Of a stretch of DNA of 64,000 nt, positions 1 through 64,000 are shown in pieces. The notes beneath the pieces are model-generated. The model was not told where the DNA came from. It made no database searches and saw nothing but the letters and a program-made list of their open reading frames with translations. How positions within the stretch are numbered: position 1 is the stretch's first letter; the number at the start of each line of letters is the position of its first letter. The stretch lies in assembly GCF_000316685.1 (NCBI RefSeq), contig NC_019680.1:621501-685500 (forward strand), in the 5' to 3' direction. Source of the stretch: Synechococcus sp. PCC 6312 (GTDB lineage: Bacteria; Cyanobacteriota; Cyanobacteriia; Thermosynechococcales; Thermosynechococcaceae). Made by a program: the position numbers and the translations under genes.

Positions 1-2
1 TT

Positions 3-401
3 TCTTGGGGTGATCTGGTGGAAATTGCGGGGGAACTGGGCCTAACTCCGGGTGACTTAGTCATTGCGGAAAAGGAATGGCAAGCTAAGCAAACCATCCA
101 GGCCAAGCAGGCAGAATTTGATTTACTCAGGCAACGGCAATTGGGGCAACGGGTCGGGCGTTACCTTCTGATTGGCAGTGCTTGTGTGGGCTTAAATGCA
201 CTCATGGGTTGGGGCACACCTTGGTCGCTCTATGTATTGCTGGGTTTAAGCCTGCGCCTCAGTCTCCAGGCCTGGGTCGTCTATCAGCCCAAGGGGGAAG
301 CTTACGAGCAAGCCTTTCAACGCTGGTATCGGCAGCATCAGTTCCGGGGGTGGCTGAGTCGGTGGACAAGTCGGTTACTCCAAAGCACATTGCCCCAATA
401 A
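3..401 (+). CDS. 2TM-domain protein, 5' end outside the window
   Basis: The reading frame is open to the left edge, so this is the C-terminal part of a longer gene; the GTG at 18 is probably internal. The visible part has a short helical segment with LGLTPGDL, then a charged linker rich in Lys and Gln, then two hydrophobic stretches around LLIGSACVGLNALMGWG and LYVLLGLSLRLSLQAWVVY separated by a short turn, and a basic Trp-rich tail. This resembles cyanobacterial 2TM-domain proteins, which carry an N-terminal helical region in front of a membrane hairpin. No catalytic residues are visible and the function is unknown. It faces the convergent TM2 gene only about 10 bases away. Confidence 0.65.
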   Translation, partial: SWGDLVEIAGELGLTPGDLVIAEKEWQAKQTIQAKQAEFDLLRQRQLGQRVGRYLLIGSACVGLNALMGWGTPWSLYVLLGLSLRLSLQAWVVYQPKGEAYEQAFQRWYRQHQFRGWLSRWTSRLLQSTLPQ

Positions 402-411
402 GTTCCTCGAC

Positions 412-732
412 TCAAGCATCTTGGGCTGGACAGACTGGCAGGGCCATAAACTGGGGGTTGAAATGGGCATCAAACGCTGCTTGTCCCTGGAGTAAATACC
501 AGACTCCTTCCATCATGCTGGCAACCCTGGCAACGCCCCAGGCCGGCAACAGCACCCCTAGCAGTAAGTAGAGACAACCCCAAAGATATTGACGCAGATA
601 AAATTTATGCAGGCCAGGCAGTAACAATCCGGCAACGGCTAAGAGAATCGCGACGGCCCGATTTTTGTAGATGGGTTTGGGCCTAATCTGACCTGACAGT
701 GGCACAAAAAATTTCCCTAAATGTCCGTTCAT
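412..732 (-). CDS. TM2-domain-like small membrane protein
   Basis: This 106-residue protein has a basic N-terminus followed by two hydrophobic helices joined by a short segment, with the pattern NRAVAILLAVAGLLLPGLHKFYL and then a second helix. The glycine-His-Lys-Phe-Tyr-Leu element at the end of helix one is typical of TM2-domain proteins (Pfam TM2), which sit in the cytoplasmic membrane and have no assigned enzymatic role. It is transcribed away from the desaturase, and the roughly 190-base intergenic region between them should hold both promoters. The function is unknown. Confidence 0.6.
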   Translation of the reverse strand: MNGHLGKFFVPLSGQIRPKPIYKNRAVAILLAVAGLLLPGLHKFYLRQYLWGCLYLLLGVLLPAWGVARVASMMEGVWYLLQGQAAFDAHFNPQFMALPVCPAQDA

Positions 733-923
733 TGGTTTTACATATCCTCACCCAGCTTAGGCATAACTTGTGAAAGCTACCGTTACCTAGACTACGAGCA
801 TCGCCCGGAATTTATAGCATATGGCTGAGAGTGTTAGTGCGTACGGTTAAGGAACGGTTAGCCCCCACCCGGCCTGGAAACAATCGGGCATAATGAACAC
901 AAGTTAAATAGGTATAAATCTCT

Positions 924-1778
924 ATGACCGCTGCCCAAGAATTACCACCACAAAACTTAAAACCGGCCTGGAAAACGATTTTTTTCATGGCGTTGGTGCA
1001 TTTGGGGGCCTTGTGCGCCTTAATTCCTGGCACCTTTAGTTGGTCAGGCTTAGCCGTTGGCGGAGTTTTATTTTGGCTGACTGGGGGCCTGGGAATTACC
1101 TTAGGCTGGCATCGCCTCTTGACCCATCGGAGTTTTCAATTACCCAAATTTTTAGAATATTTCTTTGCCTTTTGTGGGGCCTTGGCCTGTGAAGGGGGCG
1201 TGATCGAATGGGTGGGTCTGCATCGGAACCATCATCTCCACTCGGATCATGAACAGGATCAACATAATTCTCGGCGCGGGTTTTGGTGGAGCCACATGGG
1301 TTGGATGCTCTCAGAAATCCCAGCCAAGGTAGAAATTGACCGCCTGACGAAAGATATTAATCAAGACCCGGTTTATCGCTTCTTAGATGATCACTTTATC
1401 TTGATCCAAGTCGCCTTTGGCCTGGTGTTGTATGCCCTTGGGGGATGGTCTTGGGTCATCTGGGGAATTTTTGTCCGTCTCGTGGCGGTGTACCATGTCA
1501 CTTGGTTTGTCAACAGTGCCACCCATCAATTTGGTTATCGCACCTTTGAAACTGATGACTACTCGACCAACTGCTGGTGGGTGGCCCTTTTGGCCTTTGG
1601 CGAGGGCTGGCACAATAACCATCACACCTACCCCCACTCCGCCCGACATGGGTTGCAATGGTGGGAATTCGACCTAACTTGGCAGACGATTCGCCTCTTA
1701 AAGGGCTTGGGCTTAGCTAAAAAAGTCCGCTTGGTCACGGCAACTGGGGGGATGGCGGGGGAGCCAGTTGAAGACTGA
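924..1778 (+). CDS. desC: Acyl-lipid/acyl-CoA delta-9-type fatty acid desaturase
   Basis: This membrane-bound di-iron desaturase introduces a double bond into fatty acyl chains of membrane lipids, the first desaturation step in cyanobacteria. The three histidine boxes are intact: HRLLTH at residues 63-68, HRNHH at 100-104 and HNNHH at 230-234. Hydrophobic segments lie at about 17-60 and 160-195. The length of 284 residues is normal for the DesC/stearoyl desaturase family. The ATG lies in a divergent intergenic region shared with the TM2 gene. Cyanobacterial desC genes are usually temperature-responsive, but I see no specific regulatory element. The delta-9 position is inferred from family resemblance, not shown by the sequence. 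Confidence 0.9.
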   Translation: MTAAQELPPQNLKPAWKTIFFMALVHLGALCALIPGTFSWSGLAVGGVLFWLTGGLGITLGWHRLLTHRSFQLPKFLEYFFAFCGALACEGGVIEWVGLHRNHHLHSDHEQDQHNSRRGFWWSHMGWMLSEIPAKVEIDRLTKDINQDPVYRFLDDHFILIQVAFGLVLYALGGWSWVIWGIFVRLVAVYHVTWFVNSATHQFGYRTFETDDYSTNCWWVALLAFGEGWHNNHHTYPHSARHGLQWWEFDLTWQTIRLLKGLGLAKKVRLVTATGGMAGEPVED

Positions 1779-1810
1779 TGGCCGGATCAGAGGGCAATCT
1801 CAAGACAAGG

Positions 1811-2614
1811 TTAGTTGGCAACAATTCCCGACCACTGTACCTGTTTGATTCGCTCTCGCCGATAGGAAAAGAATCGTTGGTGATCCTGGAATGTGCAGCA
1901 AGGGGCGATTGCAATTTGCTCAGGGGCGATGCCAAGATGCTCAAGTTGTAAAGCATTAACTCGCCGCACATCCAGCCGGACTCGACCGGGGGTGGGGTCT
2001 GGGCTCAAAGGGGAATGTTCTAAATTTTGCAGATGCTCTAAAACCGCCTCAGGGGTTGAATCCGAATTGGGTCTGGGCAAAGTTAGGGTTTGACCAACTG
2101 TAACCGCAACGTCTAGGGCAACCTGATAATTACTCCCCGCAATCGCAGGGCCAAGGGCAATCCGTAAATCTTGAATTTGACTACCTCCAGCTCGTAGTTT
2201 TTCCACCGTCAGGGGGGTAATACCCAAGGCAGTGCCTCGCCACCCCGCGTGAATCGCAGCCACTTTTCCGGTTTTTATATCTCCAATTAAGACCGGCACA
2301 CAGTCGGCACTACAAACCCAAACCGCTTGATTTTGCAGCGAAGAGACTAACGCATCTCCAGGCAGTTGGGCTTCATAATTAAGGCTTGTAATGCCCTTTT
2401 CTTGGATAGCAGCGGTGGTGTGAATCAGATTGCCATGGACTTGCTTGACGCGGAAGGGCTGGGCCGGGGCCTGGAGATGAGCCGTTAACTCAACTAAGGA
2501 TTGTTCTGCAAATTGGCGAGTAAAAAATCCGTGGGAAAATTTACTCAACAAGTCACAGGTGAGATAGTCTCCAACCTCTGTGGATTGCCAGACCCAGCCC
2601 TGTTCTCTGTCCAT
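1811..2614 (-). CDS. pgeF: Peptidoglycan editing factor PgeF (YfiH/laccase-domain)
   Basis: This is a purine nucleoside phosphorylase/laccase-domain protein (DUF152 family). PgeF removes mis-incorporated residues from peptidoglycan precursors, and relatives have Cu-dependent oxidase or nucleoside phosphorylase activities. Recognisable elements are KQVHGN, the DALVS segment, CSADCVPVLI with metal-site cysteines, and AAIHAGWRGTALGI with the conserved His-Ala-Gly-Trp-Arg. The ATG at 2614 is preferred over an upstream TTG; it begins only 7 bases after the groEL stop. That spacing suggests co-transcription and possible translational coupling with groEL. The length of 267 residues is normal. Confidence 0.88.
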   Translation of the reverse strand: MDREQGWVWQSTEVGDYLTCDLLSKFSHGFFTRQFAEQSLVELTAHLQAPAQPFRVKQVHGNLIHTTAAIQEKGITSLNYEAQLPGDALVSSLQNQAVWVCSADCVPVLIGDIKTGKVAAIHAGWRGTALGITPLTVEKLRAGGSQIQDLRIALGPAIAGSNYQVALDVAVTVGQTLTLPRPNSDSTPEAVLEHLQNLEHSPLSPDPTPGRVRLDVRRVNALQLEHLGIAPEQIAIAPCCTFQDHQRFFSYRRERIKQVQWSGIVAN

Positions 2615-2621
2615 GATCAAC

Positions 2622-4283
2622 CTACATCATGCCCATCCCGCCCATTCCTCCCATGCCACCCATCCCGCCCATACCACCAGGCCCACCGGCCGGCATTGCA
2701 GATTTGGGTTCAGGCTTTTCGACAACCAAGGCTTCAGTGGTTAAGACCAGTCCAGCGACAGAACCGGCATTTTGCAGGCCCGAACGCACGACTTTGGCTG
2801 GGTCAATAATCCCGGAGGCAATCAGGTCTTCATAGGCGCCAGTGGCCGCATTAAACCCGATGTTGAAGTCAGCCGCCCGGACATTTTCGACAACCACAGC
2901 CCCTTCTTGACCGGCATTATTGGCAATTTGGGCCAGGGGAGCTTCCAAGGCCTTGATGACAATTTTGGCTCCGGTCTGTTCTTCCCCGGACAGCGTGGGC
3001 AAGAGAGCCGTGATTTTCTCAGTTAAATGCAACAGAGTTGTCCCACCCCCCGGCACAATCCCCTCGGCAACGGCGGCTTTGGTGGCATTCAGGGCATCTT
3101 CAATCCGAAGTTTGCGATCCTTGAGTTCGGTTTCCGTGGCCGCCCCAACTTTGATCACCGCCACACCGCCGGCCAATTTGGCAATCCGTTCCTGGAGTTT
3201 TTCCTTGTCGTATTCAGAATCGCTCGCTTCCAGTTGTTTGCGGATTTGGGCGACCCGTTCCTTCACGGCAGCTTCTGTCCCGCCACTGCTGAGGATCGTC
3301 GTCGTGTCTTTCGTCACCGTCACCTTACTGGCCTGGCCGAGCATTCCGACCTCTACTTGATCTAAGGTGAGACCAATTTCTTCCGAGATGACCTGTCCGC
3401 CCGTGAGAACGGCAATATCCTGCAACATGGCTTTGCGGCGATCCCCAAAGGCTGGAGCCTTGATAGCAATGGTGTTGAGGACTCCCCGGAGTTTGTTGAC
3501 CACCAAGGTAGCTAGGGCCTCGCCTTCAATGTCTTCCGCCAAAATCACTAACGGACGGCCAGAACGGGCTACCCCTTCCAGGGCAGGAATTAAGTCTTGG
3601 ATGCTGCTGATTTTTTTGTCCACAATCAGCAAGAAGGCATCGTTAAATTCAGCGATCATCCGCTCGGCATCGGTGACAAAGTAGGGGGAAATGTAGCCGC
3701 GGTCAAACTGCATCCCTTCCACGACTTCAAGTTCGGTGCTGAGGGATTTGGATTCCTCTACGGTGATCACCCCATCTTTGCCGACTTTATTCATGGCTTT
3801 GGCAATCATGGCTCCCACTTCCGGGTCATTACCGGCGGAAACACTGGCCACCTGGGCAATCATATCGCCAGTCACTGGTTTAGCAACGGCTTCAATCCCC
3901 GTCACCACCGCGGCAATGGCTTTATCAATTCCTCGGCGTAAGGCCACAGGGTTGGCTCCGGCAGCCACATTTTTCAGGCCTTCTTGGATCAGGGCCTGGG
4001 CTAAAACCGTCGCGGTTGTTGTGCCATCACCAACCACATCATTGGTTTTGGAGGCGACTTCCCGCATTAACTGCGCGCCCGTGTTTTCGAGGGGATCTTC
4101 AAGTTCAATTTCTTTGGCAATGGTGACACCGTCATTAATGATTTGGGGCGCGCCATAGCTTTTTTCAATCACAACATTTCTGCCTTTGGGGCCGAGGGTA
4201 ATCCGCACGGCATCGGCCAGGGCATTAATCCCTTTTTCGAGTGAGCGGCGGGATTCTTCGTGGAAAATGACGATTTTACTCAT
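2622..4283 (-). CDS. groEL: 60 kDa chaperonin GroEL (stand-alone copy)
   Basis: This ATP-dependent protein-folding chaperonin has 553 residues, the expected length. The ATP-site motif [12 protein letters not shown], the apical domain, and a C-terminal GGM-repeat tail (five Gly-Gly-Met units ending in GMM) are all visible. No groES is adjacent. Cyanobacteria usually carry a groES-groEL1 operon plus a monocistronic groEL2, so this is more likely the second copy, although the GGM tail is more typical of canonical GroEL. A CIRCE operator lies about 80 bases upstream, so HrcA repression and heat induction are expected. The downstream partner is pgeF. Confidence 0.95.
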
Positions 4284-4362
4284 GGAGTCGTAATTCCTCT
4301 GGTGGGCCCGTGAATCTGTGAGCGCAAAAACTTGTTAGACGAGCCATTTAACAGGACTGATT

Positions 4363-4389
4363 TTAGCACTCTCACTTGGTCAGTGCTGA
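4363..4389 (-). promoter_or_regulatory. CIRCE operator (HrcA binding site) for groEL
   Basis: The + strand reads TTAGCACTC, nine bases, then CAGTGCTGA. The CIRCE consensus is TTAGCACTC-N9-GAGTGCTAA, so the first arm matches perfectly and the second matches at 7 of 9 positions, with exact spacing. It lies about 80 bases upstream of the groEL start, the usual position. HrcA is the established repressor for this site. Confidence 0.88.
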
Positions 4390-4561
4390 TGTGAGGGCCT
4401 GGAGGGATCACCGAACTCGAGGCTAAATTCTCGATACCCGGCCCGGCTGGTTATGGACAGGAGCAAAAACTTTCCGCGCAAGATCCGGTGACTAGGTTGG
4501 CTTTTCCAGGCCTGGCGGTGAGGGCGAGCAACTTTTTTAGAGCAGCATCGGATAATTTGCT

Positions 4562-5281
4562 TTAGGTGGCCAGGGCCTGGTTTTGCAAGTCCAGCAATTC
4601 CTTGATGCCAATTTCAGCTAAATCCAACATCTGATTGAGTTGATGACGGCTAAAGCTACCGGATTCGGCCGTGCCTTGGACTTCTAATAATTCGAGATGT
4701 TCAGTCATGACCACGTTAAAATCCACCATTGCGGCTAAGTCTTCGGGATAATTGAGATCCAAACAGGGTTGATTTTCCACCAGGCCCACGGATACGGCCG
4801 CCACTTGATGCTTGATCGGCAACTGGGACAGTTCTCCTTGATTGATCAGCAGCAACAAGGCATCCACTAAGGCCACATACCCGCCCGTAATTGCCGTGGT
4901 TCTGGTTCCCGCATCGGCCTGTAAAACATCGGCATCCACTAAGATGGTTCGCTCCCCCAGGCCCCCCAAATCTAAGGCAGCCCGTAAACTTCGCCCAATC
5001 AAGCGTTGAATTTCTTGAGTCCGGCCCGACAACTTATACAATTCTCGTTCTTGGCGTTGTGGCGTTGCGCTGGGTAGCATCCGATATTCTGCCGTTAACC
5101 AACCCTGGCCAGATCCTTCTAAAAATTTAGGCACCCCCGGTCGGACGGAAACTGTACATAAAACCCTGGTTTGCCCACAACTGGCCAAAACGGAACCAGG
5201 GGTGAATTGAGTAAAATTACGCTGAAAACTGACCGGCCGGAGTTGCTGCCAGTCGCGGCCATCGGGTCGTTGCCAAGTCAT
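4562..5281 (-). CDS. rph: Ribonuclease PH
   Basis: This phosphate-dependent 3'-to-5' exoribonuclease trims tRNA 3' ends and belongs to the PNPase/RNase PH fold. The protein is 239 residues, full length. Family signatures are RPDGR at the N-terminus, [14 protein letters not shown], the TAEYRMLP and [13 protein letters not shown] segments, the phosphate-site region [21 protein letters not shown], and [19 protein letters not shown]. It is monocistronic here, with about 270 bases to groEL and a divergent gap of about 230 bases to the CobA-like gene. Confidence 0.95.
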
Positions 5282-5513
5282 AGGGTTTGAATCACGCCTT
5301 ATCTAAATCGGCCGGGTTGCCTTTACCCAGAATAATTCATTCTGCCCCCCTTGACGGTTCTGTATATCTAGTGTTGACTAAGGACAAACTCAAAGGTTCT
5401 ACACTATATTTGTGGCCGGTTAGCCCCTAGGGTCATCTGGTGAGGGTCTGGTTTTTTGACCTCAGGCCTGGTTGAGAGTGATTTATTGCCCCCCTTGTCT
5501 GCGCTGGTCTCCT

Positions 5514-6068
5514 ATGGTTTCCCAACTCGTTGAATTACGTCCCTATGCTGATGCCGCTCCTCAGGCCAAGAGTCAGCCCCCTTACTGTGTTGAGGGTCTT
5601 ATCCAGGTCTTTACGGCCAAACATCGGAGTTTCTTTACGGCAGTGATGGCCCAAGCTCTCACCATTGCCGGCCAAGGAACCCCAGTTTTAGTCGTGCAGT
5701 TTCTCAAAGGTGGGATTAATTTGGGAGTTGCGCGGCCGATGACCTTGGGACAGCACCTAGACTGGGTTCGCTGCAATGTTCAGCGGTGTTTGACTCAAAA
5801 TGATCTGAATGAACGTGAGACAACAGCCCTGGCCCAGTTATGGGCGTTTACCAAGGAGTCCATTTGCAAGAGTCAGTACAGCTTGGTGGTCTTGGACGAG
5901 TTGAGCTTGGCGATACATCTAGGTCTGATTCCCGAAGCAGAGGTGATTGATCTGTTGGCCAACCGCCCTCGCCAGATTGACATTATCTTAACCGGCCCAG
6001 CCATGTCTCCCGGCCTGTTGGAACTTGCGGATCAAGTCACAGAACTACGCCGCACCTATCGCACCTGA
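5514..6068 (+). CDS. CobA/CobO-like P-loop-fold protein with a lost Walker A motif
   Basis: From the ATG at 5514 (an upstream TTG at 5472 is less likely) the protein is 184 residues. It keeps the corrinoid adenosyltransferase CobA/CobO/BtuR layout: VLVVQFLKGG, VVLDELSLAIHLGLI, ILTGPAMSPGLLELADQVTEL. Where true CobO enzymes have the GxGKGKT nucleotide loop, this protein reads TAKHRSFFTA, with no Gly-Lys-Thr. That makes ordinary ATP binding and cobalamin adenosylation doubtful. It may be a cyanobacterial paralogue with a regulatory or binding role. No cobalamin genes or riboswitch are adjacent. Family assignment is firm; function is unknown. Confidence 0.75.
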   Translation: MVSQLVELRPYADAAPQAKSQPPYCVEGLIQVFTAKHRSFFTAVMAQALTIAGQGTPVLVVQFLKGGINLGVARPMTLGQHLDWVRCNVQRCLTQNDLNERETTALAQLWAFTKESICKSQYSLVVLDELSLAIHLGLIPEAEVIDLLANRPRQIDIILTGPAMSPGLLELADQVTELRRTYRT

Positions 6069-6417
6069 GTCCTGATCCAGTTCCCCTGGAAAAATCGCGG
6101 CCCAGGCCTGGGATTACCCCATCCCTCCCTAGGAGTGCCTCTCTCTAAGCTAGGATGGGAAGGAAGAGTCTAGTTTACTGGACTTTATTGCTTTTTCGGT
6201 GTCGGAGGAGTGGGTCTAGCCCGCTTTTTTTATGGCCATGAATCTGAGCCGCCAGCCTCGATAGGATTACCCGTGTAAGGCTGCACATGACCAGATCAAC
6301 AGGTGCTTCTTCAATGCCGACTTTCAAGCTTACCGCTGGTTCAGAACCATCTGTGTCATGCCATCGGTCAAGATGACTCATTCGACTCCCCTTGTTTTGA
6401 TTGATGTCCCTGCGTTT
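6069..6417 (+). other. Leader/intergenic region upstream of rimP-nusA
   Basis: This stretch of about 350 bases lies between the CobA-like gene and rimP. It contains one palindrome CCAGGCCTGG at 6102 and a hairpin with a T-run at 6210-6231. A weak in-frame extension of rimP back to 6358 is open but lacks family similarity. The hairpin could terminate the upstream gene or act within the leader of the rimP-nusA operon; the sequence does not decide between these. Confidence 0.5.
6210..6231 (+). terminator. Possible Rho-independent terminator or attenuator
   Basis: A short hairpin, GTGGG paired with CCCGC (one G-T pair) around a five-base loop, is followed directly by seven T residues. The stem is only five pairs, so it is weak. 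It sits about 140 bases after the CobA-like gene and about 190 bases before rimP. Confidence 0.4.
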
Positions 6418-6882
6418 ATGTCTCACCCGTTAATTCCCATTGTTCATGATCTGGCTAAACCTGTGGCGAGCCAACTGGGCCTGGAAGCGGTGGCCGTTTA
6501 CTTTTATACCCATCACTCTCCCCCGACCCTGCGCGTGGATATTCGCCACCCCAACCGGGATATTACCCTGGAAGACTGCACCCAAATGAGCCATTGCTTA
6601 GAAGAGGTTTTGGATGCGAGTGATCACGTGACAACCGCCTATGTTCTGGAAATTTCTAGCCCCGGCCTGTCTAATGATTTAACCACTGACCGAGATTTCA
6701 AGTCGTTTCGGGGGTTTGCGGTTCAGGTCACAGTCCATTCCCCAGACCATGGTCAGCAGGCCTGGGAGGGAACCCTGATTGGGCGGGATGAGGCTGCGGT
6801 TTACCTGAATCAAAAAGGGCGCAAAATTACGATCCCCCGGGATCAGGTGTCTCTGGTGCAGTTACAAGAGGGGCCGAGTTAG
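6418..6882 (+). CDS. rimP: Ribosome maturation factor RimP
   Basis: RimP binds the 30S subunit and helps its late assembly. From the ATG at 6418 the protein is 154 residues, the usual size. Signatures are LGLEAVAVYF, LRVDIRHPNRDITLEDC, and the highly conserved VLEISSPGLSNDL segment followed by DRDFKSFRGF, then an SH3-like C-terminal domain with GRKITIPRDQVSLVQL. The upstream in-frame ATG at 6358 would add 20 residues with no family match. It is the first gene of the conserved rimP-nusA-rnpM operon, 41 bases before nusA. Confidence 0.93.
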   Translation: MSHPLIPIVHDLAKPVASQLGLEAVAVYFYTHHSPPTLRVDIRHPNRDITLEDCTQMSHCLEEVLDASDHVTTAYVLEISSPGLSNDLTTDRDFKSFRGFAVQVTVHSPDHGQQAWEGTLIGRDEAAVYLNQKGRKITIPRDQVSLVQLQEGPS

Positions 6883-6923
6883 CCTCTCTGAGATTGAATT
6901 CAAGTTGTTATGGAGTTGTTGTT

Positions 6924-8192
6924 ATGAGTACCTATCGGTTGCCTGGCCTGCGGGAAATGCTCAATCAAATTAGTCGGGAGCGAAACTTACCCAAAGCCTC
7001 TGTCCAAGAAGCCCTGGAAGAGGCCTTACTCAAAGGTTATGAACGGTTTCGCCGCAGTCAGCGTCTAGACCAAAGCCACTTTGATGAAGAGTACTTTAGT
7101 AATTTCCTCGTCGAACTGGACCCCGATGATGAAGGCTTTCGGGTTCTTTCCACCAAAACCATTGTCGAAAAAGTTGATAATCCCGATCACCAAATTGCCC
7201 TGACCGATGTTCTAGAAGTGGTGGAAGATGCGGAACTGGGCGATAACGTGGTTCTGGATGTCACCCCCGATCAACAGGAATTTGGGCGGATGGCAGCGAT
7301 TCAAACCAAGCAAGTCCTCTCTCAAAAATTGCGGGATCAACAACGTCGCCTTGTCCAAGAAGAGTTTCAGGATTTAGAAGGGACGGTTTTATTGGCCCGA
7401 GCCTTACGATTTGAACGGCGATCTGTAATCATGGCGGTGCGCAGTGATGCCCTCCAACCCGAGGTCGAGGCGGAACTCCCCAAGCGGGAACAACTCCCCA
7501 ATGACAACTATCGAGCCAATGCTACTTTTAAGGTCTATCTGAAGCGGGTTAAGGATGGGCCGCAGCGGGGGCCACAAATGGAAGTTTCCCGAGCCGATGC
7601 TGGCCTAGTGGTCTATCTGTTTGCCAATGAAGTTCCCGAAATTGAGGATGAAATTGTCCGTATCGTGGCCATTGCCCGGGAAGCAAATCCACCAAATCCG
7701 AAAATTGGCCCCCGAACAAAAATTGCTGTTGATACCCTCGAGCGAGACGTAGATCCAGTTGGAGCGTGTATTGGTGCTAGGGGGGCGCGTATCCAGGCCG
7801 TGGTAAATGAACTGCGGGGTGAAAAAATTGATGTGATCCGCTGGTCTCCGGATCCTGGTACCTATATTGCCAACTCCCTCAGCCCGGCGAAAGTTGAGGA
7901 AGTCCGCTTAATCAACCCCACCCAGCGAATTGCCCATGTCCTAGTGGCTCCCGATGTGATTAGTTTGGCCATTGGGCGGGAAGGACAGAATGTGCGTTTA
8001 GCGACCCGATTAACGGGCTGGAAAATCGAAGTCCGGGATGCGACCACCTATGATTACGAGAGTGAAGATCGTAAAGCCGAGTCGGCCTGGGAATCAGAGG
8101 AGCAAGAAGAAGACCTGGAATTAGACGCGGCTGTCGAGGTCAACCGTGAAGCCGAAACCGATTTGCTGCTCCCAGAGGACGCTGAGGAATAG
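6924..8192 (+). CDS. nusA: Transcription termination/antitermination factor NusA
   Basis: NusA binds RNA polymerase and nascent RNA and controls pausing, termination and antitermination. From the ATG at 6924 the protein has 422 residues: the N-terminal polymerase-binding domain (YRLPGLREMLNQIS), the S1 domain, and two KH domains with GACIGARGARIQAVVNEL and IGREGQNVRLATRLTGWKI. The C-terminal acidic repeats of enterobacterial NusA are missing, as is usual in cyanobacteria; instead there is a short Glu/Asp-rich tail. The TTG at 6894 is a less likely start. The stop precedes the rnpM start by 10 bases. Confidence 0.95.
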   Translation: MSTYRLPGLREMLNQISRERNLPKASVQEALEEALLKGYERFRRSQRLDQSHFDEEYFSNFLVELDPDDEGFRVLSTKTIVEKVDNPDHQIALTDVLEVVEDAELGDNVVLDVTPDQQEFGRMAAIQTKQVLSQKLRDQQRRLVQEEFQDLEGTVLLARALRFERRSVIMAVRSDALQPEVEAELPKREQLPNDNYRANATFKVYLKRVKDGPQRGPQMEVSRADAGLVVYLFANEVPEIEDEIVRIVAIAREANPPNPKIGPRTKIAVDTLERDVDPVGACIGARGARIQAVVNELRGEKIDVIRWSPDPGTYIANSLSPAKVEEVRLINPTQRIAHVLVAPDVISLAIGREGQNVRLATRLTGWKIEVRDATTYDYESEDRKAESAWESEEQEEDLELDAAVEVNREAETDLLLPEDAEE

Positions 8193-8202
8193 TCGTCTCA
8201 CG

Positions 8203-8574
8203 ATGCCACCCCATACTCGCCGTTGTCTCAGTTGTCGTTGTCTTGGCCACAAGTCAGAGTTTTGGCGGGTTGTGCGGTTGGCTCAGTCCCAGACCGTGGT
8301 TTTAGATCAGGGCCAGGGCCGTTCCGCCTATTTATGTCCCCAGGCCAGTTGCCTCCACCAGGCCCGGAAAAAAAATCATCTCGGTCGTGTCCTCAAAGCC
8401 CCGATCCCAGCAGAAATCTACACCGCCCTCGCCAGCCGCTTGACAACCATCAGGGAGGATGAATCAAGTTCTCCACTTCTAGAGAGACCATCTAAACTCC
8501 CCAAGCGGCCGACAAGGCAGAAAGATGGACTGTCCCAACCCCCTGATCATGCCGGACTTGGCCACTGTCCCTAG
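8203..8574 (+). CDS. rnpM: YlxR/RnpM family RNA-binding protein (DUF448)
   Basis: This small basic protein of the YlxR family sits directly after nusA, where the family is almost always found; the Bacillus homologue modulates RNase P. The ATG at 8203 begins MPPHTRRCLSCR, matching the conserved RxCxxCR start of the family. Later elements are GRSAYLCPQASCL and ARKKNHLGRVLK. Residues from about 85 onward are a low-complexity, Ser/Pro/Lys-rich tail that looks poorly conserved. In most bacteria infB follows, but here the gene runs four bases into the convergent MoxR gene and the operon ends. Confidence 0.85.
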   Translation: MPPHTRRCLSCRCLGHKSEFWRVVRLAQSQTVVLDQGQGRSAYLCPQASCLHQARKKNHLGRVLKAPIPAEIYTALASRLTTIREDESSSPLLERPSKLPKRPTRQKDGLSQPPDHAGLGHCP

Positions 8575-9479
8575 GGAATCGCCACCGTCTCTAAGAGTTC
8601 ATGAACTAGGGCCTGGTTATTTCGTCCACCAGCAGTAATTAACCGATGACTGAGGACATGGGGGGCAAGATATTTAACATCATCGGGAATGGCATAGTCA
8701 CGGCCCTCCAAAAAAGCCAAGGCCTGGGCGGCCCGATAGAGAATGACGGTTCCCCGCGGACTCACTCCCAAAGTAATATGGTCTGTGTCTCGCGTCGCCC
8801 GGACTAAGGCCAAAATGTATTTCTGCAAGGGATCCTTAATTCGGACTTCTTGAACCTGAAGACGCAACATCTGAATATCTTCTAGGGATAAACAGGGTTC
8901 CAAGCTGGTAAAGGATTGCGGGGTTTGCAGACGTTGTAGCATCTGGAGTTCTTCTGTTTCGGCGGGGTATCCCAAACTTAAGGCGAGGGCAAAACGATCC
9001 AACTGGGCCTCTGGAAGCGGAAATGTCCCTTGATACTCCACCGGGTTTTGGGTCGCAATTACGAAAAAGGGTTGGGGTAAGTCATAGGTCACCCCGTCAA
9101 TCGTGGCCTGGGTCTCTTCCATAACTTCCAGTAAGGCGGACTGGGTGCGGGGGGTGGCTCGGTTGACTTCATCCACTAGCAAAATATTCGTAAAGACGGG
9201 GCCGGGGCGGAACTCAAAACTGGCGGTCTGAGGATTCCAAATATTGGTTCCGGTTAGGTCGGTGGGTAACAGATCCGGCGTGCATTGGATGCGATGAAAT
9301 TGACCGGCGATGGAACGGGCCAGAGCCTTCGCTAAGAGCGTTTTACCCACTCCAGGCACATCTTCCAAAAGCACATGACCATGGGCAAGAATAGCGACCA
9401 TCACCAAGCGAATGGCATCCTGTTTCCCCACCATGACCTGATTGAGGTTGTTCAGGAGCCGACTTAAAGGTTCACGCAT
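8571..9479 (-). CDS. MoxR-family AAA+ ATPase
   Basis: This AAA+ ATPase of the MoxR/RavA group has a chaperone-like role in maturing partner proteins. Walker A is visible as EDVPGVGKT at about residues 39-47, Walker B as ILLVDEVNRA, sensor-1 region as FVIATQNPVEYQGTFPLPEAQLDRF, and the C-terminal lid contains ITLGVSPRGTVIL. Length is 302 residues, normal for the family. MoxR genes usually sit beside DUF58 and VWA-domain genes; none is present here, so this copy is solitary. Its 3' end overlaps rnpM on the other strand by four bases. Confidence 0.9.
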   Translation of the reverse strand: MREPLSRLLNNLNQVMVGKQDAIRLVMVAILAHGHVLLEDVPGVGKTLLAKALARSIAGQFHRIQCTPDLLPTDLTGTNIWNPQTASFEFRPGPVFTNILLVDEVNRATPRTQSALLEVMEETQATIDGVTYDLPQPFFVIATQNPVEYQGTFPLPEAQLDRFALALSLGYPAETEELQMLQRLQTPQSFTSLEPCLSLEDIQMLRLQVQEVRIKDPLQKYILALVRATRDTDHITLGVSPRGTVILYRAAQALAFLEGRDYAIPDDVKYLAPHVLSHRLITAGGRNNQALVHELLETVAIP

Positions 9480-9683
9480 AAAAATTTAACGAGTTGATCG
9501 TTACGGGTTTCAATAGGATAACGAAGAAGGGTAGGCCCTAACCCCTACACCATAAACCATGTTGAATGAACTGCTATTGGGGGATGGACACCATGCTCAA
9601 GCCCTTGGAGATTTACAACTAGGGGGTCGGGGTTAAAATAGGAAAACTCTTCACGTCCCGATCATGGAATTGATTTTGTCCCA

Positions 9684-12305
9684 ATGACATCCCCTGCTGC
9701 CGATCAACCCCTCAGACTTGGGCGTAACCCCGGCCTGCAAATTAGCCATGATGCCCTCGATCGGCAAACCTTGACCCCGATGTTGCAACACTACGCGGAC
9801 ATGAAGGATCAATATCCCCATGCTCTGTTGCTCTATCGGGTGGGTGACTTTTACGAAACCTTTTTTCAGGATGCCTGTACCATTGCCCGCGAGTTAGAAC
9901 TGGTTTTAACCGGGAAAGAAGGGGGCAAAGATATTGGTCGGATTGCCATGGCCGGTGTCCCCCACCATGCCTTAGAACGCTATTGTCGCCAATTAGTCGA
10001 AAAAGGCTATGCCATTGCCATCTGTGACCAAGTGGAAGACCCGGCCCAGGCCCAGGGACTCGTTAAACGGGAAGTGACCCGGATTTTTACCCCCGGCACT
10101 GTTCTTGATGAGGGCTTGTTACAGCCTCGGAAAAATAATTTTCTAGCCGCAGTCATCTTGGCGGGCAACCACTGGGGCCTGGCCTATGCTGATGTTTCCA
10201 CCGGGGAATTTCTCACCACTCAAGATCAAGAGCGGGAAAACCTTCATCAGGAACTGACCCGTCTTCAGCCCTCGGAAATTCTCTTGGCCAGTGAAGCCCC
10301 TGATCTCAATCGCCTCTTGCGGCCGGGGGAAGGGGGAGAATTATTACCCCAGGGTTTACCCACTCAGTTTTGCTATACCCTACGGCCGATGGCGGAGTTT
10401 CATCATCCAGAAGCCCGGCAACGCTTACTGGAAACCTTTGGGGTGCGCTCTCTGGAGGGCCTGGGCTGTGAACGGTTAACCTTAGCCACTCGGGCCGCCG
10501 GAGGACTCTTAGGCTATTTAGCGGATACCCATCGTGGGCAACCGATTCCCCTGCAACCCCTGAGCACGTATCAACTGGCAAACTATTTGATCCTCGATCA
10601 ACAAACTCGGCGCAACTTAGAGTTAACCCAAACGTCTCGAGATGGCACGTTTCAAGGTTCCCTGTTGTGGGCCATTGACCGCACCTGTACAGCCATGGGG
10701 GGCCGGCTCTTACGGCGTTGGCTCTTACAGCCCTTATTAAATATCCCAGCAATTCAAGACCGCCAGGCCACAATTCAAGAACTGATCAGCCAAACCCATC
10801 TGCGTCAAGAAATTCACCGACATTTGCAGCACATCTATGATCTAGAGCGATTAGCTGGTCGCGCAGGGTCAGGTACTGCCAACGCCCGAGACCTAGTTGC
10901 CCTGCGTGATTCCTTTGATACGCTTCTCAAGCTGGCCCCAATTCTCGCCACCGCTCAATCCAGTTACCTGACTGCCCTAAAAACCCTACCGCCGGAACTG
11001 GAACAACTGGGGGATAAGCTCCATGCCACCCTGGTCGAATCACCGCCCATTGCCTTAATGGAAGGGGGCCTGATCCGGCCTGGGGCCAATTCCGATCTGG
11101 ATCAGCATCGTCAGCAATTAGAGCAGGATCGCCAATGGTTTGTCACCTTAGAGAGTCATGAGCGAGAACGAACTGGGATTAATAGTCTCAAAGTTGGCTT
11201 TAACAAGGCGGCTGGCTATCACATTAGTATTTCTCGCAGTAGAAACCAGGCCCCGCCCCCAGACTATATCCGCAAGCAAACCCTGACCAATGAAGAACGC
11301 TATATCACCGCCGAACTGAAGGAACGGGAAGCCCGGTTAATGACGTTACAGACGGATCTGTATAACCTGGAGTATGAAATTTTCCTGGAACTACGAAACG
11401 CGGTTGCAGCCCAGGCCAGCTTAATTCGCCAAATTGCCACCGCAGTCGCCAGCATTGATGCCCTGTGGGGCCTGGCAGATGTGGCAATTTATCAAGATTA
11501 TACTTGCCCAGAACTGGTCGAGAATCGAGAGCTTTTCATTACGGGTGGGCGACATCCAGTCGTTGAACAGGCTTTGCCCGTTGGTTTTTTCGTCCCCAAT
11601 GATACCCACCTGGGCGGCATTGCCGATTTGATGATTTTGACCGGCCCCAATGCCAGTGGCAAAAGTTGCTACCTACGCCAAGTGGGATTGATTCAACTCT
11701 TGGCCCAGATTGGCAGCTTTGTCCCGGCCCAGACCAGTAAGTTAGGCATCTGTGACCGCATCTTTACCCGAGTTGGGGCAGTAGATGACTTGGCAATGGG
11801 GCAATCCACCTTTATGGTCGAGATGAATGAAACTGCTAACATCCTCAACCATGCCACCCCAAAATCCTTAGTCTTACTCGATGAAATTGGCCGGGGAACG
11901 GCAACATTTGATGGGTTAGCCATTGCCTGGTCAGTAGCAGAATATTTAGCGATGACCATTCAAGCCAGAACGATCTTTGCCACTCATTATCACGAGCTTA
12001 ATGAACTGGCGAGTTTGTTAAGTAATGTTGTCAATTATCAAGTTGTTGTCAAGGAACTTCCCGATGAAATTATCTTCCTCCATCAAGTCCAACCGGGTGG
12101 AGCCGACCGTTCCTATGGGATTGAAGCAGGCCGCCTAGCAGGACTGCCCCCCTCGGTCATTCAACGGGCCCGGCAAGTCATGCAGCAAATTGAACAACAT
12201 AGTAAAATTGCTCTAGGTTTACGAAAAACCGGGTCGAACTCTTCTAGAACAACGCAACCCGCAACAAAAGTTCATCAAGGACAATTGTTTAGTTATGAGT
12301 TGTAA
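9684..12305 (+). CDS. mutS: DNA mismatch repair protein MutS
   Basis: MutS recognises mispairs and starts mismatch repair. The 873-residue protein has the N-terminal mismatch-reading motif F-Y-E within GDFYETFF (Phe56 and Glu58), the connector and lever domains, and a C-terminal ABC-type ATPase with Walker [10 protein letters not shown] and [16 protein letters not shown], followed by ATHYHEL. The length and order are those of bona fide MutS1, not MutS2. No mutL is adjacent. The short tail ends in the β-clamp/MutL-type hydrophobic sequence QLFSYEL. Confidence 0.97.
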
Positions 12306-12446
12306 TTCAAGATTTCCCTCAGTTCCGTAGTTTTACGGTGGTGGTGGCCGATATTCACAGCCTAGGGTGGAAATAGCCGTAGGGGATTGTTATTAACCCC
12401 AATAATCCTCAACCAAGCTAAAAATTCTCCCGCAGGACTCTTGCCC

Positions 12447-13409
12447 ATGTTTAAGTTGCATTGGCCTATGGAAACTCCCTTAAATCCCTCGAACAAGACC
12501 ACCCATGTGCCAGAGCAACAGAAGCCCATTGGTTTAGCTCAACCATCCCGCGGCTTTGTTCCCCATACAGATGCTGTATTTGTTGCCCCAGTCCCGCGCT
12601 TAGTTATTTATTCCCCCTATATGCAGCGTTCCATTGCCCTTGGCCATCAACAGGAATGGGTGATTGGGCGAAACAAGGATAGTACAATCGTCCTTCCCGA
12701 TCGCTGGTCATCCCGCCATCATGCTGTTGTCAAAGCGGATGAACGAGGTAACTTTAATCTAGTCGATTTAGAAAGCTTAAATGGGACATTTGTTAATAGT
12801 CAAAAAATTAGTAAGCCTTACCTCCTCAAACATCGTGACATTATCACCATTGGTGAAACGGAAATTCAATTTATTTACCCTAATCCAGGCCCGATATTAG
12901 ATGGCTCGGTGCAGGGAAATCGGTTTGTTTTGATGACCCACGCCTCACGGGTACAAGGGGAAATGTGGCGGGAAATTCTCAACTCCCAAGGTATTTCGAC
13001 CATTTGGGGCAGTTCCCACTTTGAGCTAGAGAAAGTGATCGGCCAAGTGGAGGGCCTAGGCATTACAGCCAATTTATTGATGCTAGATCTGGGGATGCCA
13101 AAAACCAATCCCTATGACTTCTGCCGCCGCTACCATGCCAGCTATCCAGATTTGGGAATTATTCTACTGAATGGGATGCGCACTGAGATTCACGAAGCTG
13201 AACGGAAATGGGCCAAAAATCAAGGCGCGTTGAATTTATTTGCCGCCCTGCCTCGGGAGCATCTCTTCGCGGAAGTAACGGAAATTGCTAACCGCCTGCA
13301 AATTATCTCCCAGGCTCTAGATTGGCCGATGATCAACGGGGAAACCCTAACCGCCACACTCATGCATCTTCAGTCAGAAACCGATGATATTGCCTCTGGG
13401 TTCTTCTAA
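12447..13409 (+). CDS. FHA-domain protein with a C-terminal pseudo-receiver domain
   Basis: From the ATG at 12447 (the open frame extends to a TTG at 12387) the protein is about 320 residues. A forkhead-associated domain, which binds phosphothreonine peptides, spans about residues 50-145, with VIGRNKDSTIVLPD, SSRHHAVV and SLNGTFVNSQKI. The C-terminal half resembles a response-regulator receiver, with the central acceptor-like Asp in LLMLDLGMP. The N-terminal acidic pair is replaced (VLMTHAS) and the conserved Lys near the end is not evident, so phosphotransfer is unlikely. The partners are unknown. Domain calls are firm for FHA and moderate for the receiver. Confidence 0.75.
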   Translation: MFKLHWPMETPLNPSNKTTHVPEQQKPIGLAQPSRGFVPHTDAVFVAPVPRLVIYSPYMQRSIALGHQQEWVIGRNKDSTIVLPDRWSSRHHAVVKADERGNFNLVDLESLNGTFVNSQKISKPYLLKHRDIITIGETEIQFIYPNPGPILDGSVQGNRFVLMTHASRVQGEMWREILNSQGISTIWGSSHFELEKVIGQVEGLGITANLLMLDLGMPKTNPYDFCRRYHASYPDLGIILLNGMRTEIHEAERKWAKNQGALNLFAALPREHLFAEVTEIANRLQIISQALDWPMINGETLTATLMHLQSETDDIASGFF

Positions 13410-13503
13410 GCAACCAGAATCTAGGGAATCTCACCCACAATATTCCTCAGACCGATCAGCAGCCCCCAGAATCATGTCTAGGCATTTGGTGGCCCAGCCT
13501 GAG

Positions 13504-14010
13504 TTAGTCAAACATCCGAAAGTAGGGGGGACGGGTGGGTGCGCCGGGTTCTTTTTCCAAATTAAAATTAATGACATCCCAACAGGGAGCCGTTTTGGCA
13601 TCGGGACTAAACTCCACAGGCAAGCCATACAAGCGTAATTTTTGTCCTTCCCCAGTGCGCCATTGGGTGCCCCGCTCTAAATAGCTACTGATCAAATCCT
13701 GGTAGCGCTTGGCAATCACAACTCGGGTGGCGCGATAGCCTTGGGTATACAGCCGATCCAGAGCCTCGTGAATTTCAAAGCGGATCCCATCGGGGTGGGT
13801 ATGTTGGCGATACCATTCATCCTGCCACAGCCGCCAATGTCGTCCAGATTGTAGATGCACCAACTCGCCAGATTTAGGATCAGCCTCAAAGGGGCCATGG
13901 CGTGGACAGAGATAGGTATCAGTCAGAGTCAGAGCGGGAATCAACTGCCGACAATGGGGACAGGAAATTTCGGGGCCGAAGATGGGATACTGTAAGCCAA
14001 TCAGGGTCAT
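13504..14010 (-). CDS. Conserved cyanobacterial zinc-ribbon-like protein (TIGR02652 type)
   Basis: This 168-residue protein has two cysteine pairs at the N-terminus, SCPHCRQ and the later YLCPRHG, suggesting a metal-binding knuckle. It then carries a Trp/His-rich segment (GRHWRLWQDEWYRQHTHPDG) and a C-terminal FRMFD. It matches my recollection of the cyanobacterial family TIGR02652, whose members have no known function. The gene stands alone between the FHA gene and fabD, divergent from fabD across about 200 bases. Confidence 0.7.
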   Translation of the reverse strand: MTLIGLQYPIFGPEISCPHCRQLIPALTLTDTYLCPRHGPFEADPKSGELVHLQSGRHWRLWQDEWYRQHTHPDGIRFEIHEALDRLYTQGYRATRVVIAKRYQDLISSYLERGTQWRTGEGQKLRLYGLPVEFSPDAKTAPCWDVINFNLEKEPGAPTRPPYFRMFD

Positions 14011-14215
14011 GAAAAGCCAAAAGAAAAACAGAAAGGCCAGAACGGTGACTCATTCGCTTTATTATATGGCTCCCTCACCCGGATCCCCAGTAATTTAGGT
14101 AACTGAGTCGTGATTGAGGATGGTTCAGAGATAGACTATCCTTTTTGAGTGGTCAGAAATGGCAACCTGAAGATCAGAGCAAAATTTAATTCTCAATATC
14201 AGTAAAGGTGAGCGC

Positions 14216-15097
14216 GTGGCGATAGCATGGGTGTTTCCGGGACAAGGGTCGCAACAGGTGGGCATGGGCCTGGAACTGTGGGAAACAGAACTCGGTGAAC
14301 AACGTTTAGGGGAAGCGGAAGCCATTTTGGGTTGGTCGGTGGCGACTCAATGTCAAGCCCCTTTGGAAGAATTGTCCCAGACCCAATTTACCCAACCCTG
14401 TCTATACGTGCTGGAGACGGTCTTGGCAGATTTGGCCCAGGCCAAGGGACTTAAACCCGACTATTTGGCTGGCCATAGCCTGGGGGAATATGTGGCCCTC
14501 TATGCTGCGGGGGTCTTTGATTTTGCCACGGGGCTGAAATTAGTCAGGCAACGGGCTGAACTGATGAGCCAAACCGCGAACGGCACAATGGTGGCCCTCA
14601 TTGGCTTTGACCGCGAGCAATTAGACTCAGTCATTGAGGCGGCGGATCAAGTGGTATTGGCCAATGATAATCATCCCGGCCAAGTTGTGATTTCTGGGGA
14701 TGCCGAAGCAGTCCAGGCCCTCCTGAGTCAAATTAAAGTCAAACGGGCCGTCCCCCTACCGGTCAGTGGGGCGTTTCATTCTCCCTTGATGGCCAATGCC
14801 GCCCAGGCCTTTGCCGATGTTTTAGCGACTATTCCCTTCCAACCCGCTCAAGTGCCAGTCCTGGCCAATGTTGAACCCCAGGCCACCACAGACGCAGATG
14901 TCATCAAGGCCCGCCTCATGGCCCAAATGACCGGATCAGTCCGCTGGCGAGAAACCTGTCTGAACTTGGCTGAATTGGGAGTGACAGAGGTGATAGAAAT
15001 TGGCCCCGGTCATGTTCTCACGGGCCTGGTAAAACGCTGTACTCCCAATCTGGGCCTGGTTAATATCATGGGTCTGGATGATTTAGCTGCCCTTTAA
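14216..15097 (+). CDS. fabD: Malonyl-CoA:ACP transacylase FabD
   Basis: FabD loads malonate onto acyl carrier protein for fatty acid elongation. The protein is 293 residues. It starts with a GTG at 14216 preceded by AAAGGTGAG, and at once gives AIAWVFPGQGSQ, the conserved oxyanion motif. The catalytic serine is in AGHSLGEYVAL, and the catalytic histidine lies in VSGAFHSPLM. The C-terminal EIGPGHVLTGL is also present. A putative plsC follows after 17 bases, so the two lipid genes are probably co-transcribed. Confidence 0.95.
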   Translation: MAIAWVFPGQGSQQVGMGLELWETELGEQRLGEAEAILGWSVATQCQAPLEELSQTQFTQPCLYVLETVLADLAQAKGLKPDYLAGHSLGEYVALYAAGVFDFATGLKLVRQRAELMSQTANGTMVALIGFDREQLDSVIEAADQVVLANDNHPGQVVISGDAEAVQALLSQIKVKRAVPLPVSGAFHSPLMANAAQAFADVLATIPFQPAQVPVLANVEPQATTDADVIKARLMAQMTGSVRWRETCLNLAELGVTEVIEIGPGHVLTGLVKRCTPNLGLVNIMGLDDLAAL

Positions 15098-15114
15098 CTT
15101 AAAAAAACAATCCC

Positions 15115-15759
15115 ATGAGCCTGGCCCAACTACAACGGGAACCCAAACTCAGTCTTGCGCTCTATCACCTGTTTAAGTGGTCTGTGGTTGCCCCGCTCTT
15201 CCACACCTACCTGCACGGCCGAATCGTTGATGCTCAAACTGTCCCTCAACGGGGCCCCTTAATCATCGTCAGTAACCATGCCAGCTATTTTGATCCACCG
15301 CTGCTCTCTAACGCTGTCCGCCGCCCTGTTGCCTTTATGGCCAAAGCCGAGTTGTTCAAGATTCCCATTCTTAAAACCCTGATCCGTCTTTATGGAGCCT
15401 ATCCAGTCCAACGGGGAGCGAGAGATCGCAGCGCAATCCGGGCAGCCCATCAGGCCCTCAAACAGGGTTGGAGCGTTGGCATTTTTTTAACCGGAACCCG
15501 GACTCCCAATGGCCGCATTGATGATCCCAAGCTCGGTGCCGCCTTGATCGCAGCCCAGGCCCAAGTGCCTTTGTTACCAGTCTGCCTTTGGGGAACTGAA
15601 AAAATCCTCAGTCGTGGCCCAATGCCCCGGTCTGTGCCAGTCACTGTCCGGATGGGTCAGTTAATTTCCCCGCCTGCCAGTAGTGATCGTCACGAATTAG
15701 AGGCCATCACCCAGGCCTGTGCCTCCCAGATCAACGCCCTCCACGACTTGGGACGATGA
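15115..15759 (+). CDS. plsC: 1-acyl-sn-glycerol-3-phosphate acyltransferase (PlsC family)
   Basis: This acyltransferase probably adds the second acyl chain to make phosphatidic acid. The HX4D catalytic motif is visible as NHASYFD, followed by the acceptor-binding region AYPVQRGARDRSA and an EGTR-box equivalent reading LTGTRTPNGRI. The substitution of Glu by Thr in that box is unusual and may alter substrate use. The length of 214 residues is normal. It follows fabD by 17 bases on the same strand. Confidence 0.88.
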   Translation: MSLAQLQREPKLSLALYHLFKWSVVAPLFHTYLHGRIVDAQTVPQRGPLIIVSNHASYFDPPLLSNAVRRPVAFMAKAELFKIPILKTLIRLYGAYPVQRGARDRSAIRAAHQALKQGWSVGIFLTGTRTPNGRIDDPKLGAALIAAQAQVPLLPVCLWGTEKILSRGPMPRSVPVTVRMGQLISPPASSDRHELEAITQACASQINALHDLGR

Positions 15760-15930
15760 CACGGCTCCCTCTACTTTTATCTCTAGCGTTGGCCGAGTCT
15801 AATTTTTCCTTGGGCACAAGAAACTCAGCGTAGATCAAAACCGTCACTGTCCCAGTACCATAGTCAAAGTATCCTACGGACTAATTTTCTTTTCGGGATA
15901 TGCATAGTGACCGGAGTGAAGGCGATAAAA

Positions 15931-15960
15931 CAACAACAATCAACAACGATCAACAACGAT
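15931..15960 (+). repeat. Three tandem copies of a 10-base repeat upstream of tic22
   Basis: The decamer CAACAACAAT is followed by two exact copies of CAACAACGAT. The array ends about 60 bases before the tic22 start and could lie in its promoter or leader. No dyad is present. Confidence 0.8.
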
Positions 15961-16018
15961 CATGTGGCTCCCCTCTGTCCCTAGTTTTTGAGTAATTTGC
16001 GAATTTTTAGGAGAATTT

Positions 16019-16891
16019 ATGAATAGGTTGGCTCGCTTCGGGGTCTTAGCTAGTTTAATCGGTGGGATATGGATTGCCCCGGCCATGACGCGCCAGATGG
16101 TTGTGCAAGCCCTACCCCAGGAACAGGTGTTACAGCAACTGAGCAATGTCCCGATTTTCATGATCACCAATGCCAAGGGCGAGCCACTCACTTATTCTGT
16201 CCCCAGTCCCGCCGATAAAACCAAACAAGTCCAAGTCTTTACTTTTTTCATTAGCAAGCAGGATGCAGAAGCAACGATTACTAGCCTGAAGCAACAGCAG
16301 CCGCAGATTGGGAACAGTGCCAAAGTTACGCCAGCCTCTTTAAGTGGGGCATTGAAGGCCGCCTTAGATGCTCAGAAAAATCCCACCTTGGGCGTGGATA
16401 TTGTCCCTTCTCGCGTCCAACTGGAAAAGGCCATTGCCATGCTCAAGCAGTCTGGTGACATCCAAGAAAAAGAGGGCAAGCTCGTCACCAAAGATGGGCA
16501 GCCCTTTCGGACGGGGACACCGCTATTCTATGTAGCCGACATTAAATCTGGTAATCCGATTGCCATTGAAGCCAAAGTCCAAGAAAACGGCCAGGCCAAG
16601 ACCATGCGCTTTGTCCCTTTTTACTTTGACAATACTCAATTGCAAACGGAGCTAGACACGGCCCGCAAGTCCAATCCTGACCTGGCCAAAAATACCAATA
16701 TTCGGGTGGTGATGTTGGATATGTTGGTGGCCACGCTCCTGAGCAGTACCGATCCGGCAGTGGGACAGATCCAATTGGTGCAAACCCCCGATGCCATTCA
16801 AGCCGCAGTTCAACTACAGCGCAGTAGTAGCCCCACCCCCAGTCCAGCCCCACCCACCAGCCCCACTCCCGCAAGACCCCCACAAAAGTAA
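16019..16891 (+). CDS. Tic22-family periplasmic protein
   Basis: This is the cyanobacterial homologue of the plastid import component Tic22, a periplasmic chaperone-like protein linked to outer membrane biogenesis. The N-terminus is a signal-peptide-like segment (FGVLASLIGGIWIAP) after a basic start. The body contains VPIFMITNAKGEPLTYSV, QVFTFFISKQDAEA and TPLFYVADIKSG, typical of the family. The last 25 or so residues are a Ser/Pro/Thr-rich tail that looks disordered. The ATG follows the clear ribosome-binding sequence AGGAGAATTT. The length of 290 residues is normal. Confidence 0.9.
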   Translation: MNRLARFGVLASLIGGIWIAPAMTRQMVVQALPQEQVLQQLSNVPIFMITNAKGEPLTYSVPSPADKTKQVQVFTFFISKQDAEATITSLKQQQPQIGNSAKVTPASLSGALKAALDAQKNPTLGVDIVPSRVQLEKAIAMLKQSGDIQEKEGKLVTKDGQPFRTGTPLFYVADIKSGNPIAIEAKVQENGQAKTMRFVPFYFDNTQLQTELDTARKSNPDLAKNTNIRVVMLDMLVATLLSSTDPAVGQIQLVQTPDAIQAAVQLQRSSSPTPSPAPPTSPTPARPPQK

Positions 16892-16899
16892 GGCTTGAT

Positions 16900-16972
16900 C
16901 TTGGGAAGATTTGGATTACGGCGGCAGAACTTGATATGGGCCGACTCCTGCTAAAGAACAGATCTTCCCAAG
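16900..16972. repeat. 11-bp perfect inverted repeat between convergent genes
   Basis: CTTGGGAAGAT at 16900-16910 is exactly inverted as ATCTTCCCAAG at 16962-16972. The pair encloses about 50 bases between the convergent ends of tic22 and the universal stress gene. It could be a small non-autonomous element or a long-loop bidirectional terminator. No target duplication is clear. Confidence 0.6.
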
Positions 16973-17032
16973 GTTGGTGGTTATTTCCTCCTCAAGGCAG
17001 GGCCATCTGGCTCAGTCCAGTTGAGTTCCTTT

Positions 17033-17893
17033 CTATGCTTCCGGTTGACGACTGAATAGCACCGGACATTCGGCATAAACTCGCACATAGTCAGACACGG
17101 ATGTTCCCAATAAGCGATCCAGATCCGGCAAGCTCCGGGCAATGGAGGGGCGGCGATCGGGGGATCCCAGCACAAGTAAGTCCGCATTGGTTTCCTGGGC
17201 AATCCGGCAGACTTCTTCCCCAGGCCGGCCAGAACTAACAAAGCATTGATAGGCAATTCCCCGTTTTTTGGCTTCAGCAACCGCCGGGGCAATGACTGAA
17301 TCCTGTTCCGCTTCAGTACTCGTCAGGGGGCCACTGCCTTTGAGGTCAGGGTTAACATGGGCCAGAATCAGCTTGCCACCTTTGACATCCTGAATTAAAT
17401 TGAGGGCCACCTTCAACGAGGCCTGGCTAGAACTAGAGGGGTTGAGGGCCACCATAATCCGATTAATTTTTTGGACGTAAATGTCATCTCGGACAAGGAG
17501 CATTGGGCGGGTAGAGAGTTGAAAGACATACTGACTGACTGAATTAGCCAAGATGGATTGCAAGCGTTTGAGGCCTCGAGACCCCATGATGATCAAGTCC
17601 GTGTTGAGTTCTTCTGCGACGCGACAAACCGTATCTTTAGGGTCTCCCTCCCGCAGGATGGTGTTCACGCTATGGACTTGCTGGGGATTCAGGTGTAGTC
17701 GTTCCACGGCCTGGGCTAATAGTTTGACCCCTTCGGTGCGCTGGGCTTCTACTTCTTCAGCAACAACTTTGGGGGGAATGACATGAAGAACCGAAACGGT
17801 GGCTCCCTGTACCGCCGGCAGTTCCATGAGCGACTTCAACATCAATTCCGCCTGGCCAGTGCCGGAGTCCGCTAGCAAAATATTACGAATCAT
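17033..17893 (-). CDS. Tandem universal stress protein (two UspA domains)
   Basis: Two UspA domains lie in tandem, at about residues 1-138 and 145-282. The first ends in DLIIMGSRGLKRLQSILANSVSQYV and the second in DLLVLGSPDRRPSIARSLPDLDRLLGTSVSDYV. The first carries the G-x2-G-type nucleotide-binding element in a recognisable form (GSRGLKRL plus SVS), while the second is less conserved and may not bind ATP. Usp proteins bind nucleotides and respond to starvation or stress. The gene is monocistronic, with a leader region of about 275 bases shared with the divergent thioesterase. Confidence 0.88.
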   Translation of the reverse strand: MIRNILLADSGTGQAELMLKSLMELPAVQGATVSVLHVIPPKVVAEEVEAQRTEGVKLLAQAVERLHLNPQQVHSVNTILREGDPKDTVCRVAEELNTDLIIMGSRGLKRLQSILANSVSQYVFQLSTRPMLLVRDDIYVQKINRIMVALNPSSSSQASLKVALNLIQDVKGGKLILAHVNPDLKGSGPLTSTEAEQDSVIAPAVAEAKKRGIAYQCFVSSGRPGEEVCRIAQETNADLLVLGSPDRRPSIARSLPDLDRLLGTSVSDYVRVYAECPVLFSRQPEA

Positions 17894-18168
17894 GATTTAC
17901 CTCATCAGCCTCAATCACTAATGGCATCCCACAACAGGAACGACCGAAACAACGCCGCAATCAGAACCTCTGTCAACTTCGGAGTAATGCTCTCAATCCT
18001 GCTGTTAGCTTAGATCTTAAGGCGGCCAAGCCCAGGCCTTGCGGGTTAATCTACAAAACGTCATGGTTGTCTCAGCCAGGGATCGACTGGCCGGGTCAAT
18101 TCCCAGATCACTATTCTTGACCGCCAAGACCACTCACCTCAATAACCAACAAGGAAGATGATCAACTG

Positions 18169-18603
18169 ATGTTACCTTCTACCCCTTGGCTCAACTACCC
18201 TGTCCGCGTCCAACCCCATCAAACCGATTATGCAGGGGTGGCTTGGCATGGCAGCTATCTGGCCTGGTTAGAAGAAGCCCGGATTGATTGTTTACGACAA
18301 GGGGGAATTGAATTTGCTGACTTAGTCAACTTAGGCTGTGATCTACCCGTGGTGCGTTTAGAAGCTCGTTACCTCCAGGCCTTGCAATTTGGGCAAACTG
18401 CCTGCGTGAGAACTCGCTTTGTCCGCCAGGAAAAAGTGCGCCTCTGCTTTGATCAATGGGTGGTATCCCCAGATTTAAGTCTGATCTATTTCCAGGCCAG
18501 CCTCCAACTTGTTCCGCTTCAGCGTCCGACTGGTAAAATTCTCCGCATCCTGCCTCAACCACTAGCCGCAGCCTTACATAAATTAGGGCAGCAGTCTGAT
18601 TGA
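18169..18603 (+). CDS. Acyl-CoA thioesterase, 4HBT/YbgC-like hotdog fold
   Basis: This 144-residue hotdog-fold protein has the 4-hydroxybenzoyl-CoA thioesterase signature QTDYAGVAWHGSYLAWLEEARID, in which the Asp after Thr is the expected catalytic residue. Family members hydrolyse acyl-CoA or acyl-ACP thioesters. In cyanobacteria one such enzyme acts in phylloquinone synthesis on dihydroxynaphthoyl-CoA; the sequence does not prove that substrate here. No quinone or fatty acid genes are adjacent. Confidence 0.85.
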   Translation: MLPSTPWLNYPVRVQPHQTDYAGVAWHGSYLAWLEEARIDCLRQGGIEFADLVNLGCDLPVVRLEARYLQALQFGQTACVRTRFVRQEKVRLCFDQWVVSPDLSLIYFQASLQLVPLQRPTGKILRILPQPLAAALHKLGQQSD

Positions 18604-18882
18604 TTCATTCGAGATGAACGGTAAAGGGGATCTGTTGCCATGAGTTCAAATCACTCTGGGAGTTTTGAAAGTCTTAAATTCACGCTGATCTGAAAAATGA
18701 CCGCACTACATGGACTGTTTTGACCGATGCAACTCCTTAGATGGGCTGCTAAGAACAGGATTTTGAGCTATCCTCCATCCCATTCAAGAGGGGTAATCTT
18801 TTGACATGATGCAGCCTTCAGAATCCCTCCATAGGAATTCGACCATAAACTAGAGAGTGTTGGGGTAGATAGAGATTGATCA

Positions 18883-20205
18883 ATGAGTAAATTTCGCACA
18901 GGCCTGGTGATTGCTCTAATCACGTTCATCATTGTGGTTAGTGGGAATTTGATGAGCTTGGCCACAATGGCGCGCCCCCAAGTCTCCCCTGAGTTGAGTC
19001 AAGCCGTCTTAAACATGGAGAGGCGACTCAAAAATGACTTTGACTCCTACTTCGGGCGTGATTTAGCCACCATCACCCAAGCCCCCGCCGCCATCGCCAC
19101 GAGCCTAGCCAAAATCAGCCGCAGGACTGGGCAAAAAACAGCCGTTCTTTGGGTTATTCCCCGTGCCGATGATCTCCACCTCGTATTGATTACCCCCAAT
19201 CAAGCCCCAGTGGTCAAGGATTTGCCAGAAGCCCGCCAAGAACTACTTTTGCCGGTGGTGGAAAAATTTCAGCGGGAGGTATCCAGCCCGATCATCAGGG
19301 AGAAGAATTTTCCGGCTGCCCAGCAACTTTATCGGTGGATAATTGCCCCCTTTGAAGCTGAATATCTCCAACCCCAGGGCATTGAATCACTCCTTTTTTG
19401 CCTGGGTTCTGGGGTACGGACGGTGCCATTAGCTGCCCTCTTTGATGGTCAAGAATTCCTGATTGAGAACTATGCCCTCAGTCGGATTCCCGCTTTTAAC
19501 TTAATTAAGCTCACCTCAAAGCCCTTACACCGGCCCCGCATCTTAGCAATGGGAGCTTCGGAATTTAGAAGCCTTAGCCCTTTGCCAGCCGTTCCAGTAG
19601 AACTGAATACGATTGTGCAGAAGGTGGATACCCCTCGTTCCGCTGAGTTTCTTAATCAAGACTTTACGTTGGAAAATCTTAAAAAGCAATTACGCAAGAC
19701 TCCCTTTGATATTGTTCATTTAGCCACTCATGCGGAGTTTCGGCCTGGAACCCCCAATGAATCCTTTATTCAACTTTGGGATCAGTCCCTCAATTTGCAG
19801 GACATGGATCGGATGCCTTGGCGAAATCCAATGGTGGATCTCCTCGTGTTGAGTGCCTGTCGGACTGCGGTGGGAGATCGTCAAGCCGAACTGGGGTTTG
19901 CGGGGGTAGCCTTGCAGGCCGGGGTTAAGTCGGCCCTCGCGAGTCTCTGGTATGTGGATGATTTGGGAACCCTCGCTCTCATGGGGGAATTTTATGGGCA
20001 GATGTCGCGCGTTTCAACCAAAGGAGAAGCCTTACGCCAAGCCCAATTGCATCTGCTCAGGGGAGAGGTAGAAGTGACTCAAAATACATTGACTCTTTCC
20101 AAAGCAGAAATTACCTTGCCTAGCAACCTAGCCCGCTCTAGTCCGGTCAATTTTCGCCATCCTCGTTACTGGGCGGCCTTCACAATGATTAGTAGCCCTT
20201 GGTAA
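18883..20205 (+). CDS. Membrane-anchored CHAT-domain (caspase-like) protein
   Basis: The 440-residue protein begins with a basic stretch and a hydrophobic helix (LVIALITFIIVVSGNLMSLA, about residues 8-27), a signal or membrane anchor placing the rest in the periplasm. The C-terminal half is a CHAT domain of the caspase-like peptidase clan: His283 in VHLATHAEF and Cys326 in LVLSACRTAVG form the expected dyad, and the GFAGVALQAGVKSALASLW segment and a final RHPRYWAAFTM block follow. Most cyanobacterial CHAT proteins have TPR repeats in front; here the region before CHAT (30-160) shows none. The substrate is unknown. MITE-like DNA starts 10 bases downstream. Confidence 0.85.
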   Translation: MSKFRTGLVIALITFIIVVSGNLMSLATMARPQVSPELSQAVLNMERRLKNDFDSYFGRDLATITQAPAAIATSLAKISRRTGQKTAVLWVIPRADDLHLVLITPNQAPVVKDLPEARQELLLPVVEKFQREVSSPIIREKNFPAAQQLYRWIIAPFEAEYLQPQGIESLLFCLGSGVRTVPLAALFDGQEFLIENYALSRIPAFNLIKLTSKPLHRPRILAMGASEFRSLSPLPAVPVELNTIVQKVDTPRSAEFLNQDFTLENLKKQLRKTPFDIVHLATHAEFRPGTPNESFIQLWDQSLNLQDMDRMPWRNPMVDLLVLSACRTAVGDRQAELGFAGVALQAGVKSALASLWYVDDLGTLALMGEFYGQMSRVSTKGEALRQAQLHLLRGEVEVTQNTLTLSKAEITLPSNLARSSPVNFRHPRYWAAFTMISSPW

Positions 20206-20214
20206 ATCCCTCTA

Positions 20215-20308
20215 TATAGTCATTTCGCTTAGGAATGAAACACAAAAATACTTGAAACTGTTACGAGCTGGACTTTTGAGTGTCCCAGTTTTTGCAGAAA
20301 TGACTATA
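20215..20308. mobile_element. MITE-like element, 94 bp, 12-bp perfect terminal inverted repeats
   Basis: TATAGTCATTTC at 20215-20226 is exactly inverted as GAAATGACTATA at 20297-20308. The element is too short to encode a transposase. If the outermost TA is counted as the duplicated target, the structure fits IS630/Tc1-mariner-type MITEs. That family assignment is inferred from the TA ends. Confidence 0.65.
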
Positions 20309-20424
20309 GCTAACCTTAGCGTCAGAGCTGAGAAAATCCGTCAACTTTGCCGTTAATGCTGCCTCAACATGAATTAGATAATTAGATTAAGATAAGGTTA
20401 AAACCAAGTTAAAAGGGAGGGAAG

Positions 20425-20676
20425 ATGGATAAACAAGCCTTTCTTTATCCCCGTAGTCGCTACTATGGGACAGTCAAGCTGGAAAACCTTGCGTTTGATG
20501 CCAACTTGCAAGACTTTGCCACCCAGGTGAGTTACATTACGGCACTCCAAACCAATGGCAAGCTTTCTCCCCTCGAAGCCTATGGCAAAATCAAGGGCCT
20601 GTGGCACGCCTTAAAGTCCAGTAAGAAAACTCTGGGTGTTGGCGAAAATCCCTTCCAGGCCCCGGAACTGCCTTAA
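20425..20676 (+). CDS. Small conserved cyanobacterial protein (DUF7219-like)
   Basis: This 83-residue protein starts MDKQAFLYPRSRYYG after GGGAGGGAAG, a strong ribosome-binding sequence. The FLYPRSRYYG start, NLAFDANLQDFA and the KLSPLEAYGKIKGLWHALKSSKK segment look like a conserved small cyanobacterial family (from memory DUF7219). The protein is soluble and probably helical, with no catalytic motif. It is bracketed by two different MITE-like elements. Function is unknown. Confidence 0.75.
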   Translation: MDKQAFLYPRSRYYGTVKLENLAFDANLQDFATQVSYITALQTNGKLSPLEAYGKIKGLWHALKSSKKTLGVGENPFQAPELP

Positions 20677-20689
20677 TTACGGCCCAAGT

Positions 20690-20792
20690 TATAGCGTTAC
20701 CCATAAGGGTCTGGTGATGAGCAAGCCGGAAAGTACTGAAGCATAACGGATTTAGCATTCTATTTGTCCTAAGCTGCCTGTGTAACGCTATA
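20690..20792. mobile_element. MITE-like element, 103 bp, 11-bp perfect terminal inverted repeats
   Basis: TATAGCGTTAC at 20690-20700 is exactly inverted as GTAACGCTATA at 20782-20792. The ends again begin with TATAG, as in the element at 20215, but the following bases differ, so the two are distinct elements or were mobilised by different transposases. The right end lies 10 bases from the pirin stop. Confidence 0.65.
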
Positions 20793-20802
20793 CACCAGAG
20801 TT

Positions 20803-21528
20803 CTAAGCAGGGGGGAGATCAAACCAGAGCAATTCAGCTTCAGTGCTGGTAACTAGGGTTAAGCTGCCCGGCCCCGTAACCGCTAGGCCATCTCCCTCCT
20901 GCAAGGGTTGATCATTCACCAAAACCTCTCCCTGGGCCACCTCAAGCCAACCTAAACGACTAGCAGTTAGTTCTTGAGTCAGGGTATGTCCAGATTTGAG
21001 CTTGGCTGCGAAGATGCGGGTGTCTTGGAAAATAGTGACGGTTCCCCCTTGGCCTGGAGGAGCGGCAATCAGGTGAAATTGATTGAGTTTAGCGGTTGGG
21101 GCGAGGGATTCCTGGGCATAACGGGGAGCTAGACCGGGTTGATCCGGATGTACCCAGATTTGGAGTAACTCCACAGGCTCAGTGCTAGAGGGGTTAAACT
21201 CGCTATGAATAATGCCTGTCCCAGCACTCATGATTTGCACATCGCCGGCCTGGATAATTGCGCCATTGCCTAAACTGTCCTGATGCTCTAAGGCTCCCTT
21301 GAGAACATAGGTGAGAATTTCCATATCCTGATGGGGATGATTGGGAAATCCGCCTTGGGGGGCAATATAGTCATGGTTGATCACCCGGAGTTGGCTGAAT
21401 CCCATCCGTTGCGGGTCGTAGAAATTAGAAAACGAAAACGTGTGGTAGCTTTCTAGCCAACCCAAGCGCACATGGCCCCGTCCTTTGGCGGGATAGAGTT
21501 TAGTTTTTAAGGCCGTTAGCGTTGACAT
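20803..21528 (-). CDS. Pirin-family protein (cupin; probable quercetin dioxygenase-like)
   Basis: This bicupin of the pirin group begins at the ATG at 21528; a longer open frame to 21573 lacks similarity. Metal-binding motifs are present: NHPHQDMEILTYVLKGALEHQD supplies the two His, and GTGIIHSEFNP supplies His plus Glu. Bacterial pirins bind iron, and several have quercetinase activity. The gene is 68 bases downstream of the nitroreductase on the same strand, suggesting an operon responding to quinones or electrophiles under the divergent HxlR regulator. Confidence 0.9.
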   Translation of the reverse strand: MSTLTALKTKLYPAKGRGHVRLGWLESYHTFSFSNFYDPQRMGFSQLRVINHDYIAPQGGFPNHPHQDMEILTYVLKGALEHQDSLGNGAIIQAGDVQIMSAGTGIIHSEFNPSSTEPVELLQIWVHPDQPGLAPRYAQESLAPTAKLNQFHLIAAPPGQGGTVTIFQDTRIFAAKLKSGHTLTQELTASRLGWLEVAQGEVLVNDQPLQEGDGLAVTGPGSLTLVTSTEAELLWFDLPPA

Positions 21529-21596
21529 AGAAGACACCTCAAATAAGGGATAAAGAACAAGTATTACTAACAATTAAGACTGTGATTAATCAATGT

Positions 21597-22196
21597 TTAG
21601 GGTAGGGGATAGGGCTGTTGCCAATGACTGGTAAAAACAAAATTGGGAAAGGCCTTACGGGCCCGTGATGAGGCTTCCCGTTCTTGCAGTTTTTCACCAA
21701 GTTGCTGTCTGTCTCCGTAATATCCCAAGGCGATAGCAACCACCGGATCGTATCCCGTTGGAATCTCACAGACTTCCCGCGCTTTGGCAGTATCAAACCC
21801 GGCCATCTGATGGACAAATAAACCGCTGGCTGTGGCTTGAACGGTTAATTGGGCCACGGCGGCTCCCAAATCATAATAGGCATGGGCATTGGGCTTACTA
21901 TTATGATCAAAGGTGAGTTTAGCAACCCCAATCATCAGTACGGGAGCATTTTTAACCCAGGCCTGGTTTGCTTCCACCAGACAGCTAAAGAGACGTTGAT
22001 AGTCTTCCGTTTGGGCCTGGGTGGCCACTAAAAATAACCAGGGTTGCTCATTAAAAGAGGAGGAGGCCCAACGGGCGGCTTCTAATAAACTGGCAATTTT
22101 TTCTGGTTCCACAGGTTGCTGACTGAAGGCAAGCGGACTCCAGCGGCGTTGAATTAGCTCATGAATTGGATATTGGGTAACCGCTAGTTTTTCCAT
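21597..22196 (-). CDS. Nitroreductase-family flavoprotein
   Basis: This 199-residue FMN-dependent NAD(P)H oxidoreductase has the family start RRWSPLAFSQQPVEPEKIASLLEAARWASSSFNEQPW, where the Arg-Arg-Ser and the Ser-Phe-Asn-Glu-Gln-Pro-Trp segments bind FMN, and the C-terminal GYYGDRQQLGEKL. Members reduce quinones and nitroaromatics. It is transcribed divergently from the HxlR regulator, 113 bases away, and upstream of pirin. Confidence 0.9.
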   Translation of the reverse strand: MEKLAVTQYPIHELIQRRWSPLAFSQQPVEPEKIASLLEAARWASSSFNEQPWLFLVATQAQTEDYQRLFSCLVEANQAWVKNAPVLMIGVAKLTFDHNSKPNAHAYYDLGAAVAQLTVQATASGLFVHQMAGFDTAKAREVCEIPTGYDPVVAIALGYYGDRQQLGEKLQEREASSRARKAFPNFVFTSHWQQPYPLP

Positions 22197-22282
22197 AGGG
22201 GAGAGTTCCTGAGAGATTGCACTTCTTAATCCTTACCCTTACTGTAGCGATTAAACGGATAAAATGTGAAGTACATACTAAA

Positions 22283-22295
22283 AAGTAAGATACTT
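22283..22295. promoter_or_regulatory. Candidate HxlR operator
   Basis: AAGTA-AGA-TACTT is a perfect 5-3-5 dyad, 14 bases before the HxlR start and in the divergent promoter region of the nitroreductase. An adjacent GTACATACT adds similar half-sites. HxlR proteins commonly bind such short AT-rich dyads between divergent genes. No direct evidence of binding. Confidence 0.5.
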
Positions 22296-22309
22296 ACCAA
22301 AAGAATACT

Positions 22310-22669
22310 ATGGACAAATTAGTCGGTGATTTTGCCGAAATGTCTCAGGAGTCTCATTGTGCGGTCGAGGCCACCTTGCGAGTCATCGGCGGACGCTGGA
22401 AAGTGCTAATTTTACGAGCGTTATTTGGTGGGACACAACGGTTTAGTGCCTTAAATCGGGCTTTGCCAGGAATTACCCAAAAGATGCTGACTCAACAATT
22501 GCGGGAACTGGAACAGGATGGAATTGTCCACCGCCAAGTCTATCAACAAGTGCCGCCGCGGGTTGAATATTCCCTGACAGCCTTGGGACAGACTCTATAT
22601 CCGGTGCTTAAGAGTATGCATGACTGGGGAGAAACATTTTTAGCCTCAACCCAAGCAATTGAGAGTTGA
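22310..22669 (+). CDS. HxlR-family winged-helix transcriptional regulator
   Basis: This 119-residue protein has the MarR-like winged-helix HxlR layout: HCAVEATLRVIGGRWKVLILRAL, RFSALNRALPGITQKMLTQQLRELE and VEYSLTALGQTLYPVL. The Cys in SHCAVE occupies the conserved N-terminal position that in homologues such as YodB senses quinones and electrophiles. It lies divergent to nitroreductase and pirin, with a dyad just upstream, so autoregulation and control of those genes are likely (inference). Confidence 0.92.
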   Translation: MDKLVGDFAEMSQESHCAVEATLRVIGGRWKVLILRALFGGTQRFSALNRALPGITQKMLTQQLRELEQDGIVHRQVYQQVPPRVEYSLTALGQTLYPVLKSMHDWGETFLASTQAIES

Positions 22670-22720
22670 GGAAGGGGCGGTTCGTGTAGGGGCTAACCGG
22701 GGAAGCAAAACCGGAAAAAC

Positions 22721-23344
22721 CTACGGCAACAGTTCCCCAAGATTGACCTCCAGGCCTGGGAGAATGGCCCTAGTGACAATCGGGGTAGTCCGATCAAATA
22801 TCTGCCACTGCACTGCGTCTGAAGCCATAATTGCCGTTAAAGCAAGCTCATTTTCGGGAAAGATAATCCACACCTCTTGGGCCCCAGACTCTAAATATTC
22901 CTTCGCTTTGGCCAACAATCCTTCCCCAGAATCATCGGGAGAGGCAATCTCAGCAATAAGGGGAAAACTCTGTTCTAATGCGACTTTTCCAGGGATTTGA
23001 TCGAGTAACTCAGCCGTGATTAGGGCCACATCGGGCCGCCGACCCTGAGCTTGGGTTCGACAAAGGGCTTCGACTAAAACTCGTCCTGTTGACTGCGCCT
23101 GAAATAGGTACTGCTGCCAGAGGTATGCGAGCTTGGCCTGAGTCGCAGCATGATTGAGTGTCATACCTTTTTTTTCTTCTATAAAATTATCAATCCATTC
23201 GCATTGGTCGGGAGGATGGGCTAGAAACTCCGCCAAAGAAACTTGCTGCCCAGGCCGGTACACAGGAATGACTTCGGGATTAACAACTGCGGCTGGGGAT
23301 AGCTCGAGTTCTTCTTGAGTTGGAAGAGAGGGAGTCGCAACCAT
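22721..23344 (-). CDS. Uma2-family endonuclease-like protein (DUF820)
   Basis: This 207-residue protein belongs to the Uma2/DUF820 family, which has a PD-(D/E)XK nuclease fold and is greatly expanded in cyanobacteria. Visible elements are CEWIDNFIEEKKGMTLNHAATQAKLAYLWQQYL, RRPDVALI for the core Asp, and FPLIAEIASPDDSGEGLLAKAKEYLESGAQEVWII with the Glu and Lys. Its biological role is unknown. It begins six bases after the stop of the succinate-semialdehyde dehydrogenase gene and is probably co-transcribed. Confidence 0.88.
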   Translation of the reverse strand: MVATPSLPTQEELELSPAAVVNPEVIPVYRPGQQVSLAEFLAHPPDQCEWIDNFIEEKKGMTLNHAATQAKLAYLWQQYLFQAQSTGRVLVEALCRTQAQGRRPDVALITAELLDQIPGKVALEQSFPLIAEIASPDDSGEGLLAKAKEYLESGAQEVWIIFPENELALTAIMASDAVQWQIFDRTTPIVTRAILPGLEVNLGELLP

Positions 23345-23350
23345 AGGAGT

Positions 23351-24742
23351 TTATTTAATCCAAACTGTTTTAATATTGACAAATTCTAAAATGCCAGGCC
23401 GGCCCAATTCCCGCCCAAAACCAGAGCGTTTAATGCCGCCAAAGGGTAAGCGAGGATCGGATTTAACCATCCCATTGATAAACACGGCTCCGGCTTCAAT
23501 ATCCCGAATCAGTTGGGTTTGCTCTTGAGGGTCATTTGTCCAACCACTGGCCGCTAAACCAAAGGGGGTGGCATTGGCTAATTTAATGGCTTCTACGACA
23601 TCTTTAACTTGGAAAATCAGGGCGACTGGGCCAAAAAACTCCTGGGCAAAAACGGGATTGTGGGGGGTGATTCGGGTGAGTACCGTGGGGGAATAGTAAT
23701 GTCCTTGGCGAATTGGAGCGGGTAATTCCTGACTGCCTTTGAGGGTTGTACCGCCCAAGAGGATTTTTGCCCCATGTTCAACAGCAACTTGGACTTGTTG
23801 ATCCAGTTCGGCAAGGATGTTGGGTGTTGCCAGGGGCCCAAGTTGGGTAGTCGGAGCCAGGGGATCCCCAATTTGCCAATTTTTTAAGTGGGCAAGGAAG
23901 TGGCTAATAAATTCATCGGCCACGGATTCGACGACAATAAATCGCTTGGCGGCCACACAGGATTGACCATTGTTAATCATCCGGGCTTTGGCGGCGGTCA
24001 GGGCGGCCAATTCTAGATCTGCACTTTCCAGAACAATGAAGGGATCACTGCCGCCCAACTCTAAGACAACTTTTTTCAGTTCATGGCCACTGGCCTGGGC
24101 TAAACTCATCCCCGCGGGTTCACTGCCAGTCAGAGTTGCGGCTTTAATTCTGGGATCACTGACCAGGGGAGCAATTTGATTTGCCCCAATCAGTAACGTT
24201 TGAAAGACATGATCGGGAAACCCTGCGGCCTGGAAAATTTCGGCAATTTTGAGCGCACATTGGGGGACATTCGAAGCGTGTTTGAGTAATCCAACATTTC
24301 CGGCCATCAGGGCTGGAGCCGCAAACCGAAAGACCTGCCAAAACGGAAAGTTCCAGGGCATCACGGCTAAAATTACGCCCAAGGGTTGATAGGCAATATA
24401 GCTATGGTGAGCATCGGTAGCAATGGTCTCTGGACTTAAAAAAGTTTCGGCATTTTCGGCATAGAATCGACAAACCCAGGCCGACTTTTCAACTTCCGCA
24501 ATCGCTTCTGTGATCGGCTTTCCCATTTCTAAAGTCATTAAACGGGCATAGTCTTCCCGATGGGCTACCAATAGGGCGGCTGCTTTCAACATCCAAGTGG
24601 CCCGCTCTTCAAAGGTCGTGTGGCGATAGAATTCAAATGCTCCTTGGGCCTGGGCCACCGCTGCGGTTAGTTCTCCATCTGACAAGGCTGTAAATTCTTG
24701 AATCACATCTCCCGTTGTGGGGTTAATCGAGGCAATCGCCAT
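23351..24742 (-). CDS. gabD: Succinate-semialdehyde dehydrogenase, NAD(P)-dependent
   Basis: This aldehyde dehydrogenase superfamily member has 463 residues. The active-site Cys is in NNGQSCVAAKR and the general base Glu in VVLELGGSDP; VMPWNFPFWQ and the final LPFGGIKRSGFGRELG are typical of the SSADH group with short N-terminus. In cyanobacteria this enzyme together with 2-oxoglutarate decarboxylase bypasses 2-oxoglutarate dehydrogenase and closes the TCA cycle. The decarboxylase gene is not in the window. The ATG is preceded by GGAGCAAACATT. Confidence 0.9.
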   Translation of the reverse strand: MAIASINPTTGDVIQEFTALSDGELTAAVAQAQGAFEFYRHTTFEERATWMLKAAALLVAHREDYARLMTLEMGKPITEAIAEVEKSAWVCRFYAENAETFLSPETIATDAHHSYIAYQPLGVILAVMPWNFPFWQVFRFAAPALMAGNVGLLKHASNVPQCALKIAEIFQAAGFPDHVFQTLLIGANQIAPLVSDPRIKAATLTGSEPAGMSLAQASGHELKKVVLELGGSDPFIVLESADLELAALTAAKARMINNGQSCVAAKRFIVVESVADEFISHFLAHLKNWQIGDPLAPTTQLGPLATPNILAELDQQVQVAVEHGAKILLGGTTLKGSQELPAPIRQGHYYSPTVLTRITPHNPVFAQEFFGPVALIFQVKDVVEAIKLANATPFGLAASGWTNDPQEQTQLIRDIEAGAVFINGMVKSDPRLPFGGIKRSGFGRELGRPGILEFVNIKTVWIK

Positions 24743-25209
24743 AATGTTTGCTCCTCAAAAATGCCGCGGTTTAACAGCTGTAGTCAACCAATATTCATAA
24801 GCCTATGGATCTAGGATAAGGCGCAAACAATGATTTATCCTGTTAGACAACCCGTTCTAGACGGTGTAAGATTCAACCAATACTAGCTGCCAACTGATTT
24901 CTAATTAGTTCCAGTTGAACCTGATCAATATCAATTCACACTTATGCTTAGAGCCTTGATCTTGGTTTAGTTACAGCCTTGAATAATTCCATGGCCTGAC
25001 CCATTTAAGTTTGTAGAATAGAAGTAAACTAGCAAGGATCTGATTGACAAGATTTCTGAAATTTTTCTGAGTCAGATCCATGGTTAATATATCCTGCTAG
25101 ATTAACTGGCTGATGGACTGTACACGTTGTTAGATACACATGCTTGCAAATTAGTTGAATCGTTGGAAAATCTCCTCAATAAGCTTGAGCCCAGATTTCA
25201 TGAACTGAC
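24743..25209. other. AT-rich intergenic region without a recognisable gene
   Basis: About 470 bases separate the dehydrogenase promoter side from the M16 peptidase stop. No convincing reading frame, tRNA or terminator is visible. An inverted repeat, GGATCTGA at 25036-25043 and TCAGATCC at 25072-25079, is nested in a looser CTAGCA/TGCTAG pair. The composition is more AT-rich than its neighbours, suggesting decayed sequence, but I cannot identify what it was. Confidence 0.5.
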
Positions 25210-26784
25210 TTAACCTAGGGATGCCTCACTCATCACTTCTATCGTTGTCCGTTGGTCTGGGCGTAAGGTCTGGGCTACCCGCTGAATATCGGCTGGGGTG
25301 ACGGCTTCAATGATGTCTAACTGCTGAAATAGATTACGCCAATCTCCAGTTTTGACCGCATATTCTGCCAGTTGTTTCGCCATGCCTTCAGTGGACATTA
25401 GGGCTTGAAGTAGATCCATGCGGGCCTGGGTTTGGAGGCGGTTGAGTTCGGTAGTGCTGATCGGGGTGTTTTGGAGGCGGCTTAACTCGGTCTGGATGGC
25501 CTGGGCGACTTCCTTTGGGCTATGTCCAGGAGCCGGTAAAGCATAAATCACAAACCGATTCGGATATTTATTTCCTGGATAACCCGTAAAAGCCTGGACG
25601 TTGAGGGCGATTTGAGACTGCAAAACTAGGGCCTGGTACAAACGGGAGGTACGCCCTTCAGTGAGGACTTGGGCCAGGAGTTCATACAGTGGATAATCAG
25701 CATTCTTGAGGGGGGGGCAGGGATAGGCTTCAACATAGTAGGGCTGGCTGGGCAGTTGAATCTGGGCTTGGCGCGGTGCAGTTGGGAGTGGTTCGGCCGT
25801 TGTCACCTTGGGGGGTAAGGGACGCATTGGATAACGACCAAAATAACGTTCAGCAAGGGGTTTGACTTGCTTCGGTTCTACATCTCCCACCAGAACCATT
25901 GTCAAGTTGCCGGGAGCATAATACTGCTGAAAAAAGTCTGTAACATTCTGGCGGGTTAAGTTAGCAATATCCGCTTCATAGCCAATCACAGGCCGGCGAT
26001 AGGGATGCTGTTGGAAGGTGGTGCTTAAGAGCGTATCAAAGAGTTTGCCTGTGGCCGAGTTTTCTGTCCGCATGCGCCGCTCTTCTAAGATCACCTGCTT
26101 CTCAGTAAAAAAGTCTCGGAAGACTGGCTCTAAAAAGCGTTCTGACTCTAAGGACATCCAAAGTTCAAGTTTGTTGGCTGGAAAACTATAGAAGTAGCGG
26201 GTTGCGTCTGCAGAGGTTGTCGCATTTAAGCCCACGCCCCCGGCCTGTTGGACAATTTGCCCATACTGGTTAGAAACGACAAATTGACTGGCCTGGGCCT
26301 GGATCTGATTGAACTTGTCTAGAAGGCTTTTGAGTTGCTCGATCTGATTCTCTTGTTTGGCGGCCTGGATCTGGGCAAACACGTGATCTAATTGATCCAA
26401 ATACTGGGCTTCTTGCTGAAAATCTTGGCTGCCAATTTTCTGGGTTCCCTTAAAGGCGAGATGTTCTAAGTAGTGGGCAACTCCAGTTTGTCCCTCTGGT
26501 TCATCGACTCCCCCGACATCGGCATAGGTCAGAAAAGAAATGATCGGGGCCTGGTGCTGCTCCATGACAATAAAGCGCATTCCATTTTTAAGGCTAAATT
26601 CCGTCACCTGATGCATGGCCCGCTCCACATAGGGTTCAGTTGTTGGCTGTAGGATGGCTCCATGGACAGGTATGCCCAGGCCCCAGGCCCAAGTCAACAT
26701 TCCAAGGACAACTGCCCCAACAACAACATCGAAAAATTGCTGGGTTTGCTTCCCTCGCCCTGAAATTTGAGGCACTATCTGCAT
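25210..26784 (-). CDS. M16-family zinc metallopeptidase (insulinase/processing-peptidase type), membrane-anchored
   Basis: From the ATG at 26784 the protein is 524 residues; a TTG at 26832 would overlap the previous gene. An N-terminal hydrophobic segment (VVVGAVVLGMLTWAWGLGI) suggests export or anchoring. The inverted zinc motif HxxEH is HYLEH, with the third ligand Glu in the downstream LESERF-like helix. The middle GLNATTSADATRYFYSFP and the C-terminal R/Y-type NRFVIYA block are typical of M16. It is last in an operon with CPP1 and a coiled-coil protein. The substrate is unknown. Confidence 0.88.
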   Translation of the reverse strand: MQIVPQISGRGKQTQQFFDVVVGAVVLGMLTWAWGLGIPVHGAILQPTTEPYVERAMHQVTEFSLKNGMRFIVMEQHQAPIISFLTYADVGGVDEPEGQTGVAHYLEHLAFKGTQKIGSQDFQQEAQYLDQLDHVFAQIQAAKQENQIEQLKSLLDKFNQIQAQASQFVVSNQYGQIVQQAGGVGLNATTSADATRYFYSFPANKLELWMSLESERFLEPVFRDFFTEKQVILEERRMRTENSATGKLFDTLLSTTFQQHPYRRPVIGYEADIANLTRQNVTDFFQQYYAPGNLTMVLVGDVEPKQVKPLAERYFGRYPMRPLPPKVTTAEPLPTAPRQAQIQLPSQPYYVEAYPCPPLKNADYPLYELLAQVLTEGRTSRLYQALVLQSQIALNVQAFTGYPGNKYPNRFVIYALPAPGHSPKEVAQAIQTELSRLQNTPISTTELNRLQTQARMDLLQALMSTEGMAKQLAEYAVKTGDWRNLFQQLDIIEAVTPADIQRVAQTLRPDQRTTIEVMSEASLG

Positions 26785-26803
26785 CCTCAACCATCGCCAA
26801 GAC

Positions 26804-27172
26804 TTAGGAATTTTTTTCTCGCTCAAAATCAACTAAATGACAGAGAATTTCAGCTTGCCGCTCTTGGGCTGTACTTAAGGAGTCTAGAACTTGGTTTTCC
26901 CGCTCGGCCTGTTGGAGAAGAATTTCCAAGATGCGATGCCGCCGCTCCTGATCCGCTTCTAAATGTTCTGCCAACTTTAAGACCGATTCCACGAGCCGGC
27001 CCACATGGGTATCTGTTTGGGACTGTTGTTGTTTGAGTTCGGCGATGATCTGGCTATTGGCCGCAATGGAACGAGCATTGGAGTGGATCATCTGTTCTAA
27101 GCGAGTTAGGCGTTGATCCAGGTCTTGGAGAAGTTGTCCCCAGGATGAGGCAAAGGGATCATTCGGGTTCAT
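26804..27172 (-). CDS. Coiled-coil protein of unknown function
   Basis: This 122-residue protein is largely helical, with heptad patterns from about residue 15 to 115 (DLDQRLTRLEQMI, VGRLVESVLKLAEHLEAD). It has no membrane segment or catalytic motif and is Gln/Glu-rich. Its start overlaps the CPP1 stop by four bases, and its stop lies 19 bases before the M16 peptidase ATG, so it belongs to the same operon. It may be a partner or scaffold for one of these (inference). I do not recognise the family. Confidence 0.75.
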   Translation of the reverse strand: MNPNDPFASSWGQLLQDLDQRLTRLEQMIHSNARSIAANSQIIAELKQQQSQTDTHVGRLVESVLKLAEHLEADQERRHRILEILLQQAERENQVLDSLSTAQERQAEILCHLVDFEREKNS

Positions 27173-27783
27173 CGGAGAAAGTTACTCACTATCCAAAAGA
27201 TAAAGTAAATAAAGACACTCACCAGGCCTTCTACATTACCAGCAAAGCCAAAAATTCCCAAACTAGCCAGACCCCCGCCAATAGCTGCCCCAATCAGTAA
27301 GGCGACTAAGGTGATCAAAAATGCTCGTCCCAGTCGTTGTTCCTTGCGATTCAACCAAACTAAATTAAAGCCAACTCCCAAGGCCAGCAATAAGGCCAAG
27401 GAATCAGTATTGGCCACCAGGCCCAGGCCAGCCAAACTGCCATAGACCAAAGTCGTAATCACGAAGGACATGACTGGAGGCTTATCGATCCATTCTTGCC
27501 AAGGAAGATTGAAGCGAGGGTGGGTGGGTTTAGCGGTTTTTTTGGGGGGCTGCTCGGCTAATCGTTCCGCAAAGCGAATCCGCTCGGGAACTTTAATTTT
27601 TCCTTCTTGGCGTAGTCGTAACCGATCCATCAAAATGGCATCGTAGGCCGCCTCGATTGTGGTCCGGAAACGGTCGTCATTTAAATGAGTTTGGAGTAGT
27701 GTGTCCCGTGCCGCCTGAATTTCTTCAAAGGTGGCCTCCTGCGAAACCTGCAGTTGCTCGTAGGGAGAGGGCTGTTCGCTCAT
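27169..27783 (-). CDS. CPP1-like protein (J-like domain, three or more membrane helices)
   Basis: This 204-residue protein has a divergent J-like N-terminal domain (SPYEQLQVSQEATFEEIQAARD), in which the DnaJ HPD triad is absent. It continues with RLRQEGKIKVPERIRFAER and at least three hydrophobic helices from about residue 103 onward. The layout is that of CPP1/CDF1, which in plants stabilises light-dependent protochlorophyllide reductase. Such a reductase gene (por) lies about 10 kb away in this window. The gene leads the CPP1-coiled-coil-M16 operon. Confidence 0.88.
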   Translation of the reverse strand: MSEQPSPYEQLQVSQEATFEEIQAARDTLLQTHLNDDRFRTTIEAAYDAILMDRLRLRQEGKIKVPERIRFAERLAEQPPKKTAKPTHPRFNLPWQEWIDKPPVMSFVITTLVYGSLAGLGLVANTDSLALLLALGVGFNLVWLNRKEQRLGRAFLITLVALLIGAAIGGGLASLGIFGFAGNVEGLVSVFIYFIFWIVSNFLR

Positions 27784-27961
27784 TGGTCACAATCCATGAT
27801 TCGGGTAAAGGGCTGACGGCATCGGTCAAGTTCAAGCCTCGGAATCATTGCACAGCAGTAACGAAAATTTCTAGGCCAAGCAACAACTCATTTTAGGATA
27901 ACAAAACCTTCTCGAATTATAAAAATTATGAATTCTCAGAGGGTCTGGCTGGTGCAGTTGC

Positions 27962-28630
27962 CTAAAAATCCGGCTCTCCAGATCCGGGCTGTTGCCGTAA
28001 ATAGTCAAGAAACTCTAACAATTCATCGTCACTGAGTTGTTGGCGGGAGCGTTTTTTATAGGTTCGTTGTAGGTAACTGCGTCCCTGAACTTCTGTCCAA
28101 CCTAGTCGCTTTAGTTCTACAGTTGTTTGGGCAATCACATCGGACAAATCTAACGGCGGCGGGGTTGGTTCGGATTGGGGGCGGGCAGGGGGACGAGAGG
28201 GGCGGCTAGGTGGGCTGGGTGGTGGGGTGTCATCCATGAATAGGCTGGACTGGGGGTCCTCCGGCTTTTGCCAGGATTGAGGGGCTTCAGCTTCAGGGAA
28301 GGAATAGGTGCTTTCCGGAAGGGGTTGAGGTCGAGCTGGATTTAGCAGGGCCTGGGAAACTGTACCGATTAAATGGGCGGGCGGTTCATAGGTCGTAATC
28401 ACAATTCCCAGAACAGCAAGGGCCCGTTGGCGGGCTAAGTCCTCGGCCTGTTCAATGGCGGGGGCAGCTCCCAGGCCGGTGGCTAAGGTTGTCCCTCCCA
28501 CTTGCACCTTGGCCTGGACAATAAACAAGCCATCATGAATTTGTAATAAATCTGCCGTCAAACTACCCGTCGGATACCGGTGATGAAACTGTGCTAAGTC
28601 TGGCTCCCCACTGCCATGCATTGCTGCCAT
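27962..28630 (-). CDS. Conserved protein with a possible Rad52-like N-terminal domain
   Basis: I do not recognise this 222-residue protein with certainty. The N-terminal part (TADLLQIHDGLFIVQAKVQVGG followed by a helix with AEDLARQRALAVLG) has the strand-strand-helix pattern of Rad52-like annealing or double-stranded-RNA-binding folds. A Pro-rich disordered linker spans about 120-165. The C-terminal SYLQRTYKKRSRQQLSDDE with LLEFLDYL resembles the C-terminal helical module of phage-type annealing proteins. DNA or RNA binding is an inference from pattern only. Confidence 0.6.
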   Translation of the reverse strand: MAAMHGSGEPDLAQFHHRYPTGSLTADLLQIHDGLFIVQAKVQVGGTTLATGLGAAPAIEQAEDLARQRALAVLGIVITTYEPPAHLIGTVSQALLNPARPQPLPESTYSFPEAEAPQSWQKPEDPQSSLFMDDTPPPSPPSRPSRPPARPQSEPTPPPLDLSDVIAQTTVELKRLGWTEVQGRSYLQRTYKKRSRQQLSDDELLEFLDYLRQQPGSGEPDF

Positions 28631-28740
28631 CTGTTCTTTTTCCTGGTTTGGCCTCTCCTATCCTACCTAAGAAAAAAGGGCTGCCCCTATGAGAGACTAG
28701 CCCGTTTATGGAATATTTAGTTAACTCAGTTCCCGAAACA

Positions 28741-30189
28741 CTACTCTTTCAAGAACCCGCTGTAAGCTTCCATCCCATGCTCGCTGATGTCCAAGCCTTT
28801 AAGTTCTTCTTCCTCATGCACCCGAATGCCGAGGGTAGCTTTCAAGATCATCCAGAAGATAGAGGTCAGGACAACGGTGAAGCCACCAATGGTGAGAATA
28901 CCGACGATCTGAGCAATCAACTGGGTAGCACCGTGACCGTAGAGCAAGCCTAAGTCCTTGTCAAACAGACCCACAGCTAGAGTTCCCCAACCTCCATTAA
29001 CCAGGTGAACCGAGGTGGCCCCAACGGGATCGTCAATCTTAATTTTGTCAAAGAACAACACAGAAAAGACGACAATAATTCCCGCAATAGCCCCAATGAT
29101 CACAGCTCCCCAGTAGGACACACCGGCGCACCCAGCCGTAATCCCCACCAGGCCAGCCAGAATTCCGTTGATGATCATCGAGAGATCAGGCTTACCAATA
29201 ACAAGCCAAGCAGTCACGGTGGCGGTAATTCCACCAGCGGCAGCGGCTAAGTTTGTGGTGACAGCAATATAGGGGACAGCATCATCAGCCGCCAACTGGG
29301 AACCAGGGTTAAACCCAAACCAGCCGATCCAGAGGATCAAGCAGCCGAGCATCGCAAAGCCCATGTTGTGGCCGGGGATTGCATTGGGAGTGCCATCGGG
29401 ATTGTATTTACCAATCCGAGGCCCCAAGAAAGCCGCTCCCATCAGAGCTGCCCAGCCGCCAACCATGTGAACAACAGTAGAGCCAGCAAAGTCTTTGAAA
29501 GCCACTCCTTCGCCCAGAAAACCGATGGAGCCAAGCATCCCGCCACCCCAAACCCAGTGGCCAGTAATCGGGTAGGAAATCCCCACCAACAATAGGCTAA
29601 AAATCAAGAAGTCCACAAACTTAATCCGTTCAGCTACTGCTCCGGAGACAATCGTGGCCGCAGTGCCAGCGAAGGCAACCTGGAACAGGAAAAAGACCGG
29701 AATGGGTAAGCCAAAGGTTTCGTAGGTATCGGGGCTTTCACTACTCAGGAAGTAACCACCCAGGCCAATAAAGCCATTTCCTCCTTCTTTTCCAAACATG
29801 AAAGAAAACCCAAGGGCCCAGAAAGCAATCGTTGCCAGGGCAAAGACAATTAAGTTTTTGGCCAAGATGTTAACGGCATTTTTCTGACGACAGAAGCCTG
29901 CTTCCAGCATCCCGAACCCGGCGTTCATGAAAATAACCAGAACAGCGGCAATAAAGACAAAGGTTGTATTCAAGTACCCTTGTAGTGTTTCCACCGTCAA
30001 TGGTTCATCCGCCGCCCAGGCCGAGAATTCCCAGCCCAAGAAAATGAACAAAGCCGCCGGAATGCAGGCAAACCAGGCGGGAGATAATTTAATGGCGGGC
30101 AAAGCTTGGGCAAATAAGTTGCGATTAAGCCTCAGCCTCACTCCCGGCCGTTTTGCCCGCCTCCCTTGTTTCGATTTCAGCTTTAACAT
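28741..30189 (-). CDS. amt1: Ammonium transporter Amt
   Basis: This Amt/Mep/Rh-family channel takes up ammonium. From the ATG at 30189 (a GTG directly precedes it) it has 482 residues, with an N-terminal cleavable signal-like segment and eleven expected membrane helices. Family markers are [22 protein letters not shown], the [20 protein letters not shown] region with the twin-His pore partner, and the later [11 protein letters not shown] histidine. The cytoplasmic C-terminus is short. An NtcA-type promoter lies upstream, consistent with nitrogen-limitation control. Confidence 0.96.
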
Positions 30190-30559
30190 CACGCTTCGAG
30201 ATTCCTCTAAATAAATTGAACAAGAATTAAAGTCTCGTGCTTAAACACTGAACTTCAACGGAGTGTGAGTGAGTGACCGCCCCTAAGTGGGTTTGTTATT
30301 TATCTGTCCGATCAATAATCTAGACAGAAACAAAATTGGACGTTCAGATGCCGGTAGTTTCAGATAGTGAACCTGTTTACCTGCTTTTAACCCTAGATTG
30401 CATCAGTTATTTGTTCGGAAAATCTGTATTTTCTTATACATTTGCTCAAAGGGCGGCTAGGGTCTAACCTAGAAGTGGCCTGGGTTCAACTACAAATTAC
30501 TTCTTAGAGACTTTGGGGTAGTAACAGGGTCAATTATTCACCAACTGGGATAGGGTGGC
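30190..30559. other. Divergent regulatory region between amt1 and tab2
   Basis: This region of about 370 bases carries no gene. It holds the NtcA-type promoter at 30397-30439. Its AT content is higher than that of the flanking genes. A second, weaker NtcA-like half-match (GTA-N8-CAC on the minus strand near 30370) lies downstream. Confidence 0.6.
30397..30439 (-). promoter_or_regulatory. NtcA-activated promoter for amt1
   Basis: GTATTTTCTTATAC at 30426-30439 fits the NtcA site GTA-N8-TAC exactly, in an extended TGTA...TACA dyad. On the minus strand the -10-like hexamer TGCAAT follows 23 bases later (30397-30402), the spacing of class II NtcA promoters. The predicted transcript has a leader of nearly 200 bases before amt1. 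Confidence 0.75.
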
Positions 30560-31417
30560 ATGGGGACAATTTGGGAGTTAGATTTTTATTCGCGCCCTAT
30601 TTTAGATGCACAACAAAAGAAACTCTGGGAAGTTTTAATTTGTAACCGTCAGTTAACATTCCAATTTGCCAAATATTGCTCTGGAGCAGAAGCCAATGCT
30701 CGCTGGTTGATGTCCGCTATTCAGGAGGCCGTTCAGCAGTGGCAGCAGGAATTTAATTTGCCAGAGTCAGAACGACCGGAGCGGATTCGCTTTTTTCGCC
30801 GCCCCATGAACAGCATTATTCTGCGGGGATGTGAAGCGGCTGGAATTCCCGGATTGGCGAGTCGCCGCACCTTTGGTCTCTATGAGTGGTTAGCAGAACG
30901 CCAAGAGCAGGTCTATCCCCAAACCCCCGGCTATCAGCCCTTGATTGCCCCACCCCCCGAACTACCCCAGGCCAAAGCCCTACCATTACCAGATGCCCTT
31001 CAAGGTCAGAAATGGCAATTTGTCAGTCTACCCGCGGGCGAATTTGCCAACGCAACTGAGTGGGAGATTAAGTTTGGCGAGGTGTTTTCCTTGTCTGGCC
31101 TCGATCCTGAGTCATTAATTCCCGGAATTATCATTTATTCGCAGCGAGCATTACCTCTGGCGGCCTGGATGTCGGGACTGGAACCAGCTTGCTTAAGCTT
31201 AGAACTGGGCCCTGATCCGCAATTGGTGTTGGAAACAGGAGCCGATGACCGCTGGACACTCGTAACATTGCCCAATAAAGACCTAATCACTGCGGCAGAA
31301 GCGTTTATGGCGGCCCAAGCTCAAGTAAAAAACCTCCATTTCTTGGCCGTCCAAGCTAGTCCTGAGCGGGAAGATTTTGCTGGATTTTGGTTGATGCAGG
31401 CCTGGTCTTTAGTGTGA
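30560..31417 (+). CDS. Tab2/Atab2-family RNA-binding protein
   Basis: This is the cyanobacterial homologue of chloroplast Tab2/Atab2 (DUF1092), which binds RNA and supports translation of photosystem I and II mRNAs. It has 285 residues, full length. Family markers are the start IWELDFYSRPILD, RPERIRFFRRPMNSIILRGCEAAGIP, the ASRRTFGLYEWL segment, and the terminal AGFWLMQAWSLV. The gene is divergent from amt1 and convergent with the glycosyltransferase gene. Confidence 0.92.
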   Translation: MGTIWELDFYSRPILDAQQKKLWEVLICNRQLTFQFAKYCSGAEANARWLMSAIQEAVQQWQQEFNLPESERPERIRFFRRPMNSIILRGCEAAGIPGLASRRTFGLYEWLAERQEQVYPQTPGYQPLIAPPPELPQAKALPLPDALQGQKWQFVSLPAGEFANATEWEIKFGEVFSLSGLDPESLIPGIIIYSQRALPLAAWMSGLEPACLSLELGPDPQLVLETGADDRWTLVTLPNKDLITAAEAFMAAQAQVKNLHFLAVQASPEREDFAGFWLMQAWSLV

Positions 31418-31419
31418 AT

Positions 31420-31462
31420 CTATCCTAAGTCGGACAAATAATCCTGATACAAGTTGGGATAG
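31420..31462. terminator. Hairpin between convergent genes
   Basis: CTATCCTAA at 31420-31428 pairs with TTGGGATAG at 31454-31462 (nine pairs, one G-T), with a 25-base loop. It sits between the convergent tab2 and glycosyltransferase stops. There is no strong T-run, so it is only a possible bidirectional terminator. Confidence 0.4.
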
Positions 31463-31463
31463 T

Positions 31464-32552
31464 TTATGACGCTTTCCTGAAAAAATCCTGTATGGCTTGG
31501 ACAATAACCTGATTGCCGTTGCTGGGGAGAGGAAGGTTTGTTTGGGGAGGTTGGGGTTCTGCCCTCAGAAAATCCCAAGAGCCTTGATAAAAGTCCGCCG
31601 GAGTCAGGATTTGATGATAGCCGTAACTCCGCAGTCCCTCTAGGAGCAGCCGGCCCTCAGCAAAATCATCTCGGGTTAAACTGCTAATGGGCAAGCCTAA
31701 GCGTAAGGCCTCGGAAAACGTGCCATATCCAGGCTTACTGACAATCCGACCGCAAATAGGCATGATATCTACAGGGCGATAGGTGCGACCACAAAGCTTG
31801 AGTAAATTGGCGAGGCCAGCGGGGGCATTGGGATCAAACGTCATAAATTGCCAATCTGGGAAACGATCAAGATTTGCATAGGGAATTTGCTCCAGGCCCA
31901 GGCCCCCAAAGGTCAATAACACCGTTTTTTCTAGGGGATGGTCGAGGTTCAATTTTTCCTTTAACTCTGGTGTACTAAAGCGCGGCCGGCTCCCCGTCAG
32001 ACCAACATCTTCAAGCACCGGAAACGCCGCCATGGGTTCATGGAAGGGCAACCGAAACAAGCGATCGCAGTGGCTAAAATGCTCGGCAATCCAACTCACG
32101 AGGTCTTGAAAAGGCTCACCCCAGGCCTGGTAAATAAAATCCCAGCCGAAATTACTACTCATCCAACAAGGAATCCCCGCTTTTTGGCCAATGGCCGTGG
32201 CTAGACAGGGAATATCCGCCAGGATCAAAGGAACTTCATTTTGCTCAATAAAACTGACTTCGGCAGCAATTAAATCTGGGGCCTTGGACTGTATCTGTTG
32301 CCATTGAGCTAATGTTGCCCCCAAGTCCATAGTTAAACTATCGGATTGGACAACCCCTAAGTCTAAGCTGCGGGGCCGATGAATAAATTCCCCAGGAAGA
32401 TAGGCATTCAATAACCAACGCGGCGCGCCGGTGACAAATATAGGCAGTAAATCTGGGAGTTGTTGTTGTAAATCCGCAATCACAGCCGCAGTACGAGTCA
32501 CATGACCAAACCCATGATTGGTAATGGCAACATAAAGTGTCGGGCGGGACAT
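31464..32552 (-). CDS. Glycosyltransferase-like protein (GT28/MurG-type fold)
   Basis: This 362-residue protein has the GT-B-like layout. The N-terminal glycine-rich segment ITNHGFGHVTRTAAVIADL resembles the MurG/UDP-GlcNAc transferase acceptor domain. The C-terminal donor-binding region contains GRIVSKPGYGTFSEALRLGLPISSL, the equivalent of the GGxGTxxE motif. The acceptor and donor sugars are not predictable. The gene is monocistronic. The single HIP1 octamer noticed in the window lies inside it at 32061. Confidence 0.8.
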   Translation of the reverse strand: MSRPTLYVAITNHGFGHVTRTAAVIADLQQQLPDLLPIFVTGAPRWLLNAYLPGEFIHRPRSLDLGVVQSDSLTMDLGATLAQWQQIQSKAPDLIAAEVSFIEQNEVPLILADIPCLATAIGQKAGIPCWMSSNFGWDFIYQAWGEPFQDLVSWIAEHFSHCDRLFRLPFHEPMAAFPVLEDVGLTGSRPRFSTPELKEKLNLDHPLEKTVLLTFGGLGLEQIPYANLDRFPDWQFMTFDPNAPAGLANLLKLCGRTYRPVDIMPICGRIVSKPGYGTFSEALRLGLPISSLTRDDFAEGRLLLEGLRSYGYHQILTPADFYQGSWDFLRAEPQPPQTNLPLPSNGNQVIVQAIQDFFRKAS

Positions 32553-32649
32553 AGGCGGAGGGACAGGATTTACAAAGCTTAACTATAGCAGTCTCCGTAT
32601 AAACCCGTAATAATCAAGACTAGCAACGAGAAAATAAATACACAAAGCC

Positions 32650-32904
32650 ATGTCAACCCAACTGAACATTAGTTATCCTGATACCTGGCCCGATGCCCTC
32701 AGCCGGACGCCCGAAGAATTTGAGCAAGAAGCAAAATGGGCCATGGCAGTAAAACTGTTTGAGTTAAAGCGTTTATCTTCAGGAATGGCTGCAACATTAT
32801 TAGGGGTAGAGCGAATAACTTTTCTTCTTAAACTTGATGACTATGGTGTAGCCATGATTGATCTCACTGAAGAAGAACTACTCTCTGATCTTTCCAATGC
32901 TTAA
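32650..32904 (+). CDS. UPF0175-family antitoxin
   Basis: This 84-residue protein has the UPF0175 signature: PDTWPDALSRTPEEFEQEAKWAMAVKLFELKRLSSGMAATLLGVERITFL, a helical DNA-binding-like region. UPF0175 proteins are antitoxins paired with DUF3368 PIN-like toxins. The coding end overlaps the start of the toxin frame at 32897 by eight bases, the usual arrangement. This gene is intact while its partner is not. Confidence 0.88.
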   Translation: MSTQLNISYPDTWPDALSRTPEEFEQEAKWAMAVKLFELKRLSSGMAATLLGVERITFLLKLDDYGVAMIDLTEEELLSDLSNA

Positions 32905-33394
32905 AGTCCAGCAGTTAGTTATTAACACGTCTCCGATCATTGCCTTAGTCGCAGCCTGGGGAGACTTATGTCCTCTCGAATCTCTTTACGACAGTGTCCT
33001 AGTTCCCTTTGAAGTTTGCCAGGAAATTCTCCAAGGTGGGAATTAGTACTTTGCAGTTTCCGAGTTTGAGCAGGCCAGTTGGTTAAATAAACAAGTAACC
33101 CCGCTACAAGTGGCTCCTTATCTACTGAATAGTCTCGACTCGGGGGAAGCGGCTGTAATTCAACTGGCTTTAAATCAAAATATTCAGACTGTCTGCATTG
33201 ATGAAACCAGTGGACGGCGGATTGCGCGTCTAAATGGCCTAAATGTGACTGGTTCAATCGGCATCTTACTCAAGCTCAAGCAATAAGACCAAAGTTTTTC
33301 TATGCGTCAGGCGATTTCGAGAATGTTAGCCCACAAAATTCGCTTGAGTCATACTGTGATTGAATTTGCTTTAGATCAGGCTAATGAGTTGTAA
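32897..33394 (+). pseudogene. DUF3368 PIN-like toxin, inactivated by two in-frame stops
   Basis: Reading from the ATG at 32897, the frame gives VINTSPIIALVAAWGDL and VPFEVCQEILQGG, then TAG at 33044-33046 (codon 50). The same frame then continues with LDSGEAAVIQLALNQNIQTV, CIDETSGRRIARLNGLNVTG and ILLKLKQ to TAA at 33284-33286 (codon 130), and then SMRQAISRMLAHKIRLSHTV ending at 33394. All three pieces align in order with full-length DUF3368 toxins of about 165 residues, with no frameshift. Acidic PIN-domain residues are retained. The gene is probably a recent pseudogene. Confidence 0.85.
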
Positions 33395-33450
33395 TATTAG
33401 ACTTAAGTCAGTAATTCTCTAAGTTAAAAATTAATAACTGATCTAAAGCT

Positions 33451-34410
33451 ATGGAAACTCGGCCCCTTGGACAAACCGATATGCAAATTACCCCCATCAT
33501 TATGGGAACTTGGCAAGCTGGTAAACGCTGGTGGGTAGGGATTGAGGATCAGGACTCGATTCAAACGATTCGGGCTGCCTATGATGCGGGCATTACCACC
33601 ATTGATACGGCTGAAGTTTATGGGGAAGGTCACTCGGAGCAAATTGTCGCCCAGGCCTTGGGGGATGTCCGTCAGCATTGCGTCTATGCCACTAAAGTCT
33701 TTGCTAATCATCTCCGTTATGCTGAAGTAATCCGGGCCTGTCAACGCTCTCTGAAAAACCTAAAAACCGACTACATTGACCTCTATCAAATTCATTGGCC
33801 GGCTGGCTCTTTTAATAGTGATTTAGTTCCGATTAGCGAGACGATGGCGGCCTTACTGGAACTTCAAAAACAAGGCAAAATTCGGGCAATCGGGGTCTCT
33901 AATTTTTCTCGGCAGCAACTTGAAGACGCGATGGCCTGTGGTCGCATTGAATGTATCCAGCCTCCCTATTCCCTGTTTTGGCGATGGGTGGAAGCGGATA
34001 TCCAGCCCTATTGCATCGAACACAATCTGACTATTATGGCTTACTCTGCTCTGGCTCAAGGGTTGCTCACCGGACGATATGGCCCAGGCCATGAATTTCC
34101 CACAGGAGACAATCGGCGGGCTAACATTCTTTTTCAGGGAGAAACCTATATCCAGGCCCTCAACACCCTTGAACAACTCAAACCCATTGCCGCAAATCAT
34201 CACACAACCCTGGGAAATCTTGCCTTAGCCTGGCTCATTGCCCAACCCCAAACCTCAGCCATAGTCGGAGCTAGATACCCCCAGCAAGCCCAGGAAAACG
34301 CCCAGGCCAGCCAAATTAAGCTATCCCCAGAGGAACTTGCCACCATTGATCAACTCAGTCAAGCTGTCATTGCCACTATCCCCGCCCGGCCTGTGATGTG
34401 GAACTGGTAA
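33451..34410 (+). CDS. Aldo/keto reductase
   Basis: This NADPH-dependent (αβ)8-barrel oxidoreductase has 319 residues. The catalytic tetrad is visible: Asp and Tyr in TIDTAEVYGEGHSE, Lys in CVYATKVF, and His in YQIHWPAG. The C-terminal cofactor site contains TSAIVGARYPQQAQENAQA. The sequence is closest to the YhdN/general stress protein 69 and PLP-independent AKR groups, which reduce aldehydes. It follows the broken toxin gene and precedes a membrane protein by 38 bases. Substrate unknown. Confidence 0.92.
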   Translation: METRPLGQTDMQITPIIMGTWQAGKRWWVGIEDQDSIQTIRAAYDAGITTIDTAEVYGEGHSEQIVAQALGDVRQHCVYATKVFANHLRYAEVIRACQRSLKNLKTDYIDLYQIHWPAGSFNSDLVPISETMAALLELQKQGKIRAIGVSNFSRQQLEDAMACGRIECIQPPYSLFWRWVEADIQPYCIEHNLTIMAYSALAQGLLTGRYGPGHEFPTGDNRRANILFQGETYIQALNTLEQLKPIAANHHTTLGNLALAWLIAQPQTSAIVGARYPQQAQENAQASQIKLSPEELATIDQLSQAVIATIPARPVMWNW

Positions 34411-34448
34411 ACCGCTACACTGGGGGGAGAATTTTCGGATAAGCCGCC

Positions 34449-35027
34449 ATGCCTGCCCCTTCAAAATCTGATTCACAGCCAAACCCATCCCAGTCCCAGC
34501 CAAAATCAGACCCTCCGCCGGCAACAGAAGTTGGGCAAATGGAAGTGAGTACCACCTTTATCTACTACTGTGCTGGCACAACAATGATTGCCGCCCTTGT
34601 CGCTAGTCAATTACTTCACCTGAGCTTACTCACGCCTCAGCCCTATCGGATTGGCTTAATCTTTGGTGTGGTGGGTGGTGTCTTAGGAGCCTACTTTAAT
34701 CACACAGCTACCTTTTCCTTAACAGCTACAAACCCCCAGGCCTTGGATATTCAAATCACAACCCTACTGGCTGAAACTGGATATTCTCTTGCCCAGCAGG
34801 AACCTAATCTCGAAGATGCAGCAAAACCTGAAGACAGTTCTAAAGAAAAAATGGCTGGGAGGAACAAACCGTCCACTGCGGCGAACCCCCCAACCCTTGA
34901 AATCTACCGTCCTTCTTTTTGGAGAAGCCTGTTTACTGGGCCAATCATCATTCAGCGCAACCCCGATCGACTGACTTTTATCAGCCGGGCCCAAACAATT
35001 AAGTGGCTGCGGGAACAGTTAAGTTAA
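34449..35027 (+). CDS. Membrane protein of unknown function
   Basis: This 192-residue protein has a Pro/Ser/Gln-rich N-terminal tail of about 35 residues, then two hydrophobic helices (about 37-57 and 66-88), a variable charged linker, and a C-terminal domain with WRSLFTGPIIIQRNPDRLTFISR. The last element recurs in cyanobacterial membrane proteins of unknown function. It starts 38 bases after the aldo/keto reductase and is probably co-transcribed. Alternative translations of the linker region are shadows. Confidence 0.75.
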   Translation: MPAPSKSDSQPNPSQSQPKSDPPPATEVGQMEVSTTFIYYCAGTTMIAALVASQLLHLSLLTPQPYRIGLIFGVVGGVLGAYFNHTATFSLTATNPQALDIQITTLLAETGYSLAQQEPNLEDAAKPEDSSKEKMAGRNKPSTAANPPTLEIYRPSFWRSLFTGPIIIQRNPDRLTFISRAQTIKWLREQLS

Positions 35028-35711
35028 TGAAATCAATGGGCAGACAGGAACTCAATCAAAGCCAAAGTGACTGAGTGGTCCAAAAAAATATACAGAGTAG
35101 TCCGAATCTACACAAAAGTAACCACAGGGAAACAAACGAGCCGCAGCCTTAATTAGGGGAACATCAATACACAACAGGCAACTTAGTTAAATTTGGTAAG
35201 TTTTGGAATTCCAATACTCTACGCCTAAGAAACAGTTACGACTTTCAACCCGAGGGAAAACACAGAAAAAAGGGAACACTCTAATCTTGAGCATCACAAG
35301 GATTAAAATCAAACCTGAAGGCGCAGAACCCAATAGGAAGGGGGCTATCAGGAATTTTCACTGGACACACAACAAGCCAAACATTCAATCTTGAGAACTC
35401 AAATCCAGACTCAAGAACACCAGAGTCAGATTACTTTGAATAGAAGGGAACTGACAACAACGGGGAATATGAAAAACTCCTGTTTTAGTTCATTATCCTT
35501 GCCATCCAGGGAACCTTATCTCTCAGTGGGTTTTCACTTGGATCAAGTTACTTAACCTTTGATAACTAGTATCCTGCCATAGTTGGAATCAGACCTCTAC
35601 CGTAAAATTACGCATCTTTTGCTGGATAGAATTGCCCAAAGAAGCAGGCCCCGTAAATCTACCGAGAGGCCTGGGGACAAGCAGGTCACAGGAATGTCCA
35701 AGCCAGATAGC
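35028..35711. other. 684-base intergenic region downstream of dnaN, no gene recognised
   Basis: No convincing coding sequence is visible; a 63-codon frame at 35203-35394 has unusual, Lys/Arg-rich composition and no start context. The + strand is A-rich and unlike the neighbours. I looked for rnpB, tmRNA, SRP RNA and 6S landmarks and found none, and saw no cluster of DnaA boxes. It could hold an unannotated structured RNA or decayed DNA. Confidence 0.5.
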
Positions 35712-36821
35712 CTAATTACGGATTTGAATCGGCATGACCAAATAGGTGAGCTTCATCCCGCCCAAGGGAGTCAAAATGGCTGGGGTCGTCGGCCCATTGA
35801 GTTGCAGTTGGACTTCTGCGGCGGCCATGACTTTCAAGCCATCCAAAACATATTTGACATTAAACGCCACTTCCAAAGACTCTCCCGAAATTTGGGCAGG
35901 GATTAGTTCTTGACCGCTCCCTAATTGTGGCGCTTCCGCCGATAACTCCAATTGTTGTTTCTCGGTGTTCAGAATGATTTTGACAACATTGTTCTTCTGA
36001 GCCGCCAATACTGCGACCCGTTCTAAAGCCGCCACTAATAAAGCCCGTTCTACAGTCACTTGCCGCTCAAACTGACGGGGGAGGAGTTGGGTGTAATTGG
36101 GATATTGCCCTTCTAGGAGCCGACTGGTTAAACAGGCCTCACCAGGAATTTCAAAAACAACTTGGGAGGTATCACAGCGCATGGTCAGGTCAGATTCTTG
36201 CTTACTCAACAGCCGCTCCAGTTCTCGCAAGGACTTCGCCGGAATTGTAATTGGCGATAGGGTACTGGGAATGTCTTGAATCGCTGCTGCCACTGCTAAC
36301 CGATGCCCATCCGTAGCCGCAAATTCCAGGCCATCGGGCTTAAAACTGACATGGAGTCCGGTCAACACCTGTTTGCTTTCATCACTACTGGCGGCAAAGA
36401 GACTATTCTGTAACCCATCCCGGAGGGTCGTCGCGGTTAATTGCAAGGAGGCAACTTCTTCGAGGCTCGGTAAGGCAGGAAATTCTTCGGCGGTAATCCC
36501 CTGCATTTGGTAATGTCCAGAGCCATAATCCAGGATAACTTGCGTATCTTCAGCCGTAATTTCAATGTCCTGATTTGGTAACCGCGAGACCATTTCGTTA
36601 AATAACTTAGCGGAAACGGTGATTGTCCCCGGAACTTTTACCGTCGCGGGTAGCCACACCTGCATGCCCAAACTCAAGTCAAACACCGTCAAGCTCAGGT
36701 AGTCATCGGCAGCATTCAGGAGAATATTCGCCAAAATCGGATGGGAAGGATTGGTGGGGGCAACCCGACTGAGCAGGGACAACTTACTACTGAGGGAATT
36801 TTGAGGACAGACGACTTTCAT
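35712..36821 (-). CDS. dnaN: DNA polymerase III beta sliding clamp
   Basis: This ring-forming processivity clamp has 369 residues and three repeated clamp domains. Family markers are PILANILLNA near the N-terminus, ATDGHRLAVA in the middle, the ITIPAKSLRELERLL segment, and the C-terminal LTYLVMPIQIRN, which matches the conserved YLVMPI/L end. The ATG at 36821 follows a gap of about 200 bases to por that contains a 12-base tandem duplication. No dnaA or recF is adjacent. Confidence 0.97.
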   Translation of the reverse strand: MKVVCPQNSLSSKLSLLSRVAPTNPSHPILANILLNAADDYLSLTVFDLSLGMQVWLPATVKVPGTITVSAKLFNEMVSRLPNQDIEITAEDTQVILDYGSGHYQMQGITAEEFPALPSLEEVASLQLTATTLRDGLQNSLFAASSDESKQVLTGLHVSFKPDGLEFAATDGHRLAVAAAIQDIPSTLSPITIPAKSLRELERLLSKQESDLTMRCDTSQVVFEIPGEACLTSRLLEGQYPNYTQLLPRQFERQVTVERALLVAALERVAVLAAQKNNVVKIILNTEKQQLELSAEAPQLGSGQELIPAQISGESLEVAFNVKYVLDGLKVMAAAEVQLQLNGPTTPAILTPLGGMKLTYLVMPIQIRN

Positions 36822-36955
36822 GGGGATAATTACGGTGTTGAGAATGAGGTGCGGTGGTCAAAATGGTCATAGAAGTTAACCGACAAACCCAGCCGCCAGA
36901 ATCATAGACCTTCCCTATCCTACAAGATCAATCCCTGGGGAAATTTACCCTTAAT

Positions 36956-36979
36956 TTAGAGTTCAGCTTAGAGTTCAGC
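36956..36979. repeat. 12-base tandem duplication between dnaN and por
   Basis: TTAGAGTTCAGC occurs twice head to tail. It lies about 135 bases upstream of dnaN and 39 bases downstream of por, so it may be in the dnaN promoter or be simple slippage. Confidence 0.75.
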
Positions 36980-37017
36980 GGCATAATCGTCCCTGCACAA
37001 CTTAGAGAGGGAAGAAT

Positions 37018-37992
<975 letters not shown>

Positions 37993-38174
37993 TTAACTTC
38001 CCGGTGATGCCTAATGCAAGGACAGTTTCTAGGATTCCATGAGGGGTGAAGCCGCGGTGAATCTTGATGTCCTTCTGTAACAAAACTCAGCAAAATATTT
38101 GCAAATTGTTATTGGAGCTAGCTTGACGACAGAAGCGCAGCCAGTCATTTTTCCAAGTATCACCATTCGCATTC

Positions 38175-39074
38175 CTAGGGACAGACCCACCGATCCCGGA
38201 TAAACTCATCGGTTAAAAACTGGATAAAGCACTGCACTTTGGCAGAAGTAAAACGACTGCGGCGATAAACGGCATGAATGGGCATTGGCGTTGGTTCATA
38301 ATCTTTCAAAACAATTTTCAGGGTTTCTTGGTAAATTTCATCGCCAAACATCCACACTGGGGCAATCGCAATCCCCATCCCAGAGACCACAGCGGCCCGG
38401 ACGGCAACAGAGCTATTGGTTTGAAATTGCCCTTGAACTTCAACCTTGATGCAGTCTGTTTGCTGAAGAAAATACCATTCGTTGCCCGTGGCTAAATTGG
38501 TATAAACAATACAGTTGTGGTCTTGTAACTCTTCTGGGGCCTGGGGGATGCCCGCTTGCTTGAAATAGGTTTCTGTGGCAATGGCTACTCGGCGAGTTGT
38601 GCCAATCCGATGCGTCACTAATAAGTCATCCTCAATCCCACCAATGCGAATCGCCACATCCAGGCCTTCCTCAACCAAATCAACATGGTGATCGGCCATC
38701 TGTAAATTGACCTTAACATCGGGGTATTGGGCCAGAAATTTTGGCAATCGCGGCACAATCTGCATTTGCCCAAACAAGACGGAACAGCCAACCCGAAGCA
38801 TTCCAACTGGATTTTGCGGGGCCTGGAGATTGGCCTCAGCTTCCGCCAGGGTTTCAAGAATGTGCTGGCAATAGGTATAAAATTGTTTGCCTTCATCCGT
38901 CAAACTGAGATAGGTGGTTGAGCGAATCAGTAATTGCACCCCTAAGTATCTTTCTAACGCTGCAATGTGTTTACTAATTGTCGGTTGTGTCGTCTGTTGT
39001 TCTCGGGCCACCGCAGAGAAACTGTTGGTTTCTACCGCCCTGACAAAACTCTTCATCCAGGCCAGGCGATCCAT
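38175..39074 (-). CDS. LysR-family transcriptional regulator
   Basis: This 299-residue protein has the LysR layout: an N-terminal helix-turn-helix (FVRAVETNSFSAVAREQQTTQPTISKHIAALERYLGVQLL, about residues 10-50) and a substrate-binding domain with VDLVEEGLDVAIRIG. It resembles the CrgA/DsdC-like LysR subgroup often written as 'LysR, AaeR/YafC-like'. It is divergent from a small secreted protein and an EamA transporter, which are candidate targets (inference). The effector is unknown. Confidence 0.92.
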   Translation of the reverse strand: MDRLAWMKSFVRAVETNSFSAVAREQQTTQPTISKHIAALERYLGVQLLIRSTTYLSLTDEGKQFYTYCQHILETLAEAEANLQAPQNPVGMLRVGCSVLFGQMQIVPRLPKFLAQYPDVKVNLQMADHHVDLVEEGLDVAIRIGGIEDDLLVTHRIGTTRRVAIATETYFKQAGIPQAPEELQDHNCIVYTNLATGNEWYFLQQTDCIKVEVQGQFQTNSSVAVRAAVVSGMGIAIAPVWMFGDEIYQETLKIVLKDYEPTPMPIHAVYRRSRFTSAKVQCFIQFLTDEFIRDRWVCP

Positions 39075-39188
39075 TCCATCCCTATTCCAGATCGGTATAA
39101 ACTATATTCTAGTTTGCCCCCTTCTCAACCCAAATTAAATCAGCCATGATGGACGCAACAACTTTCCGATTCAAGGAATAAAGACCTC

Positions 39189-39563
39189 ATGGGAATCAAG
39201 CCTCTTAACTCACTCCTCACAATTGGTGCTGTGGTGGGTTTCATCGGTGTGGGAGATCTTGTATTACAAACAGCAGTCCCCCAATGGCAATCAGTAGCAG
39301 TGGCAGCCCCCGCTCAAACTCCGGCGGAACAAATTACTCTCATTGTTAAAAGTAAAGGACAAGTGGGAAGCGGCGATCAATTACGGCGATTCTTCTTTGG
39401 TGACTTACTGCCTTTGGGTGTGCAACCGGGCGGGGCGGGCATGGTTGTCAATCTCTATAACAAAGCTAATGATGTTACATTCTCTTATTGTGCCACCTAC
39501 GATGTTATTGTCGCCGTTAAAAAAGGCAAAATCACGATGTTTGACCCTAGCGAAGTGAAATAA
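39189..39563 (+). CDS. Small secreted protein of unknown function
   Basis: This 124-residue protein has an N-terminal signal-like hydrophobic segment (LTIGAVVGFIGVGDLVLQ) followed by an Ala/Pro/Gln-rich region where cleavage could occur. The mature part contains ITLIVKSKGQVGSGDQLRRFF and a single Cys in SYCATYDV. I do not recognise the family. A strong terminator follows at 39596. It lies divergent to a LysR regulator, with 114 bases between. Confidence 0.65.
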   Translation: MGIKPLNSLLTIGAVVGFIGVGDLVLQTAVPQWQSVAVAAPAQTPAEQITLIVKSKGQVGSGDQLRRFFFGDLLPLGVQPGGAGMVVNLYNKANDVTFSYCATYDVIVAVKKGKITMFDPSEVK

Positions 39564-39595
39564 AGTTATTGATTGCTAGTTCAGTCGATCGAATG

Positions 39596-39629
39596 TCCCC
39601 TTTGTTCTTAGAGAATACAGGGGATTTTT
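39596..39629 (+). terminator. Rho-independent terminator
   Basis: TCCCCT at 39596-39601 pairs with AGGGGA at 39619-39624; inside it TTCT pairs with AGAA across a TAG loop. A run of five T follows. It terminates the small secreted protein gene. Confidence 0.78.
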
Positions 39630-39688
39630 ATTGTTAACTAGGTTTAAGAAAACTAATAAAATGATTTACCAGATGATTCATTAGAGTC

Positions 39689-40747
39689 GTGATTAATCTA
39701 TTTCAACTGGCTGGATGGTTTCACAAATTACCTCGGTCAACCTTCTTGTGGCTGGCTGTGATGATTTTTGGACTCTCAAATCCAGTTACCCGAAAACTGA
39801 CTGAATTAGGGGCGGAAAACTTAATTGATGGACGGAATCCGGTTTCCCTGTGTAATATCCTTTTTGTGGGCAATCTCTGTGCAATTCCGATGCTGGGGTG
39901 GCTCTACTGGCAGGAACTCCATTGCAACATCTGGCGACAATTATCCCGGCAGCAGTGGGTGTATTTAATTCTGGTGGCCATTTTGGCAGGTGCGGTGGCT
40001 CCGGCGGTCATCTTCCAGGCCTTGGAGTTAACCAATGTTAGTAATGTGATTTTGATTGGCCGCTTAGAACCGCCCTTAACTTTGGGATTGTCAGTTTGGT
40101 GGCTAAAGGAAAAAATTCATTTCTGGGACATCACTGGAGCGGGATTGGCTGTTATAGGAACAACCCTGACTCTGTTGTTGCAAGCACCGACTCCAGGCAT
40201 GATGCACATTGGCAGCTTTCACATTGGTGCAGGCGAATTATTAGCCATGATGGGAGCACTTGCTTTGGCCGTAGCGACAATTTTAGGGCGGCAATATTTA
40301 GCCCAAGTGACGGTGGGAGTCTACAGTTTATTTCGGACTGTTCTTGGCAGTGTTATTTTCTTATTTACTGCTCTGTATTTGTATGGTGCAGTCCACTTTA
40401 TGGATGTTTTATCTCCCTTTCTTTGGCAGTGGATGCTGTTTTATGGTGCCGTGATTGTTGTGGCTGGTCAATTGCTTTGGATTTGGGGTTTAGAGTCTAA
40501 CGGTATTGTTGCGGCATCCTTGGTAGCTTCTTTTACGCCAATATTTGGCATCCTGGCCGCCTATGTTTTCCTGGGGGAAACACCAACATCAGCCCAATAT
40601 TTAGGTGGGGGAATTATTTTTCTTGGCGTGTGCCTGGGGCAAATGGGGCTGCGGCGGCAACTCTCTCTGGAAGCGAAGGCTATGACGACACATTCATTAC
40701 CGATTAAACAACGCTTGGAAAATCAGGTGGGATTTAAAGGGTTTTAG
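39689..40747 (+). CDS. DMT-superfamily (EamA) transporter
   Basis: This 352-residue integral membrane protein has about ten hydrophobic helices in two EamA-type repeats (the second ends in FTPIFGILAAYVFLGETP, the usual repeat signature). Members export metabolites or amino acids; the substrate is not predictable. The annotated start is a GTG at 39689; a later ATG is possible. The C-terminal tail is basic and cytoplasmic. It follows the terminator after the small secreted gene, so it probably has its own promoter. Confidence 0.85.
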   Translation: MINLFQLAGWFHKLPRSTFLWLAVMIFGLSNPVTRKLTELGAENLIDGRNPVSLCNILFVGNLCAIPMLGWLYWQELHCNIWRQLSRQQWVYLILVAILAGAVAPAVIFQALELTNVSNVILIGRLEPPLTLGLSVWWLKEKIHFWDITGAGLAVIGTTLTLLLQAPTPGMMHIGSFHIGAGELLAMMGALALAVATILGRQYLAQVTVGVYSLFRTVLGSVIFLFTALYLYGAVHFMDVLSPFLWQWMLFYGAVIVVAGQLLWIWGLESNGIVAASLVASFTPIFGILAAYVFLGETPTSAQYLGGGIIFLGVCLGQMGLRRQLSLEAKAMTTHSLPIKQRLENQVGFKGF

Positions 40748-40936
40748 ACTAAAAGCATAATTCCTGCTAGTTGAGGAAGTGTGAAACAAGTTGAACTTAA
40801 TGAAAGAAATCTGCTCTAAATCTATTCCTAATCGAGAGAGACTTAGGGTTCGCTGTACTTCATCCGCTAATTAGGCGTTATGGAGCTAACTAGGGTTTGT
40901 TGACACAGGCCTGGTTAAGATAGAAAAAGTCTCTTA

Positions 40937-43615
40937 ATGCTTCTTAACCCAAGTCCCATGACCTCCACTGCCCCTCGGTTAACTGCCCCGCCCTTAACGG
41001 GTGATCAAATTCGGCAAACGTTCTTAGAGTTTTATGCCGCCAAGGGACACACAATTCTCCCCAGTGCTTCTCTGATTCCTGAGGATCCGACAGTCCTGCT
41101 CACCATTGCCGGGATGTTACCGTTTAAGCCAATTTTTCTCGGACAACAGGCCCGGACGGTTCCCAAAGCCACCACCTCACAAAAGTGTATTCGCACTAAT
41201 GATATTGAAAATGTGGGTCGAACCGCGCGCCATCATACGTTTTTTGAGATGTTGGGCAATTTTAGTTTTGGCGATTATTTCAAGACCGAAGCAATTAGCT
41301 GGGCCTGGGAACTGTTAACCGAGGTTTATCAACTCCCCCCAGATCGCTTAGTTGTGAGTGTGTTTGAATCCGATGACCAGGCCTGGGAGATTTGGCACAG
41401 CAAAATTGGGATTCCCCCAGAAAAAATTTGTCGGATGGGCGAAGATAGCAACTTTTGGACGGCTGGCCCGACTGGCCCCTGTGGCCCCTGTTCTGAGATT
41501 TATTACGACTTTCACCCCGAACTTGGCACAGATGGCCTTGATTTAGAGGATGATTCCCGCTTCATTGAGCTATATAACCTGGTCTTCATGGAGCTTAATC
41601 AAGATGCCAATAAGCACCGGACTCCTTTACAAGCCAAAAATATTGACACTGGCATGGGCCTGGAGCGAATGGCGCAGGTATTACAAGGCGTTCCCAACAA
41701 TTACGAAACTGATTTAATTTTCCCGATCATCCAGGCCACGGCTAACTTAGCTGACATCAACTACGCAGAGACAACCGAATCCGTCCAAACCTCCTTAAAA
41801 GTCATTGGCGATCATCTCCGGGCCGTGGTGCATTTAATTAGTGATGGGGTGAGTGCCAGTAATGTTGGGCGGGGCTATGTCTTGCGGCGGCTGATTCGGC
41901 GGGTAGTTCGGCATGGGCGATTAGTCGGGATTACCAAACCCTTTACAACGGGCGTGGCGGAAGTGGCAATTCAACTGTCTGAGGTGGTGTATCCCCAGGT
42001 GCGACAACGGCAAGCGGTGATTTTGGCAGAACTGGAACGGGAAGAAGAGAATTTCCTCAAAACCTTGGATCGGGGTGAAAAACTCCTGGCTGAAATTATT
42101 GCCAAAGCCAAATCATCCGGGAAAAAAGCTAAAACGGCGATGATCTCTGGCCTGGATGCTTTTACGCTCTACGACACCTATGGTTTTCCCTTTGAGTTGA
42201 CCCAGGAAATTGCCGCCGAACAGGGCTTAACGGTGGATGAAAAAGGCTTTGATCAAGAAATGGAGAGCCAACGTCAACGCTCCCAGGCCGCCCACGAAAC
42301 CATTGATTTAACGGTGAAAGGGAGTTTAGATCAACTGGCGGAAGACATTCACCCAACCAAGTTTATTGGCTACGACCAGTTTGCTTTGACGACTGAAATT
42401 GCCGCGCTACTCGTGGATGGGGACATTGTCAAATCAGCGGGGCCTGGGACTTCAGTACAGGTGATTTTGGCCGAAACTCCCTTCTATGCCGAATCTGGAG
42501 GTCAAATTGGTGACCGGGGTTACTTAGCGGGAAGTGATGTCCTCGTCCAAATTGAGGATGTCCAAAAGGAAAACGGCATCTTTGTCCACTATGGCCGGGT
42601 TGAACGGGGCAGTCTCCAGGCCGGGGATACGGTTACCGCCCAAATTGATCTCACCAGTCGCCGCCGGATTCAAGCCCACCACACCGCCACCCACCTCTTG
42701 CAAGCAGCCCTGAAAAAACTGATTGATGACTCGATTTCCCAGGCCGGGTCATTGGTCGCCTTTGATCGGTTGCGGTTTGACTTTAATTGCCCCAGAGCCT
42801 TAACTGCTGCCGAAGTTCAACAAGTTGAAGACCAAGTCAACACTTGGATCACAGAAAGCCACGCCACCCAAACTGAAGTTCTCCCCATTGCCGAGGCCAA
42901 AGCCAAGGGTGCGATTGCCATGTTTGGGGAAAAATACGGGGCAGAAGTCCGAGTGATGGATGTACCGGGGGTTTCAATGGAACTCTGTGGCGGCACCCAT
43001 GTGGGCAATACGGCGGAAATTGGCCTGTTCAAAATCATTGCCGAAACCGGGGTCGCCTCTGGAATTCGCCGGATTGAAGCCATTGCCGGGCCTGCGGTGC
43101 GGGATTACCTCAATCAACGGGATCAGGTCGTGCGGGAATTGATGGAGCGGTTCAAAGTTAAACCCGAGGAAATTATTGAACGGATCACCGGCCTGCAAAC
43201 GGAACTGAAAACTACGCAAAAAGAACGGGAAATCCTGAAAGCCGAACTCGCCCTCCTGAAAGCCAAAGACCTCCTCACCCAGGCCAAGGCCATTAACGAT
43301 CTAAATATTCTCGTGGCTGAGTTGCCGGATATGGATGCGAATGGCCTGAAAACGACAGCGGAATGGTTCCTCCAAAAACTCCCCCAAGGTGCGGTGGTGT
43401 TGGGCTCTGCCTCGGAGGGGAAAGTTAGTCTGGTTGCAGCTATGAGTCCGGAAGCAATTAAACAGGGGCATCATGCCGGGAATTTAATTAAAGAACTGGC
43501 TCAACTCTGTGGTGGTGGTGGCGGTGGCCGACCGAATTTTGCCCAGGCCGGTGGCAAACAACCGGAAAAACTCGCAGAAGCCTTAAACTTAGCGCGGACT
43601 CTCCTAGAGATTTAG
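40937..43615 (+). CDS. alaS: Alanyl-tRNA synthetase
   Basis: This class II synthetase charges tRNA-Ala. It has about 890 residues: the catalytic core with motif 1-2 region, [19 protein letters not shown], the GTDGLD and [13 protein letters not shown] motif 3, then an editing domain with zinc-binding [12 protein letters not shown] and ELCGGTHV, and a C-terminal C-Ala domain ending in the Gly-rich [17 protein letters not shown]. The start may be 40937 or the ATG at 40958. A decayed copy of its last part lies at 44083. Confidence 0.97.
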
Positions 43616-43631
43616 GATTGGGAAAAAGCCT

Positions 43632-44060
43632 ATGGAAGAATTACTAGAGTTGCGGGCCTTAGTCCAAAATCACGACTACGAAAAAGCCCTAGCTCTGATT
43701 GATGAACTTGAGGAAATGTCGCGGGAAGACAAGTTAACCAAAATCTATAGTTACGCTGTGGTGCTGTTAGTTTATTTAATCAAACAAGCAGCCGAGGAAC
43801 GTACAACCCGGTCTTGGGAGTTTTTGATTTATAACAGTATCAAGAGTATTAAACGGGTTAATCAGCGGCGTAAATCCGGTGGAGTCTATGCCAACGAAGC
43901 ACAACTGCTTGAAATTATTGAGGATGCGTTTGATACGGCCTTAAGAAAGGCGGCTTTGGAAGCGTTTGAAGGGGTTTATTCAGATCAGCAACTTTTAGAG
44001 AAAATCAACCCCACTGAAATTCAGCAACAGGCTTTAACTTTAATCAAGGGTGAGGGGTAG
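43632..44060 (+). CDS. DUF29-family protein
   Basis: This 142-residue helical protein begins MEELLELRALVQNHDYEKALALIDELEEMS and shows the DUF29 pattern, with IYSYAVVLLVYLIKQAAEERTTRSWEFLIYNSIKSIK. The family is widespread in cyanobacteria with no known function. The ATG is 16 bases after the alaS stop, so it is probably co-transcribed. A partial repeat of the alaS end follows it, so the gene may have been inserted together with a duplication. Confidence 0.85.
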   Translation: MEELLELRALVQNHDYEKALALIDELEEMSREDKLTKIYSYAVVLLVYLIKQAAEERTTRSWEFLIYNSIKSIKRVNQRRKSGGVYANEAQLLEIIEDAFDTALRKAALEAFEGVYSDQQLLEKINPTEIQQQALTLIKGEG

Positions 44061-44082
44061 AGTCGGAACCAGGCCTAAAAAT

Positions 44083-44160
44083 CTCTGTTATTGTGGCAGT
44101 GGTTGTCCCAATTTTGCCCAGGCCGGGGGAAACAACCAGAAAAACTTATCGAAGTCCGCG
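44083..44160 (+). pseudogene. Decayed duplicate of the alaS 3' end
   Basis: From CTCTGT the sequence follows the alaS tail: a Gly-rich stretch (degraded), then AATTTTGCCCAGGCCGG (identical to alaS 43535-43551), then AAACAACC and GAAAAACT with small changes. A one-base deletion after the identical block breaks the frame. The original lies 550 bases upstream, with the DUF29 gene between. The similarity fades after about 44150. I judge it a remnant of a tandem duplication, not chance, though the common CAGGCC motif contributes a little. Confidence 0.65.
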
Positions 44161-44202
44161 CTCATTTTGGACTTTGAGTCATATCCCTAGGGATCAATTC
44201 GT

Positions 44203-45342
44203 TTAGCTATTCAAAATGGTTAAGAGGTTTTGGATCGCCATACTGGTGGCTCGAATGGCCTGGTGGACTTGGGGGCTTTTATTTTCAACTTGAAGTAAAT
44301 AAGCCAAACTCGACTGCAAATAGGTGAGTGCCATTTGGGCATTGGCATCCATGTTGAAGACCCCAGAATTCTCTGGATCATAGCCATAGTCAGGTTGCGG
44401 GGCCTGGTAGGTTGGCGTTTGTAATGCTCTGGCATCGCCATTGGGGTCATTCATCGGCGTTCCCTCAAAGGTTGTTATATCTTGAAATTCAGATCGGTCT
44501 CGGACAAAAACTTGGGAATCCTCTGGCAAATCAGGCACATCTTGGCGGGGCACAAACTGTAGTACCGTGGATTCGTCATCATGCTGGACATCCTCGGCCT
44601 TTGGCTCTGGGGATACTGGGGAGATTGGGGCCGGATGGGGCGATTCTTTGGGAGCGGGGGGCAGCACTTGAGTCGGGGAATTGGCAACTGTGGACATTCG
44701 CTCACCAATTTCGTGGGAACTAGCTGCATCAGATCCTGACCTTCCATCCTCTTTCTTCAGCCAAAGGACAAAATCGGCGGCACTTAGGGTTGCTTCATGG
44801 CCAAGCGTCCGAATCACCACAAAACCGTTAGCCGCACTCACACTCTGGATTGGGTACCAAGTTCCGCGATGTAGAATCATTGCATCTACACCAGACATAG
44901 CCCCCAAAGTATTGACGGGACGGCGTTTGCCTTGTCTCCAGCGATCTTTCCAGAGAATCCCTGCCTCTGTGTATTGGGCAACATAGCCATCGGGGACAGT
45001 TCGGTACTCAAATCGCGCAAATCCAGGCACGCTAGACTTACCCATTAAAAAGATGTCATAAGGGATAAGGGCTTCCTGAATTAACCCCATGTAAGGAGAC
45101 TTTTCCCGAACATCCAAACAGGCCTGGGGACTTTCCAAATTAACCCGAGCGATAATCCCTTCCCGCTGTGCAAGTAATTGTGCTTCCCGGAATACGACAT
45201 CCACTTTTAAATTTCGATTACACACCATCTTGGGTTGCCCACTGACAATACCGGCAGCAAACTCCTGAATCACCTCACGATCATCAAGTTGTCCTTGTTC
45301 CGGGGAGCGTTTAGAGCTGGAATGGCTTTCGGTATTAATCAT
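44203..45342 (-). CDS. Conserved hypothetical protein with a disordered C-terminal half
   Basis: This 379-residue protein has an ordered N-terminal part (about 20-195) with RNLKVDVVFREAQLLAQREGI, GFARFEYRTVPDGYVAQYTEAGILWKDRW and ADFVLWLKK, and then a Pro/Ser/Glu-rich disordered region to about 330. The last 45 residues form a helix (ANAQMALTYLQSSLAYLLQVENKSPQVHQAI). I do not recognise a named family. It sits between the alaS remnant and a Crp-type regulator, monocistronic. Confidence 0.75.
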   Translation of the reverse strand: MINTESHSSSKRSPEQGQLDDREVIQEFAAGIVSGQPKMVCNRNLKVDVVFREAQLLAQREGIIARVNLESPQACLDVREKSPYMGLIQEALIPYDIFLMGKSSVPGFARFEYRTVPDGYVAQYTEAGILWKDRWRQGKRRPVNTLGAMSGVDAMILHRGTWYPIQSVSAANGFVVIRTLGHEATLSAADFVLWLKKEDGRSGSDAASSHEIGERMSTVANSPTQVLPPAPKESPHPAPISPVSPEPKAEDVQHDDESTVLQFVPRQDVPDLPEDSQVFVRDRSEFQDITTFEGTPMNDPNGDARALQTPTYQAPQPDYGYDPENSGVFNMDANAQMALTYLQSSLAYLLQVENKSPQVHQAIRATSMAIQNLLTILNS

Positions 45343-45506
45343 AATCAGCTAATCAATTAAGAACACATAGAAACCAAAAATTCCTTGAAAACATGAAAAT
45401 TTTGTAGAGCAGGCATTATAAAGCTATAGTGTACAGCCTAACCCAATCTAGTTTTCCCAGGTAGTCCGTGAGTGCCACTTAAGATGATGCTGACCCCACT
45501 TGCACA

Positions 45507-46217
45507 CTACCCATGACCGGCAGCGAGAATTTGCTGTTCAATTAATTGCCGTAGCTGCGACAAGTTGAGGATGTTAAGGGTCTGGGCCTGGGGGTCAACT
45601 TTTAGCCAGCCTTTAGCCGCAAACCGTTCCATCAACTTCTCAGCTTCCTCTGTTCCAATACTAGCGATATCTGCCAGATCTTTGGCCGGGACATTACAGA
45701 GGGTCGCTGTCATTCCACCACTGGGTTGCCCATAGCGCTGCCCTAACCCCACCAGGACATTGGCCAACTTGACGGCCGGCGGATAGGTCATGGCTTCGAT
45801 ACGGGAGTTCGTCTGGCGTAACCGCTGGGCCATCAGTTGTAACATTCGATAATTTAACTTTGGTTCCCGCAACAAGACTTGGGTAAATTTTTGTGAAGGT
45901 ACTGCCATGATTTCTGCCCGTGTCAAAGCGACAACATCGGTCGAGCGCGGTGCTTCATCTAAAATAGCCATCTCCCCAAAGAAATCCCCAGGCCCGAGAA
46001 TAGCCAGCGTATGTTCAGTCTGATTGCTCCCTAAGCGGCGGACTTTGACCCAGCCTTCCAAAATGAAATAGACGGCATTCCCCCAGGCATCTTCAATCAA
46101 AATTGCCCGGTTAGCGGGATACTCATTTTGCCAGGCCACGCCTAACATCCCTCCGAGGGCCTCTGCTGAACCTGTATCAAACAGGGGGAAAAGCTTACTA
46201 AAATCTCCGGTTTCCAT
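45507..46217 (-). CDS. Crp/Fnr-family transcriptional regulator
   Basis: This 236-residue protein has an N-terminal cyclic nucleotide-binding β-barrel with GWVKVRRLGSN, GPGDFFGEMAILDEAPRSTDVVAL and a C-terminal winged helix with VPAKDLADIASIGTEEAEKLMERFAAKGWLKVD. The cAMP phosphate-binding motif GEMAILxxxxRSTDV is near-intact (canonical GExALxxxxxRxA). The target genes are unknown. It is divergent from maf across about 100 bases. Confidence 0.9.
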   Translation of the reverse strand: METGDFSKLFPLFDTGSAEALGGMLGVAWQNEYPANRAILIEDAWGNAVYFILEGWVKVRRLGSNQTEHTLAILGPGDFFGEMAILDEAPRSTDVVALTRAEIMAVPSQKFTQVLLREPKLNYRMLQLMAQRLRQTNSRIEAMTYPPAVKLANVLVGLGQRYGQPSGGMTATLCNVPAKDLADIASIGTEEAEKLMERFAAKGWLKVDPQAQTLNILNLSQLRQLIEQQILAAGHG

Positions 46218-46317
46218 AGCCGCTCTAGGTTAGGTTGGCAGAAAAAGGTACTTTAAATATATCTAAAAAGAATGAAAACGAATCCATTCATCCTCTTACC
46301 CTCTAGCCTACCTGTTT

Positions 46318-46911
46318 ATGCCCACCCTGATTCTTGCCTCTGCTTCCCCAGCCCGCCGCCAACTCTTGGCCAATGCTGGAATTTCCGCCCAAGTCCAAGT
46401 CAGTCATGTGGACGAGTCGGCCTTTAATCATAGGGATCCCCATGCGTTAGTCCAAGCCCTGGCCCAGGCCAAAGCCACCGTTATTGCCCAGCGTCTCCAC
46501 AGCCCAGCCTTGGTGCTCGGTTGCGATTCAGTGTTAGTGCTTGAGGAGGAAATTTATGGCAAACCCCAAGATGCACAGGAAGCAATTCTGCGTTGGCAAC
46601 AGATGCGGGGCAAAACCGGACAACTCTTAACGGGGCACGCCTTATTAGATAGCTATCAACAGAAATCCTTGGTCAATGTGGATTGTACGGAAGTCACCTT
46701 TGCCCCGGTTAGCGATGCCGAAATTATGGCCTACGTCGAGAGTGAAGAACCCCTGGCCTGTGCCGGTTGTTTTGCCTTGGATGGCCGGGGCGGCCTATTT
46801 GTCAGTGAAATTAAGGGCAATCCTAGTAACGTCATTGGCTTAAGTCTGCCGCTGTTGCGCCAAATGCTCCAAGAACTGGGCTATCAAGTTACGGATTTTT
46901 GGCAGAGTTGA
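46318..46911 (+). CDS. maf: Maf-family nucleotide pyrophosphatase
   Basis: Maf enzymes hydrolyse non-canonical or dTTP/UTP nucleoside triphosphates, limiting their incorporation. The protein is 197 residues with the opening [14 protein letters not shown], the [24 protein letters not shown] segment with the catalytic Asp, and [12 protein letters not shown] near the end. The short separation from the convergent L,D-transpeptidase stop (11 bases) leaves little room for a terminator. Confidence 0.93.
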
Positions 46912-46922
46912 TTTTTGTCTTT

Positions 46923-47492
46923 TTAGCGAACGACTTTGACGGGAGTCCCAAGGGCAACTTTTTCAAAGAGTTCTTCTATATCTTGGTTTTTCATCCGTAC
47001 ACAGCCATGAGACACGGCCTGGCCAACATATTGCGGATCTGGAGTCCCGTGAAAGCCAATCCAATCCTCGCCATCGGTCCAAAAGCCAATCCAACGCCGG
47101 CCAAGGGGGTTGCGGGGATGTCCAGCCCGAATCACTCTGCCATCAAAGGGATTAGCCCAATCGGGATTCCGGATCATTTCCTTAACCATGAATTTTCCCA
47201 CAGGGGTTTCCCAGCCTGGTTTCCCCACCGCCACGGGATAGGTCTTCAGGGCTTGATTACCTAAATAAAGCGTTAAACGGCGGCGAGTGATGTTCAATTC
47301 TAGCCAGAGGTTAGTTGCGATGGATTGGGTGGCAATTTGTCCCGATTGAATCGCCCACTCCTGCCAGGCCGGTTGGTTGGCTTGGGCCGCCTCTATTCCC
47401 CAAGACGGACTTAGCCCCAAAAGACTAATCAAGATTAAACTTCGCAGTGAGGATCGCCAATGGGCAGCAAGCATGAACCAAGAACCAGTCAT
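46923..47492 (-). CDS. L,D-transpeptidase (YkuD domain), exported
   Basis: L,D-transpeptidases form 3-3 crosslinks or attach proteins to peptidoglycan in the periplasm. The catalytic motif is SHGCVRMKN, with the His in GFHGTPDPQYVG. The N-terminus carries a hydrophobic signal-like stretch (SLILISLLGLSPSWGIEA). The length of 189 residues is normal for a single YkuD domain. No LysM or peptidoglycan-binding domain is attached. Confidence 0.93.
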   Translation of the reverse strand: MTGSWFMLAAHWRSSLRSLILISLLGLSPSWGIEAAQANQPAWQEWAIQSGQIATQSIATNLWLELNITRRRLTLYLGNQALKTYPVAVGKPGWETPVGKFMVKEMIRNPDWANPFDGRVIRAGHPRNPLGRRWIGFWTDGEDWIGFHGTPDPQYVGQAVSHGCVRMKNQDIEELFEKVALGTPVKVVR

Positions 47493-47707
47493 AGATACAA
47501 AGTTAACTTGTCAAAATTTACACAAATCCCGATGGAGTCTTTTCTTTAGTTAGCTCTCGGAGGCGAAATTATGTCAACTCGCACCTGGAGATCGAGACAA
47601 GGAGAGACGGTTTAGTTTGTACTTCTCCAGACGCGAGGTTTCGGGGGAGAATAGAGCCATGAATAGACCCACAACTGGTGAGAACTTTAACTTTAAAGGA
47701 GAATCGA

Positions 47708-48052
47708 ATGTCAGCATCCCCAGTTGAGGTTGTTGAAAATTATTTCACTGCTCTCCAGGCCAAGGACTTAAAGAAACTCCCGTTAGCAGACACGATCATT
47801 TTTACGGATCCATTGGCAGGGACATTAACCAGTCAGACGGCGGTGGTCGCATTTTTGAGCAATGTTTTACCGATTCTCCAGGCCATCACAATTCATTACC
47901 ATGTGCAAGATCAAAACCGAGTCGTTACCCGTTGGGATGCCCAGACAACCTTGGGTATGATTGAGATTCTGGAATGGTTTGAAATTTCTGACGGTCACAT
48001 TCAGGTTGCCCAGGCCTTTTTTGACCCGCGAGTGATAACCCAGACCCGATAA
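47708..48052 (+). CDS. SnoaL/NTF2-like small protein
   Basis: The ATG at 47708 follows AAAGGAGAATCG, a strong ribosome-binding sequence, and gives a 114-residue NTF2-like cone-fold protein: [31 protein letters not shown] and [21 protein letters not shown]. SnoaL-like proteins bind or isomerise small hydrophobic molecules; no catalytic residues can be assigned. It is 29 bases before cofH on the same strand and could be co-transcribed. Confidence 0.8.
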
Positions 48053-48081
48053 TCCAGAGAGAGCCAGACATTGGATGTGCG

Positions 48082-49302
48082 ATGCCGCCAGTAGAATCCA
48101 TCACCATACCCACTCCTCAAGAACAGGTTGCGGAGATTTTAGGGCCAGTCCTAGATGGTAAATCTTTGACACCCCAGGCCGGAGAATGTTTACTCAAGGT
48201 TGCCAGTCAATTCCCCACCTCAGATTTAGCTGTTATTCCCCCAGGCCTGGGTCAAATTCAAGCCGCGGCGGATCAACTCCGGGCCAAACGGGTGGGTGAG
48301 ACCGTGACCTATGTAATTAATCGGAATATCAACTTCACCAATATCTGTGAGCAACATTGTGGGTTTTGTGCCTTTCGCCGCGATGCGTATACACCCGGAG
48401 CCTACTGGTTAGATTTAGAGGAAATTTTACGCAAAGCTGGGGAAGCCGTTACGTTGGGAGCGACGGAAATTTGTCTCCAGGGCGGTTTGAATCCCCAGGC
48501 CCAGGCCAATGGTTCAACCCTCAACTATTACGCCACAATTATGCGAGAACTTAAATCTGCCTTCCCGCACCTCCATTTACACGCTTTTTCTCCCCAAGAA
48601 ATTGAGTTTATTGCCCGCCAAGATGACCGGGGATTTGTGGATGTTCTCGCCCATCTCCAGGCCCAGGGTTTGGATTCCTTGCCCGGAACAGCGGCCGAAG
48701 TGTTGGTGGATCGGGTGCGTCAAATTATTTGCCCAGAAAAACTCAAAACTGAAACTTGGCTCGAGATTGTCACCACTGCCCACCGCTTAGGTTTACCCAC
48801 CACTAGCACTATGCTTTGCGGCCACATTGAAACCCCAGCCGAGCAAATTCAACACCTGGAACATCTGCGCCAACTCCAACAAACCGCCCTTGAAAACCAC
48901 TACCCTGGCCGGATTACGGAATTTATTTTGCTGCCCTATGTGGGAGAACAGGCTCCTCTAGCATTACGGAAACGAGTCGGCCGCTCACAACCCGATTTAC
49001 TCCAGACGCTGGCTTTAACCGCCGTGGCTCGCTTGTATTTAGGCGATTGGATCCCCAATCATCAACCCAGTTGGGTCAAACTTGGCCTGGAGGGGGCAAA
49101 AATGGCCTTGACCTGGGGCTGTAATGATCTCGGTGGCACCCTAATGGAAGAACACATTACGACCATGGCCGGGGCCAAAGGCGGTACAGGCTTAACTCCC
49201 CAGGAACTTCAAGTGGCCATTACCAGTCTTGGGCGGCCGGCCCAACAACGCACCACCCTCTATCAACCCCTAGGAGACCCGATTCATGGCTCGCTTGGCT
49301 AA
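48082..49302 (+). CDS. cofH: FO synthase subunit CofH (radical SAM)
   Basis: CofH and CofG together make the deazaflavin FO. Cyanobacteria use FO in photolyases. The radical SAM cluster motif is CEQHCGFC (CxxxCxxC), followed by [11 protein letters not shown] and [16 protein letters not shown]; the C-terminal region contains [21 protein letters not shown]. The length of 406 residues fits CofH, not the shorter MqnC/MqnE. cofG is not in this window. The last 17 bases overlap the DUF3352 gene. Confidence 0.93.
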
Positions 49303-50854
49303 GAAAAATCCCCGCTCCCTGGCTTGGATAGCAGGTGGTATGGTCTTGGTGGGAGTAGCCGGAGCCGGAATCTGGTGGTGGCAAACCCAGGCCAAGTTGG
49401 GCCAATTACCGGATGGTGTGACTCTCATTCCCGAATCAGCCCTCTATACCATCACGGTGACTACGGAAGCTCCCCCTTGGCAATGGGTACAGGCAGCAGG
49501 TTTATTTCAATCCCAGGCCTGGTTACGGGGGCCATGGGGGCCAGTCTCACCGGAGGGGATTAAAATCGGGGACTTGGATTTCACCAGGGATATTCTGCCT
49601 TGGTTAGGCGCGCAGGCCACGTTTACCGGCTTACCCATCACCCCCGCCACGGCCCTCCAGTCCAGTGATTCGCCTGTGGCCTGGATTTTACCCATTCCCG
49701 ATCAGGCCAAAATTGAGCCTCTCCTGAATACCCTCAAGCAACAAACCCAACGCGATTACAACGGGGTACCAATTTATAACGTCCCTGGGCCTTTGGGCGA
49801 AGTTGCGGGTCAAGGCATCACCCTGATCACTCAAGGTGAGAAACAATACCTGGCCTGGAGCAACATCAACGCAGCCCTGGAACAGGTGATTGATACCGCC
49901 CAAGGCAAACCAGCCTTAGCCCAAGTCTCCCGTTACCAAGATGCTGTGATTGCCACAGGCGGCGAAGGCCCCCAGGCCCAGTTTTATCTCAATATCCCAG
50001 CCTACACAGCCCAAAATACTCCCTCCCCAACCCCACCAGATTCTGAGTTGGCCGGTCTGGCGGCGGCCCTGCGCTTCCAGGATAACCAACTGCGGATTAA
50101 GGCTATAACGTGGCTACCGGAAAAAAGTGAACGCGCCCTCCTCCCGGAAGCCAATGTCAGTCAGATACCCCAAAAGCTCCCTGGGACTACCCTGGCCACC
50201 TTTACCACCAGTAATTTTCAAGCCAGTTGGCAGAACGCCCCCCAAGACTGGCAAAACAGTATTAGCCAGGGATTCCAGCAACTATCTGGCCTGAATCTGG
50301 AGCAAGAGGTTTTACCTTGGCTTAAGGGGGAGTTTGCCCTCGCGATTGTGCCTGTCCCCAATGCCCGCTTAAATGTGGTTGGCCTGGTGGTGGTGGCCCA
50401 AACCAAAGACCGCCCTAAAGCGGTTGCAACCCTGGAAAAGCTAGATCAAACCGCCCAACAGCGGGCCTGGCAAGTCACAAAAGATACGGAGAAACAAACC
50501 ACCACCTGGACAATGCCCCCCGGAATTCCCCTCGGTCAACATGGCTGGTTGGATCAGGACACCCTATTTATTGCCCTCGGCCCGAACTTGACCGAGGCCC
50601 TTTTGCCGCGACCCAATCCCCCCTTAAGCCAAGGCCCCCTCTTTCGAGCCACCCTACCCAATCCCGGCAGTAGTCAATTATTTGTGGACTTTAATAGAAC
50701 ATTTTCCTTAACCCAAAACAGTCCCATCCTCCCCCAACTCGCTCCCCCCTTCCAACAAGCTCTACAACCCTTTCAAGGCCTGGGAATTGCTGGCCGAGTC
50801 CGCAATAGCTGGAGTCAAGAGTATGAAATTCGCCTCAACTTGAACAATCCCTAA
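49286..50854 (+). CDS. DUF3352-domain protein, membrane-anchored
   Basis: This 522-residue protein starts inside the cofH 3' end. It has an N-terminal membrane anchor ([22 protein letters not shown]) and then a repeated β-strand domain typical of DUF3352, a cyanobacterial family of unknown function; the domain recurs twice, with [13 protein letters not shown] in the first half and [15 protein letters not shown] in the second. It is convergent with the DciA-like gene and overlaps it by four bases. Function unknown. Confidence 0.85.
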
Positions 50855-51384
50855 GCGGTTTGACGGGCATGGCAGAGTCCGCACATTTTCCACTGATCCA
50901 GTTCCGGACGGGGGGTGGGACATTGACACTGGGGACATAAGGGAAGGCGGGCCGTAAATTTCTGGACAGCGGTTGACCATTGACTAAAAGCGGCTTGGGC
51001 TGAGGGGGGAGCAGGCTTGTGGAGGCGGGGTTGACTCCGAACTAGTGGCAATTCGGAGCGGTTAGTCAATTTTTGCAGCGGCCGTTTAATGGGCCAATCC
51101 CGACTGGAAAAGTGAATATCTTGGAGGGGAACAGGGAGCCGTTGATTCAGTTTGGCCAAAATTCGCAGCCGTTCAAAGCTCAAAGTCTGGGCCCAAACGC
51201 TATTGGCCACCGCAACTTGGAGACGATGGGGCGGCAGAATGGTTACGGGCTGGGCCTGGCGGGCGACAACCTCTCCGACAATTTCATTCCAGGCCTGGAG
51301 AATAAACCAAAACCGTTGCGGCTCAGACCAGGCCGGATCCTCCTGGAGACGGACTAAAACCCGATCAATGGGGGCAAGGGGCAT
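50851..51384 (-). CDS. DciA-like (DUF721) protein with a C-terminal zinc ribbon
   Basis: DUF721/DciA proteins load the replicative helicase where DnaC/DnaI are absent. The N-terminal part (about 20-95) has the family pattern FILQAWNEIVGEVVARQAQPV, LQVAVANSVWAQTLSFERLRILAKLN. A flexible linker follows, and the final residues carry LCPQCQCPTP and MCGLCHA, a likely zinc ribbon (C-x2-C-x-C and C-x2-C). The ribbon at the C-terminus is not part of standard DciA. The role in helicase loading is inferred from the family. Length 177 residues. Confidence 0.8.
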   Translation of the reverse strand: MPLAPIDRVLVRLQEDPAWSEPQRFWFILQAWNEIVGEVVARQAQPVTILPPHRLQVAVANSVWAQTLSFERLRILAKLNQRLPVPLQDIHFSSRDWPIKRPLQKLTNRSELPLVRSQPRLHKPAPPSAQAAFSQWSTAVQKFTARLPLCPQCQCPTPRPELDQWKMCGLCHARQTA

Positions 51385-51432
51385 ACAAGGAGAGCAGGAT
51401 CTGGGCGTAAGAGTCAGAATTGTTAGTTTAGC

Positions 51433-51735
51433 TTATTCAGTGGGTGGCTCACTCGGCTCAGATTTAGGGGCCGATAAAACTTCCCAGGCCTTGGCGAGGC
51501 GGGCTTCAAGATCTTTGACCTGTTCCTTTCCTTGCTCTGTAACATGGCTGGCATTGGCCTGGAGATCACTGATTACCTTCTCCAAACTCGCAACCGTTTG
51601 CTTGAGAGTCTCTTGGACAGAATTGGGGAGCGTCGCAATTTGTTCTTTGGCTAAATCCTGGATAGCGGCCAGTAACTCTTGGGCGGCTTGGGAGACCCGA
51701 CTTACAGTAGAGATTTCCGGCGTTGTTTCAGACAT
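51433..51735 (-). CDS. Small coiled-coil protein
   Basis: From the ATG at 51735 (MSETTPEIS) the protein is 100 residues. Residues about 12-85 are helical with heptad spacing (VSQAAQELLAAIQDLAKEQIATL, LKQTVASLEKVISDLQANASHV), and the C-terminus is acidic and Pro-rich. A longer open frame to 51813 has no support. It lies between the DciA-like and nuclease genes on the same strand. I do not recognise the family. Confidence 0.7.
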   Translation of the reverse strand: MSETTPEISTVSRVSQAAQELLAAIQDLAKEQIATLPNSVQETLKQTVASLEKVISDLQANASHVTEQGKEQVKDLEARLAKAWEVLSAPKSEPSEPPTE

Positions 51736-51848
51736 AGAACGAATTCCCCTAAAAAGGCTAATGGCCGACAGTATATCGCGCGTATCTCGGTCTGTGTATG
51801 GCGATGATGCCATTTCTGTAGCTAATAAGGAAAATTTATTGGGGTAAC

Positions 51849-52724
51849 TCAGTCAACAGTCCCATCATCCCAGAGGGATAGAGAAATTTCCGGGTAACTC
51901 TGGACAGACTGCAACAAAATTTCTGGCTCAAATCCTGTATCTGTGGTGTTGGCTGGAACTTGTCGGTGGCAGCGATAGGCAAATTCACAGCTTGGACAGC
52001 GACCTTGGAGGGGATCAACTTGGGGTAAGGGGTTTCCCTGGTCATAGGCCAATAACCAAGCTTCCAGGCGTTGGACGAACTGCTCCAATCTCTGCTGGGT
52101 TTGTCGATGGAGAGCCTGGCTATAGCGAAAGCTCAAACTATGTTGGCCATCATCCCCAAGGGCAAACCAGTAGGTCATGACAATTGACTCGGGGGGATAA
52201 TCTGTGGTGGCGGCTAATAAATAGGGATACAGCCGCGTTTGCCAGTGGTGCTGCAAATATTGGGGTGTTTGGGGGCGTTGATAGGTTTTCCAATCTAAAA
52301 TCTGGGCCTGGCTTTTACCCCAAATGACTAAATCATAGATACCCACCAGAGTGACAGGCCCCAATATGACTTGCCGCCGATGTTCACTATCCCGTTGCCC
52401 TAAAATCATTGGCGGGGGTGCTGCTTGGAAGGCCTCATACCATGACGGCAGTGGCTCATTTCCCTGCAAGAGTGGGGTAATGTCTAAACCCAGTTCCCGT
52501 TGTTGCAGCAGCCGATGAAACCAAGTCCCCAGGTCTTGCGGTAAATCTACCCCTAAGTTGGCCGTGGCTTTGGCCTGGAAATTTGGCAACCCCAACTGAT
52601 CTAAATAGAGATATTGGAACTTGCGGGGACAATAGGCCAGGGCTTGGAGCGAGCTTTGGGTCAGGGATAGGCCCGGTGTCTCAACAAGAGGATCAGTGGT
52701 CAAGGGTTCGTCCAGTAGGGGCAT
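51849..52724 (-). CDS. PD-(D/E)XK nuclease of the Cas4/AddB/Dna2 iron-sulphur type
   Basis: This 291-residue protein has the RecB-like nuclease core: His70 (GTWFHRLL), Asp131 (VGIYDLV) and Asp144-x-Lys146 (ILDWKTY), then the QTRLYPYLLA motif. Four cysteines are spaced as in iron-sulphur nucleases: Cys32 (YCPRKFQY), then Cys243, Cys246 and Cys252 (CPSCEFAYRC). That is the Cas4/AddB/Dna2 arrangement. No cas1/cas2 genes or repeats are nearby, so it is a stand-alone nuclease, possibly in recombination or repair (inference). Confidence 0.88.
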   Translation of the reverse strand: MPLLDEPLTTDPLVETPGLSLTQSSLQALAYCPRKFQYLYLDQLGLPNFQAKATANLGVDLPQDLGTWFHRLLQQRELGLDITPLLQGNEPLPSWYEAFQAAPPPMILGQRDSEHRRQVILGPVTLVGIYDLVIWGKSQAQILDWKTYQRPQTPQYLQHHWQTRLYPYLLAATTDYPPESIVMTYWFALGDDGQHSLSFRYSQALHRQTQQRLEQFVQRLEAWLLAYDQGNPLPQVDPLQGRCPSCEFAYRCHRQVPANTTDTGFEPEILLQSVQSYPEISLSLWDDGTVD

Positions 52725-52755
52725 AGGTCAGGCAACAACCTCAAGATCGGACTAT

Positions 52756-52948
52756 TTATTTGCTTGAGCAGTGATATGGCCGATAAAGCTCACTGTAGTC
52801 GTCAAGCATTGGGAGGGACTTGACCCAATGTGCAAAATTGGCCAGCCACTTCTCAAAAGCTAACAAATCGGCGTTCCCCATTAAAGGCTGAATTAGCAAG
52901 CTCAGAACATGGCAGTTGGGCCGTGGATATCCGGGGGGCCGAGACCTA
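52756..52948 (-). pseudogene. Possible gene fragment or small gene
   Basis: On the minus strand an open stretch of 64 codons runs from a TAA near 52949 to a stop at 52756-52758. It begins PLRSRPPGYPRPN and ends RPYHCSSK. Its composition is protein-like (FEKWLANFAHWVKSLPMLDD), but the first ATG is at 52881, leaving 41 residues with no ribosome-binding site. I cannot name a family; it may be the 3' remnant of a transposase or other gene. Confidence 0.3.
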
Positions 52949-52953
52949 AGGGG

Positions 52954-53559
52954 TTATGTGGGCAGGATGGTACTGGATTCAGGAGTTCCCTGTCCAAGGC
53001 CAAATTCTTGGGAGTTCACCAAACTGGTCAGGGCGGAATTGGGGGAAAGAGTCGCAGAGGCGAGGGGATTTTGGCTGGCTTTCCAGGCCTGGGCAATGGC
53101 CGTTAACTTTTCGGCAAAGTGTGTTGTCAGGTCGTTTGGGGCCTGGGGTTGGAACTGGTCAATATTTTGGGGTTTTCGTTCAGGGCTAGGAGTGATATCT
53201 GGGCTATTTTGATTGAGCTTGCCCCAGGCCAGCATTGTTATGGGTTCTGCCATGTCTAAGTTTGGGGTCGTCAAGTCTCGGGGTAAGTTCCGACAGATCA
53301 TCGCTTCAAACTCACTATTAAAGTGGGTCTGGGCTTCCCCCCGCCGTAACCAAAAGGCCAGGAGTTGCTCAACAGAAATCGCCTTATAGCGGCCCTGGTA
53401 CAACGCCTCAATAATTGCCAACCGAATCCAGCGGGGCGGATACACCCGTAACCATTGATCAAAGAGTTCTTGACTTCTATCCCCAGCCAAGTCAAATCCA
53501 TACTGAAGCAGGAGTCGTTCTGCCGCTTTGGTGACGGCATTGTGTCCAGAGTTGACCAT
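52954..53559 (-). CDS. Conserved hypothetical protein
   Basis: This 201-residue protein has a conserved-looking N-terminal half (AERLLLQYGFDLAGDRSQELFDQWLRVYPPRWIRLAIIEALYQGRYKAISVEQLLAFWLRRG), all helical, and a low-complexity Ser/Pro/Gln-rich C-terminal half. The ordered part reads like a DNA-associated or replication-coupled helical domain, but I do not recognise it. It is monocistronic between the nuclease and superoxide dismutase genes. Confidence 0.7.
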   Translation of the reverse strand: MVNSGHNAVTKAAERLLLQYGFDLAGDRSQELFDQWLRVYPPRWIRLAIIEALYQGRYKAISVEQLLAFWLRRGEAQTHFNSEFEAMICRNLPRDLTTPNLDMAEPITMLAWGKLNQNSPDITPSPERKPQNIDQFQPQAPNDLTTHFAEKLTAIAQAWKASQNPLASATLSPNSALTSLVNSQEFGLGQGTPESSTILPT

Positions 53560-53780
53560 AACTACATAATGGAGATAAAGAGCAGGGGGAAATTTTGCCT
53601 TCCAGTCCAGTCAAGCGTGCCCTAATTATTGCCCTAAGTCTTAAAAATAGCTAGTGGTCAATCACTTTTGGGGAGAGGGAACGGGACAGACTGGTTTTGA
53701 CTTCAGCAAATCTACGGGAGACTCTAGCAAAGCATTTTCTCATGTCCCTAATGTCTGGCCTTCAATGCGTTTCTGTCTGG

Positions 53781-54503
53781 TTATCCCGTAGCTTGCTCAT
53801 AGCGTTCTCCGATTTTGTCCCAATTCACCACATTCCACCAGGCCTGGAGATATTGATCCCGGCGATTCCGATAGGACAAATAGTAGGCGTGCTCCCAAAC
53901 ATCATTGCCCAACAACGGGGTGATGCCTTGGCTGAGGGGGCTATCCTGATTGGGGGTTGTGAAAACCTGTAATGTGCCATCTTGGCCCAACCCTAGCCAA
54001 ACCCAACCACTGCCAAATTGCTTTAGACCTGCGCTATTGAACTGGGCCTGGAAATCCTCAAAGCTGCCAAAGCGGGCTTGCATTGCCGTAGCTAATTTCC
54101 CTCTGGGTTTGCCCCCTGCCGCCGGACTCATGCTCTCCCAAAATAAACTGTGATTGGCATGACCGCCGCCATTATTTCTGACCGTTTGCCGAATGTCATT
54201 GGGAAGCTGGTCTAGTTTTTCCAGGAGTTCTTCAATCCGCAAGCCAGACCACTGGGGATATTTTTGTAGGGCAGCGTTGAGATTGTTGACGTAGGCTGCA
54301 TGGTGCTTATCATGGTGAAATTCCATGGTTTCAGCATCAATGTAAGGCTCAAGGGCATTGTAGGCATAGGGTAAAGGAGGCAGGACATAAACACCAGTCG
54401 GGGATGAGGCAGCCAGAGTTTTAGGGGGAAATAGGGCCCAGCTAGCCAAGGCTGTGCTACACCAGACCATGGCCTGGCGGCGACTACAGGATTTGTCTGT
54501 CAT
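53781..54503 (-). CDS. Superoxide dismutase, Mn/Fe family, exported through a Tat-type signal
   Basis: This 240-residue enzyme converts superoxide to peroxide and oxygen. The metal site is intact: [13 protein letters not shown] (His), [11 protein letters not shown] (His), and [10 protein letters not shown] (Asp and His). GGGHANHS and the downstream PNQDSPL are typical of the Mn-specific group. The N-terminus [20 protein letters not shown] has twin arginines before a hydrophobic stretch, so export to the periplasm or thylakoid lumen is likely. The start is preceded by GAAGGAGG, a strong ribosome-binding sequence. Confidence 0.93.
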
Positions 54504-54720
54504 GGCGAAACCTCCTTCGGATGAGCTAGGGACTGATCACTGAGTTTGTGTCGGAGGCTACTAAACTCACCCAACTGGGGGATGCAACTACCTGAAACAC
54601 TCAGCCATACTAAAACTATCAACAAAACGTTCATCTTCTCTCTAATCAAGAAGACGGAAGTAGGGTCAAACCCGAAGGAACGCGCCCTCAGTTCTTCACA
54701 CTTTATTGAGAGGCGACACC

Positions 54721-54864
54721 ATGAAACTTACCTACCGCGGTCAAAACTACGAAGCAAACACAGCTCATCCTGATACTGTTGTGACTGATGTAACCGTGAA
54801 ATATCGGGGGGTGGAATACAAGCTGCGGGATCTTCTGCCAGCAAAAGTCTGGACATTGTTCTAG
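54721..54864 (+). CDS. DUF4278-type small protein
   Basis: This 47-residue peptide starts MKLTYRGQNYEAN and ends with the paired-strand YRGVEYKLRDLLP segment. The MKLTYRG opening and a second YRG element are the mark of DUF4278, a small cyanobacterial family of unknown function. The ribosome-binding sequence GAGAGG is 9 bases upstream of the ATG. A strong terminator follows at 54959, so it is a single-gene transcript. Confidence 0.85.
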   Translation: MKLTYRGQNYEANTAHPDTVVTDVTVKYRGVEYKLRDLLPAKVWTLF

Positions 54865-54958
54865 GAGCTATTTTCTCACAACCGAGACATTTCCCTCATT
54901 TCTTTAACCGATTGATCCAGAAGCACAAGCTTTACAAACATCATTAACTTAAATATGG

Positions 54959-54992
54959 GCAATACTTTCGTGATGAGGGTATTGCTTTTTTT
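54959..54992 (+). terminator. Rho-independent terminator after the DUF4278 gene
   Basis: GCAATAC at 54959-54965 pairs with GTATTGC at 54979-54985, followed by seven T. It is well placed to end the DUF4278 transcript. Confidence 0.8.
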
Positions 54993-55152
54993 AGGGGGGT
55001 ATCCCGCTAACTCATTAATTACCTTGTTCTAAGGATCCCCAAACCATAGAAATCTTCAAAGCATGGTCTGGCTTACTAGAGTCAGCCTCCTCAATGGGTC
55101 AGGCCATCTCAGATTCCCATGAGTTCCTCAGAATTTGTCTTGGGGTTGGGAC

Positions 55153-55947
55153 CTAGGCAATGGGAATTGATGTTTGTCGGAACCAGGCCCCCAGGGGTGT
55201 AAGTCCGGCCTGATCGGTGAGGTTATAGTTCAGGGGCGTAATGCTAATCAGATTTTGTTGTAAGGCCTGAACATCGGTCAAAAAATCACCATCGGCCTGG
55301 GAAATATCTTCCATGACTTCGCCCGCCAGCCAGTAATAGGTTTTACCCCGCGGATCAATCCGTTTTTGAAACTGATCATGGTAGCGGCGGAGGCCCTGAC
55401 GGGTAATCACGGCTCCGGCAATGTCTGCTTCAGGCAAGGGGGGGATATTGACATTTAAGAGGGTGGCCTGGGGGAGGGGATTTTCGCCGAGGGCCTTCAG
55501 CAAATCATTGGCAAACTGGGCTGCTGGTTCAAAGTCCCGGACTGTAAAACTGGCTAAACTCATGGCAATGCTAGGGATCCCTTCAATCACCCCCTCCATG
55601 GCTGCAGAGACCGTACCGGAATAGAGAATATCAGTGCCTAAGTTAGCCCCTTGGTTAATCCCAGAAACCACGTAATCGGGCCAAGGATCAATCAGGGCAC
55701 CCAACGCCAGCTTGACACAATCGGAAGGCGTTCCTGAACAGGCCCAGGCCCGGATCCCTGGTTCAAATAAGTGGGGAACTTCCTCAGCCCGAATTGGATC
55801 AAAAACGGTTAATCCATGCCCTGTGGCCGACCGCTCCCGATCTGGACAGACTACCGTTACCCCATGACCGGCCTGGGCAAGAGTATTGGCCAACGTCCGC
55901 ACCCCCGGCGCAAAAATGCCATCATCATTACTGATTAACAGACGCAT
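55153..55947 (-). CDS. surE: 5'/3'-nucleotidase SurE
   Basis: SurE is a metal-dependent nucleotidase/phosphatase. The 264-residue protein begins [16 protein letters not shown], giving the metal-binding Asp8-Asp9, then [22 protein letters not shown], and [27 protein letters not shown], all family motifs. The stop falls before a 135-base gap to the NAD(P)HX repair gene on the same strand. Confidence 0.95.
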
Positions 55948-56082
55948 ACCACCCGGCCCCTTTGTTATTTGACAGTTATCGTTTGACGGTTCGCTTTCTG
56001 CCCAAATTGTGTCACATTCCGTTACAGAGCCGCTGAATTTAGAGATGAGAAACAGCCCATAGTCAGGTCTGATCCAGATTCC

Positions 56083-57717
56083 TCACCCCTGATCATTTCC
56101 GGCTCGGAGGTTCCTCAGGCCCTGGAGGTTCATCAACGCTGGGATTAAAAAATCTCCTAAGCTCCGGGCATCTACTCCCAACACCGAGCGATGTTTAGCC
56201 GCTAATCTCCCGGCCTGGGCGTGCCATCCCATTGCCGTTAAGGTGGCTTCGACGGGTGGAATTTGCCCCAACAGACCCCCGATTAACCCCGTTAATACAT
56301 CCCCACTGCCCCCCCGAGCTAATCCAGGCGTACTTTCCCCATTAATCCAGGCCCGGCCATCGGGTGTCGCAACCACTGTTCTAGCCCCTTTTAAAAGCAC
56401 AATGGCTCCGGTTTGCCTGGCGGCCTGGGGGGTGATTACTGAGCGATTGAGATTAGGGGCCGCTTCGGCAGGGGGGTAGGTCGTCTTTTCGGGTGAACCC
56501 TCTGAGTTAGCCTTGACCACCACCAGGCCGGGGAACAGTCGCCGAAATTCACCGGGGTGGGGAGTCAAAATTGTGGGGGCTTTGCGGGTTGATAGACCTG
56601 AGACTGGATTTAATTGCGCGAGGATATTTAACCCATCGGCATCCAAAATCAGGGGGCAATCACTGTCGAGAACTTGCCGAACAACAGCTTCTGCAAACAT
56701 CGTTAATCCCGGCCCACAGGCAATGGCATCAAAGGAACTCAAGTCCATCCCTTGGGGGAGTCCGGCAATTGCCCCTTCTGGAGTTTCTGGACAGGGAATC
56801 ACAATCGCATCTGGGGCCTGCTGTAAAACTAACTCCTGCCACCGCGCTGGAACCGCTACCGACAACATCCCAATTCCAGTAGATTTTGCCGCAAGAGTCG
56901 CTAAAACAATACTGCCACCATAGGTTTTGGAGCCACCCACGAGGAGCAAATGTCCCTGTTGATATTTATGGGTAGCGGGGGGACGTTCTAAGGGAAGATG
57001 ACTGGCGATGGCCTGGGGGGTGAGGCATTGGAGTTTTGGCACTCGACCTAGAATTGCTTCAATGGCCACAATGGGTAAGCCAAAATCTAGGAGTTCCAAC
57101 TCCCCACACCAGGCCAAGGCATGATCCTGCATCAAGCCCAACTTCCACAGGCCCAAACAAAGGGTATGACTAGCCCGAATGGCCCCGCCCAAAATCTCCC
57201 CCGAATCCGTATGCAGGCCACTGGGCAGATCAATACTGACCACAGGGCGATTCCAGATGTTCACCGCTTGGACAGTGCTGAGGGCTATATCGGTGAGGGG
57301 CCGATCCAGGCCAAAGCCAAATAAACCATCGACAAGCCAATCTGAGTCCCGCAACTCCGCAATATTATTAGCAAAGGGAATCCCCAAACTGGTAGCAAAA
57401 TAGGCATGATCTCCCGTCAGTTCTTTGCGGCGCGTAAAGGGATGAAACACCGTCACCTGATACCCCTGCTGTTGTAATTCGCGCGCGACCACTAGGGCAT
57501 CACCACCGTTATGGCCTGGGCCAACTAATACCCCAACTCGAGGAAACAACTGCCGGGGAAATAACCCTTGCATCCGTTGACTCAGGAGCAGGCCAACTTT
57601 TTCCATCAACGCCGCCACAGGCATCCCACAGCCAAAAAGCCAAGCCTCGATCTGCTGCATCTGACTGGCGGTGGCAACATAGGCGAGAATTTCTGACCGG
57701 GGCGAGGACAAGAACAT
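56083..57717 (-). CDS. nnr: Bifunctional NAD(P)HX epimerase/dehydratase (NnrE-NnrD)
   Basis: This enzyme repairs hydrated NAD(P)H: the N-terminal YjeF_N domain epimerises, and the C-terminal ribokinase-fold domain dehydrates with ADP or ATP. The N-terminal part has VGPGHNGGDALVVARELQ and VVSIDLPSGLHTDSGE. The C-terminal part has LLVGGSKTYGGSIVLATLAA, ILTPHPGEFRRLF and the anion-hole motif ARGGSGDVLTGLIGGLL. Length of 544 residues is normal. It is divergent from the GGDEF-EAL gene across 437 bases. Confidence 0.95.
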   Translation of the reverse strand: MFLSSPRSEILAYVATASQMQQIEAWLFGCGMPVAALMEKVGLLLSQRMQGLFPRQLFPRVGVLVGPGHNGGDALVVARELQQQGYQVTVFHPFTRRKELTGDHAYFATSLGIPFANNIAELRDSDWLVDGLFGFGLDRPLTDIALSTVQAVNIWNRPVVSIDLPSGLHTDSGEILGGAIRASHTLCLGLWKLGLMQDHALAWCGELELLDFGLPIVAIEAILGRVPKLQCLTPQAIASHLPLERPPATHKYQQGHLLLVGGSKTYGGSIVLATLAAKSTGIGMLSVAVPARWQELVLQQAPDAIVIPCPETPEGAIAGLPQGMDLSSFDAIACGPGLTMFAEAVVRQVLDSDCPLILDADGLNILAQLNPVSGLSTRKAPTILTPHPGEFRRLFPGLVVVKANSEGSPEKTTYPPAEAAPNLNRSVITPQAARQTGAIVLLKGARTVVATPDGRAWINGESTPGLARGGSGDVLTGLIGGLLGQIPPVEATLTAMGWHAQAGRLAAKHRSVLGVDARSLGDFLIPALMNLQGLRNLRAGNDQG

Positions 57718-58154
57718 AGGATTTCACCGCTTGCAAACTAGAAAGGCATAGCTCATGGGCATTATCCCTAAGTTTTTTACGTCTAGGGAACAACTTGTCT
57801 AACCAGAGGGGAGGCTTTTATGACCTTGGGCTGCCAGGGGGCAGGAGCAAAACCAGTGCCACGGACAAAGTCGGAATCACAGCAGATTCTCAATAAAATT
57901 AGGCTTGACTTGCTCCTAGAATTGTCTTGATGCTATGTCTATCTCAATACTGAAGCTGATTTGGAAAAATGTTAGGGTAAATGCGGCATCTGGAAATAGG
58001 GGGGACAAATGGGGTGCATCAGCATAGGGTTCAAGTCTGCCGAGAAGTCTAATCGTTACTAATCCGCGCCTACCTTTGGCTTGTGTATGACAACTCAACA
58101 GTCAACATTCAGCCAAAACGTCTTGGGTAATCATTCCAGCTTGACCGTGATTCC
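57718..58154 (+). other. Intergenic leader region of the GGDEF-EAL gene
   Basis: This 437-base divergent region carries a possible 36-codon reading frame at 57820 with a strong ribosome-binding site. No T-loop, terminator or riboswitch landmark is clear. The rest appears to be leader and promoter DNA. Confidence 0.45.
57820..57930 (+). CDS. Possible 36-residue leader peptide or truncated gene
   Basis: An ATG at 57820 lies six bases after GGGGAGG, one of the best ribosome-binding sequences in the window, and opens a 36-codon frame ending in QQILNKIRLDLLLELS. The end looks like the beginning of a helical domain cut short. It is about 225 bases before the GGDEF-EAL gene on the same strand. It could be a translated leader or a gene fragment; the coding evidence is only the start site. 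Confidence 0.35.
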   Translation: MTLGCQGAGAKPVPRTKSESQQILNKIRLDLLLELS

Positions 58155-60683
58155 GTGAAAAGTCCCGAAGAACAAATTCGCCACCTCTTGGTGATTCAAG
58201 ATAAAAATGGCCGCCGAACCATTCCCCTTGAGGCGGGAACTTACTCCATTGGTCGTCACCCCAGCAATACCATCGTTGTTAATTCCCGGATGGTCTCTCG
58301 GCAGCACGCCGTTTTATTACGAGTTTCTGATCCGCAAACGGGTAATTTTTTCTTTCGCTTACTGGATGGAGATCTCCAGGGCAAGCGGAGTGCCAATGGC
58401 CTGAAGGTGAACGGCAAGACCTGTCACTCCCATATTTTGAAGCATCGAGATTTAATTATCTTTGGGGGAGATGTCCGCGCCCGCTATCATGCCATTTCTA
58501 ACCTTTCGGATACTGGGTTTTCCCGCTATACCCAAGAGGCCCAGTTTGCGAGTATGCCCGTGAGTGTCCGGGATAGCTTACCCTATCAACCCTCTTCCCT
58601 GGATGTTGCCCAGGCCAAAATGCTCAGTGATGCGGCCATCTTACGTCTTTCCTCCTTTCCTGAATTAAGCCCCAACCCCATCCTGGAATTGGATCAAACC
58701 GGGCAAATTACCTATCTCAATCCGGCGGCCATTCGGGAGTTTAAGGACATCCAGGCCAATGATTCCCAACACCCCCTGCTGATGGATCTGCTTTTACCAA
58801 CGGAATCCCAGGCCCAACCCCTCCGCATCCGGGAAGTCCAACTGGGTCATTCCCATTACGAACAAGTCATTCAACCCCTCCCTGAAGCCAACTTAGTCCG
58901 TTGCTACATTACCAACATCACGGAGCGTAAACTGGCCCAACGAGCCCTCCAAGAAAGTGAAGAACGCTATGCCATTGCGGCCCAAGGTGCCAATGATGGT
59001 CTTTGGGATTGGGATTTACGGACTAACGAAATCTACTTTTCAGATCGCTGGAAACAGATGCTTGGCCTGGCTAATGTTGAGACTTCTCCAAGCCCAGAGA
59101 CATGGCTTGAGGCGATTTATCCCGAGGATCGAACCCATGTCCAAATTGAAATTGAACAGCATTTATCTGGCGTGACCCCCCATTTAGAGTGCGAGTTTCG
59201 AGTTTTACACCCGGATGGAGGCCTGCGTTGGATGCGCGTCCGGGGCCTGGGCCTACGAGATGAGCGTCAGCAACCCTATCGGATGGCCGGCTCCCTCACC
59301 GATATTACCGAGTATCGCCTGATCCAAGAGCAAATTCTCCATGATGCCCTTCACGATGCCATGACCGGGCTACCCAATCGCATCTTGATGATGGATCGAC
59401 TCGGCCAGGCCATGCAGCGGGCCAAACGGCGGCCTGGTTATTTATTTGCCATCTTATTTTTAGATTTAGATCGCTTTAAGGTTCTCAATGACAGCCTGGG
59501 GCATTTGGTCGGCGATCAACTTTTAATTGGGATTGCCCAGCGTCTAGTCAGTTGTCTGCGGGCTGAAGATACCATTGCACGGCTAGGGGGGGATGAATTT
59601 GCAATTCTCCTCGATGAAGTGGGGACAGTGGACTATGCCTGCCAAGTGGCGGAGCGGATCCTGACGGAATTGCGCCGACCGTTTATTTTAGAGGGCCATG
59701 AGGTATTTACTGGGGTGAGCATTGGCATTGCCTTTAATACCCAAGAGCATCTCCAACCGGAAGACCTCCTGCGGGATGCGGATACCGCCATGTATCGGGC
59801 TAAATCCTTGGGGAAAGATCGCTATGAAGTCTTCAGTACCGCCATGCGGGTGGAAGTTTTGGCCCTCCTGCAACTGGAAACAGAACTACGGCGGGCGGTG
59901 GAGCGACAGGAATTTATGGTCTATTACCAACCAATTGTGGACTTGGCCCAGGCCCGGATCTGTGGCTTTGAAACGCTGATTCGTTGGCAGCATCCTCGGC
60001 GCGGTGTGATTACCCCAGGAGAATTTATGGACATTGCCGAGGAAACGGGGCTGATTTTACCCATGAGTTGGTGGGTTCTAGAAACGGCCTGTGAACAAAT
60101 GCAACAGTGGTCACGCCAATTTCCTACCTCTCAGGGCCTGGCCATCAGTGTCAATCTCACGGGCCAGCACTTTGCCCAACCCGACTTAGTTTCCCGCTTA
60201 GATAATATTCTGACTGCAACTCAATTTTCCCCACACCGACTGCGCTTGGAAGTGACCGAAACCATTTTGATGGAAAATACGGAACTGGCGGTGCAAGCCC
60301 TAGAATCCATCCGCACCCGCGGCATTCAAATCTACATGGATGACTTCGGGACGGGATACTCGTCTCTGAGCTATCTCCACCGTTTTCCCATTGACACTCT
60401 CAAAATTGATCGCTGCTTTATTAGCCCGCTCCTTCACCCCGATATTCAAGGGGGCGGCATTGTCCAAACCATTCTCACCCTGGCAAAATCCTTACACCTG
60501 AATGTCGTGGCCGAAGGGGTTGAAACCGAAGCCCAATGCCAGGCCCTGCAACGGATGGGATGTACCTATGCCCAGGGCTATTTGTTTGCCCCACCCCTAT
60601 CTGCGGCCCACATTGAGGACATCCTAGCCAAAGAATCCTTGGACATTAGTTGTCTCCAAGCCTCGCGTCTGAATGCCTCATAG
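58155..60683 (+). CDS. FHA-PAS-PAS-GGDEF-EAL cyclic-di-GMP signalling protein
   Basis: This 842-residue protein combines FHA (about 8-115; SIGRHPSNTIVVNS and SRQHAVL), two PAS regions (about 165-265 and 275-405), GGDEF (about 415-575) and EAL (about 585-835). The diguanylate cyclase motif RLGGDEF is intact, and RAED five residues before it fits the RxxD inhibitory site. In the phosphodiesterase domain the usual EAL is ETL (FETLIRW), with EVTETILM, DDFGTGYSSLSYL and VAEGVETE kept, so activity is likely retained. The GTG at 58155 is the start. Confidence 0.93.
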   Translation: MKSPEEQIRHLLVIQDKNGRRTIPLEAGTYSIGRHPSNTIVVNSRMVSRQHAVLLRVSDPQTGNFFFRLLDGDLQGKRSANGLKVNGKTCHSHILKHRDLIIFGGDVRARYHAISNLSDTGFSRYTQEAQFASMPVSVRDSLPYQPSSLDVAQAKMLSDAAILRLSSFPELSPNPILELDQTGQITYLNPAAIREFKDIQANDSQHPLLMDLLLPTESQAQPLRIREVQLGHSHYEQVIQPLPEANLVRCYITNITERKLAQRALQESEERYAIAAQGANDGLWDWDLRTNEIYFSDRWKQMLGLANVETSPSPETWLEAIYPEDRTHVQIEIEQHLSGVTPHLECEFRVLHPDGGLRWMRVRGLGLRDERQQPYRMAGSLTDITEYRLIQEQILHDALHDAMTGLPNRILMMDRLGQAMQRAKRRPGYLFAILFLDLDRFKVLNDSLGHLVGDQLLIGIAQRLVSCLRAEDTIARLGGDEFAILLDEVGTVDYACQVAERILTELRRPFILEGHEVFTGVSIGIAFNTQEHLQPEDLLRDADTAMYRAKSLGKDRYEVFSTAMRVEVLALLQLETELRRAVERQEFMVYYQPIVDLAQARICGFETLIRWQHPRRGVITPGEFMDIAEETGLILPMSWWVLETACEQMQQWSRQFPTSQGLAISVNLTGQHFAQPDLVSRLDNILTATQFSPHRLRLEVTETILMENTELAVQALESIRTRGIQIYMDDFGTGYSSLSYLHRFPIDTLKIDRCFISPLLHPDIQGGGIVQTILTLAKSLHLNVVAEGVETEAQCQALQRMGCTYAQGYLFAPPLSAAHIEDILAKESLDISCLQASRLNAS

Positions 60684-60869
60684 CCAAGCCAACGGCCTTA
60701 GTTGATGCTCATAAAAATCTGTGGGGCAATCGGCAAACTTCAAGGGCTTTAATGACCGTGTTTTTAGTTTTTTATCGCAAGTTGAAGTCTTGCTCTCGGA
60801 GACTGGGTATGATCAGGCTAATCAGCAATTTACCCATCACTGAGTTGCTTTAGAACTTTTGGGGAGAGT

Positions 60870-61235
60870 ATGACAACAGTCTTAGTTGTGGATGACAGTC
60901 CGACTATGCGGGCCATGATTGTAGAAACAATACTGAGTCTGGGTTTAGAGGTGACGGAAGCAGGTGATGGGATTGAAGCCCAGGCCAAGGTGAGTCAAAC
61001 AGTTCCCGATTTAATTGTTTTAGATGTGGTCATGCCCCGGATGAATGGCTATGAGTTTTGTCGGTGGGTCAAAAATGAACCTGCATCTCAGAATGTGCCT
61101 GTGATTATGTGCAGCACTAAGGGGGAACCCTTTGATATTCACTGGGGTAAAAAGCAAGGGGTAGATGCTTACATTACCAAGCCCTTTAATCCCGATGATT
61201 TAATTGCCAAAATCAAGGAACTCCTCACCCGTTAA
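60870..61235 (+). CDS. CheY-like response regulator receiver
   Basis: This is a single receiver domain of 121 residues. Acidic residues in VVDDSPTMR, the acceptor Asp in LIVLDVVMPRMNGYEF, the Thr/Ser in IMCSTKGEP, and the Lys in YITKPFNPDDL are all present. It resembles PilH/PixH-type regulators of pili and motility in cyanobacteria. It has no output domain. It follows the GGDEF-EAL gene by 187 bases and could be transcribed with it or alone. Confidence 0.92.
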   Translation: MTTVLVVDDSPTMRAMIVETILSLGLEVTEAGDGIEAQAKVSQTVPDLIVLDVVMPRMNGYEFCRWVKNEPASQNVPVIMCSTKGEPFDIHWGKKQGVDAYITKPFNPDDLIAKIKELLTR

Positions 61236-61284
61236 GGACAAATTATTAACGATTGAATGGTTGTATTGAATAGTTGTACTGACC

Positions 61285-61632
61285 TTGCTGGATCCATCTG
61301 AGTCATCCTGGTTAGATGCCCCGCTCCCCCATCCTTGGCCGGCGGGATATGTTTTCTATAGCCCTGGGGGCCTGTTTCGCTATGAAGTCTTGGGGGCCTG
61401 TTGTCGGCTGTTTGACCGAGAGCAGTTACCTTGGCCCTGTTGTCGACTGGCCTGGCGGAGTAAGGAACCCAGTTGGCGGCGGGTGGGGCGGCGGTTCATT
61501 GGAGATTTGGCCGCATCGGGACATCCCTGCTACTGGGTCAAAAACCTGGATGTGGGCGCAGTGGGTGTTATGACCCTCTATACGGTGAAACTTTCCCGAG
61601 ACGAACGGCTTTGGTGGTCAGGCAAACGTTAG
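61285..61632 (+). CDS. Hypothetical Trp/Cys-rich protein
   Basis: This 115-residue open frame has only a TTG start (61285), after a stop at 61267, and no clear ribosome-binding site. Its composition is unusually rich in Trp, Cys, Arg and Pro (CCRLFDREQLPWPCCRLAW), yet the flow from WPAGYVFYSPGGLFRYEVLG to KNLDVGAVGVMTLYTVKLSRDE looks protein-like. It overlaps the convergent M61 peptidase end by 15 bases. I do not recognise it; a non-coding region is possible. Confidence 0.5.
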   Translation: MLDPSESSWLDAPLPHPWPAGYVFYSPGGLFRYEVLGACCRLFDREQLPWPCCRLAWRSKEPSWRRVGRRFIGDLAASGHPCYWVKNLDVGAVGVMTLYTVKLSRDERLWWSGKR

Positions 61633-63411
61633 CCAACCTTGGAGAAGGGTTTGCTGGGTGGGAGTCGGATTTTGAACCAGGCTGAGGTCATAACGGCTGG
61701 GTTGAGGGGCCGCTAAGGTCAAGGTGGTTTCGAGCAACTGATCCTGATGAAACACCGTGATCGCCACCTCATCCCCAGGCCGGCAGTCCTGGAGCCGCTC
61801 TGACCATTTTTCCGCTGCAATCCGCCACCCATTGAGGGCCACCAGTTCATCCCCCACCGCCAGGCCCGCCCGTTGTCCAGGGGAATCGTAATCTACGGTT
61901 TTAATCGTCACCAGGCCCCGGTCTGTTTTTAAGCTGATACCGGTATAAGGTATGGATTTGCTTTGATTCGGTCGTAACTCCAGGCCAAAGGGAGCCAAAT
62001 AGGCATTAAAGTCCAGTTCCGCAGTCCCTTCGATGTAGGCTTGGGCAAACTCCTGTAAATCCTCCTGGACTACATCGCTAATGACCCGCCAGAGCTGAGC
62101 GGGGCTAAACCCAGATCCGGCCTGGCGATAGTCTTGCCACAGTTGTTGCATCACCTGATTAAAGGAGCGTTGATTGTGAAACTTGGCCCGAATTTTCAGA
62201 TCCAGTAGCAGCGTCACCAACGCCCCTTTTAGGTAGTAGGACATTTGCGAGTTGGGACTGTTGGCATCGGGGCGGTAAAGCTTAATCCAAGTATCAAAGC
62301 TGGAGTCATTCAGGGGTTGGACTCGCCGGCCGGGGGTGGTCAGGTACCGAGAAATATCATCAGACAAAAGCTTGAAGTAAACCGTTTGATCGTAGAGACC
62401 GGCCCAGAGGGGAATGAGTTGGTCGTAGTAGCTGGTGGCCCCTTCACAAAACCAGAGGGAGGGCGTGTAGTTTTCATGCTCGTAGTCAAAACTAGCCAGG
62501 GCCTGGGGGCGAATCCGCTTTACATTCCAAAGGTGGAAAAATTCATGGGCCACCAAACATAAAAAGCGCTGATAGGCCTCAGGCTGGCCAAAACCAAAGC
62601 GGTTATAGATGAGGGAACAGGAATTTTGATGCTCCAGGCCCCCATACCCTTGTCCCGTCAGATGGAGGATAAAGGTGTAATCGGGATAGGGCAGCCCATC
62701 AAAGAGTTTTGCTTCCAGAGTAATAATCTTTTCTAGATCTGGAATAACCCGATCCGCCCGAAAGTTCCCTTCTCCCCAAACTGCAAGGCGATGGTCTTTC
62801 CCCAACACCTGGAAGTCATAAACTGTATGGGTTCCAATTTCAAAGGGGCTATCCACAAGGGTGTCGTAGTCGGCGGCCAGAAACGTCTGTGGCTCTGAGG
62901 GAACGGGGGGGAGAGCAGTGGTAATGTGCCAGTCGGGGGGGGGCTGAACTTTGACGGTAATCGGGAGTGATTCCAGGCCTGGGACGTACACACAAAGGGC
63001 CGCTGGGTTGAAATAGGCATGGGTGGCATCTAAATGATTGGTGCGCACCGTCAGTTCATGGGCATAGACGCGGTAAGCAATCGTGATGATGGTAATTTCC
63101 GGGGTGGCAATTTGCCAGTGGTTTTTTGCACATTTCCAGGCCTGGAGGGGCTGCCCAGGGGAACTGGCAACAAAATCTTGGACATGACGGGCATATTCAC
63201 GCACCAGATAGGAGCCAGGAGTCCAGACGGGCATTTTAATATCCAAGACATCCTGCTGCCAGCCCGTCACCGTAAACATAACTTCAAATAAATGCGTCCA
63301 AGGCTGCGGAAAGCCAATCACAAACTCCAGGCCGGGTTGTTGCCCCAAACATTGGTCAGGAGTGGCTGGGGAAGCTAGGTTGGGAGATGTGGCGGAAACG
63401 GAAGGGGACAT
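61618..63411 (-). CDS. M61-family glycyl aminopeptidase with PDZ domain
   Basis: This 597-residue protein has the M61 zinc motif HEFFHLWNVKRIRP, and the downstream Glu in WFCEGATSYY. The N-terminal part is a β-sandwich with PVWTPGSYLVREYARHVQDF. A PDZ domain follows (about 500-580) with DSPGQRAGLAVGDELVALNGW. M61 peptidases release small residues such as glycine from peptides. No membrane segment is obvious. It ends just inside the hypothetical gene on the opposite strand. Confidence 0.92.
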   Translation of the reverse strand: MSPSVSATSPNLASPATPDQCLGQQPGLEFVIGFPQPWTHLFEVMFTVTGWQQDVLDIKMPVWTPGSYLVREYARHVQDFVASSPGQPLQAWKCAKNHWQIATPEITIITIAYRVYAHELTVRTNHLDATHAYFNPAALCVYVPGLESLPITVKVQPPPDWHITTALPPVPSEPQTFLAADYDTLVDSPFEIGTHTVYDFQVLGKDHRLAVWGEGNFRADRVIPDLEKIITLEAKLFDGLPYPDYTFILHLTGQGYGGLEHQNSCSLIYNRFGFGQPEAYQRFLCLVAHEFFHLWNVKRIRPQALASFDYEHENYTPSLWFCEGATSYYDQLIPLWAGLYDQTVYFKLLSDDISRYLTTPGRRVQPLNDSSFDTWIKLYRPDANSPNSQMSYYLKGALVTLLLDLKIRAKFHNQRSFNQVMQQLWQDYRQAGSGFSPAQLWRVISDVVQEDLQEFAQAYIEGTAELDFNAYLAPFGLELRPNQSKSIPYTGISLKTDRGLVTIKTVDYDSPGQRAGLAVGDELVALNGWRIAAEKWSERLQDCRPGDEVAITVFHQDQLLETTLTLAAPQPSRYDLSLVQNPTPTQQTLLQGWLTFA

Positions 63412-63450
63412 AGGTCGAGATCACGGGCAGATAGGGGCGGGAAATCTGGC

Positions 63451-63999
63451 TTAGGAAAATAGGGACTGCACGGGTAAATCTAGGGGTGGGCGTTGTCCCC
63501 ACTGCTGTAACTTAGCAGCTAAGTCCTGCTTACGGACAGGTTTACTCAGGTAGTCATCCATCCCCGCCCCATAGCACCGTTGGCGATCCTCCGGCATGGC
63601 ATTGGCAGTGAGGGCAATAATCGGCACATGGGTGGCGGTCTGTTGTTCCTTCGCCCGAATTTGGCGAGTGGCTTCAAACCCATCCATTTCTGGCATTTGG
63701 CAATCCATAAAAATCAGGTCATATCCGACTGTTTCCCAGGCCAGCACGGCTTCTAGGCCATTACTCACCACATCCGCGTGATAGCCGAGGTTATTTAACT
63801 GCCGGAGGGCTACCTTTTGATTCGTGATATTATCTTCCGCAACTAAAATTCTCAGGGAGTGCTCAGAGGGGGTGATCGGAACTTCAGAAATTGGGGTGGG
63901 GGACAGGGTCGCCGCCGGGGGAGTCAGAAGGGCAATGAGGGTATTAAACAAGCGAGAGGGGCGCACAGGCTTGACTAAATAGGCATCAAATTCCGCCCG
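63451..63999 (-). CDS. C-terminal receiver region of a hybrid sensor histidine kinase, 5' end outside the window
   Basis: The frame is open to the right edge. The final visible residues, AEFDAYLVKPVRPSRLFNTL, are the end of a first receiver domain with its Lys-Pro, so the GTG at 63966 is internal. A linker follows, then a second, complete receiver: LVAEDNITNQKVALRQL, the acceptor Asp in LIFMDCQMPEMDGFEATRQIR, and DYLSKPVRKQDLAAKL. This tandem-receiver end is typical of hybrid kinases of the phosphorelay type. The kinase core lies beyond the edge. Confidence 0.88.
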   Translation of the reverse strand, partial: RAEFDAYLVKPVRPSRLFNTLIALLTPPAATLSPTPISEVPITPSEHSLRILVAEDNITNQKVALRQLNNLGYHADVVSNGLEAVLAWETVGYDLIFMDCQMPEMDGFEATRQIRAKEQQTATHVPIIALTANAMPEDRQRCYGAGMDDYLSKPVRKQDLAAKLQQWGQRPPLDLPVQSLFS

Positions 64000-64000
64000 A

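Follow-up and report, generated by a model that had tools for sequence, protein, structure and literature searches.

The gene at positions 5514..6068 (+ strand) of the 64,000 nucleotide stretch of Synechococcus sp. PCC 6312 DNA analysed here (the window) encodes a protein of 184 aa which, by its NF005648 and PF02572 profile scores, belongs to the PRK07414/NF005648 family, a P-loop-less paralogue of CobA. In cyanobacterial genomes this family goes together with the class II ribonucleotide reductase, and it is this context of PRK07414 that is new here; the original prediction had not noticed it, and it tells more about the protein than the altered loop. A pathway link between PRK07414 and the class II reductase is very likely. 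The family is probably a helper of this reductase, and we see about an even chance that it is a CobA-fold protein without catalytic activity that has been retained as an accessory to the cyanobacterial enzyme.

Family assignment, fold and the altered nucleotide loop

The translated frame is uninterrupted from an ATG, and this start agrees with the MV(A/S)QL N-terminus common to many relatives. The protein reaches 101.6 bits against the Pfam profile CobA_CobO_BtuR (PF02572; cut-off 25.7; profile match to CobA/CobO/BtuR with E 2e-24) and 269.5 bits against the NCBIfam equivalog NF005648/PRK07414 "P-loop NTPase family protein" (cut-off 248). With the two profiles for functional adenosyltransferases it stays far under the cut-offs, scoring 83.7 bits for TIGR00708 (cut-off 167.75) and 95.3 bits for NF004637 (cut-off 185). 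The profile of the tandem protein PRK07413, NF005647, gives 61.6 bits (cut-off 426), and with 184 aa the protein does not comprise two domains. The structure nearest to its AF2 model (mean pLDDT 87.6) is Salmonella CobA, 4hut (Foldseek E 1.2e-8), with a VIA Z of 16.5 and an rmsd of 2.9 over 143 residues. The original prediction of a CobA/CobO homologue with the fold kept is thus borne out by the PF02572 score and the modelled likeness to 4hut, and the protein shares superfamily and fold with the CobA/CobO/BtuR adenosyltransferases (PF02572; PDB 4hut, 1g64, 1g5r).

When the protein is aligned together with cyanobacterial CobA and the tandem protein, the sequence TAKHRSFFT (residues 34-42; 5613..5639, + strand) occupies the slot of TGNGKGKTT of CobA. 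This confirms the degenerate nucleotide loop that had been predicted in place of GxGKGKT; the stretch named as retained, VVLDELSLAIHLGLI, is also present as quoted. Neither the Walker A pattern [AG]x4GK[ST] nor GxGKGK[ST] was found in any of 139 distinct sequences (152 rows) of the PRK07414 family, which come from 122 sources (L001 repeating the window) and from the loci of an NF005648 genome scan, the two sets overlapping. GxGKGK[ST] is present in all 31 canonical CobA proteins examined. The tandem proteins have the fold family in common with PRK07414 and differ from it by their two domains with two GxGKGK[ST] loops (30 of 31 examined). The family is therefore already modelled, with the window protein as a member, but judged by its sequences it is misnamed: the name of NF005648 implies a P-loop and states no function, and Walker A is absent from all 139 distinct sequences. 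The database name "P-loop NTPase" would have to be corrected.

Two further motifs, which the original prediction does not name, set the family apart from canonical CobA. GFTWET, the motif that places Phe/Trp on the corrinoid side of the adenosyltransferase, was found in none of the 139 members as compared with 30 of 31 canonical CobA proteins, and the C-terminal KH...GI(E/D)(F/Y) tail in none as compared with 31 of 31. Because the tandem PRK07413 proteins also do without GFTWET (0 of 31), the loss of this motif is little informative on corrinoid binding.

Other parts are kept. Alignment A1 comprises 57 of 66 rows, with L129 among the nine left out. The Walker-B-like LVVLDE (residues 124-129; 5883..5900, + strand) has in these 57 rows an invariant E129 and a D128 conserved in at least 90%. 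W84 and R86 of a W-x-R motif (5763..5771, + strand), both invariant, lie in the alignments near the position of the corrinoid-side loop of CobA. In total 16 columns are invariant: G28, Q31, R38, G55, Q62, G67, G71, W84, R86, W110, E129, T160, G161, A172, T176, and R179. Arg38, which belongs to TAKHRSFFT, is replaced by Gly in L129, outside A1. In a 60-domain tree a single branch separates each of these groups from the rest: the PRK07414 family, CobA, and each half of the tandem protein; the program marked long branches in it. Outside the class of the window many weaker NF005648 matches occur, and all five examined have an intact loop and a CobA-like tail.

The PCC 6312 genome contains four CobA-family matches, namely the window gene, a canonical CobA, and the two halves of one tandem protein. 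The canonical CobA (202 aa, intact loop) scores 270.9 bits for NF004637 and 248 bits for TIGR00708, and its gene adjoins, as judged by eye, an ATP-synthase epsilon-like open reading frame. The tandem double CobA (PRK07413; 377 aa, both loops intact) scores 747.1 bits for NF005647. The original prediction had raised the question of a second, true adenosyltransferase gene, and by sequence these two intact-loop genes are both candidates. Compared with the window protein directly, CobA gives 50.9 bits and the tandem halves 44.0 and 41.2 bits. The tandem protein was considered as the nearer relative and dropped, since its higher profile scores sum two domains.

Within the family the median dN/dS is 0.098 (513 pairs with dS 0.1-1.0; quartiles 0.077 and 0.125; maximum 0.90). 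With the loop lost in all 139 members, local decay of the gene was rejected; the loss is not peculiar to this strain. The proposal that the gene is under selection for another function is accordingly strengthened by the family-wide loss, the low dN/dS, the invariant columns, and the two intact-loop genes in the same genome. From its sequence the PRK07414 protein would be dead as an enzyme.

Co-occurrence with the ribonucleotide reductase classes

The survey covered 291 genomes of the phylum, 141 of them from the class of the window, which we took as cyanobacteria proper because the named relatives are cyanobacteria. A genome was counted as a carrier when it had an NF005648 match at E < 1e-30; the curated cut-off was not used for this and is reached in only 54 of the 291 genomes. 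Within the class the threshold falls into a gap between the weakest carrier (5.2e-37) and the strongest non-carrier (1.1e-21), giving 99 carriers and 42 non-carriers.

All 99 carriers have a class II, adenosylcobalamin-dependent reductase, as against 4 of the 42 non-carriers. In 98 of the carriers and in the four non-carriers this is an RTPR-type NrdJ (E < 1e-50; Fisher 1e-28, uncorrected for kinship). In G290, the one carrier left, the class II enzyme is the dimeric NrdJ_Z (412.7 bits, cut-off 399.95); its gene (L222:1255-4338) probably contains an intein, as seen by eye and from matches below the cut-off. The class I subunit NrdB, searched for in all 141 genomes, shows the opposite distribution, with 2 of 99 carriers (G119 and G161, both also with NrdJ) and 38 of 42 non-carriers. 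PCC 6312 itself follows the pattern: its class II reductase scores 735.5 bits for TIGR02505 and is encoded by an intein-containing nrdJ (L223:3401-7750), and no match to NrdB was found in the genome. Class III reductase was found in none of eight genomes searched.

Four non-carriers lack NrdB (G046, G048, G115, G278). Three of them, G048, G115, and G278, have NrdJ in the absence of both NrdB and PRK07414. The fourth, G046 (f7/g18; 99% completeness, one contig), gave no match to RTPR, PF02867, NrdB, the class III family, or the NrdJ of a congener.

The tandem PRK07413 and CobA were sought in 80 of the 141 genomes, i.e. all 42 non-carriers and 38 carriers. PRK07413 is over the cut-off in 37 of the 38 carriers (the exception being G081), and it is present without PRK07414 in the four non-carriers lacking NrdB; the link to the class II reductase is common to both proteins. 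Synechococcus elongatus, a control genome, gave matches in the searches for PRK07414, NrdJ, and PRK07413. A canonical CobA match was obtained in 75 of the 80 genomes, over the cut-off in 69. Since CobA is so widely retained, B12 synthesis in itself does not account for this distribution. In five genomes, all with NrdB (G050, G052, G077, G087, G205), no CobA-family match was found at E 0.001; these strains are perhaps not B12 makers.

Gene neighbourhood and alternative explanations

Upstream of the window gene lies the divergent RNase PH gene rph (4562..5281, - strand; TIGR01966, 348.7 bits). We compared 40 diverse loci from 19 families and 80 named loci, the latter being the best 80 of at least 516 confirmed relatives from one scan, which lean to Nostocales and their relatives and include one strain twice (L207, L212). 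In 20 of the 40 diverse and 65 of these best 80 named loci, rph lies up to 1500 b upstream on the other strand. Downstream follow rimP (6358..6882, + strand) and nusA (6894..8192, + strand), both identified by NCBIfam scan. The commonest downstream neighbour of PRK07414 elsewhere is dcd, the gene for dCTP deaminase; it does not lie downstream in the window and is located apart, at C1:808263, in the own genome. It was found on the same strand within 600 b downstream in 25 of the 40 diverse loci (11 of 19 families) and in 54 of the best 80 named loci. The 25 diverse loci include 12 of 12 from family f19, whose small genomes appear to be those of marine Synechococcus and Prochlorococcus. Further loci have thyX, dut, or a dCMP-deaminase-like gene near PRK07414, and any one of these or dcd is present in the fetched stretch of 28 diverse and 69 of the best 80 named loci. 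The names of the neighbours were assigned by NCBIfam scan of one representative each (two for thyX), with TIGR02274, TIGR02170, and PRK00601 over the cut-off and the dCMP-deaminase-like gene under the cut-off of its best model.

No NrdJ open reading frame was found around PRK07414 in the 122 sources; the same query detects NrdJ in L223 and L227. A cobalamin riboswitch over the gathering score was likewise not found in 12 sources, comprising 3.5 kb around the window gene (L001), the own nrdJ, tandem, and CobA regions, seven loci of relatives, and the dcd region of G278; the sole match there was psbNH in L112.

We considered four alternatives to an accessory of the class II reductase. First, PRK07414 could act in the dNTP branch (dCTP deaminase, thymidylate synthase) as a regulator or scaffold, binding or sensing a nucleotide at its remodelled loop and having no corrinoid role. 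The operon-like order with dcd, with matched stretches as little as 3 b apart, speaks for this possibility, as do the genes thyX, dut, or the dCMP-deaminase-like gene nearby in several loci. It is nevertheless unlikely. A search with a single Dcd query detected dcd in 28 of 38 carriers, leaving ten with no match, but also in 22 of 42 non-carriers, so that PRK07414 is not simply the companion of Dcd. Moreover, it is PRK07414 and not dcd that tracks the reductase class.

Second, shared ancestry could suffice, the class I lineages having lost several genes together with no functional link among them. Many non-carriers indeed fall into few families (15 of 42 in f6). We examined this possibility on a quick rpoB tree covering 79 of these 80 genomes (all but G125, in which rpoB had no match), which is a midpoint-rooted single-gene tree with non-carriers over-sampled and G046 coded as NrdB-absent. 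The minimum number of changes on this tree is six for NrdB, eight for the PRK07414 family, and seven for the tandem protein. Well-supported branches yield five independent pairs differing in NrdB; in these PRK07414 differs in the opposite direction in three to five pairs and never in the same direction, and tandem PRK07413 in the opposite direction in four or five. The sign test for PRK07414 against NrdB gives a median p of 0.0625, with 0.05 out of reach for five pairs, and the about six switches on the tree leave room for shared ancestry. A dependent two-trait model is strongly favoured over the independent one, both for PRK07414 and NrdB (LR 45.4, p 3e-9) and for the tandem protein and NrdB (LR 44.1, p 6e-9); such tests are lenient when events are few. 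The control dcd shows no link in the same comparison (LR 2.3, p 0.67), and because this commonest neighbour shows none, synteny alone does not make the reductase link. Shared ancestry as the only cause is further opposed by contrasts that recur inside families f4 and f11, by the CobA match kept in 75 of the 80 genomes, and by a cyanophage having reductase and tandem CobO together (see below), and we regard it as quite improbable.

Third, the CobA fold predicted by the model would suit a protein that stores cobamides or carries corrinoids in general and is not specific for the reductase. Against this highly unlikely alternative stand the class I genomes that keep CobA without PRK07414, a CobA match being present in 33 of the 38 NrdB-bearing non-carriers. 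Finally, there is very little chance that the new loop still binds ATP or adenosylates corrinoid: the Walker-B-like LDE with its invariant E129 and the modelled CobA fold are retained, but each of the 139 distinct members lacks Walker A, GFTWET, and the C-terminal tail, and intact-loop genes exist in the same genome.

Proposed role, natural exceptions and mobile relatives

The preferred reading is that of an accessory to the class II reductase, and the supply of cofactor to NrdJ is the simplest common ground, because the sequence points to a dead adenosyltransferase, the distribution to the class II reductase, and the neighbourhood to deoxynucleotides. MetH uses the methyl form of the cofactor, and only NrdJ is known to need the adenosyl form. 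A published study names two B12 enzymes in cyanobacteria, NrdJ and MetH (PMC6370689). We infer that the PRK07414 protein may work on the side of the cofactor, as a partner of PRK07413 or CobA that itself does no catalysis. It would hold, escort, or gate adenosylated corrinoid for NrdJ, or sense the demand for it. This escort or partner role we propose tentatively. It is conceivable, although on balance doubtful, that PRK07414 is the first recognised member of a new type of factor that loads class II reductase with its cofactor or reactivates it, a pseudo-adenosyltransferase which together with PRK07413 would hand adenosyl-pseudocobalamin to NrdJ and match its supply to dNTP synthesis across cyanobacteria, including the small marine-type genomes.

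A comparable arrangement is that of MMAB and MMAA, where an adenosyltransferase also hands AdoCbl to a client enzyme; for PRK07414 this is an analogy only, with a different client. MMAB is a different type of adenosyltransferase from CobA. The escort of AdoCbl by the adenosyltransferase and a G-protein to methylmalonyl-CoA mutase is described in two reports (PMC8633584, PMC10356863). In the open-licence literature we found no report of a loop-less CobA tied to NrdJ and no mention of "PRK07414". To our knowledge it is not settled how class II reductases obtain and renew their adenosylcobalamin. A conserved dead paralogue of a cofactor-making enzyme, kept where the class II reductase is used and often situated beside dcd, would be a concrete candidate for this supply.

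Several observations count against the accessory reading. The three genomes with NrdJ as their reductase (G048, G115, G278) and G197, which has both classes, all lack PRK07414; the carriers G119 and G161 keep NrdB as well; no NrdJ frame lies near the gene in the sources searched; and independent pairs are few. One of these genomes, G278, is a congener of the carrier G245. It has kept dcd (93% DNA identity), rph (88%), and NrdJ, and between dcd and rph an open reading frame of 929 aa (L315:5879-8668) replaces PRK07414 and adk. Since NrdJ is kept, PRK07414 can be lost without loss of NrdJ, and the gene is dispensable in G278. By eye, cysteine-rich ferredoxin-like stretches are seen in the 929-aa frame. 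In G197, NrdB is accompanied by two NrdJ frames, and its tandem CobA match (L228:44-439), located where a contig starts, is a 3' fragment that contains an in-frame stop. This genome was possibly caught in transition, or the assembly is mixed.

The cyanophage P-SS2 has an RTPR class II reductase (L322:854-3424; 646.8 bits, cut-off 340.05) and a CobO of 344 aa (L320:13491-14525), which by its profile score of 395.4 bits, under the cut-off of 426, and its two loops is of the tandem PRK07413 type. In the published description of the phage the gene table also contains dcd and a thymidylate synthase, and the role of cobO, among other genes, is called unclear (PMC2784084). The phage supports the link of the tandem protein to the reductase, not directly that of PRK07414; if the link is true, it would suggest a reason for the presence of a tandem cobO in a cyanophage that has a class II reductase. 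In P-SS2 the window protein matched nothing besides the tandem CobO, which also counts against the accessory reading. Pattern and tblastn searches of viral_contigs gave no viral carrier of PRK07414. The window protein has matches in four phage records, of which three are from P-SS2 (the tandem CobO) and one is unannotated, and the viral contig L323 (7 kb) has a P-SS2-like tandem CobO and no NrdJ frame.

Plasmid matches amount to 127 records. Among the ten listed, nine are cobO of Thermus and one is a PRK07414-like gene of Gloeobacter morelensis on pGMOR1 (L321:3986-4504), which scores 115.8 bits against the NF005648 cut-off of 248. The protein of this plasmid gene is annotated as adenosyltransferase and is loop-less, with HTHPERGFEP at the loop site.
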